Shown: in pieces, positions 1-64,000 of the stretch
How the letters are laid out: each line of letters starts with the position of its first letter
Position numbering within the stretch: position 1 is the stretch's first letter
Source of the DNA: Neonectria sp. B-13
Taxonomy: Eukaryota > Ascomycota > Sordariomycetes > Hypocreales > Nectriaceae
Direction: 5' to 3'
Assembly: GCA_002682825.1 (NCBI GenBank)
Contig: NOKP01000020.1
Span: 682,001-746,000, forward strand
Length of the DNA stretch: 64,000 bases
Made by a program: the position numbers and the translations under genes
Notes under the pieces: generated by a model
What the model was told of the DNA's origin: nothing
What the model saw: the letters and a program-made list of their open reading frames with translations, nothing else
Database searches by the model: none

Positions 1-536
1 TCGACCATGACCCACCCATGTTTATCGTCAGCTTTTCATCCCGATTTGGTGCTATCAAGGATACCTACCAAAACCTGAAGGACACTGGCGAATGCGTCAT
101 CAACACCGTGTCGGAAAACATGATCGAGGCGGTTAGTGCATCCTCAATCGACGCACCTTACGGGCTGTCAGAGTGGGATATCACTGGCCTTCATGAGGCG
201 CCCACAACAACTGTCAAGCCATCGCGTGTTCAAGAGTCCGTATTTTCCGTCGAAGGCAAAGTCGTGGACATCAAGGAGTTCGCCCCTCATTCACCTGGGA
301 TGAGCAGTGCGGCCATTGTCCTTATCAAGGCCACTCGGTTCTGGGTGCAGGAGGATGCGGCCAACGAAGACTTCAGTCACATCGACCTAGAAAAGTTGCG
401 ACCGATTGCGCAACTAGGGGGTATGTCTTATGGGCGTATTACGTCGACTTTTGAGCTACCCCGGACACGTTGGGAAGACAAGCAGCCCGAAAGCGAGCTT
501 CTTACCAAGCTGGAGGAGAAGTCGAAACAAGGGTGA
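1..536 (+). CDS. Flavin reductase-like domain protein, 3' part
   Basis: The reading frame is already open at the window edge and ends with TGA at 534-536, so the true start lies outside. The residues just before the first methionine (DHDPPMFIVSFS) and the following pattern (KDT..NL..TGECVIN) match the FMN-binding split-barrel domain of flavin reductase-like proteins. About 178 residues are visible, covering the second half of the barrel and a charged C-terminal tail (LLTKLEEKSKQG). Family members bind FMN and reduce flavins or act as small oxidoreductases; the substrate cannot be told from this fragment. No intron is needed in the visible part. The identification comes from motif recognition and is fairly secure at family level only. 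Confidence 0.75.
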   Translation, partial: DHDPPMFIVSFSSRFGAIKDTYQNLKDTGECVINTVSENMIEAVSASSIDAPYGLSEWDITGLHEAPTTTVKPSRVQESVFSVEGKVVDIKEFAPHSPGMSSAAIVLIKATRFWVQEDAANEDFSHIDLEKLRPIAQLGGMSYGRITSTFELPRTRWEDKQPESELLTKLEEKSKQG

Positions 537-2136
537 GGGTTGATCTCGCCGTTGTATTATTAGAAAGTCCAATAGAAATATATGGCCCTCTGCCATGATA
601 CCAAACATTTAACTTTATCTTCCAAGTAAATTCTTAAACGGCTTTTGTATGCAGTTGAAGATATGCCCATACTTCGGCGTGGCTCACTTCGTTACCGAGG
701 AACATGTTGCAGATTTCATGTCACAAAGCCCACGCGGAGTCTTCGTCGACTGTCACATTAGGCGCCCAGTATGTTCGGATGACCGTGTTGCAGTCAATTA
801 CTAGTTCGTTCTCAATCAATGCGCTCAAAGCAACCGATTTGGGAATGATCTGGATGTCAACCTCGTCAGCCATGTCAAGCCCAGTCACTAACCTTAAGGT
901 TCCCGGCCAGCCCTGTGGCACTGTCTGGATTGGTTAAGAACTGGAACCTTGCTCGCGCCGTCTGAGAAGCGTGAATGATTGTGGTGATCGGTAAGCCAGG
1001 GCTTGAAAGTGTCATTCATTAGCTTACCAGAGCAAACATGGCAGCTCGCAACTAGTAGATCCCAACCATAATGCTAGTATCTCCAATTCGAAAGCCTCTG
1101 TAGATTAATCCCTACTCTAATGTGTTGAAACGAAGCATTGAATACAGGCCATCAACTTACCTTCCCGAGCCTCTAGTGGAGACGCTGGAGACACTGGCAT
1201 TCGATTGTTGAGCCGGGGTCTTGTCTGATCACCAGTGTTGTCATCTAACAGGACTTTGTCTCAAGAATTGATCTTGAATTTGGGTTTATACTAAACCGCC
1301 CCACCACTTGTTAGATGTTCGCCTTGCCTGTTCGAATAGGTGATGAGCCAGAGCCTCTGTCGTGGTTCTCATATTTCCCAACGGTGGTGATAGCTTTTAT
1401 CGGGCATGTTTGCATACCAGCGATGCGGTTGGCAAACTTGATATCCAGAACCTTGGGATTGAACTGTACCGTCTCTCTAGCGGGTACATAGTCGGAGTAG
1501 ATGCCAGAGTCAAGTTCGGGAACGGAATCGCCATGGCATATTGCAATTGGCCCTCCTGGCACTATGTTTGGTACGCAAGCTGGCATGCGAGACGACAGAG
1601 ATCGAGTTTGGAATTGGTGATGATTCAGCTGAAAAACGCTGTTTATCCGCTTGGTGGTGGCTCAGCGAGCGTCAACCCGCCTTCCTCAAAGTTCCAGTAA
1701 CGTCTCGACCCTGATAAATATGCAGAACGTATCCCAGTTCAACAGACAGGGAACGGGTAGGGAGGAGGGACCTCCTGTTTACTCACCAGTTAATACCAGC
1801 AGTAGCGTTGGTTGTTGGCTGTTGGTTGTGTTAGTTCAAGGATCAATGCAAGGGGAGAGCGGGACTAGAACCAATCCCTGGGCAATCCCGGCTCACAGAT
1901 CCTTCCCGTAAAAGCGACCAGAATTTTGACTGATGTGGTGTGGCATGTGCGTCCCTATCAATATAACTAGGCAAGTAGGCAATCGCTTTCAATAGCCATG
2001 TTTCCGGTCTAACTCACTCTTTTTCCTGATCATGACTCAGCCTAGAAGATTAAGAGCGAGTTTACACGGACATTGGATTTATATCTTATAACTTTTCATT
2101 CTTTCCTAACTCCTGAATCTACTTCACCATAAGACA
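537..2136. other. Gene-poor stretch around a relic
   Basis: Apart from the minus-strand relic at 634-1590, I see no supportable gene here. The open frames present are short, overlap on both strands and lack domain-like sequence. Confidence 0.5.
634..1590 (-). pseudogene. Decayed gene of unknown family
   Basis: Two minus-strand stretches read like real protein but cannot be joined into one gene. The upstream stretch (about 1587-1311) contains VPGGPIAICHGDSVPELD and YVPARETVQFNPKVLDIKFA. The downstream stretch (about 921-634) contains DMADEVDIQIIPKSVALSAL and, after an in-frame TGA near 718-720, continues as HEICNMFLGNEVSHAEVWAY before a TAA at 634-636. The protein-like composition on both sides of the TGA and the lack of a workable intron suggest a broken gene. 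I do not recognise the family. The two stretches may even belong to different genes; there is no methionine-led complete frame. Confidence 0.4.
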
Positions 2137-2937
2137 ATGGTTTGGCTTCTACCTTGTGGTCTGGCATTCGTTGTCTAAGCCCCAGCTGTGCGTTGCGATA
2201 CCGGGTTTCTTCGTCTCCCGAATTTCGATAAGGATGTCGAGGAGGGTCCGAGCAATAGCACACGATATGAGGCCGGGACTACAATCACAGTTGTATGGGA
2301 AACCGGTCTCGAGGAGATAACCCTTGCCTATGTTCGACAACTTTCCAACGATGGATCACGAGGACGCCATCGGCTGGCTTACGTTGAATCCACCTGGCGA
2401 CGATGACGCGTTGCGTGGATATTAGTGCTTCAATGCTAGCGCGCCAAAATCCGACTCGACCGCCACTGCCGACTCGACCGCCACTGCCGTCTCGACCGCC
2501 ACCACCGTCTCGACAAGCCCGTTGTCTCCAGCCCACGAATCGCCTGTTAGCAAATCCACGTCGAATGATCCATCCTCGAGCAAAGATAAAAGCAAAAGCC
2601 AAGTCTCAGGCTCTGAGTCGAACTCGGGACTATCTCGAGGGGAAATTGCGATTATAGCGATTCGTGCATTGCTTGGTGATATCTTGGTCCTTGGAGGTGT
2701 TGGGTTTTGTCTTGGAAGCGCCTTCGAAGGCGAACTGGAGGCCCAGCCGTGCCGATAAAATCTCAGGATCAGCAGCAACGAGGTTTGAAAGTTCAAGAGT
2801 ACAAAGCTGAGTTAGCGAGCAACCCTGAATGCATCCTCCAGAGCTTTCGAAGAGCCAACCCGGACTTCATGAAGCGCCTTAACTGGACGAAGCGAGGAAG
2901 TCGGTGGGAAGCTGCAAACAAAAGAGTGAGGGAATAG
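2137..2937 (+). pseudogene. Broken secreted/single-pass membrane protein gene
   Basis: An ATG at 2137 starts a signal-peptide-like segment (MVWLLPCGLAFVV) that runs into TAA at 2176-2178. The same frame then resumes with an ectodomain-like sequence (NSTRYEAGTTITVVWETGLE, then YVRQLSNDGSRG). Near 2360-2370 the sense shifts to the next frame (AIGWLTLNPPGDDDALRGY), where a TAG separates Y from CFNAS. A serine/threonine-rich stalk with DSTATA repeats (about 2448-2520) follows, then a KDKSKSQVSGSESNSGLS linker and a hydrophobic membrane-like segment (about 2640-2720). A further shift leads to a charged tail ending near 2937. This architecture is common among fungal secreted, stalked surface proteins. 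Two stops and at least one frameshift make it a pseudogene. Both stops fit C-to-T changes in CpA context (CAA to TAA; TGG to TAG on the other strand), as expected of repeat-induced point mutation. Confidence 0.55.
2460..2515 (+). repeat. Short tandem repeat encoding a Ser/Thr/Ala stalk
   Basis: An imperfect 18-base unit (gactcgaccgccactgcc and variants) is repeated about three times. In the plus frame it encodes STATAD/STATAV, the stalk of the broken surface protein. Confidence 0.7.
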
Positions 2938-5322
2938 AAAGACCAAATCCACCGAATTGGCACGTGGACTATGACCAACCAAGGTAGTGGTACAACAAAG
3001 AATTGATTGACAGCCGGCGATTGCGCATGATGAATTTACCGATCACGACTGAGGCAATCGACTTGGCTGATCTGCAATTGTTGTCCCCGCATTCGGAAGA
3101 ATAGTGACCAACAGCTCCGTTCTTAACCGGAGCCAAGCGGCACAGGCCAAGACACCCTCGAGACAGGCCGAGCGAGGGCTGGCCGACTGACGAGCTGCCA
3201 TGACTGCCAAGCTGCTATCTGCGTAGCAGGGTGGGTCGGGTCATTATTGTAATCAGCGGGCGAGGGATATGCCTAAAATGGAATTGCCCAGTGAAACGCG
3301 CCGAGACAACCGTCCCCCCTTTGGCGGCCTGGCGACGAGCTTTTTCTCTTCTTCAGACCACACATGCCTCGGATTGGGCGAGGTGGCCCAGGGGATTTTT
3401 AGCAGCGCCTTCGAATGCGAACGTTATCTTCTACGTGAGCTTGCGCAACTGCTCTCAGCTTGGTCTGAACCTCGGCCATCAGCTCTCTGGTGGCGTAGCG
3501 AGGCACAATAGGGGTGCGCCGCGCGAATGCTGCGGGAAGCACTACGGCGTCCCTCGCCCGCGCTTGCGACCGACAGCTCAAGAATGGAGGGCCAAGGGCG
3601 GTTGGCGACCAGAAAGATTGAGAAGGTTCAGCTGCAACTCATCTGCATTCTGCAATCCTCTGTCATTTGGGCCCCCCAGCGTGTGATATAATCGCAGAGG
3701 GTCGGGTCGGTATTCGATAGATTGCTTGTTGCAACCCCGCTTCAGTAGACATTGCCATCGCTGACACCATCGCAGGGACCAAGACAGACAGAGAATACCA
3801 TCTTAAACCCTCACGTGGCGTTGCGTCGCTGTTGAATCGATGGGGGCAAAATTGTCCCCCAACGGCGTGTAATGCAACCGAGACCATGTCTCAAACTCGT
3901 CTCGTGCCAGGCGCTCTCGAGGAACTCGGCCAGCCGAGCGTCCCACTTTGCGGTCCCGTAGTCGTCCAAAACTTCGTCTCAGGTTATAAATGATCGTGGC
4001 TTCCAAGTGACTGCTTTCGAGAATCCGTCTGTTCTGGGGTTGGTTGATGATCAAGAGCCGAGTCTAAAACCTTCAACGTGTTGAGGCAAAGGGAGTCAGT
4101 CGGCACCATACCAGGTTAATCATGCAATCGCCGATTGCAACAAATCCAACGGTGAATAGCAAGAGAGACAAGAAAGAAGCCTCCAATGGTGATCAGGCAG
4201 GGTGGTTTGCCGGGGCGCAAATGAGCAAGCGCTTGACGGGACGGGATCCCTTTAGAGAGAATGAGCTGAATGAGCTGAAAAAGCCAGTGAAGTGCTAGAG
4301 GCTCGGTGACGTGGCTAGCCTTGCGCAGCCCCTGTAATATGGATAGTACCTGCGAGTACCTGCGAGTGCCGAACGTGCCGTCTGCGCTGGTGGGCAACGA
4401 GAAGTCGGGTTCCTCGTTGCACTAATTAAACTAGGGAGACTGGCGGGATTTCTATCACTACTATGCACATAAATTAGGTGGACAAATGGTCCCTCTTGGC
4501 TGCGACGGTTCAATTGGCCTGACTCGCTAGCTGCGTCCACTGTAAGAACCGACTTAGCACCGCCGCCCAGCGGAAGCAACTCCACTCACAGCCGGGGAGA
4601 ACCCGCGTATCCAACGGGTGCGGCATGTGGCCGCCGTCTAGTGAGGGCGCGACAAGTTTCAGTGTATAAGCATCTCAAGCACGGATCTGTCACAGGCGTT
4701 TTAGCGCTTGATTTAGCGTCGAGACACAAGTCATGGAACTTCGGGGTTGGACAAGGGTTTCTGGTCTGCAACTGACTGTCAGCACTAGAGGGGCACGCTT
4801 TCTCAGCCCCTGCATCTTCTAGCCTAATTTGTATGCAAATGTCGATGTCTTACCGCGTCGCTAGTACACCAGCTCCATAAAAAAGACAATCCATCCTTGC
4901 TTCGTTACATTCAGCGCTCCTTCGTCCTCGACACAGAGCCAATAGAAATGCATTCTGTTTGAAACCTGGGCGGTCCAACATCACTTTGCAATCCTTCTCG
5001 TGCTGACATAAGAAGCCCCCGGCGCCCCTGAGTCCCAGCCCATTTGCGCTGTGGGTAACGCTTTCGTGTACTAAAAAACCCCCGTTTCCCTCGTTGTTCG
5101 CCCATTTGCCATATTAGCGTTTTTACCTTCCCTTCTGTCCCCAAACCCGGTTTCTTCTTCCCTGAGCATCTTGGGCATCTCGAACTTTCGCACTCTGCTC
5201 CGAGGCTATTCTCCCGATTGAGCCGAGCCGCGTGTACACTCTTTCCACCCCGAACAGTCCGCCGCCGAGTCGCACCGACCTTCCTTTTCGCTCTCTTCCA
5301 TGACTTTAGACGTTTAACGATA
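2938..5322. other. 2.4 kb without a supportable gene
   Basis: Open frames here are short and overlapping, with low-complexity arginine-rich translations and no domain-like sequence. The last few hundred bases before 5323 are pyrimidine-rich, as is usual for fungal promoters and 5' leaders. A small direct duplication (tacctgcgag twice) lies near 4347-4366. Confidence 0.5.
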
Positions 5323-6752
5323 ATGAACATGAGCGCTCTTCGGTCCAACAGGATCGCGCTCCTGACCGTGGCTGTTTTCTTCACAATCTTTATGGGCCTG
5401 GCACATTACCATCTCAGTACGCCAACAACAACCACCACAACCCCGGCCAAGCCAGCCAGCACTGCCAACATTCCCAACACGGTCAACGAGGGGTGAGTCC
5501 TCTTCCCTTCCAGCTTCACAATACCATCTGTCTGACACCTGCCACGCAGTTCCGATTTCGTGCCGTCCATCCCCGAGAAGGAGACTGCCGTTGCCACTTC
5601 TACGGTCGCCAAGGCCGCGAACATTCCGACGAACAAGCCCGACGAACCTGCGACCGCCTCGACGAAGCCCGACGAGTCCCTGAACACCCCAACGGTCAAG
5701 CCTGAGGAGCCTGAAGCGACTCCTACCCGTGCTACCGCCGACGTCGACGCCTTTCGTCCTGAGCAATGGATATTCCCCGCCGCCAAGCCCGATTCCCCCG
5801 AGTACGCCTCCTTTGGCCACTGGCCCTCCAAGCTTCCTTCAGACAAGCCTTACTGGACTAAGCCTCTCGGCGAGAACCTTTGCATCATCGATCTTGAAAG
5901 CCGAAGTTTCGATAAACCTGGCGAGCTTTGGTCTGAGAGTATGACCTGGAATCGCAGCTCAGAAGTCCATGGTCCGTCTGGTGGCACTCTGAACCACTGG
6001 GTCTATTGTACGTTCCTGCCTCGTGCTGTTTGGCCTTGCTCGTTTCTTATACTAATGCCTTGATAGCCAAGATTCACGGCTACAAGTACTACTACGTCAA
6101 AATCAACACTTACAACGACCGTCGCGATTCGTGGAAAAAGCCATCGGTTCTATCGAAGATTCTGAAGAACCATGATGCCTGTGTCTTCATTGATTCAGAT
6201 GCTATGTTCAACCACTTGGACCTTCCCCTTGAGTGGCTCATGAACTATTGGAGTATCTCCCCTCTCAACAACTCCCTCGCTCTTGCTGTTGATCCCGATA
6301 CCCAACACAATCGGGATAGATCTGGCAACCTCTTCCTGAACACCGGCTTCATGATCATGCAAAACAACTCTAAAATCTACGACATGTTCAAAGACTGGGA
6401 CGACTGCGCCAACGACGGTGGCAAGTACCCTGACTGCGTTGAGTTCCGGAACCGCAAGGGCTGGCAACCTACTGATCAGGGTGGCTTTGGCACCTTTATT
6501 CGTTACGACTATCCTAAGGACATCCTGGAACTACCTTGCACTGAGGCGAACGGATTCCTTGAGAGCAACTCAGGCTGCGACGGCAAGTTTATTAAGCACG
6601 TTTGGCTGGGCAAGGAGGATAGGCTTGTCCTGGCTGTCGGCGCCGTGTTTCCTGGTGTTCTTCTGGAGACCTTTCACAAGCAGTTCCTCGCTGAGAAGGA
6701 TTCATTTTACACTACAGAGGACATTCTCATGGCTGATGGACCGGCGTGGTAA
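5323..6752 (+). CDS. Type II membrane glycosyltransferase (GT-A fold type)
   Basis: Three exons: 5323-5492, 5550-6007 and 6067-6752, with introns GTGAGT..CAG and GTACGT..TAG, giving 437 residues. A short cytosolic tail and one membrane anchor (about residues 11-27) are followed by a Thr/Pro/Ala-rich stem of about 100 residues, typical of Golgi enzymes. The catalytic part carries a metal/nucleotide-sugar DxD motif (IDSDAMF, about residues 251-257), then LFLNTGFMIM and HVWLGKEDRL, a pattern seen in fungal galactosyl/mannosyl-transferases related to the GMA12/MNN10 group. It is likely to act in the Golgi on protein or cell-wall glycans. Donor sugar and exact family are inferred, not seen. A second in-frame ATG two codons later (5329) is an alternative start. 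It stands alone; the neighbouring genes suggest no pathway. Confidence 0.8.
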
Positions 6753-7626
6753 CTTACAGTTTTTAATAGTCTAATATATGTACGAGGGCGCCCGTTTGCT
6801 TTCAAAAATCACATTGCTTCAAAACCTTTCAACCATTGCGACTCTACAGTGCCATGCACCCTACAAATCTAACCATTTCCGGACGTTCTGGCAGTAAGGG
6901 CTCTCATCTGATAGCCAAGAATGACGGCATAATAGTTAGCAAGAAGGAAGTCCGTTGAAGGTCTGGGCTGGCAAATAGTAAGTTGTGGCACTTTTCAGAT
7001 GGTCCACAACAGCAGACACAAGACTTTCGCACGAGAGCCGAGGTCGACGATAAGCCTTCAGTAGAAACTACAATTCAATATAGTAGCGTGATCCTTTGAC
7101 GCAATCTGGGAAAAGAGGGAGCTGTGGCAGAGCCGTATAGCTCGTAGGTAATAAGTCGGGGGGGTCGAGTTCGATCGAGTCTTTCCGACTCTCAAGTCTA
7201 TGAAACTGCAGCCTTCTCGTTACTATGTTGGTCGTTTTCTCAGCTTATGGATCGTGAGCTCGCCCCAAGTGGCTTACAACGCTTGCCGCCATGTCTCCTA
7301 GGGGAAAGGTCCATGTACCTTGGCCAGACAAGACGTCACTGCGAAGACACGAAAATAGGTCCCAGCAGCTGACACCGACGAAGGCCAAAACATAACGGTA
7401 CTCCTCAGACTTCTTCTGCACAGTACAGCCACCAACAACAAAAATGTGTTCAGAGGAGATAGGCCAAGGTCGTCTATCTACCCTGCCAAAGCAATTCGGG
7501 CATGGATACTCTTGTCTCTATTCAACTTTCACTCTCCTAAGGATTTGAGAAACAAGGACCGTATCAGTGCTGGCGAACACCTTATAAAACTGGAAGGGCA
7601 AAGGCTTGGATATTCTATAACTTTAT
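6753..7626. other. Intergenic, no gene seen
   Basis: This lies between the 3' end of the glycosyltransferase and the 3' end of the convergent proline dehydrogenase. A small open frame at 7446-7769 overlaps the latter and has no protein-like features. Confidence 0.6.
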
Positions 7627-9068
7627 CTACCCGAGGACTCTACGACGCACCTCTCGCCTCATGGCCTCAGCCATATGCTGCGTTCTCTCCACAGCCCCGC
7701 GATTCTCGACGGCCCGGCGGTAAAGATATCCCATACATTCCCCGACTGAGCCCCAAGGAATACACTTGAGTATTCGGGGGGATTTGTCTCCCATCCTAGA
7801 ATCCGCTGCAGACTTATCATAGTCTTGGAGCAGCTTGCAACTTAGTTCATCGGCCATTCCCAGAATTTGACCGCACTCGAGAGGTGTGGTAGGAAGACCA
7901 GCCAGAATCCTTTCTTTATGAGTCCGAAGGCCCTTTTCAGCGCTTTCAGCGTTGTGGGTGGCCAGAAACAGTGCAGAATCGGGGAACCGAAGGTTTTGGA
8001 CCCCGTCTGGCAATTTCTGGGAGATGAACATGTCGGCAATAGCGTCGTATGAGCGGTCGGTGTCCTCCTTCGTGTCGTGAATCAGAGACCGAATTTCGTT
8101 CTCGATGTATGCTCCTCGGACAAGTTTGATAGCCACAGTCCATCCTTCCTGGGCCGCCAGTGTGATGTGGCGCTCGGCGTTGGCTTTAGATCCCTTCAGG
8201 TAGCCCTGAATTGTGTTGTACATCAAAGCGTGACCGCCTTGGTTGTGTTTCCGCATCAATGCAATTGCCCACTCATCCAGCGTGGGTTGTAAGGCCTGTT
8301 GCTCTGCATCAAGCCACACACGGCATCCCTTTCTACTCGTCTCGTGGCAAATCTCGTCAAGGGCTTTGTCGAGATAGTCGGGAATCAGTTGGCCAGCTTG
8401 CATGGCATCGAGAGCGATCGGGCCGGCACCAGTCAACCTGCAACCCGTCAGCTTGGTTCATTCATTATGAATAGTAGTTTGGAAACTCACTTCAGTGCGA
8501 TAAAGTCGCCGGCTCCAAGCATCTCCAACGTCTCCAAGTTTCCTCTCTTCCACTCATCGATCACTTCGTAGTGCCTGGGCCCATACGTGACATTTCCGGA
8601 TGGGGCCTGGTCCAGTGCCTCAACTGGATCCAGCACCACCTCCTTGGCGTATCCAAGGATAACACCATGATACCCCAGTCGTTTTACATCCTCAACAGCC
8701 TTTGAAACCTCCTGAGAATTTGTCCCTGCACAGAAATGGTTGTAGATTGCCCACCGAAGCACTCGGTTGAGAATAGGGTTTCTGTCCGCATTCAGAAGGA
8801 CCGAGTTCGACTTGGTTAGGAGTGCCATAACGGCCAGAGAGGGCCGAAGTAGCCAGCTCTTTGACATAACTGTGGTTAAGAAAGCAGAGCGCAGGAGGAC
8901 TTTAACAGGCAGCTTGGAGAGTGCTGTGGTCTCCTCCGCAACTGCCGGAATGGGACCGGCTTTGATCGAGGCATTGCTGACAAGCCTTCTGCCTTCTTGC
9001 CGGCCAAGAAAGTAGGATAAAAAGGGGATGAATTTTTTTGATTTGGTCGCCGGCCTTTGGAACATCAT
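7627..9068 (-). CDS. Proline dehydrogenase (proline oxidase), mitochondrial
   Basis: Two exons on the minus strand, 9068-8491 and 8437-7627 (intron GTGAGT..CAG), giving 462 residues. The start is the first of two ATG codons (MMFQRPATKSKKF); the frame is open further upstream but only from a GTG. The basic N-terminus fits a mitochondrial presequence. Family signatures are LGYHGVILGYAKEV, LTGAGPIALDAM, the VWLDAEQQ segment, MYNTIQGYLKGS, AIKLVRGAYIENE, FLATHNAESAEKG and the C-terminal YLYRRAVENRGAVERT, all typical of the FAD-binding (beta/alpha)8 barrel. It oxidises L-proline to P5C and passes electrons to the respiratory chain. It is divergent from P5C dehydrogenase across a 569-bp shared promoter, matching the prn/put cluster logic of other ascomycetes (equivalent to A. 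nidulans prnD, yeast PUT1). Confidence 0.93.
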
Positions 9069-9637
9069 GTTGTCTTGGGGGCGTTTTGTGTGCAAAGATG
9101 AAGGTATCAACACTGCCGTTCTAAGGCGGCCAGCGACGGTGATATACTTCACCAATCTTGGCCACCAATCCCGATTTGCACAACCCCCCACTCCACAACC
9201 TCAAGAGAAGCCTCCGAGGATAGGCGATGCGTGACGGGATGGAGTGCCGACGTCGTTATCACTGTTCGGCTTAGGCTAAACTTACTGTTCTGGAAATGTG
9301 GCGGCGGGCGGGGACGGTGCAGGTGATCACACGGACACGTTCATGCAGTGATGACGATCTACGTGATAATCAGATACGGCCAGTAGCCAATCGCCCAAGC
9401 AAGATAAGTGGCATTGATGATGGTTTGGATAGGCTACTATCGGTTTGCCCGAAGCGGGCAGTCGCATTGCCGACTTTGTCGGAGGAGGAGTCCCGACAGT
9501 CGGTTCCAGCTTCCGACCCGGAGCCCTGGTTAGTTACCATAAGAGGCATTCCTAATCTCCTCGTAGTTTCCCTGTGAGATATCGACTCGGCAACTCATTT
9601 TGCAGTTTCTTCATACAGCCGTCTCGTTTATTTCATC
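9069..9637. promoter_or_regulatory. Shared divergent promoter of the proline catabolic genes
   Basis: This 569-bp gap separates the start codons of proline dehydrogenase (minus) and P5C dehydrogenase (plus). It holds two close inverted repeats with CCG/CGG ends: CCGACTTTGTCGG at 9470-9482 and CCGACAGTCGG at 9493-9503. Such paired triplets are the usual targets of Zn2Cys6 activators, and proline genes in A. nidulans and yeast are controlled by such activators (PrnA, Put3). That these are the binding sites is inference. Confidence 0.5.
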
Positions 9638-11466
9638 ATGCAGAGATCTCAACTTGTACGACGGGTCCAACTGGCGGACTTGCACGGTGTAAGCCGAGGC
9701 AGCGCTACTCCCGCACTGCGACGATGCCTCACGCTGTTGCATCCTCCTAAGTTCGAGAATGAGAAGATGGTATGGCATATTGAATAAAACTCGTGCACTG
9801 TTTGATGCTAACTGTTGATCCCCAGCTCGACTATGCGAAGGGCTCCCCTGAGAGGGCCGAGTTGACAAAGACGTTGCAAAGGCTCAAGAGCACCTTTCCA
9901 GTCAATGTTCCGATTTCCATCAGCGGTTCTACAGTATGTAGTGTATTCATCTGAAGTCTTTCCTATCTAACATAGCCATAGGTGAAAACTGAGAAGACTC
10001 GGAAGCAGGAGAACCCGTCTTCCCACAGGGAGATTGTTGCGGAGTACGCGATTGCGACTCCGGACCAGGTCAACGCCGCAATCGATGCTGCCCTGAAGGC
10101 GAAGCCCGCTTGGGAGGCCACACCCTTTGAGGATCGAGCTGCCATTTTCCTGCGCGCCTCGGAGTTGATCGCCGGCAAGTATCGCTCTGACATCGTCGCA
10201 GCCACCATGCTCGGCCAGGGCAAGAACATTTGGCAGGCGGAGATTGAAGCACCCACCGAGACCGTGGACTTCTTCCGGTACTATATCCAGGAGGCTTGGT
10301 CTTTGTATGCACAGCAGCCTAAGGTTCAGCCCTCCGGGCAATGGAACAAAATGGAGTACCGTCCTCTGGAGGGCTTTGTGTACGCCATCGCCCCATTCAA
10401 CTTCACTGCCCTCGGAGCCACCCTTGTCGGACCCGCTGCTTTGTTGGGAAATGTGGTCATCTGGAAGCCTTCTGATTCGGCTCTACACTCAAGCTGGCTG
10501 CTTTATCAGATTCTGCTCGAGGCAGGCCTTCCGAAGGACGTGATCCAGTTCATCCCTGGCGACGCAGAGGAGGTCACCAACACAGTCCTGAAGCGACCCG
10601 AGTTTGGCGCATTGTCTTTCATCGGATCCACCAAAGTCTTCAAGGGTGTGCAAAAGAAGATTGGAAATGGCATTGGCGATGGCATCTACAACTCTTATCC
10701 CAGAGTCGTCGGAGAGACTGGCGGTAAGAACTGGGGAGTTGTCCATTCATCTGCCGACGTCAAGAGTGCTGCCCTGAACACCATCCGAGCGGCCTTCGAG
10801 TACCAGGGACAGAAGTGTTCTGCAAACTCGCGCGTCTACGTCGCGGAGTCCGTTTGGCCCGAGTTCAAGAAGCACCTGCAGAAGGAGGTTGCGCAGCTCA
10901 AGGTCGGCAATGTGGAGAATTACGAGAACTTCATCACCCCAGTCATCCACGAGAGGTCTTTCGACCAACTTAACAAGGTGATTGAGGACGCCAAGAGTGA
11001 CCCCGAGCTAGAGTTGGTTGTGGGCGGCAAAGCTTCCAAGAAGGAGGGCTACTTTGTCCACCCGACCATCTACCAAACCACCAACCCGCGTCATGACCTT
11101 ATGTCTCGGGAGCTCTTCGGACCCATCCTTGCAGTCTATGTCTTCCCAGACAACAAGTGGGAGGAGACTCTGAAGACACTTGACACCACCTCCCGATATG
11201 CCCTTACCGGCAGCATCTTTGCCAATGATCCCTACGCCTCACGGACGGCACAGACTATCTTGAAGAACGCGGCCGGCATGCTCTATCTGAACACCAAGTG
11301 CACTGGCTCCATGGTTGCTCAGCAGCCATTTGGAGGCAGCCGTGACTCGGGTACCAACGATAAGACAGGCACCATGGCTCACCTGCAGCGATTCGTCAGT
11401 GCCCGATCTATCAAGGAGGATTTTGTGCCGCTGGAAAAGATCCAGTATCCCTCAAACGAGGTTTAA
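9638..11466 (+). CDS. Delta-1-pyrroline-5-carboxylate dehydrogenase, mitochondrial
   Basis: Three exons: 9638-9769, 9826-9933 and 9982-11466, giving 574 residues. Both introns are short (56 and 48 bases); the first has a CTAAC branch motif. The first exon gives an arginine-rich presequence-like start (MQRSQLVRRVQLADLHG). The YAKGSPERAELTKTLQRL segment and the aldehyde dehydrogenase core follow: NAD-site FNFTALGATLVGPAALLGN, WKPSD, FIGST, the catalytic Glu region GETGGKN (about Glu325) and the catalytic Cys in YQGQKCSANSRVY (about Cys359). Near the C-terminus QQPFGGSRDSGTNDK is typical of P5C dehydrogenase. It oxidises P5C/glutamate semialdehyde to glutamate with NAD+, the second step after proline dehydrogenase, with which it shares a promoter. 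Equivalent to A. nidulans prnC and yeast PUT2. Confidence 0.95.
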
Positions 11467-12391
11467 AACTTAGATAGAGAATTACATACCTTGTATTTTA
11501 GACTACCTGTTTCTCATCCTCGCTACGTGATCATTCCAGACCCCGTGTTAGAAGTCATAATTTGCGATGTAATGGCATATGACGTTCCCACCGAACACAC
11601 CACAACATGAATGGGTTGCGTTGATTACGCGTCCATGGATCCAAGCCTCTCTCCTCCCATAAGATTGAAATGTACACTTGCGTAGATTTCCTGCCGGGTA
11701 CTTCAACTTTCCCCACAACACAGTACAACCAGCCTTCACCCCGGCTTCTCACCCCGACCTTTTTGTCTCCGTTTACCCCAGTTTCTCACCCCCGACATCT
11801 TGTCTCCGTTTACCCCAGCCTTCGAGTCATTCCGGGTAGACCGATTCCATATTGTTACGTTATAGTAACTGTAGATAGACAACAAGTATCTGGGGAAACC
11901 ACTTGGCCTGTGGCTTACAGGGGGGGCGTAGGCCCGGGTGTTGACTCCGGAGTGAGGCCAGGGGCTGGCTGGGGAAACCAGAATGGATTGGTTGCCACCA
12001 GGACCTTGCCCCTTGATGTTCCCTGACAGGACTAGACTCAGAGCTATCCCAAGTAGCCGGTAGGTCTATCTGGCCACAGGTAGGCTTCGGGGGCTTGGCT
12101 ACCCCGTCCAAGACATCTCGGCCATGACATCCGACGTCTTGTTTCGATACAGACCCAACTTATCATCAGCTGGTATCAGTTAGGTCAGATAGGACCCATG
12201 ATACCTTGTTGACATGATAAGTGGGTGCTTTTATCAATATGACCCCTTCGACGACGTATTAATACACGCGGTTTCCCCAGGATACTCTGGAGATATTCAC
12301 AGGTCAACAGTATCAGGTTCTCTTTCATTATCCTCCTCATTAGACACCCAGAAAGATTCACTGATAGACCACGATCCACTTGGTGGCCACA
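11467..12391. other. Intergenic region upstream of the permease
   Basis: No gene is supportable. A roughly 43-base segment (tctcacccc..gac..cttttgtctccgtttaccccag type) occurs twice in a row at about 11743-11820. The rest is probably the 3' region of P5C dehydrogenase and the promoter of the permease. Confidence 0.5.
11743..11820 (+). repeat. Two-copy direct repeat in the permease upstream region
   Basis: A unit of the form TTCTCACCCC(C)GAC, a T-rich spacer, then TCTCCGTTTACCCCAG is present twice in tandem. Function is unknown; it lies upstream of the proline-cluster permease. Confidence 0.55.
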
Positions 12392-14373
12392 ATGGGGCTA
12401 GATGAGATGGCTTTTTCGTCTAAGTCCGGGCTGGAAAGCTCCAACGCGGACCCGGCCGTCGAGGCTGCAACCTCCGTCAATCAAGGCGATCGGCTTGATG
12501 AGACAAGCGAAACTCAACGCGGGCTGAAGAGCCGACACATTCAACTCATTGCCTTGGGTAATTCCCATCCTAATTCTGGCAATACCAAAGAAGTGGAGCT
12601 AATTCTACCAGGTGGCACTATTGGCACTGGACTTTTTGTTGGTACCGGTGGCTCTCTAGCACAAAGCGGCCCAGGTCCGATTCCTCAACGTCTAGCTCAC
12701 CGTCTTGATTTACTGAAAAATGTATAGCTTCTCTTCTTCTAGCCTATATGATCATGTCGAGTCTAGTCTGGGTTATCGTTCAGGTCTTGGGCGAAATGAC
12801 GTCGTACATGCCAGTCAAGGGACTTACAGTGGCGCATCTTGTTGACAGGTTCCTTGATCCCAGTGTTGCGTTTGCTGTTGGTAAGCTGGTCACTGCCCTG
12901 ATCTATACAACTTGTCTAACGCGTGTCTCTAGGTTGGAATTATTGGTAGGTACCTGGATGAGCCACGGCATCAAACGCTAACAGCTCCTCCTCGATAGGT
13001 ACGCATACTGCATGGTTCCGGGAGTCGAAGCGACCGCTGTAGCAGTCATTATTGAGTACTGGACCACCGATGTCAATCCTGCCGTCTGGATAACGATTGC
13101 CCTTTTCGGTACGCAACTCTCCAACCTACAATTGCTCTTTAAGTAGCTCTGACGTTTTTCTTCCGAGCAGTGACGCTCTTTCTAAACCTCTGTGCGGTCC
13201 GCTTCTTCGGTGAATGCGAGTTCTGGTTTGCGTCGATCAAGTTAATTGCCCTCGTTGGTTTGATCATCCTCGGCTTTATTCTATGCCTAGGAGGCGGCCC
13301 AAACCACGACCGCCTAGGTTTCAGATACTGGCAAGACCCTGGCTCGTTTAAGGAGTTCCTGGTCCCTGGAGATACTGGACGATTTCTCGGCCTTTGGCAA
13401 GCGCTGATCAAATCAGGGTTTGCTTTTATTCTCTCGCCTGAGTTTCTGACCAACACAGCGGGCGAATGTCAGGCCCCGCGACGCAACATTCCCAAGGCTA
13501 CGAGCAGATATATCTACCGGCTTGTTGGGTTCTATGTTCTGGGGACCCTTGTCATTGGAATTCTGGTACCTTGGGATGATCCACGCTTGCTTGGCTCTTC
13601 CAATGCTTCAGCCAGCCCCTTCGTCATTGGCATCCAGAACGCCTCGATCCCTATCTTGAACCATATTCTGAACGCCGTCATTCTCACCGCGGCTTGGTCG
13701 GCCAGCAACTCCATGCTCTATGCCGCATCGAGAATTCTATATGGAATGGCCTGTAAGGGAGAAGCCCCAAAGGTCTTTAAGCGATGCAATCGATGGGGTG
13801 TTCCCTGGGTCGCAGTCCTGGCATCCTTTATGCTTGGTCTTTTGGCCTATCTCAATGTGTCAAGCACAGGCGCAAATGTGTTCAATTGGCTTACCAGTCT
13901 TGTCACCATGAGTGGTATGATCAACTGGATTGTTGTCCTCATAACCTACCTGGTAAGTTCTATCTTCGTCCCTGTTGGTCCAGTGCAGTCAGTAACGTGG
14001 TTATTTTTAGCAATTTCGCAAGGCAACCATCTACCAGGGCATCAATGACAAGCTACCCTTCAGAAGCTACGCCCAGCCATATTCTACTTACTACGCAATC
14101 ACATTTATGTCCTTAATCTGCTTGACGAGTGGATTCGCAGTATTCTTTCCTGGAAGATTCAAGGCCGCAGACTTCATCACATCCTACGTGTCGATTCCGA
14201 TATTCGCAGGCTTATATCTCGGCCATAAACTTTGGACTAAAAGCTCTGGGTTTCGCAAGGTTGAAGACATCGATCTTTTCAGTGGCTTGGAAGAGGTCGA
14301 AGAAATAACTGCAAACGATGTCCCACCAGTCCCAGCCAACATTTGGGAAAAGATTTGGTTCTGGCTGTGCTAA
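12392..14373 (+). CDS. Amino-acid permease of the proline cluster (AAT/YAT family)
   Basis: Seven exons: 12392-12557, 12612-12674, 12728-12880, 12933-12945, 12999-13108, 13171-13952 and 14011-14373, giving 549 residues. The fourth exon is only 13 bases and encodes the WNYW motif jointly with its flanks. The protein has an acidic N-terminus, the family signature [20 protein letters not shown] in the first membrane span, GEMTSYMPV, then about twelve hydrophobic spans, with [20 protein letters not shown] and [15 protein letters not shown] as further family hallmarks. These import amino acids with protons at the plasma membrane. Position beside proline and P5C dehydrogenase makes proline the likely substrate, as for A. 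nidulans PrnB. Substrate is inferred from context. The second intron starts with the weak donor GTCCGA, but its removal restores the expected [13 protein letters not shown] reading. Confidence 0.9.
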
Positions 14374-14879
14374 ACGGCGGAGGAATTGTTGGAAGATGGA
14401 TGCAACAAAACATTTGGAAACTTCGATTCATCACCAGTCCCATAATATTAGTCCTTTAGTCGCAAGCTTGAGTTGTTAATTGATTATACTCCATTATTTT
14501 TCCACAGAGTCAAGGTTGTCTGCTTCTCTCCATCAGGTGGGCTTCGCGTCAGGATTATCGTGGTTAACAGTTCTGAGGAATTCCAAGGCCCTTTTGTCCC
14601 AAACTTCAAAATGAATGAATTCATGTTAACGTAAACCTTGGCTTCGATTGAACCCCATCTGATATGGGTCAAGACAACTGGGTCCAGGTTGAAATTTTCG
14701 TTGTCCCCACACATTCACCAGAGGTCATTGCAAACTACCCAGTGAAACACACAACCAAAAATTAGGGTTTATTGCGCCCAACACCGACGAAGTGACGAAA
14801 TGGTCCTCCTTGGTGGGAGTGTCGTTCACAATGTCTTCCGAGCTAATATTATAACTCTTCTGCGGAAAGGAAGACGAAT
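14374..14879. other. Intergenic, no gene seen
   Basis: This is a 3' flank of the permease and spacer before the tRNA array. Only short open frames with no protein-like features are present. Confidence 0.6.
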
Positions 14880-14884
14880 AAAAA
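14880..14884 (-). terminator. Pol III terminator of tRNA-Phe copy 1
   Basis: Five consecutive T on the minus strand, 9 bases after the discriminator base of the tRNA at 14894-15019. Confidence 0.7.
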
Positions 14885-14893
14885 GATAGTGAT

Positions 14894-15019
14894 TGCGGTT
14901 TATGTGGATCGAACACATGACCTTCAGATCTTCAGTCTGACGCTCTCTGTCAGTGAAGGTTAGTTGTGCATCTTGAACGAGGACTCCGTGGTAACATACC
15001 CCAACTGAGCTAAACCCGC
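14894..15019 (-). tRNA. tRNA-Phe(GAA), copy 1, with a D-loop insert
   Basis: On the minus strand the gene starts GCGGGTTTAGCTCAGTTGGG (acceptor strand, D-stem 5' half, intact A box). It continues after an insert with AGAGC, the anticodon arm CAGA-CTGAAGA-TCTG (anticodon GAA), variable loop, and a T-arm ATGTG-TTCGATC-CACAT containing a B box, ending AAACCGC plus discriminator A. The 53-base insert lies at 14947-14999 between GGG and AGAGC. It begins GTATGT and ends AACTAACCTTCACTGACAG. Removing it leaves exactly 73 bases with a canonical D-arm. No intron is present at the usual 37/38 position. The acceptor stem has one G:A mismatch (5:68) shared by all three copies. Intact Pol III boxes and a T-run suggest an active gene; how the insert is removed is not known. 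Confidence 0.88.
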
Positions 15020-15093
15020 TTGGTTGAGGTGAAGGCGTCTCGTGTGGGTTATGTTGCCGGCGGAGATCGTCAGAATAGCAAAAAGGACGAAAC

Positions 15094-15098
15094 AAAAA
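15094..15098 (-). terminator. Pol III terminator of tRNA-Phe copy 2
   Basis: Five consecutive T on the minus strand shortly after the tRNA at 15107-15233. Confidence 0.7.
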
Positions 15099-15106
15099 GT
15101 AAGGTG

Positions 15107-15233
15107 TGCGGTTTATGTGGATCGAACACATGACCTTCAGATCTTCAGTCTGACGCTCTCTGCCAGTGAAGGTTAGTTATATATCTCGGATAGGGAAGAC
15201 TGTGATGACATACCCCAACTGAGCTAAACCCGC
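15107..15233 (-). tRNA. tRNA-Phe(GAA), copy 2, with a D-loop insert
   Basis: The mature parts are the same as in copy 1, including the A box, B box, GAA anticodon and the 5:68 mismatch. The insert at 15160-15213 is 54 bases, again starting GTATGT and ending AACTAACCTTCACTGGCAG; its interior differs strongly from copy 1. Exact GT-AG removal leaves 73 bases. The single G for A change in the conserved 3' block (CTGGCAG) still leaves a CAG end. The spacer to copy 1 is 87 bases and unlike it in sequence, so the units are not recent identical duplicates. Confidence 0.88.
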
Positions 15234-15311
15234 TTGCTTGTGGTTGGCGGCTTCAAGGTTGAGTAGTTATGCTGGCTTTGCGAGTGACTCGAAACAGTCA
15301 AAAAGACAACC

Positions 15312-15317
15312 AAAAAA
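15312..15317 (-). terminator. Pol III terminator of tRNA-Phe copy 3
   Basis: Six consecutive T on the minus strand, 9 bases past the end of the tRNA at 15327-15454. Confidence 0.7.
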
Positions 15318-15326
15318 CAAAGTCTT

Positions 15327-15454
15327 TGCGGTTTATGTGGATCGAACACATGACCTTCAGATCTTCAGTCTGACGCTCTCTGTCAGTGAAGGTTAGTTAT
15401 TTGCTTCGAATGAGGGATTAATGTGTGAACATACCCCAACTGAGCTAAACCCGC
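15327..15454 (-). tRNA. tRNA-Phe(GAA), copy 3, with a D-loop insert
   Basis: This is the third head-to-tail copy, 93 bases from copy 2. Mature segments match the other two. The insert at 15380-15434 is 55 bases, with GTATGT at its start, AACTAACCTTCACTGACAG at its end and a diverged interior. Its removal gives the same 73-base tRNA-Phe. The CTAAC motif lies 12 bases before the insert end, a normal branch-point spacing for ascomycete mRNA introns. Confidence 0.88.
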
Positions 15455-15896
15455 GTGTTTGATAACGATAGCTTCGCTAATGCAGACTATGCGGGTGGAG
15501 TTTCATCTAGCCGCGGTCAACCACCCTAGAGTCCCGAAAGAAAGTTGTGTTTTCCAGAGTTTTATCCATGCTTCGAGTAATGAAACTAGACGAAAGTTTG
15601 GTATAGTAAATCTCATTTTTGCTTCTTGATATGCCCGGCTATGGAGTCCGCTGTAAAAGCAAACAAATCGAATACAGTTGAAAGAGTCGTTGACTCATTA
15701 GTATAGCACAATGAATAAATGCGTCGGTAGATAAACGATCAATAAGGCAGACGGATTGCTTGAGTAAAATAATATTACTAGATTTGGGACTGGTATTGTT
15801 TGTTTTGATGAGTATCTTCTAAACTGCCAAACTTCCTCAATCTAGGGCTCAAAAACATTGTTGTACAAAATACAAAACTTTGCTAGATTTTCGGGA
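15455..15896. other. Intergenic, no gene seen
   Basis: This is the upstream flank of the tRNA array and the 3' flank of the cytochrome b5 reductase gene. It is AT-rich and has no protein-like frame. Confidence 0.6.
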
Positions 15897-16891
15897 TCAG
15901 AACTTGTGGATCTGATTCCGTCTGTACCCAAGCTGTTCCAACACTCCGGGCGAATTCTTCTTGCCAACAAGTGATTCTTCCATTGCTGGTGGCCCGCACA
16001 CAAAGACCTTGGTGTCCTGTACAGGAGAGGGCACAACTGCTTCTAGCAACTCTCTCGTAACGTAGCCTTTTCGGAATGGTGATCCTTCGGCCGGGTGGCT
16101 GACAGTGTAAACTGCCTTGAAGCGATCAGGGAACTCCTTGGAAAACTGCTCGAACTCTTTGCGTAGCAGCACATCCGCGTCACTGTTGACGCCAAAGACT
16201 AGGGTAATAGCCGTTTTGTCGTCGGGGTTTCGGAGGATGCCCTGTGCGAGCTGGTAGATGGGAGTAATTCCAGCACCTCCAGCAATAAGCGTAATATGCG
16301 GGTGGCCATTAGGCTTCCATTGGTATCCTTTCAGAGGTGCCGCAAAGAGAAGCGTTTGCCCCGGTTCCAGAGAGTGGAGGTGCGTGCTGACTTTTCCGTT
16401 TGGATATTTCTTGACTAGAAGGTCCAGAAAACCCGGTTCGTCTGAGGAGAGGAGCGTGAGTGGAGTTTCGAAGAGAGTTGAAGGGGGTGCCACTTACCAG
16501 AGGCGCTCACGGGGGTGTAGGGACGTGGAACAGGCAGCCAGCTTCCATTCGGCCATGAAATGGTTAACAGCGCGGCTGCTGAAGATTAGTCGCTGAAACT
16601 CTCCACGAGCTGGAGAATTTACGCACATGTCAGAGTAAGTCCACTGACTGCATCTCTCTGGGGTAGCCTGAAGCGCAGGCGTTTGGTGTTGTGGTTCACA
16701 GCCTCAGAGCTCTCGAGAGGCAGAGACACGAATGCCGGGCCGCCTTTGAAAACCTTAGGCGGAGCGTTTGACTCTGCTGACGCGTTTCCCATGATGAGTT
16801 TGGCCATGATCCCGAATCCGATACCACCAGCGGCGAGACTGGCGATGATCGGTGCTGGTCGCGCTTGGCGAAACTGGATTACCCAAGACAT
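15897..16891 (-). CDS. mcr1: NADH-cytochrome b5 reductase, mitochondrial (Mcr1 type)
   Basis: Three exons on the minus strand, 16891-16627, 16578-16498 and 16441-15897, giving 296 residues. The start [14 protein letters not shown] is followed by one hydrophobic anchor ([19 protein letters not shown]), as in fungal Mcr1. The FAD-binding motif RPYTPVSA sits across the second intron. The NADH-binding [10 protein letters not shown] and the C-terminal [14 protein letters not shown] are intact. It transfers electrons from NADH through FAD to cytochrome b5 or to semidehydroascorbate at the outer membrane and intermembrane space. The upstream extension of the frame starts only with GTG, so 16891 is preferred. 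Length and motif order are as usual for the family. Confidence 0.93.
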
Positions 16892-17236
16892 GGTGAGAAA
16901 AAGGGTGAATGTGAAGATTAATAGAACTAGCAATTGGACCAAAGTAGTCACACGCAGAAGGCAGTGTTCATTTTATTTGTAGAGCGCTCCTGGAGCTGAA
17001 GGATGACGTGGGCGCATCTTTCGGTCTATCGGCATTTTTAAGATGTCCGGAAAACCCGGCGAAACCCACCAAACAATCCGGGCAAATCACCCCACGGGCC
17101 CGAAACCGCCCGAACGTGCCCGAAACCGTCATCCTATTCCCTGCAGTGGCTTTTTCTCCTTGGATCCTTCCGCCTAGAGTTTGCATTTGTTGTCGTATGC
17201 CGTTGAGTCTGTGCCGTGTTTGCACAGGCAAGTTGT
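16892..17236. other. Intergenic with short CCCGAAACC-type repeats
   Basis: Between 17045 and 17130 the plus strand repeats variants of CCCGAAACC/CCCGGCGAAACCC several times. No gene is seen. It probably holds the promoter of the reductase and the 3' flank of the transporter. Confidence 0.5.
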
Positions 17237-18834
17237 CTATTTCCAGCTAAATCCGAGCTTTCCCATTCGCAAGCCTCTGCCAGACTCCAGCCCCGCAGAC
17301 TTCTCCTGTCTTTCTGTATATCTCTTTTCTATCGCCTCAAGGCTGTGGCCTTTGGTCTCAAACATGAACAAGCAGACTGAAATCGTGCAGACAAGGCTTG
17401 AAAAGGCAAACAAGTAGTATGCCCCGAATTTAGACTTGGCGAGAAGAACTGGGGTGACCAAGGCGACAACGTAGTTTGCACACTAAGCACAAATATTAGC
17501 ACAACGTGTCTTAGTTGAGAAGATACAGCAGACTTACCCAATTGGAACACTGCGCGAGACTCGATGCACTGTTCCTAGTCTTTCTCGGCATGCTCTCCAC
17601 CACCCACGTTCGGAATCCAATGGCCCAGGTGAAGCTGAATGAAATTGCAAAAAGATAGATGGAAACAATCACTATCCATCTTCCTGCGCCGTGGTCCGGA
17701 TGGACTTGGTCGGCAGCGTAGAGTGAGCCCATGACAAACATCAAGGTTGTGATTAGCACCCCTCCCAAGATCCCCGACGTACGACGCCCCCAACGGTCCG
17801 CGAAGAGCGTTGCGGGTATAGTAGCTCCCATGATGACCAACGCAGAAACACCAGAGGCCAGAAATGATGCTCGCTCATTGCTCAGCCCTGCCTGGGTGAA
17901 CAGGATAGGAGCATAAAACAGCACGCCATCGATTCCGCTGAACTGTTGCATGCCCATGATAAAACAAGCAAAAGCAGTCCTGGACCTGTAAGGTGCTGAA
18001 AACGCATGTGCAAACTCTCTGAAGGTCTGCATAATGCTCTGCCAGAAAGTGACGTCTGGGTCCAAGGCCTCGTCTGGAGGCAGGGATTGGGAAAGCAGCT
18101 CTTTCTGCTCGGCCTCATCAAGGCCTAGCTGGGCCACAACCACCCGAGCCTCGTCTATTCTGCCTCTAGATAGAAGCCAGCGAGGTGATGGGGGCGTGAT
18201 GAAGTAGGTTGTCGACAAAGTGAGGCCAAGGAACGATGCAATAGCTGGCGGGAGTCTCCATGTGACAGAAGACGTTGAGTCGCCGAGGCGCGATGTGCCG
18301 TAACAGACAAAATACCCCGTAACCAGGCCGGAAACAATGAGGAACTGAGGCAAAGCGGTCATGATACCACGAACGCGGAAGGGTGATATCTCCGAGACCT
18401 GGACGTATACGGTACTGATGAACAAACCTTCCCCGATACCCTTTATAAGTCGGCCTAATACGAAGACGCCCAGGTTGGGAGAACCGCACTCGATCCCAGC
18501 TCCGATGCCATAAGTGACGGAACCAACAGCAATGAGACTGGTATGGCCGAACCGATGGGCAAGGGCACCAGCAAGGAGAGCTGTCAAGGCGCCTGGAATC
18601 AGAGAAGACGAGACAATCAACCCATGCACGGTTGCTGAGAATTCGCCAAACGTGGCTTTAAACGCAGGCATGGTGGTCACCGAACCGACGCTGCCGGTGT
18701 CGAACCTAAAGGCGTATCAGCGGATTTGAAGCTAAAACTTGTAGTTTGACGTGGTGAGCCTACCCAAAAAGAAATGCCACGCATGATGTGATGATGCTCG
18801 CCCTGACGTAGAAAGGGACAGTGAATGCCATCAT
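17237..18834 (-). CDS. MFS sugar transporter
   Basis: Three exons on the minus strand, 18834-18764, 18705-17538 and 17482-17237, giving 494 residues. The short first exon supplies the first membrane span (MMAFTVPFYVRASIITSCVA) and joins to FGFDTGSVGSVTTMPAFK, the usual opening of the sugar porter family. Other hallmarks are GRLIKGIGEGL, SEISPFRVRG, PSPRWLLSRGR, MQQFSGIDGVLFYAPI, DRWGRRTSG and the C-terminal ETKGHSLEAIEKRY. About twelve membrane spans are expected at the plasma membrane. The motif usually PESPRWL is PPSPRWL here. The substrate (hexose, pentose, disaccharide or related polyol) cannot be fixed from sequence. A second ATG directly follows the first. Confidence 0.9.
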
Positions 18835-19793
18835 CCAGGAGGTCTCTAATGAGAGATGTTCCTTTCAAGTTTGCAAGATGTCGTGATCTTGAGTGTGCAA
18901 ACTCTTGTCTGTGTGCGACTTATCTAAAGTGGACTTGCTCCAAGCCGCTAAAAAAAGTTGATTTGCCCTCAACAAATGATAAGGTTGCGGGATCCATCCA
19001 CCACCAACACGCTTCGAGGTGTGGTGGAGCGGTTGCCACCGGACTCCCTATCCAACCACATCTCCAGACAACACCACGATTTTTGGTTCCAGCATTATTT
19101 ATCGGAGGGTTTCTGCAAGGTGTCAAGCACAATGGCGGGTTGGGCATCAGGGCAGAGTGGATCACAACCGAAGATAAACGAAGACGGGCCGTCTCTGGTG
19201 GGTCTGAAGGAAGGAGATGCAGTGAGGTTGCAACATTATCAGAGACCAACTCGGGACTCTTGCGGTTCCTCTGTCAATTGAAATCACGAGTCGCGCTATT
19301 TTATCACACCTGTAGAACAGACAAGCTATCTTCAATGTATGTCTCTCGGTGTTTCGAATTTTGTCCTGCACCAAGTCTTTCAGACAAGACATACTGGTCA
19401 GTTCCCAAGCGACGAACTAGTCCCCTGGACCCTTATTTTAGTCTGTGTAACTGGTGCTTAGACTAGACTACGGATAGAGGACCTGTTTTCTGTTCTAGGA
19501 AGGACTAGCCGCCCATGTCCAATCGGTTGCCGCACCACTCAGAAGCATGCAGAATGTGGATCGGTGCTTTCGCTCTTGGCGCATGTGAATTAATTTATGA
19601 GAGAACGAGACAACAAGGAAGACCACGACGGTAACAAGTTTTCATAGAAAGAAACATGTGCTCGGTTTTCTGAAAATTCAATTGGATCTTGCAAAATACA
19701 CTGCCCTCCCAATAGAACCAATCCTTCCTTTCTTTGCCACAATCTTGAAGTGGATGTTACCTCCTGACCACAAGACTTTACCTCCTTTTGCGC
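18835..19793. other. Intergenic between two transporter genes
   Basis: A 213-codon plus-strand open frame (18825-19466) crosses the region but shows no domain, signal or membrane pattern and is probably chance. The region contains the promoter of the sugar transporter and the 3' flank of the next gene. Confidence 0.55.
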
Positions 19794-21384
19794 CTAGTAA
19801 GCGTATCTGACAGCATCCGAGTTTCCTTCCCGGTCGAGCTTCTTGTTGGCCCTGACAAGCCAAGTTCGAAGGACCCACGTGCCGGCAATGCACATGACCG
19901 CGAAGCCAGCGTTGCTAGCCATCCCGATCAAGTAGCGAGGTCCATCGCTCTTCGGGTACAGATATGCCGTGTAGATGTAGGACGCATTGGCGACGACATT
20001 CACAATCGACAGACTGACCGACTTCTTTTCGGGGGTCGATCCAAGCGTTGCCGATACCCAGCCAAGAATCATCGAGTTGACGGCGTAAGCACCGCTGGCG
20101 AACAGGAAGCAGGCGATGTAACGAGCAGGAGTGTTGAGGGTGGCGCAAGAGATAATGTAGCCGACCAGTGCAATGCCCATGCACACGGTGATGTGCCAGG
20201 TTCGCTCGTTGTGCCTTCCAGAAGAGATTCCGGCGAGGTATCCGAAGAAACCAGAGACAAGGTAAGGAGGGCAAGTGAGCACGAGCGTTATGGTTTTGTT
20301 GAAGCCCAGGGAGCCAACGACAGTGGGGAAGAAGTTGTTGAAGGAGCACGCTGAGAGATGCATGTTCTGGATGAAGCAAAGAAGCCAAAGTCGAGGATCG
20401 CGGATGGCCTGGGCAAAGCCAGCTCTGGCTCCCCGGCTCTCTTCGGCGCCGACAGTGTCCTTGATCATGCGGTTATGCGCCAGTTGACGTTCGTCCGGCG
20501 TCAGCCACCGAGTGGTCAAAGGGCTGTCAGCCAGAGTGAAAATGCCGACAATGCCGACGACGAATGTCAGGATGCCCTCAATGATGAAGAGCCACTGCCA
20601 TCCACGGAGGCCCTGTGCTCCATCGATGGTGTTGAAGGTAGCCGCGGCAATGAGACCGGAAAAAGACGTGGCAAAGATGTTGCCGGAGTATAGAATCGAT
20701 ATCCGGGTAGCAATCTCCTTACGAGTGTAGAAGATTGACAAGAGGTAGAGAGCACCGGGGTAGAAGGGCGCCTCCGCAACTCCTAGGAAGAACCGCAGGA
20801 GAACAAGATCGGTGTAGTTCTTAGCGAGAGCCGTGCAAGCAGAAACAACTGCCCAGACCATCATGCAGACAGACATATAAACGGAAGGACGGACGCGTTT
20901 CGACGAGATTAACATATTCGAGGGAATCTGCATAAGCAGGTATCTGGTCAATCGTTAGTAAGAGGAGGAAGATCGATTTCTGTCAAGGCTCGTATCTTAC
21001 CCAACGAAGAGAATCGAGATACAGGTATTATACTGGGTTCCGACCAGACCAAGATGATCTTCCAGGTCGTTCAATCTAGCCTGAGCAATGGCATTTCGAT
21101 CTAGCTGTAAAGGTTTGCAGATTAGCCAAGGGTCTCTCAAAGTACTCAACCAGCGGTGGCGAACGTACGTAGTTCAGAAAATACATGGCCCAAAGAGTGG
21201 GCATGATTCTGTAGTCCAGCTTGCGAACGAGGCGAATCTCTTCGGGGTCGGTCTTCTTCACAGCTCCAGAGTAGTCAGCCTCCTCGCCGAGGACGCCGCC
21301 CTTCTCCATGGGGTCTGCAGTCATTTCGACAAAGGCGGCCTCTGGCTTTCGTTCAATGCTGCTTCGCTTGGTGTCTGCCGTCAT
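19794..21384 (-). CDS. MFS transporter, anion:cation symporter family
   Basis: Three exons on the minus strand, 21384-21169, 21104-21001 and 20943-19794, giving 489 residues. A hydrophilic N-terminus leads to VRKLDYRIMPTLWAMYFLNY and LDRNAIAQARL, the classic opening of the DAL5/TNA1 (ACS) family. GTQYNTCISILFVGYLLMQIP, RFFLGVAEAPFYPGALYLLS and GWQWLFIIEGI are further family signatures. The family imports organic anions such as allantoate, nicotinate, pantothenate and tartrate. It is followed on the same strand side by glycerate kinase and then by a divergent tartrate/D-malate dehydrogenase, which makes tartrate, malate or glycerate attractive candidate substrates. That substrate call is inference from context. 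Confidence 0.92.
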
Positions 21385-21919
21385 GTTTGAGTATCAAGGA
21401 GATGCCTTGAAAGGAAGAGAAGGGAGTTGATGGGATCTGTAGCTGGCAGTCTCAGAACAAAATGCTGCTGGCCAGAATGGGATCTTATATTCCACGAGGT
21501 CAAAGCTGCCACACACACATGTCGGCCATGGACTGACCATGTCTTTTCTCCGTCACCACTTGCCCCCCCGGGGCCCCAGATTTTCCCCAATGTCAACTAC
21601 CGTTAGACCGGATCAAGGCCTTGGGTTAGGCGTAACTCTAGATTCCTTAGCGGCGGACAAAGAATGTGCCGCCGCGAGGAAGCCGGCGCGGAACCGCGGG
21701 GCGGGGAATCGAACTGGTCAGCTGGAGTTGGAGTCGTGGAGATGAATGCGACCGGGGAAGCTTTGTGTCGCGGTGAATGCTACGGTCCGGGCAAATGTCG
21801 ATAAGACCTTAAGGACCAAGAAGTTCACAACGGGATAATTGATACAGACATGTATTATTCTATTGAAAGTGGCAGAACTGATGGCGCCTATGTTAGATGT
21901 TTGCATCCGAGGCACGAGC
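21385..21919. other. Intergenic, promoter of the anion transporter
   Basis: 535 bases with a G-rich run near 21645-21710 and no protein-like frame. It lies between the start of the transporter and the stop of glycerate kinase, both on the minus strand. Confidence 0.55.
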
Positions 21920-22879
21920 TCACTCCAGCTCTTTGACTTGTACCACCTCTCTACCCCGGTTCAAGACAATCTGCACATGCTTCTTAGACGAAGATCCTTC
22001 CCCAACTCCCCTGAAGAAGTTCTCCTGCTGCAGGCGCTCTAGGAATAGCTCGTATGCAGGCATGTATCCCCGCACGAATTGGATAACCTGCTGGTCCGTC
22101 ATCCCCGGCTTGTGCTTCCTAAGCGCCTTCTCCTGATCCAATCTCCACTCATAGACGTGGATTAGCTTGTCTGTGCTCAGATGGAGGAACCCGTCAAAGA
22201 ATTTCGGGCCTGCAAATGATTCGCAGTAACGCCGGAGGTTGTCGTTGATGAGCAACAGATGGTCCAGGCTGTGACTTGCGAGTGTCTGGATGAGCTCAGA
22301 CTCTTCAGATTGTGGTTTGCCGGTCGTGGTAGAGGCCTTGTCTTCCTCCCACTTCGCCCTGACCTGGTCTTCAGCTAGAGGCTGGAAACCAAGACACCAG
22401 CCTTCAAAGATTAGGACGTCAAGGCCCTGGCTGACAGGGACCTTCTCCCACTGCTCAGGGGGCACTCTGCCTCCTTGGCCACTGTGCAGACTCTTGTCAT
22501 ATGCAGGCCACTTGATAAAGGACTCGGGGCTCTTGCTCGAGTTGGCGGCCAGGACCTGGTCAAAGAATTCCCGGGCAAGCGCTTCGTCGTGGGTTCCAGG
22601 CTGACCTCGCGTCTGCAAGAGCCCATTTCCCGGGTTCGCTACCCGGAGAGCCACGAGCTCAGCGTAATCGGAGTAGAGGTCGTCCAAAGAGAGAATCCGT
22701 GTCTTCAGGCCATGCTGAGAAGTCAAAGCCGCAGATAGAGCGGTAGCCCATGTTGATTTGCCACTGCCTTGTAGCCCGGATAAGCCAAGGACATAGGGCG
22801 TCGAGGTTGATCGGCGATGGGCTTGGATAAGGGGGACAAAGAGAGCCAAGACGGCCTCGACTGCTTTTGGATCTATCAT
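21920..22879 (-). CDS. D-glycerate 3-kinase-like P-loop kinase
   Basis: This is an intronless minus-strand gene of 319 residues starting at the ATG at 22879. A Walker A motif GLQGSGKS (about residues 35-42) is followed by LSLDDLYSDY, RGQPGTHDEALA and VLIFEGWCLGF, the order seen in fungal and plant glycerate kinases and yeast YGR205W/Tda10. The C-terminal YEWRLDQEKALRKHKPGMTD and VIQFVRGYMPAYELF are typical too. The family phosphorylates D-glycerate to 3-phosphoglycerate in the cytosol, feeding glycolysis. It is divergent from a tartrate/D-malate dehydrogenase-like gene, whose product could supply D-glycerate from tartrate. The substrate is well supported by family resemblance, although some members have unproven activity. 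Confidence 0.88.
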   Translation of the reverse strand: MIDPKAVEAVLALFVPLIQAHRRSTSTPYVLGLSGLQGSGKSTWATALSAALTSQHGLKTRILSLDDLYSDYAELVALRVANPGNGLLQTRGQPGTHDEALAREFFDQVLAANSSKSPESFIKWPAYDKSLHSGQGGRVPPEQWEKVPVSQGLDVLIFEGWCLGFQPLAEDQVRAKWEEDKASTTTGKPQSEESELIQTLASHSLDHLLLINDNLRRYCESFAGPKFFDGFLHLSTDKLIHVYEWRLDQEKALRKHKPGMTDQQVIQFVRGYMPAYELFLERLQQENFFRGVGEGSSSKKHVQIVLNRGREVVQVKELE

Positions 22880-23469
22880 GACGAACAGAGATAATGAGGT
22901 AGATGATTAATTCAGACGTGAAAGCAGAGAATTAATTTGATGAGTGAGGAATTATGCTAGACACTGCACGAGTCGGCTGGCGGCGTTCGCCCTCCGTATC
23001 CCCGCATTCGACTAACAAGACCACGGATAAGTGCCATCTCGCACTTATCCGTAGTCTTGTTTGCCGATTCAGCATCGAGATAATTACACCCAACATTGGT
23101 GAATTGCAAATAATATCCTAAAAACACTTTCCCCGCGTTCATTGTCCAAATGCCGACACTAAGTCAGCCCATGATGCGAATGAGCTGACATCTGATGACG
23201 CTGGACGAGGAATACGTCCGCGTGGACTCATTTCGGCGGACTATGAAATGTCCGCGGCCAATTCTCCGTCCGCTCGGCTTACAGCCAGTGAATCCACCAA
23301 GTTGAGGCGTTACATGAAATGGCCGGCCTACATCCGCGGTCGGAGAAGTCGTGCATATCGAACGATTACAAAAGACGACATGCTCGATCGCGAGACTGCA
23401 TAATTGCTTCCTCACCGCACACTCAACACCACAACACCCCAGCCAAGTCCCAATCTCTGCATCCCCACC
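22880..23469. promoter_or_regulatory. Divergent promoter between glycerate kinase and the dehydrogenase
   Basis: This 590-base gap separates two divergent starts. It contains one strong structural element, the inverted repeat at 23015-23060. A CCGCGG motif lies near 23251-23256. No gene is seen. Confidence 0.5.
23015..23060. repeat. Near-perfect 20-bp inverted repeat (hairpin)
   Basis: The left arm 23015-23034 (ACAAGACCACGGATAAGTGC) and right arm 23041-23060 (GCACTTATCCGTAGTCTTGT) pair with a single mismatch around a six-base loop CATCTC. It sits roughly 136 bases upstream of the glycerate kinase start and 410 upstream of the dehydrogenase start. Each arm carries a GATAAG core (23026-23031; reverse complement at 23044-23049), the fungal GATA-factor type site. 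It could be a dimeric regulator site, a cruciform or a tiny mobile-element remnant. Confidence 0.85.
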
Positions 23470-24691
23470 ATGTCTCCAAGCGCAATCGCTTCCAAGAAGG
23501 CGTACAGCATCGCCTCCATTCCTGCCGATGGAATTGGCCCTGAAGTTATCTCGGCCGGTATCGAGGTCTTGGACGCCCTCGCCGAGACCCTCCATACGTT
23601 TGAGCTGGACTTTACTCACTACGACTGGAGCTCTGATACGTTCAAGAAGACCGGCAAGTACATCCCGGAGAACGGCTTGGAACAGCTCAAGAACCATGAC
23701 GCTATCCTATTTGGCGCCGTCGGTGCCCCTGGTAAGTGATCTCTAAGTCTCTGGAGTCCATTTCCCTGGTTTACTCACACGAAAACGCAGACGTCCCTGA
23801 TCACATCTCTCTATGGGGCCTGCGCCTGGCAATCTGCCAACCTTTCCAACAATACGCCAACGTTCGACCTACCAAAGTCCTGAAGGGCACGCAGTCGCCT
23901 CTCCGCAACTGCAAGACGGGCGACCTTGACTGGGTCATCATCCGTGAGAACAGCGAGGGAGAATACGCTGGTCATGGTGGCCGCTCCCACACTGGCCGTC
24001 CTTGGGAGACCGCCACCGAGGTCTCCATCTTCACCCGCCATGGCGTTACCAGACTCATGCGCTTCGCTTTCGAGACTGCCCAGAAGCGACCCCGTAAGCT
24101 GTTGACGGTTGTCACCAAGAGCAATGCTCAGCGCAACGGCATGGTGCTGTGGGATGAGATCGCCGCCGAGGTCGCTACCGAGTTCCCCGATGTTACTGTC
24201 GACAAGATGCTAGTGGATGCCATGACGACCCGAATGGTTCTGAAGCCTGAGACGTTGGACACGATTGTCGCCACCAATCTCGTGAGTTTATAGTCGACCT
24301 CTAAGAAAAATGAGACACTGACGCAGAATTCTAGCACGCTGATATCCTCTCTGATCTGGCTGCCGCCCTAGCTGGTTCCATCGGCATCGCCCCGACCAGT
24401 AACCTGGACCCTACCCGCGAGAATCCCTCCATGTTCGAGCCCATCCACGGCTCTGCCTTTGACATCACTGGAAAGGGCATTGCCAACCCTGTCGCCACCT
24501 TCTGGACCGCTGCTGAGATGCTGGCATGGCTGGGTGAGGAAGATGCCTCTCTCAAGCTGATGCAGTGTGTCGAGAACGTGTGCGACGCGGGAGTTCTGTC
24601 GGCGGACCTTGGTGGCAGTGCAACAACAAAAGAGGTTACGGCCGCGGTGGTCGCAGAGATCAAGAAGACTCTAGTCAAGTCGGTGCAGTGA
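23470..24691 (+). CDS. Tartrate dehydrogenase / D-malate dehydrogenase-like enzyme
   Basis: Three exons: 23470-23731, 23791-24281 and 24335-24691, giving 369 residues. It is an isocitrate/isopropylmalate dehydrogenase fold: IPADGIGPEVI at the N-terminus, FGAVGAPDVPDHISLWGLRL, the substrate-binding RENSEGEYAGHGGR, VTKSNAQRNGMVLWDE, VDAMTTRMVL and HADILSDLAAALAGSIG. The segment MFEPIHGSAFDITGKGIANP is characteristic of the tartrate/D-malate dehydrogenase branch rather than LEU2. These NAD- and metal-dependent enzymes oxidise D-malate to pyruvate and tartrate to oxaloglycolate or, for meso-tartrate, to D-glycerate. The neighbouring glycerate kinase and ACS-family transporter fit a tartrate-using module. 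The exact in vivo substrate is inferred. Confidence 0.9.
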
Positions 24692-25576
24692 CCATGGTTC
24701 ATGGTGGAAGAATACACGAGAAAGATTGGCAGATTGTTTGCTAGCGGGGTGGTCATCATGGGTGTAAATTGTACAAAAATGATCAGTTGCTTCAATTGGT
24801 CCCAACTCCGCTGAATTTCGTTTGTCATCAGAACAAGGAATAGTCGGAAACGCATGAGAGAACTTAGGCATATAACAAATGCTAAGGGATGGCATTAGAT
24901 CGATTTGAGAAGACAAAAGGCCATTCATTCACAACGCCACTCTGGAACCATAGTGTCCTAGCCAAATCAGGCGAAGTGATGAGGCTCCGAACTATCGAGT
25001 TTACCCTTTTTAGAACCCAGTGACGGGAACATGGAGCCGTATTTTCCTAAACGAGAGCATTCCCCGCGCCGCCGAAGGGTTTTCGACTTCCATGCTTCCA
25101 TCTAGCCGAGATACCCTGCAGGCCAAGCGAATCGCAACAAGCGCCCGAATCACTGACGTCTCCCCGCACGAGTCTCTCCAGACAACTTCGGAAAAACCAG
25201 CATGCAACTAGCGCGTGGGAAATGCGAACTTTAAAGCTAGCAGCCGGTCCATTTACAACAGTGCGCTTATAATAGTCCCTGCCATAGTAGACCAGCTGTT
25301 GCGGGATAGCCAGTAGAGACTGTCCGAACAATGACGATCGCTCCACGTGTCAGGAGAGCGCGGGATGGATTGCGGGGGTGGAACTCGCTTTGGCCTGTTC
25401 TATCACGAGGTCTCTCTTGGTCCTAGGTCAACTATGGAGACCTGGGGTATAGTGGCTTCGTACATATATAAAGAACCAATGTTACCATCTCCCCTGGACC
25501 TCATTGCTCGAGGGTTATTCCAGACTTAACTTTGCACCATTAGACTCAGTCCCGAGAAGCGTCCTGGAATTTGAAC
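24692..25576. other. Intergenic and promoter of the glycosidase
   Basis: No gene is seen. A TATA-like ATATATAAAG lies at about 25463-25472, roughly 110 bases upstream of the next start codon. Confidence 0.55.
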
Positions 25577-26805
25577 ATGCGCGTCCCATCGCTCCTCGCA
25601 GGAGCCTTCCTGAGCCTTCTCCAGGTGACCTCCTGTGCTCCCACACCCGGCTCTCTTCCCCAGCCTCCGAGCCCTGTCGAAAAGCGAACAGTTCCGACAT
25701 CGACCTTTTCCAACAAGGTCATCTTCTCCCCACCATCCAACGCTGGCTGGACTGATCCAAGAGTGCTTTACTCGCGTGTCATTGAGCTCTCAGACGGATC
25801 CCTCATTGCCACATCCGAGAACTACTCCCCCGAGCCTCCACTAGTTTACTTCCCCATCTACAAATCTCTTGATGGGGGCATGACTTGGTCAGAGGTTGGG
25901 AGGATCCAGGACCAGGTGAACAACTGGGGCCTACGCTACCAACCATTCCTCTATGAACTGCCGCGGGCGATTGGAGGTTTCAAATCTGGAACTATTCTGT
26001 GCGCGGGAAACAGCATCCCGACAGATCTCAGCAAGACCAAGATCGACGTGTACGCCAGCACCGACGGTGGTAAAACGTGGAAGTTTGCGAGCACGGTTGC
26101 CAGCGGCGGTGAAGCACGACCAAACAACGGATTGACCCCAGTCTGGGAACCATTCCTGATGTGAGTAAAGCATCATGACACCCATGGCGGTAGTGACTAA
26201 TGAGTTCCAGGGTCTACAAAAGCCAGCTCGTGATTTACTACGCTGACCAGCGCGACACGAAATACGGCCAGAAGCTCGTCCACCAGACAACTTCGGACCT
26301 CCTAACGTGGTCTGCCGTCGTCGATGACGTCCACGACACCGCCAACTACGCGGCTCGCCCTGGCATGCCCGTCTTAACGCTATTGCCCAACGGCCAGTAC
26401 ATCTTCGCGTACGAGGTCTGCGGCACGGACGGCTGCAGAGTCCATTACCGCCTTACTTCTGACCCGCTCAACATCATCAACGCCGCGGCATTCTCGCTGG
26501 TGTCTACCGCAGGAACGCGGCCTGTCAGCTCGCCTTTCGTGGTCTGGAGCTCCGTGGGCGGATCTTCGGGCACCATCATCTTGAGCGCCGGGAGCCAGTC
26601 GAATATCTTTGTGAACCAGAACCTAGGAGCCGCAGGCTCATGGGTTGAGCACACTGTTCCTCAGCCTAACGCGTATTCTCGAAGTCTCATGGTCTTCAAA
26701 GAAGATCCTAGTCTACTGGCTATTATTGGTGCCGGACGTCTGCCTCCTAGCAGCACCAACCAGGTCAGCATTAGTGTGGTAGACCTGAATGATATGGGTT
26801 TGTAG
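25577..26805 (+). CDS. Secreted GH93-like exo-arabinanase / BNR-repeat glycosidase
   Basis: Two exons, 25577-26160 and 26211-26805, giving 392 residues. A clear signal peptide (MRVPSLLAGAFLSLLQVTSC) is followed by a short pro-segment ending in a KR site (PVEKR) of the Kex2 type. The mature part is a beta-propeller with Asp-box repeats (SLDGGMTWSEV, STDGGKTWKF) and the conserved SENYSPEPPLVYFPIYKS. This matches fungal exo-alpha-1,5-L-arabinofuranosidases of family GH93 better than true sialidases, since sialidase FRIP/arginine-triad motifs are not evident. Such enzymes release arabinobiose from plant arabinan. It ends slightly after the last propeller blade with no carbohydrate-binding module. 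Family assignment is from memory of motifs and should be taken as probable. Confidence 0.8.
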
Positions 26806-27744
26806 AGACTAGGATAGTACACTTTTAGATGATAGGATAACCTCAAAGGTTCAATGCTACGCCTCGGCATTGCCCTCTTTGTTGTTCTATCTATGCAATC
26901 GTAACAGCCACTAATAATAACTCTGTCTTGGCTTTGTTAAGCATTGAGCGCCTTCTTACGCTCCACCTTTCAACATGAAGGGCATGTTCTCTCAGACTAG
27001 CGGAACATGGTCTTAGTGCTCAGCATCATCTCCACCTATAAATACTATTTTTCGTCGCCGAGTCTCTAAACTTGAACTAACTGACATATTTTCCGCACCC
27101 AGCTCGAATATCTGACTGATAAACTAACAATTTTCAACGCACCAGCTTACACCCGTATAACCATGTGCCATGCTAAATTCACCGTTTGCAGCGCCGAAGG
27201 CTGCTCAGTCCCTTGGCGGGTCTGGGTCATATACTGTTCCTCCGCGAGGCACTCGTCTCGAAACCTCGACATTATTTACGAGCAAACATTCCGACTTGTT
27301 TACACCATCCACCGGCCTCCGGGCTGTTGTGGAATTGAGTATCAGTATCCACTTGTTGCCGGCCGTTGTTGGTTTCACGGGTCTAGTCAGATTCTACCAC
27401 TCAACGAAGCATTGCGTCAACCGATACACTAAGACTCCTAGCCATCGCCGATGACCCGTATGAGGTCATTGATGGTTAAACGAATGCTTCGGAGTGGCAG
27501 TTATTAGATACTGGATACTGGATAAAAAATTGATTATGGCAAATGAGTCAGTAGTGCTATTGCCTACTTGTCAGGGAGTAATCCAGCTGAATACGACCAC
27601 GGTTGTGTCCCTCCCATCGTTTAGGAGAGCTCTGGGTAGAAGGGCAGAGAAGGAAACAGAATGATAATCCGTGTTCTGATGGTTTGAAGCCTAATACGGC
27701 AAGTAATGTGGATATACTAGATAAAAAGAACTGATCATTCAAGC
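26806..27744. other. Intergenic, no gene seen
   Basis: Two overlapping open frames near 27163-27454 are about 90 codons long with no recognisable features. No RNA gene was recognised. Confidence 0.5.
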
Positions 27745-30006
27745 TCAGTCATAAACTACATCTGGTTTAACTCTGTTTTCCATTGGCACAGGCCCTCGAG
27801 TTGTACGCAGCCGCAAATTGTTGCCCTCAGCCGAGATGCAGTAATTCTCCTTCATAAAGGAATCATCGTCTAGGGATCTCGACTTTCCGTCCGGGCCTTG
27901 CTGCTCCGTCAAAGCTAGTGCGAGAAGCTCTGGGACAGATTCCCAAGACGACGAGGTGATTCCAGTCCAGATCGACCAAGCAGAAAATACCAGCACAATG
28001 GCCACGTAAACGTAGAAAACAGCCATAGCCCCTCGCATCGTAAGGCTGTTGTCAGCAAAGGCATATCCGGTGATCCAGGTTTCCATTTCCGTCCTGAAGT
28101 AACGGGCCTGCTCTTCATCGGTTACCGAGTATGGATTTCCGCCTGGCCCAAACACGTTGCCATTCTGTGGCATGAAATTCTTCCACCACTCGCCGTTGGG
28201 ATCAGCTAGAGCAGTCATGGCCGAGACAGTAGGAGCTGATCGTGCAAGACCATTTGTCGCCAAGGCTCCTAGTATTGCCTCGAGATGCTCTTCGGATCTG
28301 CTTCCTTTGCCCTTGGAAGTCCAGACGCCACTAGTAAGGAGTAGCTCGTAAATGATGGTGCGGTTGGTCCTGGAGTCAAAGGGATTCAAGTATTTTGCAA
28401 AGCTTGGTCGAATTTGGATCTTTTGACCATATGTCGGGCTGAGGATCCAGGATCCACTCAGAGAAGTCGCCAGAGCATCGGAGAATGGGGGTGTTCCCTC
28501 ACTAAGAAGCGAGACAGCGTCGCCAGTAATAGTTGCAGAAATCCATCTGGCATCAATCATGCAGCCGTACACGTCGACTTTGTCCGTATCATCTGTCGGA
28601 ACGGCCACGAGGACCCCAACGGAAGCGTTGGCGGCCAAAGTGGAATCAGGATCAAACCAAAGAACTTCAGGAGTCTCTATATCCGGCAGCGTTGCCGACA
28701 TCCAATCTGTGATGGCCTTTGAAGTGATATTCATGGCTGGGTATTCCCATGACCGGAAATCCGGAATAGAAGGCTTCGTCAGATCGTCAGAACTCATGGA
28801 TGAGCGATAGCATCTGGTGTGAGTGATTGGTTGGGGAGCGATTAGCCGATGTTGAATTTTGGAATAAAAGTTGAAGCGATAGTTTCCATTGTGTGACGCC
28901 GCATCTGATGCCAATTCCCAATCCAAGGAGCTCAAGACACAAGAATCCGATGCAACGAAATGAGGCATCGATACAACTGTGTGGTTGGGACTGTTCTTGT
29001 TGAAAAACTTTTCCCTCACGTCGATGCTGAGCTTTGCAAGAGTCGTGGCTCCAGAAAGAACGAAACTTCGCGGTGGTCTCGGTCCGATAATTCCGTCGAT
29101 GATCTGGCTGGATGTTGGGAGCTTTGAGACGAGCTGATGGTTCAACACATCCCACTCCCAAGAAGGACACAAGGAGTTTCCGGTGACGTTACAAAGCGAG
29201 CCAATGGTATTGTTTGCGTCCAACACGGTAGGAAATATTTCGTCATACGTGGCGTTGGACCAGATCAAGCTTCCACCAGCCCTCCAGTCGCCCTCTTGTG
29301 GCATCATGACCACAGCGCTGAGCGAAGATGCGCCTAGGGCAAGAAGAGCGAAGATGATGGTGGTTGCGATAAATGCAAGTTTTTTCCAGACCCGAGAGAA
29401 CTTGCCGTTGACGATGGTGAGAAACTCAGGGGACCAGAGGAAGCTAATGTCTGTGATCTGTTGGCCAGCCACCAGAGCTCCATAGGGAACGCCTTCACCG
29501 ATGGTAAATTCGTGGCGGATCATGGCGAATATGATGGACGTGAGGGACAAGACGATGAACAACTCCATCAGCTTTGCTGCAAGCTGAATGCCGAGCTTTT
29601 TCTGAATGTCATAGTTGGGTGGTCCTTCGAGTTCCTTGCCGATGTAGTAGTTCTTGAAAACGTAGAAGCTTAGGGTGATGATTCCGGCGATGGCGGGGAT
29701 GTGAATTAAAGTGGTCAAAAGTGCTGCAAATCTGTCTTTGACGATTGGAACCTCTCTAACACGATGGGCCCATTGTCGCGTCGACCTGAAAGGAACCAGA
29801 ACACCATGGAGTCGGAACTTGCTTAGAAACGCAGCTATTCGCCATTTGAGGCGGGAGAACCCTCTCCCTGACCGTTGAGAAGGCTGCGTAGCTGGATCTG
29901 GGTCGTACTGGATGTACGTGTGGTTTGGTTGCTCATTGGGCGCATGTTCTTGAGCGCTCACGAGCTCATAGTGAGGCAGTATGGTTGTGTTGTTTTTATC
30001 CGCCAT
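27745..30006 (-). CDS. Large fungal membrane protein of unknown function
   Basis: A single-exon minus-strand gene of 753 residues, taking the ATG at 30006 (MADKNNTTILPHYELVSAQE). The frame is open 52 codons further upstream, but that stretch is Cys/Pro/His-rich and looks like leader. The N-terminal region is hydrophilic. Membrane spans follow near FAALLTTLIHIPAIAGIITL, LMELFIVLSLTSIIFAMI and LAFIATTIIFALLALGASSL. A large, N-glycosylation-site-rich domain with several cysteines comes next, with a final span near the C-terminus (AMAVFYVYVAIVLVFSAWSI). The motif SLTSIIFAMIRHEFTIGEGV recurs in a widespread but uncharacterised fungal family as far as I recall. No enzymatic motif is visible. Function is unknown; a surface or secretory-pathway location is likely. 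Confidence 0.75.
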   Translation of the reverse strand: MADKNNTTILPHYELVSAQEHAPNEQPNHTYIQYDPDPATQPSQRSGRGFSRLKWRIAAFLSKFRLHGVLVPFRSTRQWAHRVREVPIVKDRFAALLTTLIHIPAIAGIITLSFYVFKNYYIGKELEGPPNYDIQKKLGIQLAAKLMELFIVLSLTSIIFAMIRHEFTIGEGVPYGALVAGQQITDISFLWSPEFLTIVNGKFSRVWKKLAFIATTIIFALLALGASSLSAVVMMPQEGDWRAGGSLIWSNATYDEIFPTVLDANNTIGSLCNVTGNSLCPSWEWDVLNHQLVSKLPTSSQIIDGIIGPRPPRSFVLSGATTLAKLSIDVREKFFNKNSPNHTVVSMPHFVASDSCVLSSLDWELASDAASHNGNYRFNFYSKIQHRLIAPQPITHTRCYRSSMSSDDLTKPSIPDFRSWEYPAMNITSKAITDWMSATLPDIETPEVLWFDPDSTLAANASVGVLVAVPTDDTDKVDVYGCMIDARWISATITGDAVSLLSEGTPPFSDALATSLSGSWILSPTYGQKIQIRPSFAKYLNPFDSRTNRTIIYELLLTSGVWTSKGKGSRSEEHLEAILGALATNGLARSAPTVSAMTALADPNGEWWKNFMPQNGNVFGPGGNPYSVTDEEQARYFRTEMETWITGYAFADNSLTMRGAMAVFYVYVAIVLVFSAWSIWTGITSSSWESVPELLALALTEQQGPDGKSRSLDDDSFMKENYCISAEGNNLRLRTTRGPVPMENRVKPDVVYD

Positions 30007-31289
30007 TCTCGGCAAACTGCAGCAGCGTAGGACAAGGAGCTGAAAATGGAAACGAAGCAGGAAAATTGGACAACAGAGAAAGCGATTAGGGACGTGGGGC
30101 AGAGACGGTATTAAAGCCTGGCAGTGTATCGAGTGGGTTGGGGGCCAGAACCAAGTCATCATTGTCGAGTGTTACCGCCCTGTATCAAATGGGCCGGGGT
30201 GTTGACGAGGTTACGTTACTGGGGGGAGCAAGCGCCAGACGAGTGAGTGCTATGACCAATGAATTGACGGATCAGTGACAGGGGATCGGGCCTTGAATCT
30301 GACCGGTTTCATTTTGAATCCGTGGGCGGCTACCGGGACTACTTTCTCGCTTGCTTGGCCAGTCAATACTGATCGCGGCAGTTGAATGCGTTTGCTACGA
30401 AAATTCGATGAAGATGCTTGAAATCTTGCCATACACTTGAAGCGATCATCTAGAAGCGACCTCCCCTCTAACTTGGAGTTGCTTGGATCCCAAACGTCTG
30501 CAGGCATGCGGTAATTAAACCTACATCGGTAGGGCTGGGTGGTTGGTAAGAAAAATATCACATTGCGTGTATGGTCAATGGGTACTGTAGCCGTCTGCTT
30601 ACATGCGGCCCGCAGCACGCCCTTGCCGTCTGACACCCCAAACATGCCCAGCCTTACCGAGTGTGGAGCCGGGGTAACCATGTGGTTCATTCATTCGCTA
30701 TTGGTTGGCATACGAGCTTACGATAATGGTCTAGTAACAAAACTTCCCGTGACTCTGAACTGGCGAGAGTCCGGCGATAGGTTTGTATCTCCGTCCGTTC
30801 TCCATCTTTCACTTGAATGCTAGTTAGAGAGGACTAGCTTGGTGAGTTGGAAACAATTTAGGTCTCTGTGAAAGCATTGATAGGAACCGTTGATTAATAC
30901 GAAGTTCCACAACGGATGACTGGGAACTAATGGACACGTCGATATTGAGGGGTTGGCGATGTGGAAAGAGTATTAATGAGACCGGTAACCCGCATCTTCC
31001 TGGATGACAGTGAGGTTTTGGTGGCTTGTATAATTCAGGCAGAAATGCAACTGCTGATCCACTTTGAGGTGATTGCGGCCTATTGCTATAGAATGATACT
31101 GCATCTAGCTCCGTGTGGCATTGTTTTCGACATCCGGTTGGTCGAGTAGCCGCCCAGTAAGCCTTGCTGTTTAAGCAACGCGCCGAGAGAACGCCTTGTG
31201 CGGTATTTCGATACCGGGAGAACAACGGTATTTGGTTTCATATTGTGAGTTGCTGTCAAAATTATTCTAGGCCTCAGCTCACACAGGTC
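30007..31289. other. Intergenic, no gene seen
   Basis: Short frames only. The first exon of the following ankyrin gene may lie near its end, but I could not fix it. Confidence 0.45.
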
Positions 31290-33658
31290 AATAGGAACGC
31301 AATCACCAAACACGCGGAGTCTACGACTAGTCACGAAATCAAGAACAACGACAAATTTGAAGATAACCTTTCCTCGACTACGTCATCCAATCCCAAACAG
31401 GGGAAGCCGTGGATTTCAGGCGTCAGCACTGGATTGTTGGACCATCTGCGATCCGCCTTTCTTGAAGATGAGAAGCATTTGTCCTCCGAGATGGTATTTG
31501 AGCTTTTCCTAGACCGTCACAACTTCACATTCAGTGGACTCAACGACAAAGCCATGATAGAACTGACCTACCGGTTTCTATTGACTGCTGCGCGGGCGGA
31601 ATCGCTAAAGGCACAGGCCTTAATCTTTAGCTTCTTTGAGTATCACGATGTGGTTCCTGACAAGGAGATGGAATCAAAAAGAAGATACTGCATGTCTGGC
31701 TGTATTGCTAGTGGCGGTCTAGCCTTTTCTGCGACGGCTCGATCGATAGATCCGACTATCCTGTACGATGGGCTTCTCCAGTTTCGGCAGAGTGGCGGCT
31801 TTAATACGCACTACAAAGACATGAGGCCTGACATGCTGGGACAGTATATCGATCTTTATCTCGAAGTCATCCATCCCAGAGTCTCTATAAATGAGCCCAT
31901 AAACCATCACGGCGACTATCTTCTACACATTCTCTGCTCCTTCCACCACCCGGCAGCGCTTCGTGTTCTCAAGACCATCACGACTCCTGCGACCGTTAAT
32001 GATGTTAACGAATACGCCGACCTCCTGCTGTACCGTGCTTGCCTGTGTGGTGCATCTGAAACAACCGTCTTCCTCCTTGACAAAGGTGGTGATCCTACCT
32101 TTGCCCCAACCATAAGCTGGCCATCTTGCCTTCATTGGCTGATTGCATTCCATCCTGATAGTATGGATGAAGTGGCAGATAAACTCGTGGAAAGGGTGCT
32201 CAGATCAACGAGATGTCTTTCCGGTCCATACAGGTGTTACACTACCCACATGCGTTCCTCTCGGGTAGTCCGCTCCATTGGGCCGTCGGTTTCTCTTGTG
32301 TGGAAGCTGTCCGAGCTCTTTTCCGACATGGGGCTGATCCATGGCTTTCCAATGGCACAAGGCAGTTCATTTTCGCAACGATGTCACCAGATTCGAAGCC
32401 ACAATTACCTCACGACATCTATCATGATGAATGGATTCTAGGCCCATCCAAGGGACCAACCGCAGTGGAGATAACCATCCAAAACTGGGACTACACTGTA
32501 TTAGCCCTGCTACTTGAGCATGCCCCGCGGAGAACGGAGAAGAACATGGAAGATGGCATAGGGCTCTTCCAACATCTAATTGCTGCAGAGTTTCGCTGGA
32601 TCGGCGATACGAGTCGATTCTATAACCCGTTGATCCGAGGTGGCCGGAACGCTCGCCGACTAAAGATTCAGCGCATAATCAGCACACTCATAAAGTACGG
32701 CTTTGATGTCAACTCGTTGTCCCCGGCGTGGGTAAGAAGAGGCTACCAACAAGGTGTGACCAGCACTGCGCTGATACTCGCCATCTATATGGGAAACATG
32801 GACGTCGCCGAGGCCCTTGTCGACGCGGGTGCCGACGTGAACCTGGCCGGAAACGATGGTCGAACGGCCATCATGTACCTCCGAGCCACGTTTGCGCCGC
32901 TGCTCCTTGATCATTACGGTATTCACAAAGATTTGCAAATCCAAGTAACGCGTTTCTTGTTGGCCAAAGGGGCCAGGATAGATATTCGTGACAACGCTAG
33001 CCAACCTCCAATTCTTGTCCTCGCCCAGGACGGCCTCATTGGCGCTGTCGAGGTGCTCTTGCAGCACGGAGCATTCGCCAACGACTGTGTCAGCCCAGGA
33101 AGCTCAATATGGATGGATGAGGAGTTTCCAATCTTCACTGTACTAAGCAGATTCAGCGGAAACACTGAAAGTTTCACGCTGAACAGAGACCGAGAGATTG
33201 CTGCACTCCTGCGAGAGTATGTGGTTACACTGCTGTGCCAGGCTACTCCAGCAAATGTATCGCCAACACACGAAACGTTATTGCGTAGCTTGGCATGTAA
33301 TGGACTTGTCGAAAGTGGAGCTGTGTTACTCGCTGGGGGTGTCAATGTCAACCCAGTATTCGCTGCTAATTTCATTCCTGGCGTGGAAGCATCGGAACGC
33401 CCAATGACACCGCTCGACGAAGTGATAAGCCGCTACTCTTTTATCGGGGGTCCACAAGGTCGACTATCGAAGTCAGGTACGTTACAGTGGATCGTCTATC
33501 GTCAAATCTCTCACATGTGAATAATGGTGCGCTAACTTGCGTTCTCTTGGGCGAATGTAGAGGCTGCAAAGCTCACAGCTCGGTTTCGGAGAATGGAGGA
33601 ACTGCTGCGAAGATATGGTGGACGATCAGCAGAAGAACCAGATGTGGCAACCGGCTGA
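31290..33658 (+). pseudogene. Ankyrin-repeat protein gene with a one-base frameshift
   Basis: Protein-like sequence runs in one frame to about 32193 and in another from about 32194 to 33476. A last exon at 33561-33658 (intron GTACGT..TAG) ends in a basic helix, KLTARFRRMEELLRRYGG. The frames join sensibly if one A is missing in GAAAGGG at 32190-32196: the text then reads DKLVEKGAQINE, a normal ankyrin turn. Ankyrin units include SPLHWAVGFSCVEAVRALFR, LILAIYMGNMDVAEALVDAG and LVLAQDGLIGAVEVLLQHGA. Everything else is intact, so the break is either recent, an assembly error or a variant. The start is uncertain: the 5' frame has no early ATG, suggesting an unseen first exon. Function unknown; such proteins are scaffold or heterokaryon-type factors in fungi. 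Confidence 0.7.
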
Positions 33659-35006
33659 TTAGGACTATATGTCTATTTGTTAAAATTTACACGAATTCTC
33701 TAAAAGTACGGTGATAAGAACACAATAGTTAACGTGGCACCAGTACATTGAAGCGTTGAAATCCATTATCTAGTCCTAGTAATATATGTTATCGATAATC
33801 AATCCAGTAGCAATCCTAGCGACATTATAGACAGCCGTATATATATATATGTATATACACAAGATATGTATAGATATGTCCATCAATACTCAAATCTTCT
33901 GCTAAACTTGTAGAGTGGTTGTGGAGCGGCTCACACGTACACTGCCATGCTCACTATCAGATAATTGACCGCACTTTCTATATTCTTGTCTGTTTTGGGA
34001 TCCGAATGCTTGGTCAGGTTGTCGGTGATATGTGAGTGAAACCCTTTCAAATCATTCGTGGCCAACGTGCCGCAAGGCGGAAAGAATTCTCAGAGATTAA
34101 CCGTTGGAAGCCTCCCACTTGCGTACTTACCCTGTCGCAAGGACCATTATCGATATCAAGGTGCGTATTATCGATTACGAAACAAGAGTAATCCCAATCA
34201 CGTTTGCGAATAAATTCGACCATGTAAATCATGTCGGTATAGCTGAGTGTGTTTGCTGGAGAATGTTGTCTCGTGGAGGATCAAAGTCTTTCATTAAAGA
34301 TGCCCTGTCGAACTTGACAATAGAGAAGTATTATAAAAGGGCAATTCGAATTCTGAAGCATTATAAATACTCCCATCCTTGTCCTGTCCCTTCACTTTGA
34401 CAACTTCCACCGCGCTCACCAGCACACTCACCACCACACCGACCACCCACCACGACTACTTCCATTACATCTGCAAATAAACATCTCTACAAATAGCATG
34501 ACCCCCATCAGTGGTCGGTGCTACCAGTAGCATCGAGATTTTCAGATGCGGCAGCTGGCCACATGCTATTGCTGCCACATAAAAGAGCCTAGTACTTGCC
34601 GCCAACGGTCGTACGACTCGGAAAGGTCACCGTAGGTAGATACGAGAGAGAGTTGGGGTTCTACGGCTTTAGACGATAAAATCTAGCCTGCAAGGAGGTT
34701 CAGTAGCAGTGCAATGGATCACAGACCGAATGATAGAAAAGACCGGGACCTAGCATGTCGCCGGAGTGCCCGAGGGTCTTGGTTGCCCTATGCTCCGTCA
34801 ACTGTCGACTTACTAGTCATGGCGACGCCTCCGAAGAAGTCTCCGCTGGTGGTCTCGATTAGCCCGCCGCCCATCTCTACCCACTCCCTCATCTACGATA
34901 TCGAAATGTTCCGACATATCGAAGACATGGCGGAAGACTCTGGTGAGCCAGTTCCGAGTGGTCCACGGGATCGGGATTCGGCGACGACGTACCTCTTCTT
35001 CTTCGG
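33659..35006. other. AT-rich intergenic region, no gene seen
   Basis: It includes an AT-rich segment with alternating TA (about 33835-33860). Small frames at 34104-34400 and 34714-35025 have no protein-like features. Confidence 0.5.
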
Positions 35007-36642
35007 TCAACCGTCGATTCTATAGTACAGCGTGTTATTTCCTGGATGCTGTGGCAAGTAGATGTAATAAAAACTTGCCGCTGCTGGCTGTCGAACGGCA
35101 AAGGCCGGGCCCCAGTACTGTCGTTGGATTGCCAGAGGGTCTTGGATGCCCCGAGCTTCGTCGAGTTGCTGTTGGCGGAAAGCCCGCTGGTTTATCTCGT
35201 GTGGTGGTAGGTCTGCTGGCCTCATCGGTCGGAATCGGGGTCGGGGTCGGGGCTGGTCTCTTTCGATATCGTGGACGGCGTGTCGGAAGTCATCCCAGCC
35301 CCTGTCGATAGGTCTTTCAACGGGCATCTCGACAGGCCTCTCGACGTGTCTCTCGGCTAGCCTCTCAACCGGTAACCAGATGTCTCTCTCGATCGGCCTT
35401 TCGGCGTGTCTCTCAGCTGGCCTCTCAACTGGCCTCTCAACCGGCCGCTCAACGTCCCTCGCCGGCCGTCCTCTCGGTTGCGCCCGCACATCCCGCGCCT
35501 CCGGCTCATCCCGCACCGGCGCCTGCACCCTTCGCCGGGGCACATCCCACGCCAACGGCCGCTCCCCCGGCGCCGGCCTCAGCTGCGGTATAACAGCTCT
35601 CGGTGCATCCACCTCCACGGGCCGCTGTCGCCTCCACCGCTCGGGCTTCAGCCCCGGCCGGTCCCGCACCGGCAGCATGTTCTCGTAGCCGCGCCACGTC
35701 GGGCAGAAGCAGACGCGCCAGTCGTTGCCGCAGATATAGCAGAACTCGGTGTCGCATGCGCACCTACTCGCGCACTCTGGTCAGCACGCTATTTTCATGG
35801 GGAGGGGGGGTTTCATACCTTATGTGATTGCAGCCGTCTCGCAGCGACACCATCCGTCCGCAGCCGGGACAGTTCACAATCCCGTTCCGGTCCATACTGG
35901 CCCACACATCCTCCAGCGCCTCGCCATCTTCGTCACCCTCGCCGCATCGCTCCAGCCCCTCGTGCCCCCGCCGCCCGCACGCCTCACACGTCCGCCGCCC
36001 GCAGCCCGGGCACGCGCCGCGGCTCCCCGGCGGGATGAAGGTGGCGCAGGCACCGTCGTGGCAGTACAGCCGGCCCGGGGCGGGCACCTCCACCTCGGCG
36101 GCGAGCATGCGGTAGAGGTGGACGAGGCCCGGGCGGCGCACGCGGCGGATCGTGTCTTCCAGTAAGGACGCGCAGCACCGCGGCGGGAAGTCCTGCTCGG
36201 ATCGGAGGCCGACGCGGATCGCGGCCCGGAGACACGGGCGGCAGTAGGCGCAGCCGCAGGTGATGACTAGGTGGGCAGCCTCGCCGCAGATGAGGCAGTC
36301 TCCCCTGTCCCGCGCGGCACGGGCGTCCTGGGCGTCTGGCTCAGGGGACTCCCGCAGAACGATAGTTCTTTCATCAGCGGTCAAGGGGATGTGAAGGTCC
36401 ATGTTCTGCACGTCAGGGTGCTCCAGCCCCTGAGCGGCGACTTCCTGGTCGGTCATAACCCGAGATAGGATTTGAAGCTGCTCATCTAAATCGGCCAGTG
36501 AAATGGCCAAGCCAATAGCTTCGGCCAGGACATCCTCCGAGAGCTCGTCTATATCGCCCTCCGGAAAGACGTCTTGTCGAAATAAGAGATCGACAAGATC
36601 GGGGTGGGCTCGTTGGAACGGGTCATTGTTGCGGTCACCCAT
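35007..36642 (-). CDS. RBR (RING-IBR-RING) E3 ubiquitin ligase
   Basis: Two exons on the minus strand, 36642-35819 and 35763-35007, giving 526 residues. RING1 (CLICGEAAHLVITCGCAYC..CL) starts near residue 115. An IBR (YCHDGACATFI..CPGCGRRTCEACGRRGH) follows, then RING2 (NCPGCGRMVSLRDGCNHIR, CACDTEFCYICGNDW). The Cys in RDGCNH is the expected thioester-forming residue of RBR ligases. The intron splits RING2 exactly after CNHI. The C-terminal third is a highly repetitive arginine/glutamate/proline tail with repeated ERPVERP-type units (about 35330-35470), then RPRPRFRPMRP and a tail rich in tyrosine. It would transfer ubiquitin from an E2 onto unknown substrates. The first part of the gene is unusually GC-rich compared with its flanks. 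Confidence 0.88.
35325..35465 (-). repeat. Tandem repeat coding for ERPVERP units
   Basis: An imperfect 12-base unit (variants of gagaggccagtt/gagcggccggtt on the minus strand) is repeated about ten times within the RBR ligase tail. Such repeats expand and contract readily. Confidence 0.7.
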
Positions 36643-37508
36643 GGGTTAAGATAATCCTAGCACACAAGTAGCCAGACAATGTGGAGTAGATGGATATTAA
36701 CTCTCGGTATGTTCAGAGCTTTTCGAGACTAGGACGGCCGGGCTGATCAATAAAACTGCTATTGAAGAAATTGTAAGGGGAAAAAGAAACTATTCGGAGT
36801 CAACGAAACGAAATAGCACAATTTATACTCGTGATGGCTAGTGATTTGCAGCCACTTCCAAGAGACAAACTCTTGCATCCTCTGGGAAAACCCAAGGAGT
36901 CATAAACCTAGAAGTCGCACCAGTCATCGGCTACCAGCCGAATCCACCTGAGCTTCCTTCCCCCGTGAACGAGTAGACCCGAATCAGAAACACACAAGAC
37001 ATCAGGGACAAGTCACCTAGGAACAATGAGGGTGCGCAGAGTATTTAAGAATGCTGTGTATTTTTTGAACAGGTATTCAGACACATGCGGCGTGGCATGG
37101 CATGTCTGTGACCCGCGAATTTATCGCCATCTGCCACCCAGCCGCCCTACGCTTCCCCGACAATTAGTCGCTGCCCACAGGGTATCCGGGCTCCCAATCA
37201 TTGACGACGTAACAATCCCTGAAACGACGGTAACCTCGATTCAAAAAGGCGAGTTTGGTATCCAACCCTCTTCCTAAGTATCCGTATCCCTCAGTGAACC
37301 CGCCCCTATCGGTCGTGAATCAATGCCGAAAAAAGGCGTAGAGGATATAAAGAGACAAACAAAGTAACACCGAGAACAAATAAACAAAACACGTGAACCC
37401 CTCGTAACTCCACCTAGTCGTAAACTCCATCGCTGATATTCCCTATGTGACACGAGGGCCAGAAGACGCATAATATAGACAAAGACATTCGAGCAGGAGC
37501 GGCATGAC
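36643..37508. other. Intergenic, promoter of the RBR gene and 3' flank of the transporter
   Basis: No gene seen. An 83-codon frame at 37026-37277 has no features. Confidence 0.55.
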
Positions 37509-39738
37509 CTAGTAGCTGAAATCGACATTCGCCATGACCGGCGGCGGGGCCTTATTTTGCTCGTTGGACGCTGCATTATTGTTGGTGTTCGAATTATGCA
37601 CGGTAATTGATGATGAATCACCATCGCCCAGAGTCGTGTCTGCGCTCGAGGCAGTTGTCGTCGTTGCTAGTTCGTGGTCGACTGGTGGTTGAGCACTGGG
37701 GGACCACCCTTCGTCGAGCATCTGCTGGAAGCTCCAACTTGGTTCGAATGCTTTGCTGTTCCACGCATGATTCACCCGCTCGTACATTTCGTCAATCTGT
37801 TCTAGACTGATCTTGCTGGTCTCGTATACCATGCACCACACGAAGAAAACGGCCAAGATGCAAAAGGCACCCCATATAAAGAATATCTTGGGCCCGAAGG
37901 CCGCATTTCCGGGTCCCTCGCCGAGCATGAAGGGAGAGCTGTAGGCGATGGCGAAATTCAGCACCCAGTTGGACGCTGTTGACACGGACATGGCCTTGGC
38001 TCGGACCTTGAGAGGGAATATTTCGGACGTGACGACCCAGACCACGGGGCCCCACGATGCGGCGAAGAAGAAGATGTTGATGGCACAGAACGTGACGAGG
38101 ATGGTCTGAGATACCTTCTTCAAGTCGTCCCCGGTAGCAGCGTTGAAGGACGCCATCAGAAGCTGGCAGGCAGCCATGCCGAGAGCACCAATCATCAGAA
38201 GCTTCCGTCGACCCCAGTGCTCAATGACAAGCAGTCCAGGAATGGTAGACACCACGTTGATAACGTTAATGATGATGGACTTGGTGTACGGGCTTTCGAC
38301 GCCGGCGCCGTCGAAGAAGGATGTGCTGTAATACATGATAAAATTTATGCCGGTCAACTGCTGGAGCATCTGCAGGCCACAGCCAGTAAAGGTACGTCGT
38401 CCAAGGTGTGGGGATCCAACGAAGATGTCTTTGTATGAGTCTGGGCCGAGGGTGAGTTCATACCGGTGGTTGGCAACAATTTCTTGCAGCTCATCCACCA
38501 GTGCGGGGTGGGTGATGTCGAGTCGTCGAAGTCGGCTGAGGGAGAGGCCAGCCTCGTCGTGTCGGCCCTTTTTCACGAGGAAGCGAGGAGTTTCTGGTAG
38601 TAGAAGGAGACCAGCGGTGAGGATGAGAGCGGGAACGAGTTGTAGAGCAAGAGGGATGCGGTATGCGGAGGAGTTGGTGATGTGAGAGGTGATGACGTTG
38701 ACGATGGAGGAGGCGAGGAGCCCTAAAGTGATGGATAACTGATACGCGCAGACGAGAGTACCTCGTACCCATTTGGGCGCCATTTCGGATTGGTAGAGAG
38801 GTACTAGAACGGATATACAGCCGACGCCGATACCAGCGACGAATCTAGATGCGGCATGAGCAAAGTCTTCTCTAGTGAGGCGGAGGCAAAGCGCGACATA
38901 CCTTCCGGCCAGCAGCATACCAATGGCCTGGGCGCAAACTTGAAGGATGGATCCGATACAGAAGATGCCGACGGCGGCGACGAGGGCTTTGCGGCGGCCG
39001 AGGGTGTCGCCGGCCGGGGCAGCGAGCAGGGCGCCGAGGGCGGTGCCGGCGCTGAGGATGGCCACGATGATGGATGAGTCCTCGGTGCAGATCTCAAGTT
39101 TGCCGTTTCCGTCGTAGCACTTGGTTCCGAACTGCTCCTTAAATGCGGTCATGGCAAGGATACCGTTGATGGCCCTAGAAAAACAAGACATGGTGGTTAG
39201 CTTCGTGCATCGTTCGGTAACGTGACGCGATGTGAGGATAATGACGGTGGCGTTGAGGGATAGTTGACGAGTTTCGGAACACATGGATCGGCGTAGGCTT
39301 GGTGGGAACAATCGTCCTGGACCCTCTGGTTGGGTGTGCATCATTCCGACGACTTCCGACTCAGTCTGGCCTTGGGCACGGGGGCTCTTTCGATTCGACA
39401 TACGAGGGCATCGCCATCAGTGGTGGTCGGAAACCTCGATCGATCCCATCATTGCGTCGGCGGCGTCTTCGTCCATAGTTGCCTCCTTCCCCATTTCTGT
39501 CGTAGTTCGATATCGTTGGTGGTGATGGTCGTCGTCGTGGGTGTCGAGTGGTTCGTCGGGGTGCGCAAGAGATCGCGCAAAATGCAGCTGGGACAGGACA
39601 AGGGACGAGGGAATGGTCTTACCCGGTATCGTAGCCGAACAGCAACCCGCCCGAGGCCACGAAGAGGCCGACCATGATGGCCGGCGCCGACGAGCCCGCG
39701 ACATTGTCGGGTTTCTGCCAGCCCATGGCAATGGCCAT
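37509..39738 (-). CDS. MFS hexose-type transporter
   Basis: Three exons on the minus strand, 39738-39623, 39174-38902 and 38844-37509, giving 574 residues. The first intron is long for this window (448 bases). The first exon gives MAIAMGWQKPDNVAGSSAPA and span 1 ending GGLLFGYDTG, joining to AINGILAMTAFKEQFG. Family motifs are GDTLGRRKAL, RFVAGIGVG, LVPLYQSEMAPKWVRGTLV, LPETPRFLVKKGR, LQMLQQLTGINFIMYYS, EHWGRRKLLMIG, SEIFPLKVRAKAMS and YETSKISLEQIDEMYERV. These are close to fungal high-affinity glucose and hexose transporters. A C-terminal cytosolic tail rich in Thr/Ser/Asn (about 60 residues) is typical of regulated hexose transporters. A 5.2 kb gene-free stretch lies upstream, so control could be complex. 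Confidence 0.92.
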
Positions 39739-42700
39739 GGTGTCGGTATTTGCGACGTCAATCCAGGGTCAGCAGCGTCGCCTGAGAGGCTCCGAGTCGG
39801 CCAGTTTTGGTGGTGAAGGGTTGAGAGGGACGGGGACATTGAACATTGGGCGATTCCTGGTGGGTATATGGGGGGGGGTTGTAACTAGGCTTGTTCAACT
39901 TCCCTCCCGTTGTTTGGAGGGTGGGTGTGGAGCCGGCAAAGGGCCAGCCAGTGGAGCGAACGCCAGCAGAACGCCCCCCAGCGAACGCCCCAGCGGACGC
40001 CGAGGCGCTAGACTCCCCAGTGAACACTGAAAGTCAGAGAAGGTAGGTGCCTACAGTGTACGTACCCCCTTGGCGCAGCGGAGGTCAAGTACAGGGCGGT
40101 ACAGGGCGGTACAGGGCGGCGCACAGGGCTGTTGCGGCTGGGAGGTGAGAGGTGATGGGCCAGACGGGAGCGAGTGGTCTTAGTGCGCTAATGCAGTCAC
40201 GGAACACCGGTTGCACGGCACGGGTTACACCACCTAGGGACGGCCAGCGACGGCAGCGAGCGCCCTTTTCCTCCCCACTTGGACAGAGTCAGTGGAGAGG
40301 AAAACAGCCAGCCTCAGGGGCAGGGATATTGGAATTAGAAATAGAAGTAGAAGTGGAAGCGACGACGATGAAGCCGTCTTGGCTGACTTGGCTGAGCAAG
40401 CGGCCGCAGTATTTCGCATTTTGTGCGAAGAAAGAACCTTCCTGCCTGCGTCCAGAGGAACAAGCCACAGTTTGAAGTGGTGCAACAGCCCAGCGTTCTG
40501 TGTACCCGCAGGTACCTCGATACCCAGATGGCGGAGGCGGAGGCGGAGAGGCGACGGGAATGAGTGGCCAGTGGCCAGAAACGGACAGGGTCGAGTCAGG
40601 AGGCAAAATGGGGCAAGGATCGGCACGGTAAGGAGCGAGAGCGGCGCGGCTGATTGGCCCAGGGGAAGGGAAGTCAGCGAGCGATCCGAACGCCTGAAGA
40701 CTTGTTCTCAGTTCTGGCCCTGAAGAGGGGAGAGCAAATAAAGCCAACGGCCAGCGGAACAGGCCCAGACCATCCATTCTCCTCCAGAGTTAGAAGAAGC
40801 GTGCCAGGATGAATGAAGGGGTTAAGGGAGCAGCAGCACGCAGGAAGGATCAGACCCCTGCTTGAAGCACAGTGCACGCGTGGACTCGGCCATTGGCTCT
40901 CCTTGTGTGAATGGAACTGGCCCACGCACCGTGCCAACCTGCCTATTGTTGTAGCCTGGCAGCTGTGTGACTCTGTATCGTGGCATGGGCCTTCGTAGAG
41001 TGCTGTACAACTACCTCCGGAGTATTCGTACACGGCCATGATGCTGATGGCTCGCTGAGAGGACGGGTCTACTTCTCTTCCTCTCTCTGGTAACTCGACA
41101 CGCTGTAACTCGAACCGCGCCCTAGGTGTCTGAAACTGATTCACCTCGACCAGTTCCAACTCAGACAAAGCCCTCAATCTCTCCCCCCACTGCCCGGCAT
41201 CAGGATTGCCGTCAAACCGCACTCAAGAGAGGGGATCGAGCCAGTCGTTTGGTCACTCTGCTATGGCGCGGGAGGGGAATAGGTGTTTTCTTTTCGAGCG
41301 CACCAGCTGATAGAACTGGAGGCCCATGATCTATCCCCTGCGTTTCGTAGCCGCATATCCGGGGTGGATATACGGACGCAGTAGTCTCAGCGGGAGAGAA
41401 AACAAGCTTAGGTTAGAACTGTGGCCCGGCCCAAAGAAAAATGCAGATGGTGAGAAACAGAGTTTGGCATCACACGGGTTTCTTCCCTTCGCCTATCCGT
41501 ACGTGTTTTCCAACGAGAATTGGACAGTGTGAGTCGCCGGCGAAACCCGCACTGTCAACACGCGTAGCGGTGCCTCCACGGCACAGCGGCTACCCCGGAA
41601 CTCCGACTGGCCGCTCCCCCCATGTAAACACTGTGCTGCAGTAGCGGTGACCTACATTCTGGCCATGCACCAGGCCAAGTGCCGAGTACCCAGTACTCCG
41701 GGGGGCCGGTCTCCAGACTTCTTTTTGCCCCAGACCGACCAGGGCAAGGGGGAGGAAAAGCAGGCCAGGGTTGTTTTGGCATGTTGGTAAGAGTGGGTGG
41801 GCGGAGGGAGGGGCCATTTTGCGTGGTGTGAGCGGAAGTGCAATTTGGTACCGGTACCTCCGTTCATGCCATGACCGGTGGTCGTCCGTTCCATCAGATG
41901 GCGCCGGTTTGGTCGACAAACTTCCTGCAAACTGACTGATCCTTTTCTTGTATTCGTGTTGCTCCCGCAGGAATGGATAACCGGACAAACCGCATGCTGA
42001 CAGCCATGGACTGGGCTGACGAGACGCAAGAGCTGACAGGTGACGCACAAGAAGTCCTGGACACGAGGTATTCGCACAATAGCAACTGCTTACCATGTAA
42101 GAAGGATAGAACCCAGATTCGACGCCATGCCTTGGAGAAGAGGAAACATTCCGTCCTAACTAGGCCCACTGTTTTCGAATGCCGTCGCAAACACGGTGTG
42201 TCATTGTCAGCGGGGACCTGTCTCTTGTTCACTCGCCTGGTGGGATGATGCCCTTGTTCGCCTTATGGGACAGCTGTCAATCACATCAGATCAGGGCCGG
42301 ACCCATGAAAAGAACACGCAAGAAGACGCAAACAATGAAAAATGCAGATGTACGAATATGTCTTTCTCGCGCTCCTTGACGGTACCTGGACGCCACTCCT
42401 CGCTGTTTCCTCGACGATGATGACGACTGAAGTCCCAGCGCTGGGTTGGCTTCGGAGAGCGTGTCAGGCGACAATGTTGGCTGTTGGCTCTTGGCCGGGT
42501 GTGGGTGGGCTGGGTCACTGTACAACAACAGCACACCTCAGCCAAGCACAGTGTCTCCACTGGTGACGGTCACTGTACTGTACTGCGCTGCACACTGCAC
42601 TGCGCTCGACTTGGGCAAGCCCAGCCAGGGTTGCTGCATTTTGCGGGGTGTGGTGCCGCTACGCCATTGCTGGATGAATTGCTTGGCTCCCTGCGCCGAG

Positions 42701-44897
42701 ATGATGTGATTGGTTTTGGCAAGCGATGCGACGGGTGGGATGGTGATGCAGAACTGGCAAAATAGCGCGACTACGTTTTCCAACGTGCCTTTCTTCCTCT
42801 GTGGTTGTTGGCTCGAGAACACCCCTTCTGTCCTTGGCATCTTACCAGTACCGGTACGTATTGTGATGCACCAGAGAACAGGGCCGCCGGTGTAAGTCAT
42901 CTCAACTTTGAACCACCAATCGAGGCATCACCCATCAACACCGGTCCTCCGCCGTATTCAACCCACATCCGACATCCCCTCTCCTGAACCTCACATCTTC
43001 AATTTCCACGTTCGACACCTCCCAGTATTGCCGAAACCCATCTCTGGCGACTAGTGGCCAGCCACCTACGCATCGTCCGAAACCAGCGTCCCTGGGTCCC
43101 AGGTCAAGATCGTGCATTCCCCTTCATCCGAGACAGCCAAAGCTCTCCTCTCTCAGGTAGAGCTGAAAACCCCAACCTCTTTTTCTTTTCCCCCAGCAAG
43201 CAAGGCAACTCGTGGGAAGGCTCGTTTCATTCCCCCTCGCGCCAAGTTCCAACCCCCGGTTCGTCTCGGAGTTCGGGGCCCGAGGCAAGGGAACGTCGAG
43301 GCCGTGCGCTGCCGGACTCCGTCGCGGCTGTCTGTCCTATTCATCCATAGCCCGTGGCACTGGGTTCCTATCCAGGCCATTTTCCGTTTGTCTCGGTTGG
43401 GAAGCTCCTAGATTAAGGGCTGGACTGCCATGCATCTCCGAGCCCTCCTGGGTTGCATACCCTGACCTCTCCTTGCAGTCGTGCCGCTATTGGCAATGCA
43501 AAGCTTTCTTCGTCAAGTCTTGCCAGCTGTAAACTACCCTTCGTATTTCTTGTAGCCTGCCCACCTGTGTCAGGACACATACTAAACTAATTGTCATGTC
43601 ACTTGCGTGCACTATCCGAGAAACATTCGAGTATCCACGTCCACGCATCCACATATCCACAACCATCTGCCGTGCGTCAAGCCCCGCAACTCCCATCACC
43701 AAAAGCAAAACAAGGCCAAAGAATGTCTCAAACAATCGACTTCCGATCCACTCCTGCAAGATCCTGATTCACAACGCAAGCCCCGTAACGTTTTCGGTAC
43801 TCTCCCCTTTTCCTTCCTTGATCGAGAGCATCCGTCCATGCGCAGAGACATCAAACGGGCACTTTCGCTCTGGGCTGATCTTATCACCGATGTCAGAATG
43901 CACTCCACGGTGCTTTCTTCCACCGCCTATTCCATGACATGCCTGAGTCCAGCCTCTCTGCCAGCATCAATTGTGTCTCACGCTCGTACCCTCTCATGAA
44001 GTTTCACCCACACCCGTCATTCTCTTTCCTTTGCTTCCCGAGATGGATAGGCGTCCAGTGAGGTGATAGACCTCCTCAACACCCGATGCTTGGCAGGATC
44101 ATCTCTATTCAAGCACGCCCACCTAGACTACACGGGAAAGCAGACACGGCAGGAATAGTGGGTTTCGAAGCGGTTGATGAGGATGCAAGCTGCCGTAACT
44201 AGAACGCCAGCTGAACTGACACAGGCGTCTTTAGTCCTTTACAAGACTTTAGGAGCCGCTTCGTGAAACGACGCAAAGTGAGCTGCGACTCCTCAAAGCA
44301 CCTCTTTCCATGTCATCTGTGATACGAAGCTAGCAGGCTTTATGTGACATGCCATATCCTCATTCCCAAGCCCGCCCCAAACTCAACCATTACCCTTCGG
44401 GACCTAGCCAACTGACCCAACTTTCCCTCCGTGGCATGGCACAATCTTCTCTTTCTAGAATCATCCATCGCGTTCCTCGTTCAACCATCCTGCAACTTGT
44501 CCAACCTCGCACCAATCCTACGACCCTAGATTGCAGGTACAGAAAACATGGGAGCTACGCTACTTTGGCTCAGAGGACAGATGGGCTACGGTCTCGTCTC
44601 ACTCCACAGGCACGTTGCCAGGCGTAGTAATCCTACCCAACAACATGCGTATCACCTGGGCCTCATGATAAGTAACGGAACGTTACAGTTAAGTAGAAAA
44701 AAAGTAGTATTTGCAACAAGCGGCTTGCATCCCAACCTATCAATACAGTATCCTTTTACGCCTTAGGGGTCCATGATTCATGGCCCCTAGCCCCATTTGG
44801 GCACGAGTACAAACGCAACGTATCTTCTCATCACATCGTCTGTATGTGTTCTCTAAGCCTCTCTGTCGGTACTTCTTTCCCATTTACAACCGCGAGC
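39739..44897. other. 5.2 kb stretch without a supportable gene
   Basis: Many overlapping frames of 60-180 codons exist on both strands, but their translations are proline/arginine/serine-rich shadows with no domain, signal or intron-compatible joins. The sequence is rich in CT- and GT-type tracts. It contains a perfect 10-bp triplet repeat (40089-40118) and clustered GCACTGTACTG-like strings near 42573-42612. It may be the extended promoter of the hexose transporter or hold a non-coding RNA. Confidence 0.45.
40089..40118 (+). repeat. Three perfect copies of a 10-bp unit
   Basis: GTACAGGGCG is repeated three times in tandem, 350 bases upstream of the hexose transporter start. Confidence 0.85.
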
Positions 44898-47210
44898 TTA
44901 CAGCTCCAGGGTGACTTCCTGGCCCTTGACGCGGCCGATGACCTGCGAAGGCGCATACTTGGGGATGACCTCGTCGTCGTGGAGCATCTCAAACTCCTCG
45001 GTGGCATCGCGTCCCATGAAGTTAAGGATGGCCTGGACACCGCCGGGGTGCTCCTCGAGCCAGTTGCTGAGGTCCATGACGACACCCTTGACAACGACCC
45101 ACAGGTCGCCCTTGGTGTTGTGCTTGGCAACCTCTTCCATGGAGTACTCGGTGTCGGGAACCTTGAACTCCTTGGGCTTGGCAGCCTTGGCATCCTCCGA
45201 GCTGGCGGGGGCCGCGGGGGCAGAGGAGGAGGCCTGCTCGGCGAGGACTGCGGGGCCGGAGCCGCCGGAGCCAGCAGCGCCGGAAGAGTTCCACTCAACG
45301 GTGACTCGGTTGGGGGCGTTGGGGTCGAGGTGCAGAGAGATCTGACCGACACGCTGGGCAGCGGCACCGCCGGTGCCAGTGTTCTTGAGGGCATGTCGGA
45401 AGAGGAAGTTGCTGGCGGTGTCACCGGCGACACGGCCGTACACCACGCAGCCGAGCAGCGAGGAACCACCGAGACGGTTGGCGCCGTGGACGCCACCGGC
45501 CAGCTCACCACAAGCGTAGAGGCCGTCGAAGGGCTGCTTGTCCTGGTTGAGGACCTCGGCCTTGTCGTTGATCTCGATACCGCCCATGGTGAAGTGGAGG
45601 ACGGGCTCCATGACGGAAACATGGAAGTCATCGTTGATGTCGAGAGGCAGGTTGTGGAAGAACTTCTTGCCCCAGGGATCCTTCTCCTTGCCGTCGGCGA
45701 TCTTGTTGTAGGTCTTGAAGGTGCTCTGGAGGTGCTGGGGGGTGCAGCCAATGTCCTTGGCGAGCTCCTCACCGGTCATCTTCTTCATGAGGCCACGGCC
45801 GGAGTAGTGGCGAGTGTGGAAGTCGAGGGTCTTGGAGGCCTTGGAGTTGAGGATAAGGCGGATGGGGAACTTGCCCTGGTCCTTCTCCTTCCACATCATG
45901 CCGGAGACGTAATCACGGTGGCCGAGCTCGTCGCAGAATCGGTCACCGTCGGCGTTGAGGAGAAGACCGCCCTCACCACGGAGGGCCTCAGCGGCCAGGA
46001 ACTTCCACTTGGAGCCGGGGTCCTTGGGGTCAACGAGACCAGTGGGGTGGACCTGAACCTTGTCCATGTCGATGCCGTTGCCGCCAATGGCCATGACCAT
46101 CTTCTGACCGTCACCGGTGGCGTGAGTGCCGTTGGTGGTGGCGAGGCCGTAGGTGTCGGGACGGTGCTTCTTGAGCAGGGAGGTTTCGGTGAAGTCGGCG
46201 GCGTAACCACCGGTGGCGAGGATGACGGGGCCGTCGACGGAGTGAGACTCGCCGTCGTGCTCGTAGGTGACACCGGTGACGGAGTTGCCGTCCTTGTTGA
46301 GGCTGGTGACGCGGGCCTTCTTGATGATCTCGACACGGCCAGGCTCGGACTCGGAGAGCTCCTCGAGGCGCTGCATCAGGGCGTAGGTGATGGCCATGCC
46401 AGGGAACTTGGCGTCATGGCCTCGGTGGGTTCGGGGTTCGGAGTGACCACTGAAAGAGGGTGAGAGTCAGCGATTGAGACGAGAGGTAGAGGCGAGACCA
46501 GAGGCAGAAGAAAACTTACCCGAGACGAGACACGAGAGTGAGATCGAGGTTGAACTCATCCTGGAGCCACTCAACGGCGGAGGCGGACTTGTAGGTAAGG
46601 ACCTTGATGAGGTCGGGACGGGCCTTGTCACGGGCCGACTTGAGGGTATCATCGTAGAACTTCTTGACGCTGTCGGGAATACCGGCATCGACCTGGGTGC
46701 GGGTGAGGGCACCGTTGATTCCGGAGGTGGCCTTTGTGGAGTTGCCGCCGAAGAAACCTATGTTGATGACGCAGGTGAGCACATGTGAATTGAAGATAGA
46801 GGCGCAGTGGGGGAGTGTGGAGTGCGGGATGCGGAGGGAGAAATCCCGAGCAACGCTCTCCTCAGCTCACGGCTGAGAATCGGAAATCTTCACGTGAAAA
46901 TGGGAAGAGGGGGGTGGTTTTGAGCTTACCTTGCTTATCGAGGACAATGACGTTGCCGCCAGCCAGGTAAATGGTGTGCGCAGCAGACAGACCGGAGACT
47001 GGTTTGCGAGAGTCAGCCAAATGTTCACTGGGAAGCCGAGTTGCGACATGGCAATTCCGAACGTCCAAATGCCCCAGCGGTCGTCGCGGGAAGACCGTGA
47101 GACACTGCGAATGGTAGGGAATCACATGCACAAAGAGCCAAATCCTGCGGAGGAATGAGAGGGAGGCCAAACTTACGGCCGCCGCCAACGACAATCACTC
47201 GAGGAGCCAT
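44898..47210 (-). CDS. Soluble fumarate reductase (Osm1 type) with C-terminal cytochrome b5 domain
   Basis: Four exons on the minus strand: 47210-47177, 46998-46930, 46757-46520 and 46449-44898, giving 630 residues. The 34-base first exon encodes MAPRVIVVGGG; splicing completes the FAD-binding GGGLSGLSAAH. FFGGNSTKATSGINGALTRT, RLGGHSEPRTHRGHDAKFPG, QVHPTGLVDPKDPGSKWKFL and GVHGANRLGGSSLLGCVVYG are flavoprotein-subunit signatures. After a Ser/Ala/Gly linker, residues about 545-630 form a cytochrome b5-like domain with the heme-ligand motif EEHPGG and a second histidine in EMLHDDEV. The enzyme reduces fumarate to succinate, reoxidising FADH2/NADH. The fused b5 domain is common in filamentous fungi and absent from yeast Osm1. 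No mitochondrial presequence is seen, so a cytosolic form is likely. Codon use is strongly GC-ending, suggesting high expression. Confidence 0.94.
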
Positions 47211-49681
47211 TGCTGTGGTTTTTGGGAGGAGGATGAGTGGGAGAGAGTCTGCGTAGCGTGGAGAAGACACGGGGGTATACAAATAGACGGACAGAGACGG
47301 CTAGAGAGAGGAGAGGGAGAGAAGAGGACGAGGATGAGGATGAAGACAAACAAACAAAAGGATTTCCACGCTTCTGAGTTGGGGTGGGAGGAAAGCAAGT
47401 CTTAAGTTTAAGAGGAATGCGATGCGACGCCCACAAGACCGAGGGACAATGGACACGACTGGCGCTTGAACAACGGAGGCGAGCCGAGGTCTGGTACGTA
47501 TTTTACGTGGTGTACCTGCTAACCCCCCCGGTTTTGCTCTCGGTCCCCTGTCTCCCCGAGGTTTCCAGGCACGTCAGGACGCGTGATATCCCCTGGAAGC
47601 CGGGCTTCGTTGGAGCAACACCCCCCAAAAACGGTGCAGCCAGCGGTCAGCGTTCAGGTTCTCTCGCTACTGGCTGCTGGGCGATGGATCCCGCCCATGG
47701 AACGCGGTCCGGGGGCGCAAATCAGCTGCCGGCGTTTTCTCAGCAACAATTCCGTTCCCGGAAGCTAGCGCCAAGGTCCTTACCCGCTCCCCCCCCTTCT
47801 CTTCTCTCAGGACAATGAAAAGGTTGGGGGTTCGTTCAGCGTGGTGATGATGAATTGGCCTTGGAACCGGGATCAGAGCCACACAGCGATGCACTCAGCT
47901 TAGGACTGAAGACAGACACCCTCAATACTACCGATGCGATCCGAATGTTGCTTTGGATTATTTCCTCATGCATGCTTCCTTCTTTCCCGGCCCCTCCGCA
48001 GCGCATTCAAATGCCCTCTCTCGCGGTAAGCTACGCCGAAAAGCCGTCCCACCACCAAAAACACCACCATGGCACCAGTCTTCCCCGGCCATCCAGCCGA
48101 CGGCCGTCGTGAATCCTCCGCCGCATCTTTCGCTGCGTGTGCCGAGGTCCCCGCTCTGAGAACAGCCAGAAGATGGGGGAATTGTGGGGGCCAGCCTGCC
48201 TCTAACCTGTTCTCGCGATAGTGCCTTGGCCCTGGGCGAGCAGAAACGGTGATGGGGCAGGGCTCGCTGGTTTCCATCCCCGAAGTTGAGAGGTGGCGGG
48301 CGAACAGCTGAGGTGCAATGAGGGGGATGAGGAGACGCGGGGGGTTCCCCTATTTCTTTTTTTAATCATCGTCTTGCTCGTCCTGTCTCCATCTCTTTCA
48401 TGTGCCCTTTCCTGGATAAACCTGTGAACAGTCTCTACATCTTCTTGTTGTCCGCATCACTTCCCCAACTTTCCCCACAATTTCCTCTCTCGCTCCACCC
48501 CATCTTACCTCGGCGGACATCTCGCCGTGGCCGGACAAGTCCCCGGCCTAGCGATTCTGGCTCTTGGCTCTTGGGGGAGGCTCGGTCAGATGACCTGGTC
48601 TCCGCACGTGCTTCCAGTCTTCTCGCCTAGTCCTCCGTGCTGCTCCCTGGCAAATCCAATGCTATCTCAATTATTGGTCCCGTGGGTGAAGACTGTCTTG
48701 ACATTGACGTTGATGTTGATCCGGCCAGTGCCAAATATTCGTGCCTCCACCTGAGTGAGATCTGCAAATATGGAGTAGGGGTCAAGACTTTCACATGTGA
48801 ATGAGGCTTCCCCCATCCATTCGTCCATTCAACCATCCCGGGGTCACATGAATCGCCCGTGGCTCCCTGGCTCCCCCCTTCGTCCACTCATACCACCTCT
48901 GATGATGACGCTGATGACCATTCTGTCCCAAGCTTCTGCTTACCTGGGTCATCCGCCTGCCATTTGGTTCCCCGGATCTTCACATCGTCTCCTCATTCGC
49001 CCACTCTCTGCTTCAACCCATCATCCATCCAACCATGTCCCTGCCCACACCATCTCACCCATACCACCTGGGGAATTAGCTGGGCCCAGATGCATGAGTA
49101 AGGGACCTGCCACCACATGCAAGTCCACTATCATAGTCATCTGGGGCGGCCAATGTGAAACCTTGCCCTCCAACCCTTCGTTTACCCTTCCAACCTTCAT
49201 CCCAAGCACGTGAAAGCCCAGCTTAGCCGCAGCCCGCGGTGGCATTTGCCTCCCCACCGACAGCCCACAGCCGACACCAGAACTTCCCCAGATTCTGCAC
49301 GTGCATCATCTGATCTGCTGTAGCGCCAGGCCACTGCACTCTGCTCCATCCGGCCATCGGTGTCCCCAGGCTTTACTCGCTTTCACGTGCAAGGTACGTT
49401 GCCATCGTCAAATCCCCTGTGCCAAGTCTTCTTGCCAAGTCTTCTTGCCAAGTCTCCTTGCCAAGTCTGGGGAGATAACGTGACTGATCACGACGTCAAA
49501 CTGGCATCCAACCTGATGACTTCGCACGTGACTCCATTCCTCGTTCTCGTCCCACTCCACTACTATCATCCAACTGCCCCTCCACTCATGACGTATTAAC
49601 CACCAGTCCACCAACCGCGTCTCGAACCTCGTGCACCTGCTTCCATTCGTCTGCATCCAACTCAGCTTCCAGTTCCTCGCC
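47211..49681. other. 2.5 kb divergent intergenic region
   Basis: No gene is supportable. It separates the starts of fumarate reductase (minus) and the FAS1 protein (plus). It is pyrimidine-rich on the plus strand and holds the 13-bp tandem repeat at 49421-49470 and several CACGTG-like motifs (for example 49198-49203 gcacgt, 49383-49389 cacgtgc). Confidence 0.5.
49421..49470 (+). repeat. 13-bp tandem repeat, nearly four copies
   Basis: GCCAAGTCTTCTT is repeated; the third unit has a C for T, and the fourth is cut short. It lies about 210 bases upstream of the FAS1 gene start. GCCAAG-like units resemble binding sites of NF-I/CTF type, but no fungal factor is implied. Confidence 0.85.
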
Positions 49682-50369
49682 ATGAGGCCTCTCCTGTTCC
49701 TCAGCACTCTTGTCGCGCTCACTACCGCCCACATCCCTCAACAGGCCCCCCTCGAAGCCCCGCCTCCCAACCGTCCTCCGCTCAACGGCCACCTCCCCGT
49801 CATGGCAGACAAGAACGATAACGCCGGGAAGAAGGACGCCAACGACGGTGGTCAACCGTCCGTCGCTATCGCCGACGTGCTAGGCACCCACCGCTCCCTC
49901 ACTACCTTCTCCTCCTTCGTCCGCCTGCACCCTTCCACCGAAAGCCTCCTCAACAACCTCGACGCCAACACCACCGTTCTCGCGCCCCTAAACTCCGCCA
50001 TCGAGGCGCTGCCCCGAAAGCCCTGGGAGGACCCACGCGAATACAACCGTCTCGGCCCGAAAGCTTACTCCGGCGACGACGGCCAGGAGCGCGCCCGCCA
50101 GAATCTGCTTCGCTTCGTCGAGGAGCATCTGGTTGCTGGTAGTCCCTGGGCCCAGGATGACAAGGCCGAGACGGTGGCTGGAAAGCAGGTCTGGTGGATT
50201 GAAAAGAATGGTAAAAGATTTGTGATGCCGGATGAAGTCGAGGTGGAGCGAGTGGCCAGCCAGGTTGCTAATGGAGAAGTGGTAAGTTCCTCAAACAAGA
50301 CGGGATATCAACCGCAGTGCTAACAAAGGAATGTAGTGGATTCTAAAGGGCGTGCTGAATTACGAGTAG
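49682..50369 (+). CDS. Secreted FAS1 (fasciclin) domain protein
   Basis: Two exons, 49682-50281 and 50337-50369, giving 210 residues; the last exon encodes only WILKGVLNYE. A signal peptide (MRPLLFLSTLVALTTAHIPQ) is followed by a proline-rich stretch and a fasciclin-like domain with the H1 motif TTVLAPLNSAIEALPRKPWE and the H-box-like RFVEEHLVAG. FAS1 proteins are extracellular or vacuolar adhesion-like proteins; this one resembles a small fungal group with a single FAS1 domain. No GPI-anchor signal is seen at the C-terminus. An alternative is that translation reads into the intron, but the splice sites (GTAAGT..TAG) and in-frame tail favour splicing. Confidence 0.82.
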
Positions 50370-51748
50370 ATAAGAAAGGCAACTGGTTTCATAGTGATGT
50401 TGTGTATGAGTAATGACGAGATGAAGGACAGTCGGGATAGCCGGCAACATAAACGTAGTGTTATTTATTCATTCATTCATATATTCAGTTAGGTTGACTC
50501 ACAGCCCACACAGCTTTGTCTGCTGCTATTTTTCTGCAAAAATGTATCAGAGATCCATGAATAGGGTTGTGTTCGTGGCGGCTGTAATTTCTTTAAGGCT
50601 CCGTGTTAAAGAGGGCTGGCCTAACTTATCCGGCGTGATGAGAGACGGCAACTATATACCATAGTCCCGAGTAAATCTTTGAGATTGGACTCAAGACTAG
50701 AGAGTGGAGGACTTAGACGGATGGCAAGGGTTGGTAAGCTCAAGGTATAGGTTAGTAGGAGCCAAGTATGCGAATAAGCTTCCTTTCCATAGCCCAACGC
50801 CCAATTAGGTTGCCAGTGTAATAACGATCACGTAACTTATATCTTTAAGAGGCCTGTCTGTACAGGAAGCCGCCTTGAAAATAGTTGTCAGACAGGAGCG
50901 ATTATTACATGAGCTGAGCGCGGGCGCAGAGCCGCATAACTAAAGTGTGCGTATAGTGACTTCCATCTCTATCACTACACCTTGTCTGTTGATATACACA
51001 GGCCTATGAGTAGAGGACATCTGCATAGTGATCTACCTGCTCCCTTTGTAGTCTAGTGAGCTGCCATTTAGTGGGCTTAGGAACAATCACTTACCTGCAC
51101 AAATAAAAACCAGCCCTAACCTGTATAGTTGTTTGTTGCTCCAACCCTAGGCATCTATAGTTATCTAGTTACGGGGATAGACCATGCGAGATGCATATCA
51201 CGGACCGTAAGGACAATCCAGGCTTTTGGACTGTGTTTTAGTATGTACATCACTTCTCCTTTCCATGAGCGAAAGATTGTACACTAAATACATCCATCCA
51301 AGAGAAGAACAGTAGTTGCAGAAAGCATTGAATGTAGCCTCCACGTGCATAAAGATCAACAACTATAGCCAAATCTCATAAGCATTAACATACCGAAATA
51401 ATAAAGCTTGAGGTGATTTAAGGGAAAATTGAGATGTGTTCATATTCTTGATTCAAAATGAAGGCCATCACTCCGCTGTAACAGATCCCTTTGCTACAGT
51501 TTTGCTGAACTCTCCGCCTCTGTCCCAAGTTATAGGTGAAACTGTGGGAATTGAGATATGTTCAGGCTCATGCAGATAATCTACCCAGGCTTCTTCCTCT
51601 TTTTCAGACCCTCGAATATCTGTTGACGCTTATAGCCATACGCCTCACGAAATTATGCAATCTTCTTTCCATTCTCCTTGCTTCAAGAAACCGGTATGTC
51701 CTCCGATTCTTCGTCTTCCTGGGTCACTCTTTTAACTTCCTCCCATAT
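50370..51748. other. Intergenic, no gene seen
   Basis: AT-richer than the flanks, with no protein-like frame of note. Confidence 0.55.
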
Positions 51749-52521
51749 CTATATGGCGTAGTTGGTATGAGAAAGTCCTAACCTCGCAGAAAGTGTATCT
51801 GGATGAGAGTTCCCCGGAATACTAAGCCATTGACAAAGAACGTTCTGAAAATGATCTCGTGCTTCTGGAAGTTCGTCATTTGCTCGCAACGCAACGGCCA
51901 CTTCATACTCGGCCACGAGGGTGGGCAACTGCTGCTTGCCCAATGCCGCCTTCCCCCGAGCGAGTACCTTTTGAAAATACTTTCTGCCAGGGCGATTTCA
52001 GGTTCACTGCTAGAAGAATTCTCTGAACGAAAGCTCTTGAGCAGGATCATCAAATTTCGCTCATTTTTAATGTGTTGAAGAATTAGATCAATCACAAGCT
52101 CAGCTTAAGACCGGCCCCCAAGCGATGTCTCTGCCGTCTTCATGATTATAGCTGGCGATGTGGTTCGTACATCCTTGGCACAATCATAACGAACTCGATT
52201 CACCCCTGTGTGCTTCTCTTTCGGCTGGGTCACCTATTCGTTTATTGCCCTGACCGGTGTGTTGGGCGATGGCAAGCTATTACCAAATTCTGGCTACCCC
52301 GTCAGGGCGTTCAATCTCAACTCAGGATACATGGAAGAAAACAATCGCTGGGTCATAGGACGCATATTGTGTGACCAGGTAGCCAGAATTTCCGCGGGTT
52401 TGATTGCGACGACATCCGCATCTCCATCTTCGAGGCGCTTCACCGTCCCGAAGACGATAGCTAGATCTCCTTCCACCACAGCAAACTCCACATCTTTTGG
52501 TTTGCCGTTAGGGTCCTCCAA
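51749..52521 (-). pseudogene. Relic of a TPR-repeat (NLR-like) gene
   Basis: On the minus strand, LPTLVAEYEVAVALRANDEL, ARDHFQNVLCQWLSIPGNSH and PDTLSARLGLSHTNYAI* (about 51940-51749) form tetratricopeptide-type units of the kinesin-light-chain kind found at the C-terminus of fungal NB-ARC/NACHT proteins. Just upstream, in another frame, ALAESIFKRYSLG (about 52010-51970) looks like the preceding unit, so a frameshift lies near 51955-51970. Further upstream, DPNGKPKDVEFAVVEGDLAI and FGTVKRLEDGDADVVAIKPA (about 52521-52400) are protein-like too, but end in a stop after ELRLNALTG. No nucleotide-binding domain is present between them. I read this as a deletion-damaged NLR-type gene; the upstream part is not identified with confidence. 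Confidence 0.45.
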
Positions 52522-52937
52522 TTCATTGTGGCGTCTACCCCCAATTCCCCATCATTATTGGCTGTGAATGGGGTATTATTCTGGTCACGGGCGTTGGTAC
52601 GGTGTTTGTGTTGGCCAGCCTTTCCATCATCGAACTGGTATCAATCTGAGGAATGCGAACGAGGTCCATCGAGGCTCGGCGATTCTTTAGCTTTGCACGA
52701 CCATGCCCTTTTACCTTCTCCTTAACGCAACAAATATAATTCGAGTGCTAAAACGCTAATGTGGGCCACTCGGGGTGTCGGCGAAATCGGAGTTCCGGCA
52801 CAAGACTTAAATGCCCCATACTTCTTCCCTCGGCGTTACCATCCTAGTTCTTCTCCGACACTCTGTCCGAACCCACAGCAACAGCACGGAGAATACGAGA
52901 CAAAGAAAGAAGTCCTTCGTTGATAGCCAGTCGGAGA
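52522..52937. other. Intergenic, promoter of the Zn2Cys6 regulator
   Basis: No gene seen. Confidence 0.55.
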
Positions 52938-55229
52938 ATGTCTAGTGTCAGACGTGCCGCGTGCGAACCCTGTCGAACTTCGAAACTTGCCTGTGGCCAT
53001 GAGCAACCTGTCTGTGCCAGATGCCAGGACCGGGGGCAAGGCAGCAGCTGCGCATATAGAGATCGCCCCTTCAAGAGAAGAAAGCTGCGCAGCGATGTTT
53101 CCAAGTAAGTGGCAGCTAGTTCTTGTCTGTTCCCTTAAGTGTTCAGCAGTTGATCGTGCTCAGGGACTCGCCGACGACGCCGAGGGTAGCAGGGGCAAGC
53201 GCGTCTTCACCTCAACCACATCGCTACCCGAATCCCGGCTATCTGGGCTCGTTAAGCCACTCAACAATATTCAACCAGATGACTCCCTGGCCTGATTCTG
53301 AAAATGGGACTTTGAATGACACTAGCGCGGCGCAAGAGCCGGTCTCTTCTGCTTCCCGGGACATGCTCAATGGTCAAAGTCTCGCCGATCGGGCGGCTCA
53401 CGCCCTAAACCAGTTGATTCGGATGGACATACCCAGGCTGAGGAAACTCGTTCAGGCATGGCTAGACAAGAAGGTTAATCTTCCACTCGCAGAGCCTTTT
53501 GTGGCTCGCTGTGCAGATGCCACACAAGACATGGCGGCCTTGCTCCCGTCTTCAACCGTTGGTCTCCCAGATCCCAGCGCGCTGGTTGTGCAACAGGCAA
53601 AGCTACTGCTCCGAAATACCCGCAGACGACTCGTTCTTCGAAGAGAATCGACTGTCGCTGACTACTTCGCCCAAATGTTTGGCGACAATCTGCGATGGGA
53701 GTCCCTCGGAATCTTCTTCAACGCTGCCACCAGGGCAGCGCTGGACGTGGCCTTGTTCCCTTCGCTGTATACCGACGAACAGCAGAGACGTGATCTTATC
53801 AGAGCTTTGACTTATGTAGGAGACTGCTGCCTAGAGACTTGCCTTGCGCTCGATTCTATGAATGATCTACAACTCATCTTACAATATGAGAATTTCATTG
53901 TGCACTCCCAGGTAGACGGAGATCAAAGTACGTCGCAACGAAATTCTGACAGTATGAACAAATATCTAATAACTCGCAACCTAGGCTATCACTCCTGGAG
54001 GAGAATCGGCGACGTTGCAAGCTCTCTATTCGCGCTCGGATATCACGAGAAGATCGACGAAACTACATCCAACATCCCCCTCTTTGTAGCTGAGCTGAGA
54101 AAGGCCACCTCAGCCCGCGTCTATGCAGCCGACAAGAGCTTGGCCATATTTCTCGGTCGTCCACCACGCATCGTCAAAGCCTATTGCGTTTTCCAGCTCC
54201 CAGCCAACTTGCCGAACATCTGGGGCAATGGGGATACTGTTGCAACCGCGCGCAGGGCAGACCAGGCTATGCAGGATGGAGAAAGCACCACCATGGGAGA
54301 GCAAAGTCCAAACGACTTGGAGATCATCAACTATACAGCAGATACGCGGTGCTCTGCCCGTTTTGCTTGGCTTAAGGAAGACGTTCTGGGGCTCTTCCGC
54401 CATCGCATGTCCCCTGACCAAGTCGAAAAAGCAAGGTTAGCTGCATCGCTGCCAAGACTGTATCAACTAACTAACAAACTACTTTCCCGATAGTACGATC
54501 AGAGCGGCAGTCGAAGACCAATGGCGAGAACTACCCTCGCACTTCAAACTCACGACCAGCCTCAGGCATTGCCACTCCGACCCGTTTACTCGAGACTTCC
54601 TCGTTGGCACGCGTCTTGACTACCTGCACACACTTTTCCTCCTTCACTTAGCTTCCCCTAGGCAGATATCTGAGCCCGATGAAGCACTCCTGACAGTGGC
54701 TGGCGAGATGCTCTCTCACATTGTCGAAGTCATTATTCTCCGGGATCGCCTGGTTAACTCTGGAACCTCCCTTATCTGGAAGGTAATGTTCGGTATCTGA
54801 TCTAATCGCAGACAGAAGCTAACTAAATTCAAGGTTGCCCAGTACGGCCTTCCTGCTGCAGGGATAATCTCACTTGCACTCTTGAATTCCACAGTCAACA
54901 CGGGCACTAGCCGCTTTTCGCGGTCGAGGCTGGTACAAGATCTAAGCGTACTTGTGGCAGAGATCAGAACGGGCGCCGTAATCCAGGCCGGAGAGCCCAA
55001 CTTTGCCCTCTTTACCCGGGCCACGAGCACCATCCAGAGCCTCCTCGACTCTATGATGACGTGGGGGCAACCCCGGACGGATACTCTCAGCTCGCAGGTA
55101 GATACGTCCACACAGTACATGGACCGCTGGGACCCTTGCATCAACTTCGATCCTTGGGAGTTTGAAATCGATTTCTGGGCGAACCTTGCGGAGCACCCGA
55201 CGTTGCATACTTCTAGCCACGACAACTAG
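52938..55229 (+). CDS. Zn2Cys6 fungal transcription factor
   Basis: Five exons: 52938-53104, 53164-53927, 53985-54435, 54494-54782 and 54834-55229, giving 688 residues. Near the N-terminus six cysteines (ACEPCRTSKLACGHEQPVC and CARCQDRGQGSSC) form the binuclear zinc cluster, followed by a basic RPFKRRKLRS stretch. The middle region carries the fungal transcription factor homology pattern (SYHSWRRIGDVASSLFALGY, then FVAELRKATSARVYAADKSL and LGRPPRI). No leucine-rich dimerisation helix is obvious. The acceptor at 53162-53163 is required, because nearer acceptors produce stop codons. It would bind CGG-type sites as a dimer. It precedes the decarboxylase and oxygenase genes downstream, so local control is possible but unproven. 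Confidence 0.88.
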
Positions 55230-55599
55230 ATATATAGTCAAAATATTATGTGGAATCTTTTATTCAAGTACTAAAAACCGAAAAGAAGAATATGAATTCT
55301 CCGAATTGAGGATCTTCTAGAGTTGTGGTATACTGTGGAGAAGTGGTAAATGATACATTACGATAGACTTCACCAAGTTATTCGCAGGGCTAAGACTGTT
55401 CAGTGCGAATCTGCCGTTGTGTTATTTAAGGCTGCTTGAAGAAAATAACAGCAACTGTAATGAACATATTGTCCACTTATCAAACGCAATTTGAGAAATC
55501 ATAATAGCGATAGTATTCTTGTCTAATCTTTCTGTGCGTTGACCTCCACACTTCCATCTATCACTCCGTATAGCGCCTCGGGATTCTTGCAACCCCTGA
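55230..55599. other. Convergent 3' spacer
   Basis: It separates the 3' ends of the regulator (plus) and the decarboxylase (minus). No gene seen. Confidence 0.65.
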
Positions 55600-57354
55600 T
55601 CACTGCCCTCCACTATTCCGCTTCGTCAGGTATTGGACGAATTTCTTGAGAGATTGCGGAGCATCGTCCATTTCCATAAAGACCTCAATCATGTTCAAGC
55701 CCTTGCCCTCCTGAATCAGAGGGTCCGCAATAATAGATTGCAACTCGCCCCAGTTTCGAGCGCTTCGCGTCGTCACCCGGTAAGACGGATCGTTCTCAGG
55801 AGCCCCGAAATAGCTCGGTGCTTCGAGGTTACGCCAGGGCTGCACATCGTTGTAGTCGGCGTAGAATCCGTGGATGATCCGCTCGATTGTGTAGCCGTTG
55901 TTGTTCAGGATGAATATCGTAATGTCGAGTTTGTTCCGGATGATGTCGCTGATGGCCTGCGCAGACATCTGGAGACTGCCCTCTCCTTCGAAAAGAATCG
56001 TCCGGCCAATACGCCGCGTTCCTTCGCTGATCATTTCTCTTTGTGCCAGGGCTACTCCTTGGGAAGCCGCCAGGGCGTATCCGATAGACAGCCAAATTGA
56101 AGAGGTCATGACAGTGGTGTCTTCAGGAAGGACGAAGGACTGGCCCCCGTATGAGGAGGTCCCCGTCTCAGTGAGGACGATATCCCCAGGTCGAATGAAC
56201 TCAGACATGCGCAACCAAAACGAATACTGGTCCACCACGGAATCTGTCGCCGCCAGGGGTAGGGCTTTTAGGATTTCCCTTGGATCTTCTGGGTTTGCCG
56301 GGAATGGATCAGTGACGGCTAGTTTCACTTCGTCCAGTCTTGCAACGACCTTTTCCAAAAGAGACTTTACACAAACTCCCCGGCATGGCGCAGAAGCCGT
56401 AGTCGTATTGCCGAAGGTAATCGAGTCCGCCTCCAAGATAACCGTGACTCCGGCATCGGGGCTGGCGGTGAAGCCATACGTATTGACATCGGAGGGCAGA
56501 GGACCAAAGTGAAGTACCAGATCACGACTCTTCACCCAATCCGAATGCTCTGAGCTCCCAGCCAACCCATAGTAGATTCCTTGAAAGTTAGGCAGTCTCT
56601 CATCAACCAAGCTCTTGCCAAAGGGTGTCGTCAACGTAGGGATGGCAGTGCGCCTCACCAACTTATTGATGTTGTCCTGGATGCCGAATCTTCGTGCGAA
56701 GCCGTCCACCAGAATCAGGGGTCGCTTTGAGTTTTGAATCTTCTCGATAAGATTGTCGACCATTTCATCTTCGAGCCGCTTGTCGTATCCAGGGATGGTG
56801 AGATCGATGGCCCCCTTGGGAGCCGCGACCTTGACCTTGACCATATCGGAGGGAATCTCGATATAGACCGGCCGACTCTGCAACAGACACTGCTTTAGAG
56901 TCTCGTCTACTAAATGAGGCACGTCCTTCGCGTCGGTTAAGTTGGCCTGTGCTACCGTGACCGACTTGTACATGTCCGCGAAGACCCTGAAATTGCCATC
57001 GCCTAGGGAGTGATGTAGACACGCGCCTGCATCTTGGGTAGTCCGGGGAGCCGTGCCGACAATGTGTACCACGGGGGCCTTTTCTGCATAGGCTCCTCCG
57101 ATGGCGTTTATCGCCGAGAGCTCTCCCACGCCGAAGGAAGTAACGAGGGCAGAAAGCCCCTTGGTTCTGGCGTATCCATCTGCGGCGTAGCCAGCGTTGA
57201 GCTCGTTGGCATTGCCTACCCAGCGGAGACCAGTAGGCTCCAGATAGTCCAAGACAGTAAGATTGTAGTCGCCCGGGACACCATGGATAGATTTGACACC
57301 AAGCTGGGCCAGCCTCAGGAACAGATACTCGGGTACGTCGACCTGGTTCTCCAT
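55600..57354 (-). CDS. Thiamine-pyrophosphate decarboxylase (pyruvate decarboxylase-like)
   Basis: This intronless minus-strand gene of 584 residues starts at MENQVDVPEYLFLRLAQLGV (57354). The frame is open 75 codons further upstream, but that stretch has no conserved sequence. Catalytic residues of the pyruvate decarboxylase family are present: the Glu in GNANELNAGYAADGYAR, the HH pair in HHSLGDG, the TPP/metal-binding GEGSLQMSAQAISDI..NNNGYT and the Glu in GYTIERIIHG. It decarboxylates 2-oxo acids to aldehydes in the cytosol. Compared with housekeeping PDC the HHTLGNGDF motif reads HHSLGDGNF, so an aromatic or branched-chain oxo acid could be preferred; this is not settled by sequence. Neighbours downstream are a nitronate monooxygenase and a PhzF-like protein. 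Confidence 0.92.
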   Translation of the reverse strand: MENQVDVPEYLFLRLAQLGVKSIHGVPGDYNLTVLDYLEPTGLRWVGNANELNAGYAADGYARTKGLSALVTSFGVGELSAINAIGGAYAEKAPVVHIVGTAPRTTQDAGACLHHSLGDGNFRVFADMYKSVTVAQANLTDAKDVPHLVDETLKQCLLQSRPVYIEIPSDMVKVKVAAPKGAIDLTIPGYDKRLEDEMVDNLIEKIQNSKRPLILVDGFARRFGIQDNINKLVRRTAIPTLTTPFGKSLVDERLPNFQGIYYGLAGSSEHSDWVKSRDLVLHFGPLPSDVNTYGFTASPDAGVTVILEADSITFGNTTTASAPCRGVCVKSLLEKVVARLDEVKLAVTDPFPANPEDPREILKALPLAATDSVVDQYSFWLRMSEFIRPGDIVLTETGTSSYGGQSFVLPEDTTVMTSSIWLSIGYALAASQGVALAQREMISEGTRRIGRTILFEGEGSLQMSAQAISDIIRNKLDITIFILNNNGYTIERIIHGFYADYNDVQPWRNLEAPSYFGAPENDPSYRVTTRSARNWGELQSIIADPLIQEGKGLNMIEVFMEMDDAPQSLKKFVQYLTKRNSGGQ

Positions 57355-57884
57355 GGTCTTGTGTCTTGGATGAACGATGGGTTTTGGTAATGGAATATGG
57401 AAAGACAGAAACGAGACAGAAAGATTACTTGAAGTGGGAGTAATCGGAGATTGAGACGATACAGAGTTGTTCTTATATAGTAACCCAAGCTGCGCAAATG
57501 TCCTCTCCGTCACCCGAGCTCTTTGAACCATGACGCCTATTTGCTCCGCCAAGTCCGCTCCTACGGAGTGTCTCTGCAAACCGTAGTAAAGTCACTCGAA
57601 AATTCTACAAATGTACGTGTTTCGTTCGATAAGCTGCCAGGCCCGGAGCTCGTGGGCACGCCGTTAACGAACACTCCGAACCGGATCCACAATATGTGTG
57701 AGATAGGGCGTGGAAACCGCCCGTACCCCGAGTTCTCCGGAGACTCCGAGTGCCGCGGCCCGGCTGTCCGCCCCCGGCTAACTTACCAAACCCAGAACGA
57801 ACTGCGTCGTCTATCCCCGGACTCACACCCGACAAGTGATGATTTGCAGCTTTGTCCTCTAGAATCTTAAGGCCAACTACAAAC
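57355..57884. promoter_or_regulatory. Divergent promoter of decarboxylase and nitronate monooxygenase
   Basis: 530 bases between two divergent starts. CCGGAG/CTCCGG- and CTCCGAG-like strings occur near 57737-57752, compatible with Zn2Cys6 regulator sites. No gene is seen. Function inferred from position. Confidence 0.4.
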
Positions 57885-58984
57885 ATGCCCCTCGCCACCG
57901 AATTGACACGTAGACTCGGCATCCGGGGTACATCACACCGTCATACTGTCCAGCTCGACGGCCTGAGCTGACACTATCCGTAGTGCCCGTCATCCAAGGC
58001 GGCATGATGCACGTCGGCACCGCCAGCCTCGCATCCGCCGTGTCCAACGCCGGCGGCCTCGGCACCATCACGGCCCTCAACTTCCCAACCCCAGCTGCCC
58101 TGCGCGAGGAAGTCCGCCGCTGCCGAGCTCTAACTCCAAACCCCTTCGCGGTGAACATCACCCTCCTCCCCAGCGTCGTCCCGCCGGATTACCGCGGGTA
58201 CGCCCAGGCTGTCATCGACGAAGGCGTCGACATCGTTGAGACGGCTGGGAACTCGCCTGGGCCCATCATCACGCAGCTCAAAGAGGCGGGCGTTACCGTC
58301 TTGCACAAGTGCACGAGTATACGGCATGCGCAGAGCGCCGTGAAGCTTGGCGTTGATTTCCTAAGCATCGATGGTTTCGAGTGTGCCGGTCACATTGGCG
58401 AAAGCGACATCACTAACCTAATCCTACTGAGTAAAGCCCGACAGGTGTTGAAAGTGCCCTTCATCGCCAGCGGAGGCTTTGCGGATGGCTGGGGTTTGGC
58501 TTCGGCCTTGTGTCTCGGAGCCAGTGGGATCAACATGGGCACGCGGTTTCTGTGCACGCAAGAAGCCCCGGTGCATGATAACATCAAGCAAGAAATCGTT
58601 CGCGCTCAAGAAACCGACACGGTATTGTTGTTACGTCGGTGGAGAAACACGAATCGCCTGTTTAAGAACAAGGTCGCGCAGGAAGCCCTGAAGCTCGAGC
58701 TGGCGAGCGAGACGGGGAACTTTGACGAGGTTGCCCCGTTGGTAAACGGGAAAAGAGGCAAGGCCGTCTTTGAAAACGGCGACCCTGAGTTTGGAGTAAG
58801 ACACCAGCTATTCTGTAAGATGACTCGGTTATTGACCATCGTATAGGTTTGGACTACGGGGCAGGTGATAGGACTAATCCATGATATCCCCACCTGCGAC
58901 GCACTGGTTCAGAGAATCGAAAAGGAAGCAGAGGCTGTGTTGAGGGACAGATTTGGGATGATAATTCCAGAAAACAACCCGTAA
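57885..58984 (+). CDS. Nitronate monooxygenase (2-nitropropane dioxygenase family)
   Basis: Three exons: 57885-57927, 57984-58795 and 58847-58984, giving 330 residues. The 43-base first exon encodes MPLATELTRRLGIR, joining to VPVIQGGMMHVGTASLASAV, the FMN-binding opening of the family. NITLLPSV, AGNSPGPII, KCTSIRHAQSAVKLG, DGFECAGHIGE and SGGFADGWGLASAL..GASGINMGTRF follow in the usual order. The last exon (VWTTGQVIGLIHDIPTCDAL) is only seen after splicing; without it the frame ends early. The enzyme oxidises toxic alkyl nitronates (for example propionate-3-nitronate) with FMN and O2. Length is close to fungal relatives. It is divergent from the decarboxylase gene. Confidence 0.92.
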
Positions 58985-59688
58985 CGACCCAATTGAAGAT
59001 GCAGTGAGGCTTTACACTCACGCTAGGTCCATCTATTCGAGATGCCTTACCGATAGACCTCCAAAAACCAACTACCTCCTTCACTCCTTAATCAGATGAG
59101 TCGAAAGGAGAATGGGAGAAAGCGTTACAAACCCCCAAGCTGTTGACCAGGAGTGCTACAGTACCATTGATGAATGACGAATGAACATATGTTCGAGTCC
59201 CTGGGGTCTCAGTGCCTAAGCCAAGACAAAGAGCCCAAGATTGTAGGCCTGAGGGTACTTGAGGTTCTAGTGCTTCGATATATCTCCGTGCATCCGTAGA
59301 TTGTAGCAATAGGAGCAAGTCATCCAAACAATTCTCCATCAACTACCACTCTGATCATCGCCATTTACGGACCGGGTCGCGCATGACCACGCGGCCCACT
59401 ACAGTTGCGATTGCGCCCTTGGATCTACAAGCGTCTCGGACAAGGGCGTGTCGATCGGGCAATTCGGAGTCCTAGGTTCATTCGGCGGAAAGTCTCGGCT
59501 GGGATGCTCCACTCGGAGCTTAACAAGTCATCATTTCCCTTCGTCACCACAAAGGCTATTGGGTGCCACTTACTCCGATACCTTACAGCTGTAACTCGAC
59601 CAATTCTATCCTTGCAACCATCAGGTATTGGCAACGTACTGGACTCACCTCGACACGCTCGATTGATTCATTGACATCTCTCTTCAAA
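58985..59688. other. Intergenic, promoter of the PhzF-like gene
   Basis: No gene seen. A GTTCGAGTCC string near 59189 resembles a tRNA B box, but no tRNA fold could be built around it. Confidence 0.6.
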
Positions 59689-60761
59689 ATGTCCAAAGTC
59701 CCATACGGTACCGCACCCCTTGCCCGAGACTCGAGTAGGTAGTAGAGGAATCTAATCAAGGCGTGATACCAGTAACCCTCGATGTCTTCACGTCGAAAAG
59801 GTATGTCCTCAGCTCCCCTCAGCTTCCTATTTCCCCATTCCGTCTCCTAGACTAACCCTTCCCTCTCAGATTCAAGGGCAACCAGGTGGCCGTCATCAAG
59901 GTAGCCGAGAAGCTATCCGACGCGCACATGCAGATGATAGCCCGAGAGTTCAACTTCTCCGAGACCGTCTTCCTGCAAGAGAAGAAGACAGACGGCTCAT
60001 TCCCCATCAACATCTTCACCCCCGTCAATGAGATGGACTTCGCCGGCCACCCCGTCATCGGCACCGGCCACGTGCTGTTCCGGAGCTTGCTCCCGGGCGT
60101 CTCCTCCGAAGCCCACCCGGAGCTCACCATCCTCACCAAGGCCGGACCCGTCGGGGTTCGCTATGACCAAGACGCCCAGACCGTCTCCGCAGAGGTCCCG
60201 CACAACGTCCACATCCACTCCGTCGGCACTCCGAGGGCGAACATCCTCAAGACCCAGCCCAGCCTCGCTGGCGCCAGCGCCGAGTCCCTGGAGTCGTCGT
60301 ATCCCGCCCTGTCCATCGTCAAAGGCGTCACCTACACCCTCGTCGACCTCACCGCGCAGCCGGAGCTCTTCGCCGCGGTGAGTGCCGGCGAGAGCCAAGC
60401 CACACAGCTCGACGACGGATGGGCGCCGTCGTTCACGGGGACCATGTACTACCGCGCCCTAGACGAACGCGTCGAGGCGGGCAGAAGAGTCCAAAATCTC
60501 CGGGTCCGCATGATTGCAATCAACTTGGAGGACCCGGCGTGCGGCAGCGGCTCCTGTGCACTGGCGGCGTATCTTGCGCTTCAGAGCGGTGACAAGAACG
60601 GCGAGTACAGATTTGTGCTCGATCAAGGGACCGAGATTGGCAGGGATAGCAAGATCACAGTCGACGTGGTGCTGAATGAGCACGGAACCGGAGTGTCCTC
60701 GATGCTATTGTCGGGACAGGCAGCACCCGTCACTGAGGGAGTGTTGTTACTGCCCGAGTGA
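59689..60761 (+). CDS. PhzF-like isomerase / epimerase-fold protein
   Basis: Three exons: 59689-59707, 59773-59800 and 59870-60761, giving 312 residues. Two tiny 5' exons (19 and 28 bases) combine into MSKVPYVTLDVFTSKRFKGN, the classic start of PhzF proteins. Conserved EFNFSETVFL, NIFTPVNEMDFAGHPVIGTG and DPACGSGSCALAAYLAL complete the diaminopimelate-epimerase-like fold; the Glu in FSETVF corresponds to the catalytic Glu of PhzF. In phenazine makers PhzF isomerises DHHA. Fungi lack phenazine genes, so the role here is unknown. It may belong with the preceding oxidative genes. Start choice is supported by clean splice phases and family N-terminus. Confidence 0.88.
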
Positions 60762-61381
60762 AGCTATCAAATATCACCAATACACAGGACACTAAGAACA
60801 TGGACATGAAACAGATCATTTTTTCTCAACAAATTTATAGCGAACATCGACGTTGCCGGTATCATCTACCCAACTCCCGCCCAACACCGAAAAAAGCAAC
60901 CCAACGTAGCATCACTCATGTTCCGACACGGACTATTTCCTTTACCCTCCGCCACACATGATGAATCTTGCCCAGTGCGGATCGGCCGCAAGCCTAAATC
61001 TTCCAACAAGCCCGCCAGGGCTCTTCAAAGTAGCCAGGTATCAAAATCGAAGATGGAGAAGAGTCCATCAATTATGAACGCCTCTCCAAGATATAAGTAG
61101 GTCCAGAATAATAGAGTAGGCTCTCCAGCCCTTGATAGGGTAAGGAGAACGAAAGAAGTGGAAGAAAAAAAAGGATCCCGATACCCAGCAACCGTGATAT
61201 AATATGGTGGCAAGATGGGAAACAAGAGCCTCTACGCCAACATCGGTGGCATGCTAAATAGAGACCAGCCCTTCATATATGCAACCAATGATGAGAACAG
61301 TGACAAGAGTGAAATGCGATATCTCAACGTAATGTGGCAAACATCAAGAAATATTGGAGCAAGCCACCTCAAATCACTCTT
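60762..61381. other. Convergent intergenic region
   Basis: It lies between the 3' ends of the PhzF-like gene and the MADS-box gene. No gene seen. Confidence 0.6.
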
Positions 61382-62689
61382 CTATTGTTCAACTTTGACC
61401 CTCTTAGAGTCCGATGATGCTTCTGCTGCCTCGCTCTGGGCAGTAGCACCATACTCTGGCGTTTTCCGCTTTGTTGCTGCAGTGTTGCTCGTACTGACAC
61501 TCAAGTTGGAGCTGTTGGTGTGAGGGTTGGAATTCACACTGGAATTGGGGCCGTCATCCCTCAAGAAGCTCGGCCCTGATCCAACCACCGGGGTGGCAAA
61601 ATTCAGCGGGCTTGGTAAGGTGTTGCTGTCACCTCCCCTAAAGTTCCAATCTGGATAGAAGCTGCTGGGACTGGGTAAGAACTCATTGTTAAGGAATCGA
61701 GACGGCAATGCGGACACGGGGGTTTCCCCCCCATTCACATTCTGCTGCGGAGGCGGCCGAGCGAATGGATTTGGAGGCCCTGTTGCTCCAGCAGAGAGCA
61801 GCGCCGAGGCAGACGGAGACGGAGGAGGTAGCACCAGCGCTGATTGGGAATTATGTCGTTGGGGCACCTGGGTCGTGCTTTCGGGAGGATTTCGCGGCGA
61901 ATTGGATTCGGCGGTTTCACTCTCTCCAGCATCCGAAGCTTCGCCTGGAATCTGCACCGTTAAACGTGGGCCTCGTGGTCGAGCTCCCCCAGTGGCCCCA
62001 ATCTTGAGACTATTTGACCTCGACGGAGGTGTGAGTGTAGTCTCTGGAATAGACGACATGGATATCGTGCGTGACTTATTCGAGCTCTGAGTCTTGGCCC
62101 GTTGCGGCTGTGGAAGGGGGGGCGACGAGGTGCCGTTATTGGCGCGGTTCAACGCGGCTACATCGACAGACTGTGAGCGACTTGCAGCATTGGCCGCAGC
62201 GGCAGCCGCGCCAGACTCTGTCTTTATAGGCTCAGCGGCAAATGAAGCCAGGTGTTGTGACAGGATAGACCGGTTCTCTTCAATTGGCGTGAAGATGCTG
62301 TGCGACTTTCGCTGCGGCATCTTCTTGATAGCCGAGTCCGTATTGAGCAGTGGTGGCTGAGGCCGCTCCATGGAATCCATCCTGCGTGCCACAGGCGGAG
62401 GGGGCGGAGGGTCCTGCAGGCGGCGCTCACCCTGTTGCGGGGGCTGCGGTGGGGGAGGTGAAATGATCTGCGGCACAGGAGGGTTCGGAGGCAATTGTTG
62501 ATGGTTTGGCTGAGGTGACGGCGTAGGTCGTGATGGTGCTTGGATCCCCTGTGAAGGCGGTTGTGATGAATAGGCAGGAGGCATGGGGGGACGTCGTTCA
62601 TCCACATAAGACGGCGGCTGCGGCTGTTGCTGCTGGTGTTGCTGTTGCTGGTGTTGCTGCTGCTGCTGTTGCTGCTGCTGCTGTTGTTG

Positions 62690-62750
<61 letters not shown>

Positions 62751-63617
62751 ACTTGGCTCGACTGTTGCCCATACGAGTACGGCGGCCCCTGCTGGGCCAT
62801 CAGAGGAGGGGGAGGGTTGTAGATGGGAGGAGTGGGCATGTAGCTAATCCCGGGATGCGGCGGTCCGGGCGGGGGTCCGGGCTGAGAGACCATGCCGGGG
62901 CCGGGACCCATCCGGCGCATGTCGTTCCGGGAGCCTGGTCGAGACCCGATCGACGGCTGCGGGGTGTGGCCGCGCTGAATTGGGTGGCCTGGGTGGGCTT
63001 GGAAAGGACCGCCGTTGGTGCCAATTGGCGGTGATGCTGAGGGTGTATGGTGTCGGATCTGGGGGAACGGTGGTTGAGGCTGACCGTGGAAGTGCGGAGG
63101 CATCATCTGGTTCTCGATACCATCGGGCGCGTGGGGAGGGGTACCATCGGCCTCCTCTTCCTCTTCCTCGTCATTGCCACCGTTGAAGTCGGAAGGACCT
63201 TTGTGCTCGTTCGGACCGCCGTGCTATCAAAGTGTCAGTATTTGGCGCCTTTGCAGGGTACTGGGCACCGCGACTGGCCACAAGGAGAGGCTGTGGGCGG
63301 GGGGAATTAACGCGCGCAAGACTTACATATTGGTATCGAGTGATGAGGTCTCGCATGTCAGAAGACGAGTACTCGTAGAGCTTCTTGTTGTTGCCAAAGA
63401 TGAAGACGGCGACATCGACGGAGCAGAGGACGGAAAGCTCATGTGCCTTCTTGAACAAACCACCTTTTCGCTTCAAAAAGGTTCTGGAGCGCGCAAGGTT
63501 AGCTAGGCATCGCGGGAGCGCGAGCATAGACGTCGCTCGGGGGAGGAGGTGTAAAGCTTACACAGAGCGATTTCTGTCATCCTTGATGGCCTTGATCTCA
63601 ATCTTTCTTCGCCCCAT
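61382..63617 (-). CDS. MADS-box transcription factor, MEF2/Rlm1 type
   Basis: Three exons on the minus strand, 63617-63562, 63483-63327 and 63223-61382, giving 684 residues. The MADS domain occupies residues 1 to about 60: [20 protein letters not shown] then [20 protein letters not shown] and [20 protein letters not shown], with MEF2-like rather than SRF-like basic residues. An acidic stretch (EEEEEE) follows, then a long low-complexity region rich in proline, glutamine and serine with a polyglutamine tract of more than 30 residues broken by histidine near its end (see repeat entry). The closest known role is the cell-wall-integrity MAPK target Rlm1/RlmA. A serine/proline-rich body gives many possible MAPK sites. 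DNA binding is secure; pathway is inferred. Confidence 0.92.
62622..62752 (-). repeat. Mixed CAG/CAA microsatellite encoding polyglutamine
   Basis: The minus strand carries about 40 CAG/CAA codons, interrupted by two CAC codons at the 3' end. It lies inside the MADS-box gene. Mixed codons imply selection or long residence as polyglutamine rather than a fresh pure-repeat expansion. Confidence 0.9.
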
Positions 63618-64000
63618 GGCGACGGTTGGCGGCTTGGATAGGCGAGTGCTAGGTGTCGCGTCCCACGCGGGGCGGAGAGGTTTTGGAGGAGACGGGGACG
63701 CGGTGGGATGGCGTCGACAGTGTCAAAACCTTCAAAGCGCGGCGCGGGAGGATGCAATGCGAGGAAGGCAGAGAGGTGAAGCTTGGCGTCGCGCCACGAG
63801 AGTTGGCTCGACAGTCGTTTCTTTCGAGAATTCAGCGTAAGCGAGGTGGACGGCAGATGACGGGCGGGTATCGAAGGGACGCTCGGTGAAGGTAGGGTAG
63901 GTCTAGCGGGTGAAGGCGAAAGGTGAAGACGGAGGCGAGGAAAGGAACGAGGCAGAAGCTGCGTCGTTGGCGCCGGATGACTTGAATGACGGAGGCGGCG
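63618..64000. promoter_or_regulatory. Upstream region of the MADS-box gene
   Basis: The last 383 bases hold the promoter/leader of the minus-strand MADS-box gene. On the minus strand it is C- and pyrimidine-rich. No other gene seen. Confidence 0.5.

Follow-up and report, generated by a model that had tools for sequence, protein, structure and literature searches.

Three tRNA-Phe genes in a stretch of 64,000 nucleotides from Neonectria sp. B-13 (hereafter "the window", meaning the whole stretch that was analysed) are each interrupted in the D-loop by an insert with the appearance of an mRNA intron. This raises the question of whether nuclear tRNA genes can carry spliceosomal introns and, if so, whether the tRNAs that they encode depend on the spliceosome. 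From the sequences described below, we consider it highly probable that these are functional RNA polymerase III (Pol III) tRNA genes that acquired U2-type spliceosomal introns 3' of the A box and whose tRNAs would depend on the spliceosome for their maturation.

Three interrupted tRNA-Phe genes in the window

A sequence-only reading of this DNA had proposed three tandem tRNA-Phe(GAA) genes with D-loop inserts at 14894-15454, and both the window sequence and ARAGORN bear this out. All three genes, for which that reading gave no strand, are located on the minus strand, and their features are as follows:

15327..15454, minus strand: tRNA-Phe(GAA) gene 1 (exon 1 15454..15435, exon 2 15379..15327; spliced 73 nt, ARAGORN tRNA-Phe(gaa))
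15380..15434, minus strand: mRNA-type intron 1 of Phe gene 1 (55 nt, GTATGT...CAG, tRNA bases 20/21)
15392..15396, minus strand: branch-site motif CTAAC of intron 1 (branch A 13 nt from intron end)
15107..15233, minus strand: tRNA-Phe(GAA) gene 2 (exon 1 15233..15214, exon 2 15159..15107)
15160..15213, minus strand: mRNA-type intron 2 of Phe gene 2 (54 nt, GTATGT...CAG)
15172..15176, minus strand: branch-site motif CTAAC of intron 2
14894..15019, minus strand: tRNA-Phe(GAA) gene 3 (exon 1 15019..15000, exon 2 14946..14894)
14947..14999, minus strand: mRNA-type intron 3 of Phe gene 3 (53 nt, GTATGT...CAG)
14959..14963, minus strand: branch-site motif CTAAC of intron 3
15436..15447, minus strand: A box TAGCTCAGTTGG of gene 1, entirely 5' of the intron (same at 15215-15226 in gene 2 and 15001-15012 in gene 3)
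15339..15349, minus strand: B box GTGTTCGATCC of gene 1 (same at 15119-15129 in gene 2 and 14906-14916 in gene 3)
15312..15317, minus strand: T-run of gene 1, Pol III terminator-like (T5 at 15094-15098 and 14880-14884 for genes 2 and 3)

The inserts lie between the 20th and 21st tRNA base, directly 3' of the A box, which corresponds to tRNA positions 8-19 (PMC3978253). Their lengths of 53, 54 and 55 nt are those reported in the sequence-only reading (55, 54 and 53 nt for genes 1, 2 and 3, respectively), and so are the GTATGT starts and the TGRCAG ends, which read TGACAG, TGGCAG and TGACAG for inserts 1, 2 and 3; the spacing between CTAAC and these ends, previously given as 7 bases, is 6 (CTTCAC). 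Exact GT-AG removal was likewise confirmed to yield a 73-nt tRNA-Phe from each gene, with all three spliced sequences being identical and each called as tRNA-Phe(gaa) by ARAGORN. All three genes have the A box, B box and T-runs that had been described, and site 37/38 is indeed empty, the anticodon loop being without an intron. In the unspliced window, ARAGORN made no tRNA call and no Rfam match was obtained at the gathering score.

tRNA-Phe genes across the assembly

It had been considered that intact tRNA-Phe genes elsewhere might supply all tRNA-Phe while the interrupted loci were silent. A search of the whole assembly with a 28-nt piece of the 3' exon (at most 3 mismatches) and the 20-nt 5' exon (at most 2 mismatches) found tRNA-Phe exons at eight places, representing the same eight genes for both exons, and every one of these genes is interrupted. 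The count of tRNA-Phe(GAA) genes with and without the insert, which the sequence-only reading had called for, is hence eight interrupted places (seven unique loci) and no intact copy in the assembly within these mismatch limits, and the proposed supply from intact genes fails here. Contig C56 carries two of the eight genes, which match each other as exact reverse complements over 3,028 bases and have coordinates that sum to the last contig base plus 1; due to this mirroring, the pair was counted as one locus.

The Phe exons are letter-identical at all seven unique loci. Two types of insert were found, one at five loci (GTAYGT...CTAACCTTCACTGRCAG) and one at two loci (GTAAGT...TCTAACAATC...TAG). 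The five GTAYGT inserts have a block after CTAAC in common (CTTCACTGRCAG), which counts against the spliceosomal reading as splicing alone does not demand such a block.

Interrupted genes of other isotypes

A total of 20 interrupted tRNA genes were identified, representing six isotypes (Phe, Arg, Gly, Pro, Gln and Cys). While the Phe genes were collected by exon match, the search for other isotypes used B box plus T-run patterns, which are blind to the D-loop, cover only some T-arm variants and require a T-run; 60 chosen representative stretches were then read. All seven Arg(ACG) genes listed by such a pattern (a complete list) are interrupted, after CCCAATGG, and six of the seven exon pairs are identical, with one locus differing. 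Among the matches listed for Gly(TCC), the three genes fetched (3/3) are interrupted. The single copy found of Pro(CGG) is interrupted and also carries a 26-nt intron at 37/38 (L126); the single copy found of Gln(TTG) (L164) carries its insert in the anticodon loop directly before the anticodon (33/34), along with an additional 17-nt intron at 37/38. The counts for Gly, Gln and the unsampled isotypes represent lower bounds.

One further gene, encoding tRNA-Cys(GCA) and interrupted in the D-stem, came from a scan of the sampled loci in which candidates were spliced and then submitted to ARAGORN. This gene is part of a cluster of three Cys(GCA) genes (L029, C1 near 1,340,300-1,341,250), the other two of which are intron-free and have exons identical to those of the interrupted gene, thus representing an empty site. 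A fourth Cys gene, located elsewhere (L012), is also without an insert, so that three of the four sampled Cys genes are insert-free. Overall, inserts were found in the D-arm in Phe, Arg, Gly, Pro and Cys and at 33/34 in Gln, and none lies at the canonical 37/38 position; the A box and the B box flank every insert. Removal of the insert gave a cloverleaf in 19 of 19 genes, in which A box, B box and T-run were also found; at Arg locus L128, the 20 nt examined lack a close T-run, with a TTTT further on.

Ordinary D-arms were found by ARAGORN in all six Pro(AGG) genes fetched as well as in the sampled Leu, Glu, Asn, Tyr, Ser, Trp, Val, Thr, Asp and other genes, often together with an anticodon-loop intron. 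Of 1967 candidates in a covariance search, whose first step favours uninterrupted genes, 63 were scored. Across the sampled loci, ARAGORN made 91 context-distinct calls, including five misread interrupted genes (L126, L139, L148, L149 and L164) and the doubtful L059, L118 and L147, and it called none of the unspliced Phe and Arg(ACG) genes. Because interrupted genes are missed or misread in this way, standard tRNA finders would be expected to miss them. Two patterns combining an A box with a donor were tried and rejected: a TAGC/TGGC A box with an adjoining GTRNGT donor gave 48 matches (8 of them Phe) as compared to 98 for the reversed-pattern control, and a further pattern of this type gave 84 as compared to 74, without clear excess beyond Phe. 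Arg, Gly, Pro and Gln were missed by these patterns because of other A-box letters or donors in these genes. Neither the Phe nor the Arg arrangement was matched in viral contigs or prokaryote genome contigs, collections that are not fungal.

Splice signals of the inserts

All 20 inserts are 51-57 nt long, start with GTA[ACT]G and end with AG, with the acceptor being YAG in 17 inserts and AAG in 3 (L131, L139 and L126). The branch motif YTRAC is present in 20/20 inserts with its A located 10-13 nt from the end, and reads CTAAC in 17, TTAAC in 2 and CTGAC in 1 (Cys). All 19 inserts tested (the Cys insert being outside this test) have YTAAC at the branch place, whereas among 2000 shuffles of the interiors the number of inserts that did so averaged 0.43 and never exceeded 4. 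The spliced genes gave the correct anticodon call with ARAGORN in 19 of 19 cases, and the spliced Cys gene did likewise. In Pro and Gln, no restoring placement other than GT-AG was found, whereas Phe and Arg each allow two equivalent placements and Gly allows four, GT-AG included; the alternative boundary in Phe is one base leftward (GG...CA). This non-unique boundary in Phe, Arg and Gly, the 3 AAG acceptors among 20 and the insert-free state of three of the four sampled Cys genes were weighed as points against the spliceosomal reading.

Between donor and branch, the insert interiors show a mean identity of 0.61 (0.52-0.90) in Phe, 0.59 in Arg and 0.60 in Gly as compared to 0.57, 0.56 and 0.52 for the respective shuffles, by a gapped measure with low power. 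Between inserts of different families, the mean identity is 0.57, which resembles that of shuffles. The splice-then-tRNA scan, applied to 337,588 bases, gave 164 hits among 519 candidates as compared to 0 among 463 in the letter-reversed control; the scan took overlapping loci, many of them chosen for tRNA genes, and its control addresses specificity, not frequency, while the 164 hits are redundant due to repeated loci and nested AGs.

Introns of Fusarium have been reported to have the 5' splice site GT-A74-A42-G93-T66, branch sites of the form CTRAY (91%) or TTRAY (4%) and the acceptor Y93AG, with RAG at 5.7% (PMC5677156). Judged by their letters, the motifs of the tRNA inserts, including the RAG acceptors and the TTRAY branches, fit these published introns. 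In the same genome, a looser search for mRNA introns in 317,542 sampled bases identified 36 putative introns as compared to 6 in the reversed control, and 17 as compared to 0 with a branch motif. This motif was CTGAC in 11 and CTAAC in 1 of the 17, a rough sample; CTAAC is much more frequent among the tRNA introns (17/20) than among these mRNA introns, and this difference between the two sets counts against the spliceosomal reading. Three strict searches for mRNA introns in the window yielded few: 1 locus in the first, 7 clusters in the second, of which 3 have both a donor and a branch motif, and 4, as compared to 2 in the control, in the third.

Alternative explanations

Removal of the inserts by the SEN endonuclease or a variant of it, which would cut ectopically via a bulge-helix-bulge (BHB) as in Cyanidioschyzon merolae and be followed by tRNA ligase, is in our view unlikely. 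This route does exist here, as 37/38 introns are common in the genome, and D-loop introns of C. merolae have been treated as BHB introns (PMC3978253). In addition, the five related Phe inserts form 4/4 exon-intron pairs (G-U included) in one BHB arrangement, at the central-helix place. By contrast, the remaining 14 of the 19 inserts form at most 3/4 pairs in both arrangements and all seven Arg inserts at most 2, in a pairing test that is crude, as the 37 anticodon-loop introns serving as positive controls were not cleanly recovered. Moreover, a BHB route gives no role to the GT-AG ends, the YTRAC motif or the uniform length of 51-57 nt, and none of the 37 anticodon-loop introns called by ARAGORN (7-47 nt; some calls doubtful; taken from short loci with five interrupted loci left out) runs from GT to AG. 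The possibility of a new D-loop removal route, which the sequence-only reading had offered alongside the spliceosome, is made less likely by the location of the Gln insert in the anticodon loop and of the Cys insert in the D-stem.

It appears very improbable that the interrupted genes are dead and that the tRNAs are supplied by intact genes missing in the assembly, or from elsewhere. Sequence may be missing from this assembly, which consists of 123 contigs, some with mirror-image halves, and has one weak 5.8S match, but the entire Phe and Arg(ACG) families would need to be missing. The exons are also identical at the seven unique Phe loci and in 6/7 Arg exon pairs with most interiors near shuffled similarity, the A box, B box and T-run persist, and dead genes are not expected to retain splice signals. 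It is extremely improbable that the inserts are self-splicing or belong to a mobile element with no link to the spliceosome. The interruption of several isotypes at differing positions is what a mobile element could produce, but 51-57 nt is far below the catalytic core of hundreds of nt of group I or II introns, the window has no Rfam match at the gathering score, the mean identity between families is like that of shuffles, and blastn of 19 inserts against the sampled DNA returned their own loci only (for Phe also the other Phe loci), with no insert copies elsewhere.

Proposed processing, origin and implications

The spliceosome-type reading is supported at the DNA level by the interruption of 8/8 Phe places, by five other isotypes with inserts at different positions, by the empty site in Cys and by an intron in a U6 snRNA gene of the same genome (see below). 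As these short introns carry the signals of mRNA introns, production of these tRNAs seems to require the spliceosome. According to the spliceosomal reading, Pol III would transcribe the interrupted gene from its A and B boxes, U1 would recognise GTA[ACT]G and U2 would recognise YTRAC, with AG as the acceptor; the spliceosome would then remove the insert, predicted from the signals to be excised as a lariat, and join the exons exactly, thereby restoring a tRNA that could enter the usual maturation. Transcription, the spliceosome as agent, the dependence on it and the order of steps are what we infer from features present in the DNA itself, namely the gene anatomy, the exact restorability, the signals, the lack of an intact Phe gene in the assembly and the Cys empty site.

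tRNA-Phe(GAA) would then be spliceosome-dependent and, as no intact copy was found, Arg(ACG) probably would be too. Pro(CGG) and Gln(TTG), each with its own 37/38 intron, would need the tRNA endonuclease as well as the spliceosome. The mRNA-type intron of Gln shares its loop with the 37/38 intron and would thus probably have to be removed first. More broadly, it seems likely from these genes that nuclear tRNA genes with spliceosomal introns constitute a further tRNA-intron class, with the dependent families (Phe, probably Arg(ACG)) and doubly processed precursors (Pro(CGG), Gln(TTG)) just outlined, a tRNA supply limited by splicing capacity, and several gains, the one in Cys being recent.

Six different insertion points together with that in U6 suggest several independent intron gains. 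The Cys insert looks recent given the intron-free siblings in the same cluster, or else these siblings lost theirs. If the spliceosomal reading is true, the rule that nuclear tRNA splicing proceeds without the spliceosome, as stated in a review (PMC13149111), would be broken, and the spliceosome would act on cloverleaf-folding Pol III precursors. Translation would also be tied to splicing capacity, with mRNA splicing directly limiting tRNA supply. The Cys genes with and without insert in one cluster would furthermore provide a clean system for the study of intron gain outside mRNA.

Observations on the assembly and the window

Contigs C56, C60, C27 and C114 contain mirrored tRNA genes with coordinates that sum to the last contig base plus 1 (checked on those four), and C105 contains mirrored genes about another centre. 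The former four contigs look palindromic, probably representing an assembly artefact (with letter identity for 3 kb of C56); gene counts and the assembly size of 60.9 Mb may therefore be inflated. The sole 5.8S match (C32:277588-277739; L104) is weak, at 52.7 bits with 39 of 1773 candidates scored, and adjoins an apparent interrupted coding sequence; its letters appear to resemble ITS2 of Sordariomycetes. This stretch is perhaps a relic, and the main rDNA was not found among the scored candidates.

Within the window, minus-strand ORFs at 7627-11466, which we take to be proline dehydrogenase-like, are parted by a putative 53-nt intron at 8438-8490 (GTGAGT...CTGAC...CAG). A P5C dehydrogenase gene adjoins these ORFs (PDB search), and the two together look like a proline-use cluster.

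Comparison with known systems

U6 snRNA is a Pol III transcript, and spliceosomal introns in fungal U6 snRNA genes were reportedly described by Canzler et al. in 2016. In the genome analysed here, a U6 snRNA gene at C1:5177376-5177481 (L106) carries a 55-nt intron (GATAC/GTGAGT...CACTAACATCCCAACCAG/AGAGAAG) with the branch CTAAC, the end CAG and a B-box-like GAGTTCGAAAC. Contig C83 has a second U6 copy (L105) without an intron, and the U6 intron precedent in this genome may therefore not be obligate. Like the fungal U6 introns, the tRNA inserts are mRNA-type introns within genes for small structured RNAs that would be transcribed by Pol III; unlike them, they are hosted by tRNA genes of six isotypes, in which internal A and B boxes flank the intron.

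Fungal U3 snoRNA genes have also been reported to contain spliceosomal introns with canonical pre-mRNA splice signals and, according to a 2017 paper, U3 and U6 were the only small structured RNAs then known to be often interrupted by introns (PMC5832005). The tRNA inserts share with the U3 introns the occurrence of canonical pre-mRNA signals in a small non-coding RNA, and the host RNA differs. In lichens, ectopic spliceosomal introns, a tested one being 57 bp, have been described in rDNA (PMC8527467). Action of the spliceosome on a non-Pol II transcript is a likeness between the two systems, which for the tRNA genes would follow from gene structure, and the difference lies in the Pol I transcript and rRNA host of the lichen introns.

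With regard to tRNA introns, the canonical 37/38 introns, which are processed by SEN and tRNA ligase (PMC4090602), similarly interrupt nuclear tRNA genes, and in this genome they are found in other tRNA genes as well as beside the mRNA-type intron in Pro(CGG) and Gln(TTG). The inserts are unlike these canonical introns in position, length, GT-AG ends and branch site. Nuclear tRNA genes of C. merolae have D-loop and other ectopic introns, and thus resemble the genes described here in having introns at odd positions; those introns are treated as BHB introns defined by their fold (PMC3978253), unlike the present inserts, which are described by GT-AG and branch signals. A recent (2026) review presents nuclear tRNA splicing as the work of protein enzymes in which neither the spliceosome nor GT-AG motifs take part (PMC13149111), and no earlier report of spliceosomal introns in tRNA genes was found among the open-access papers listed by our literature searches. 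On the spliceosomal reading, the kind of intron is a known one, like those in U6, U3 and rRNA, and it is the host class, tRNA genes, that would be new.
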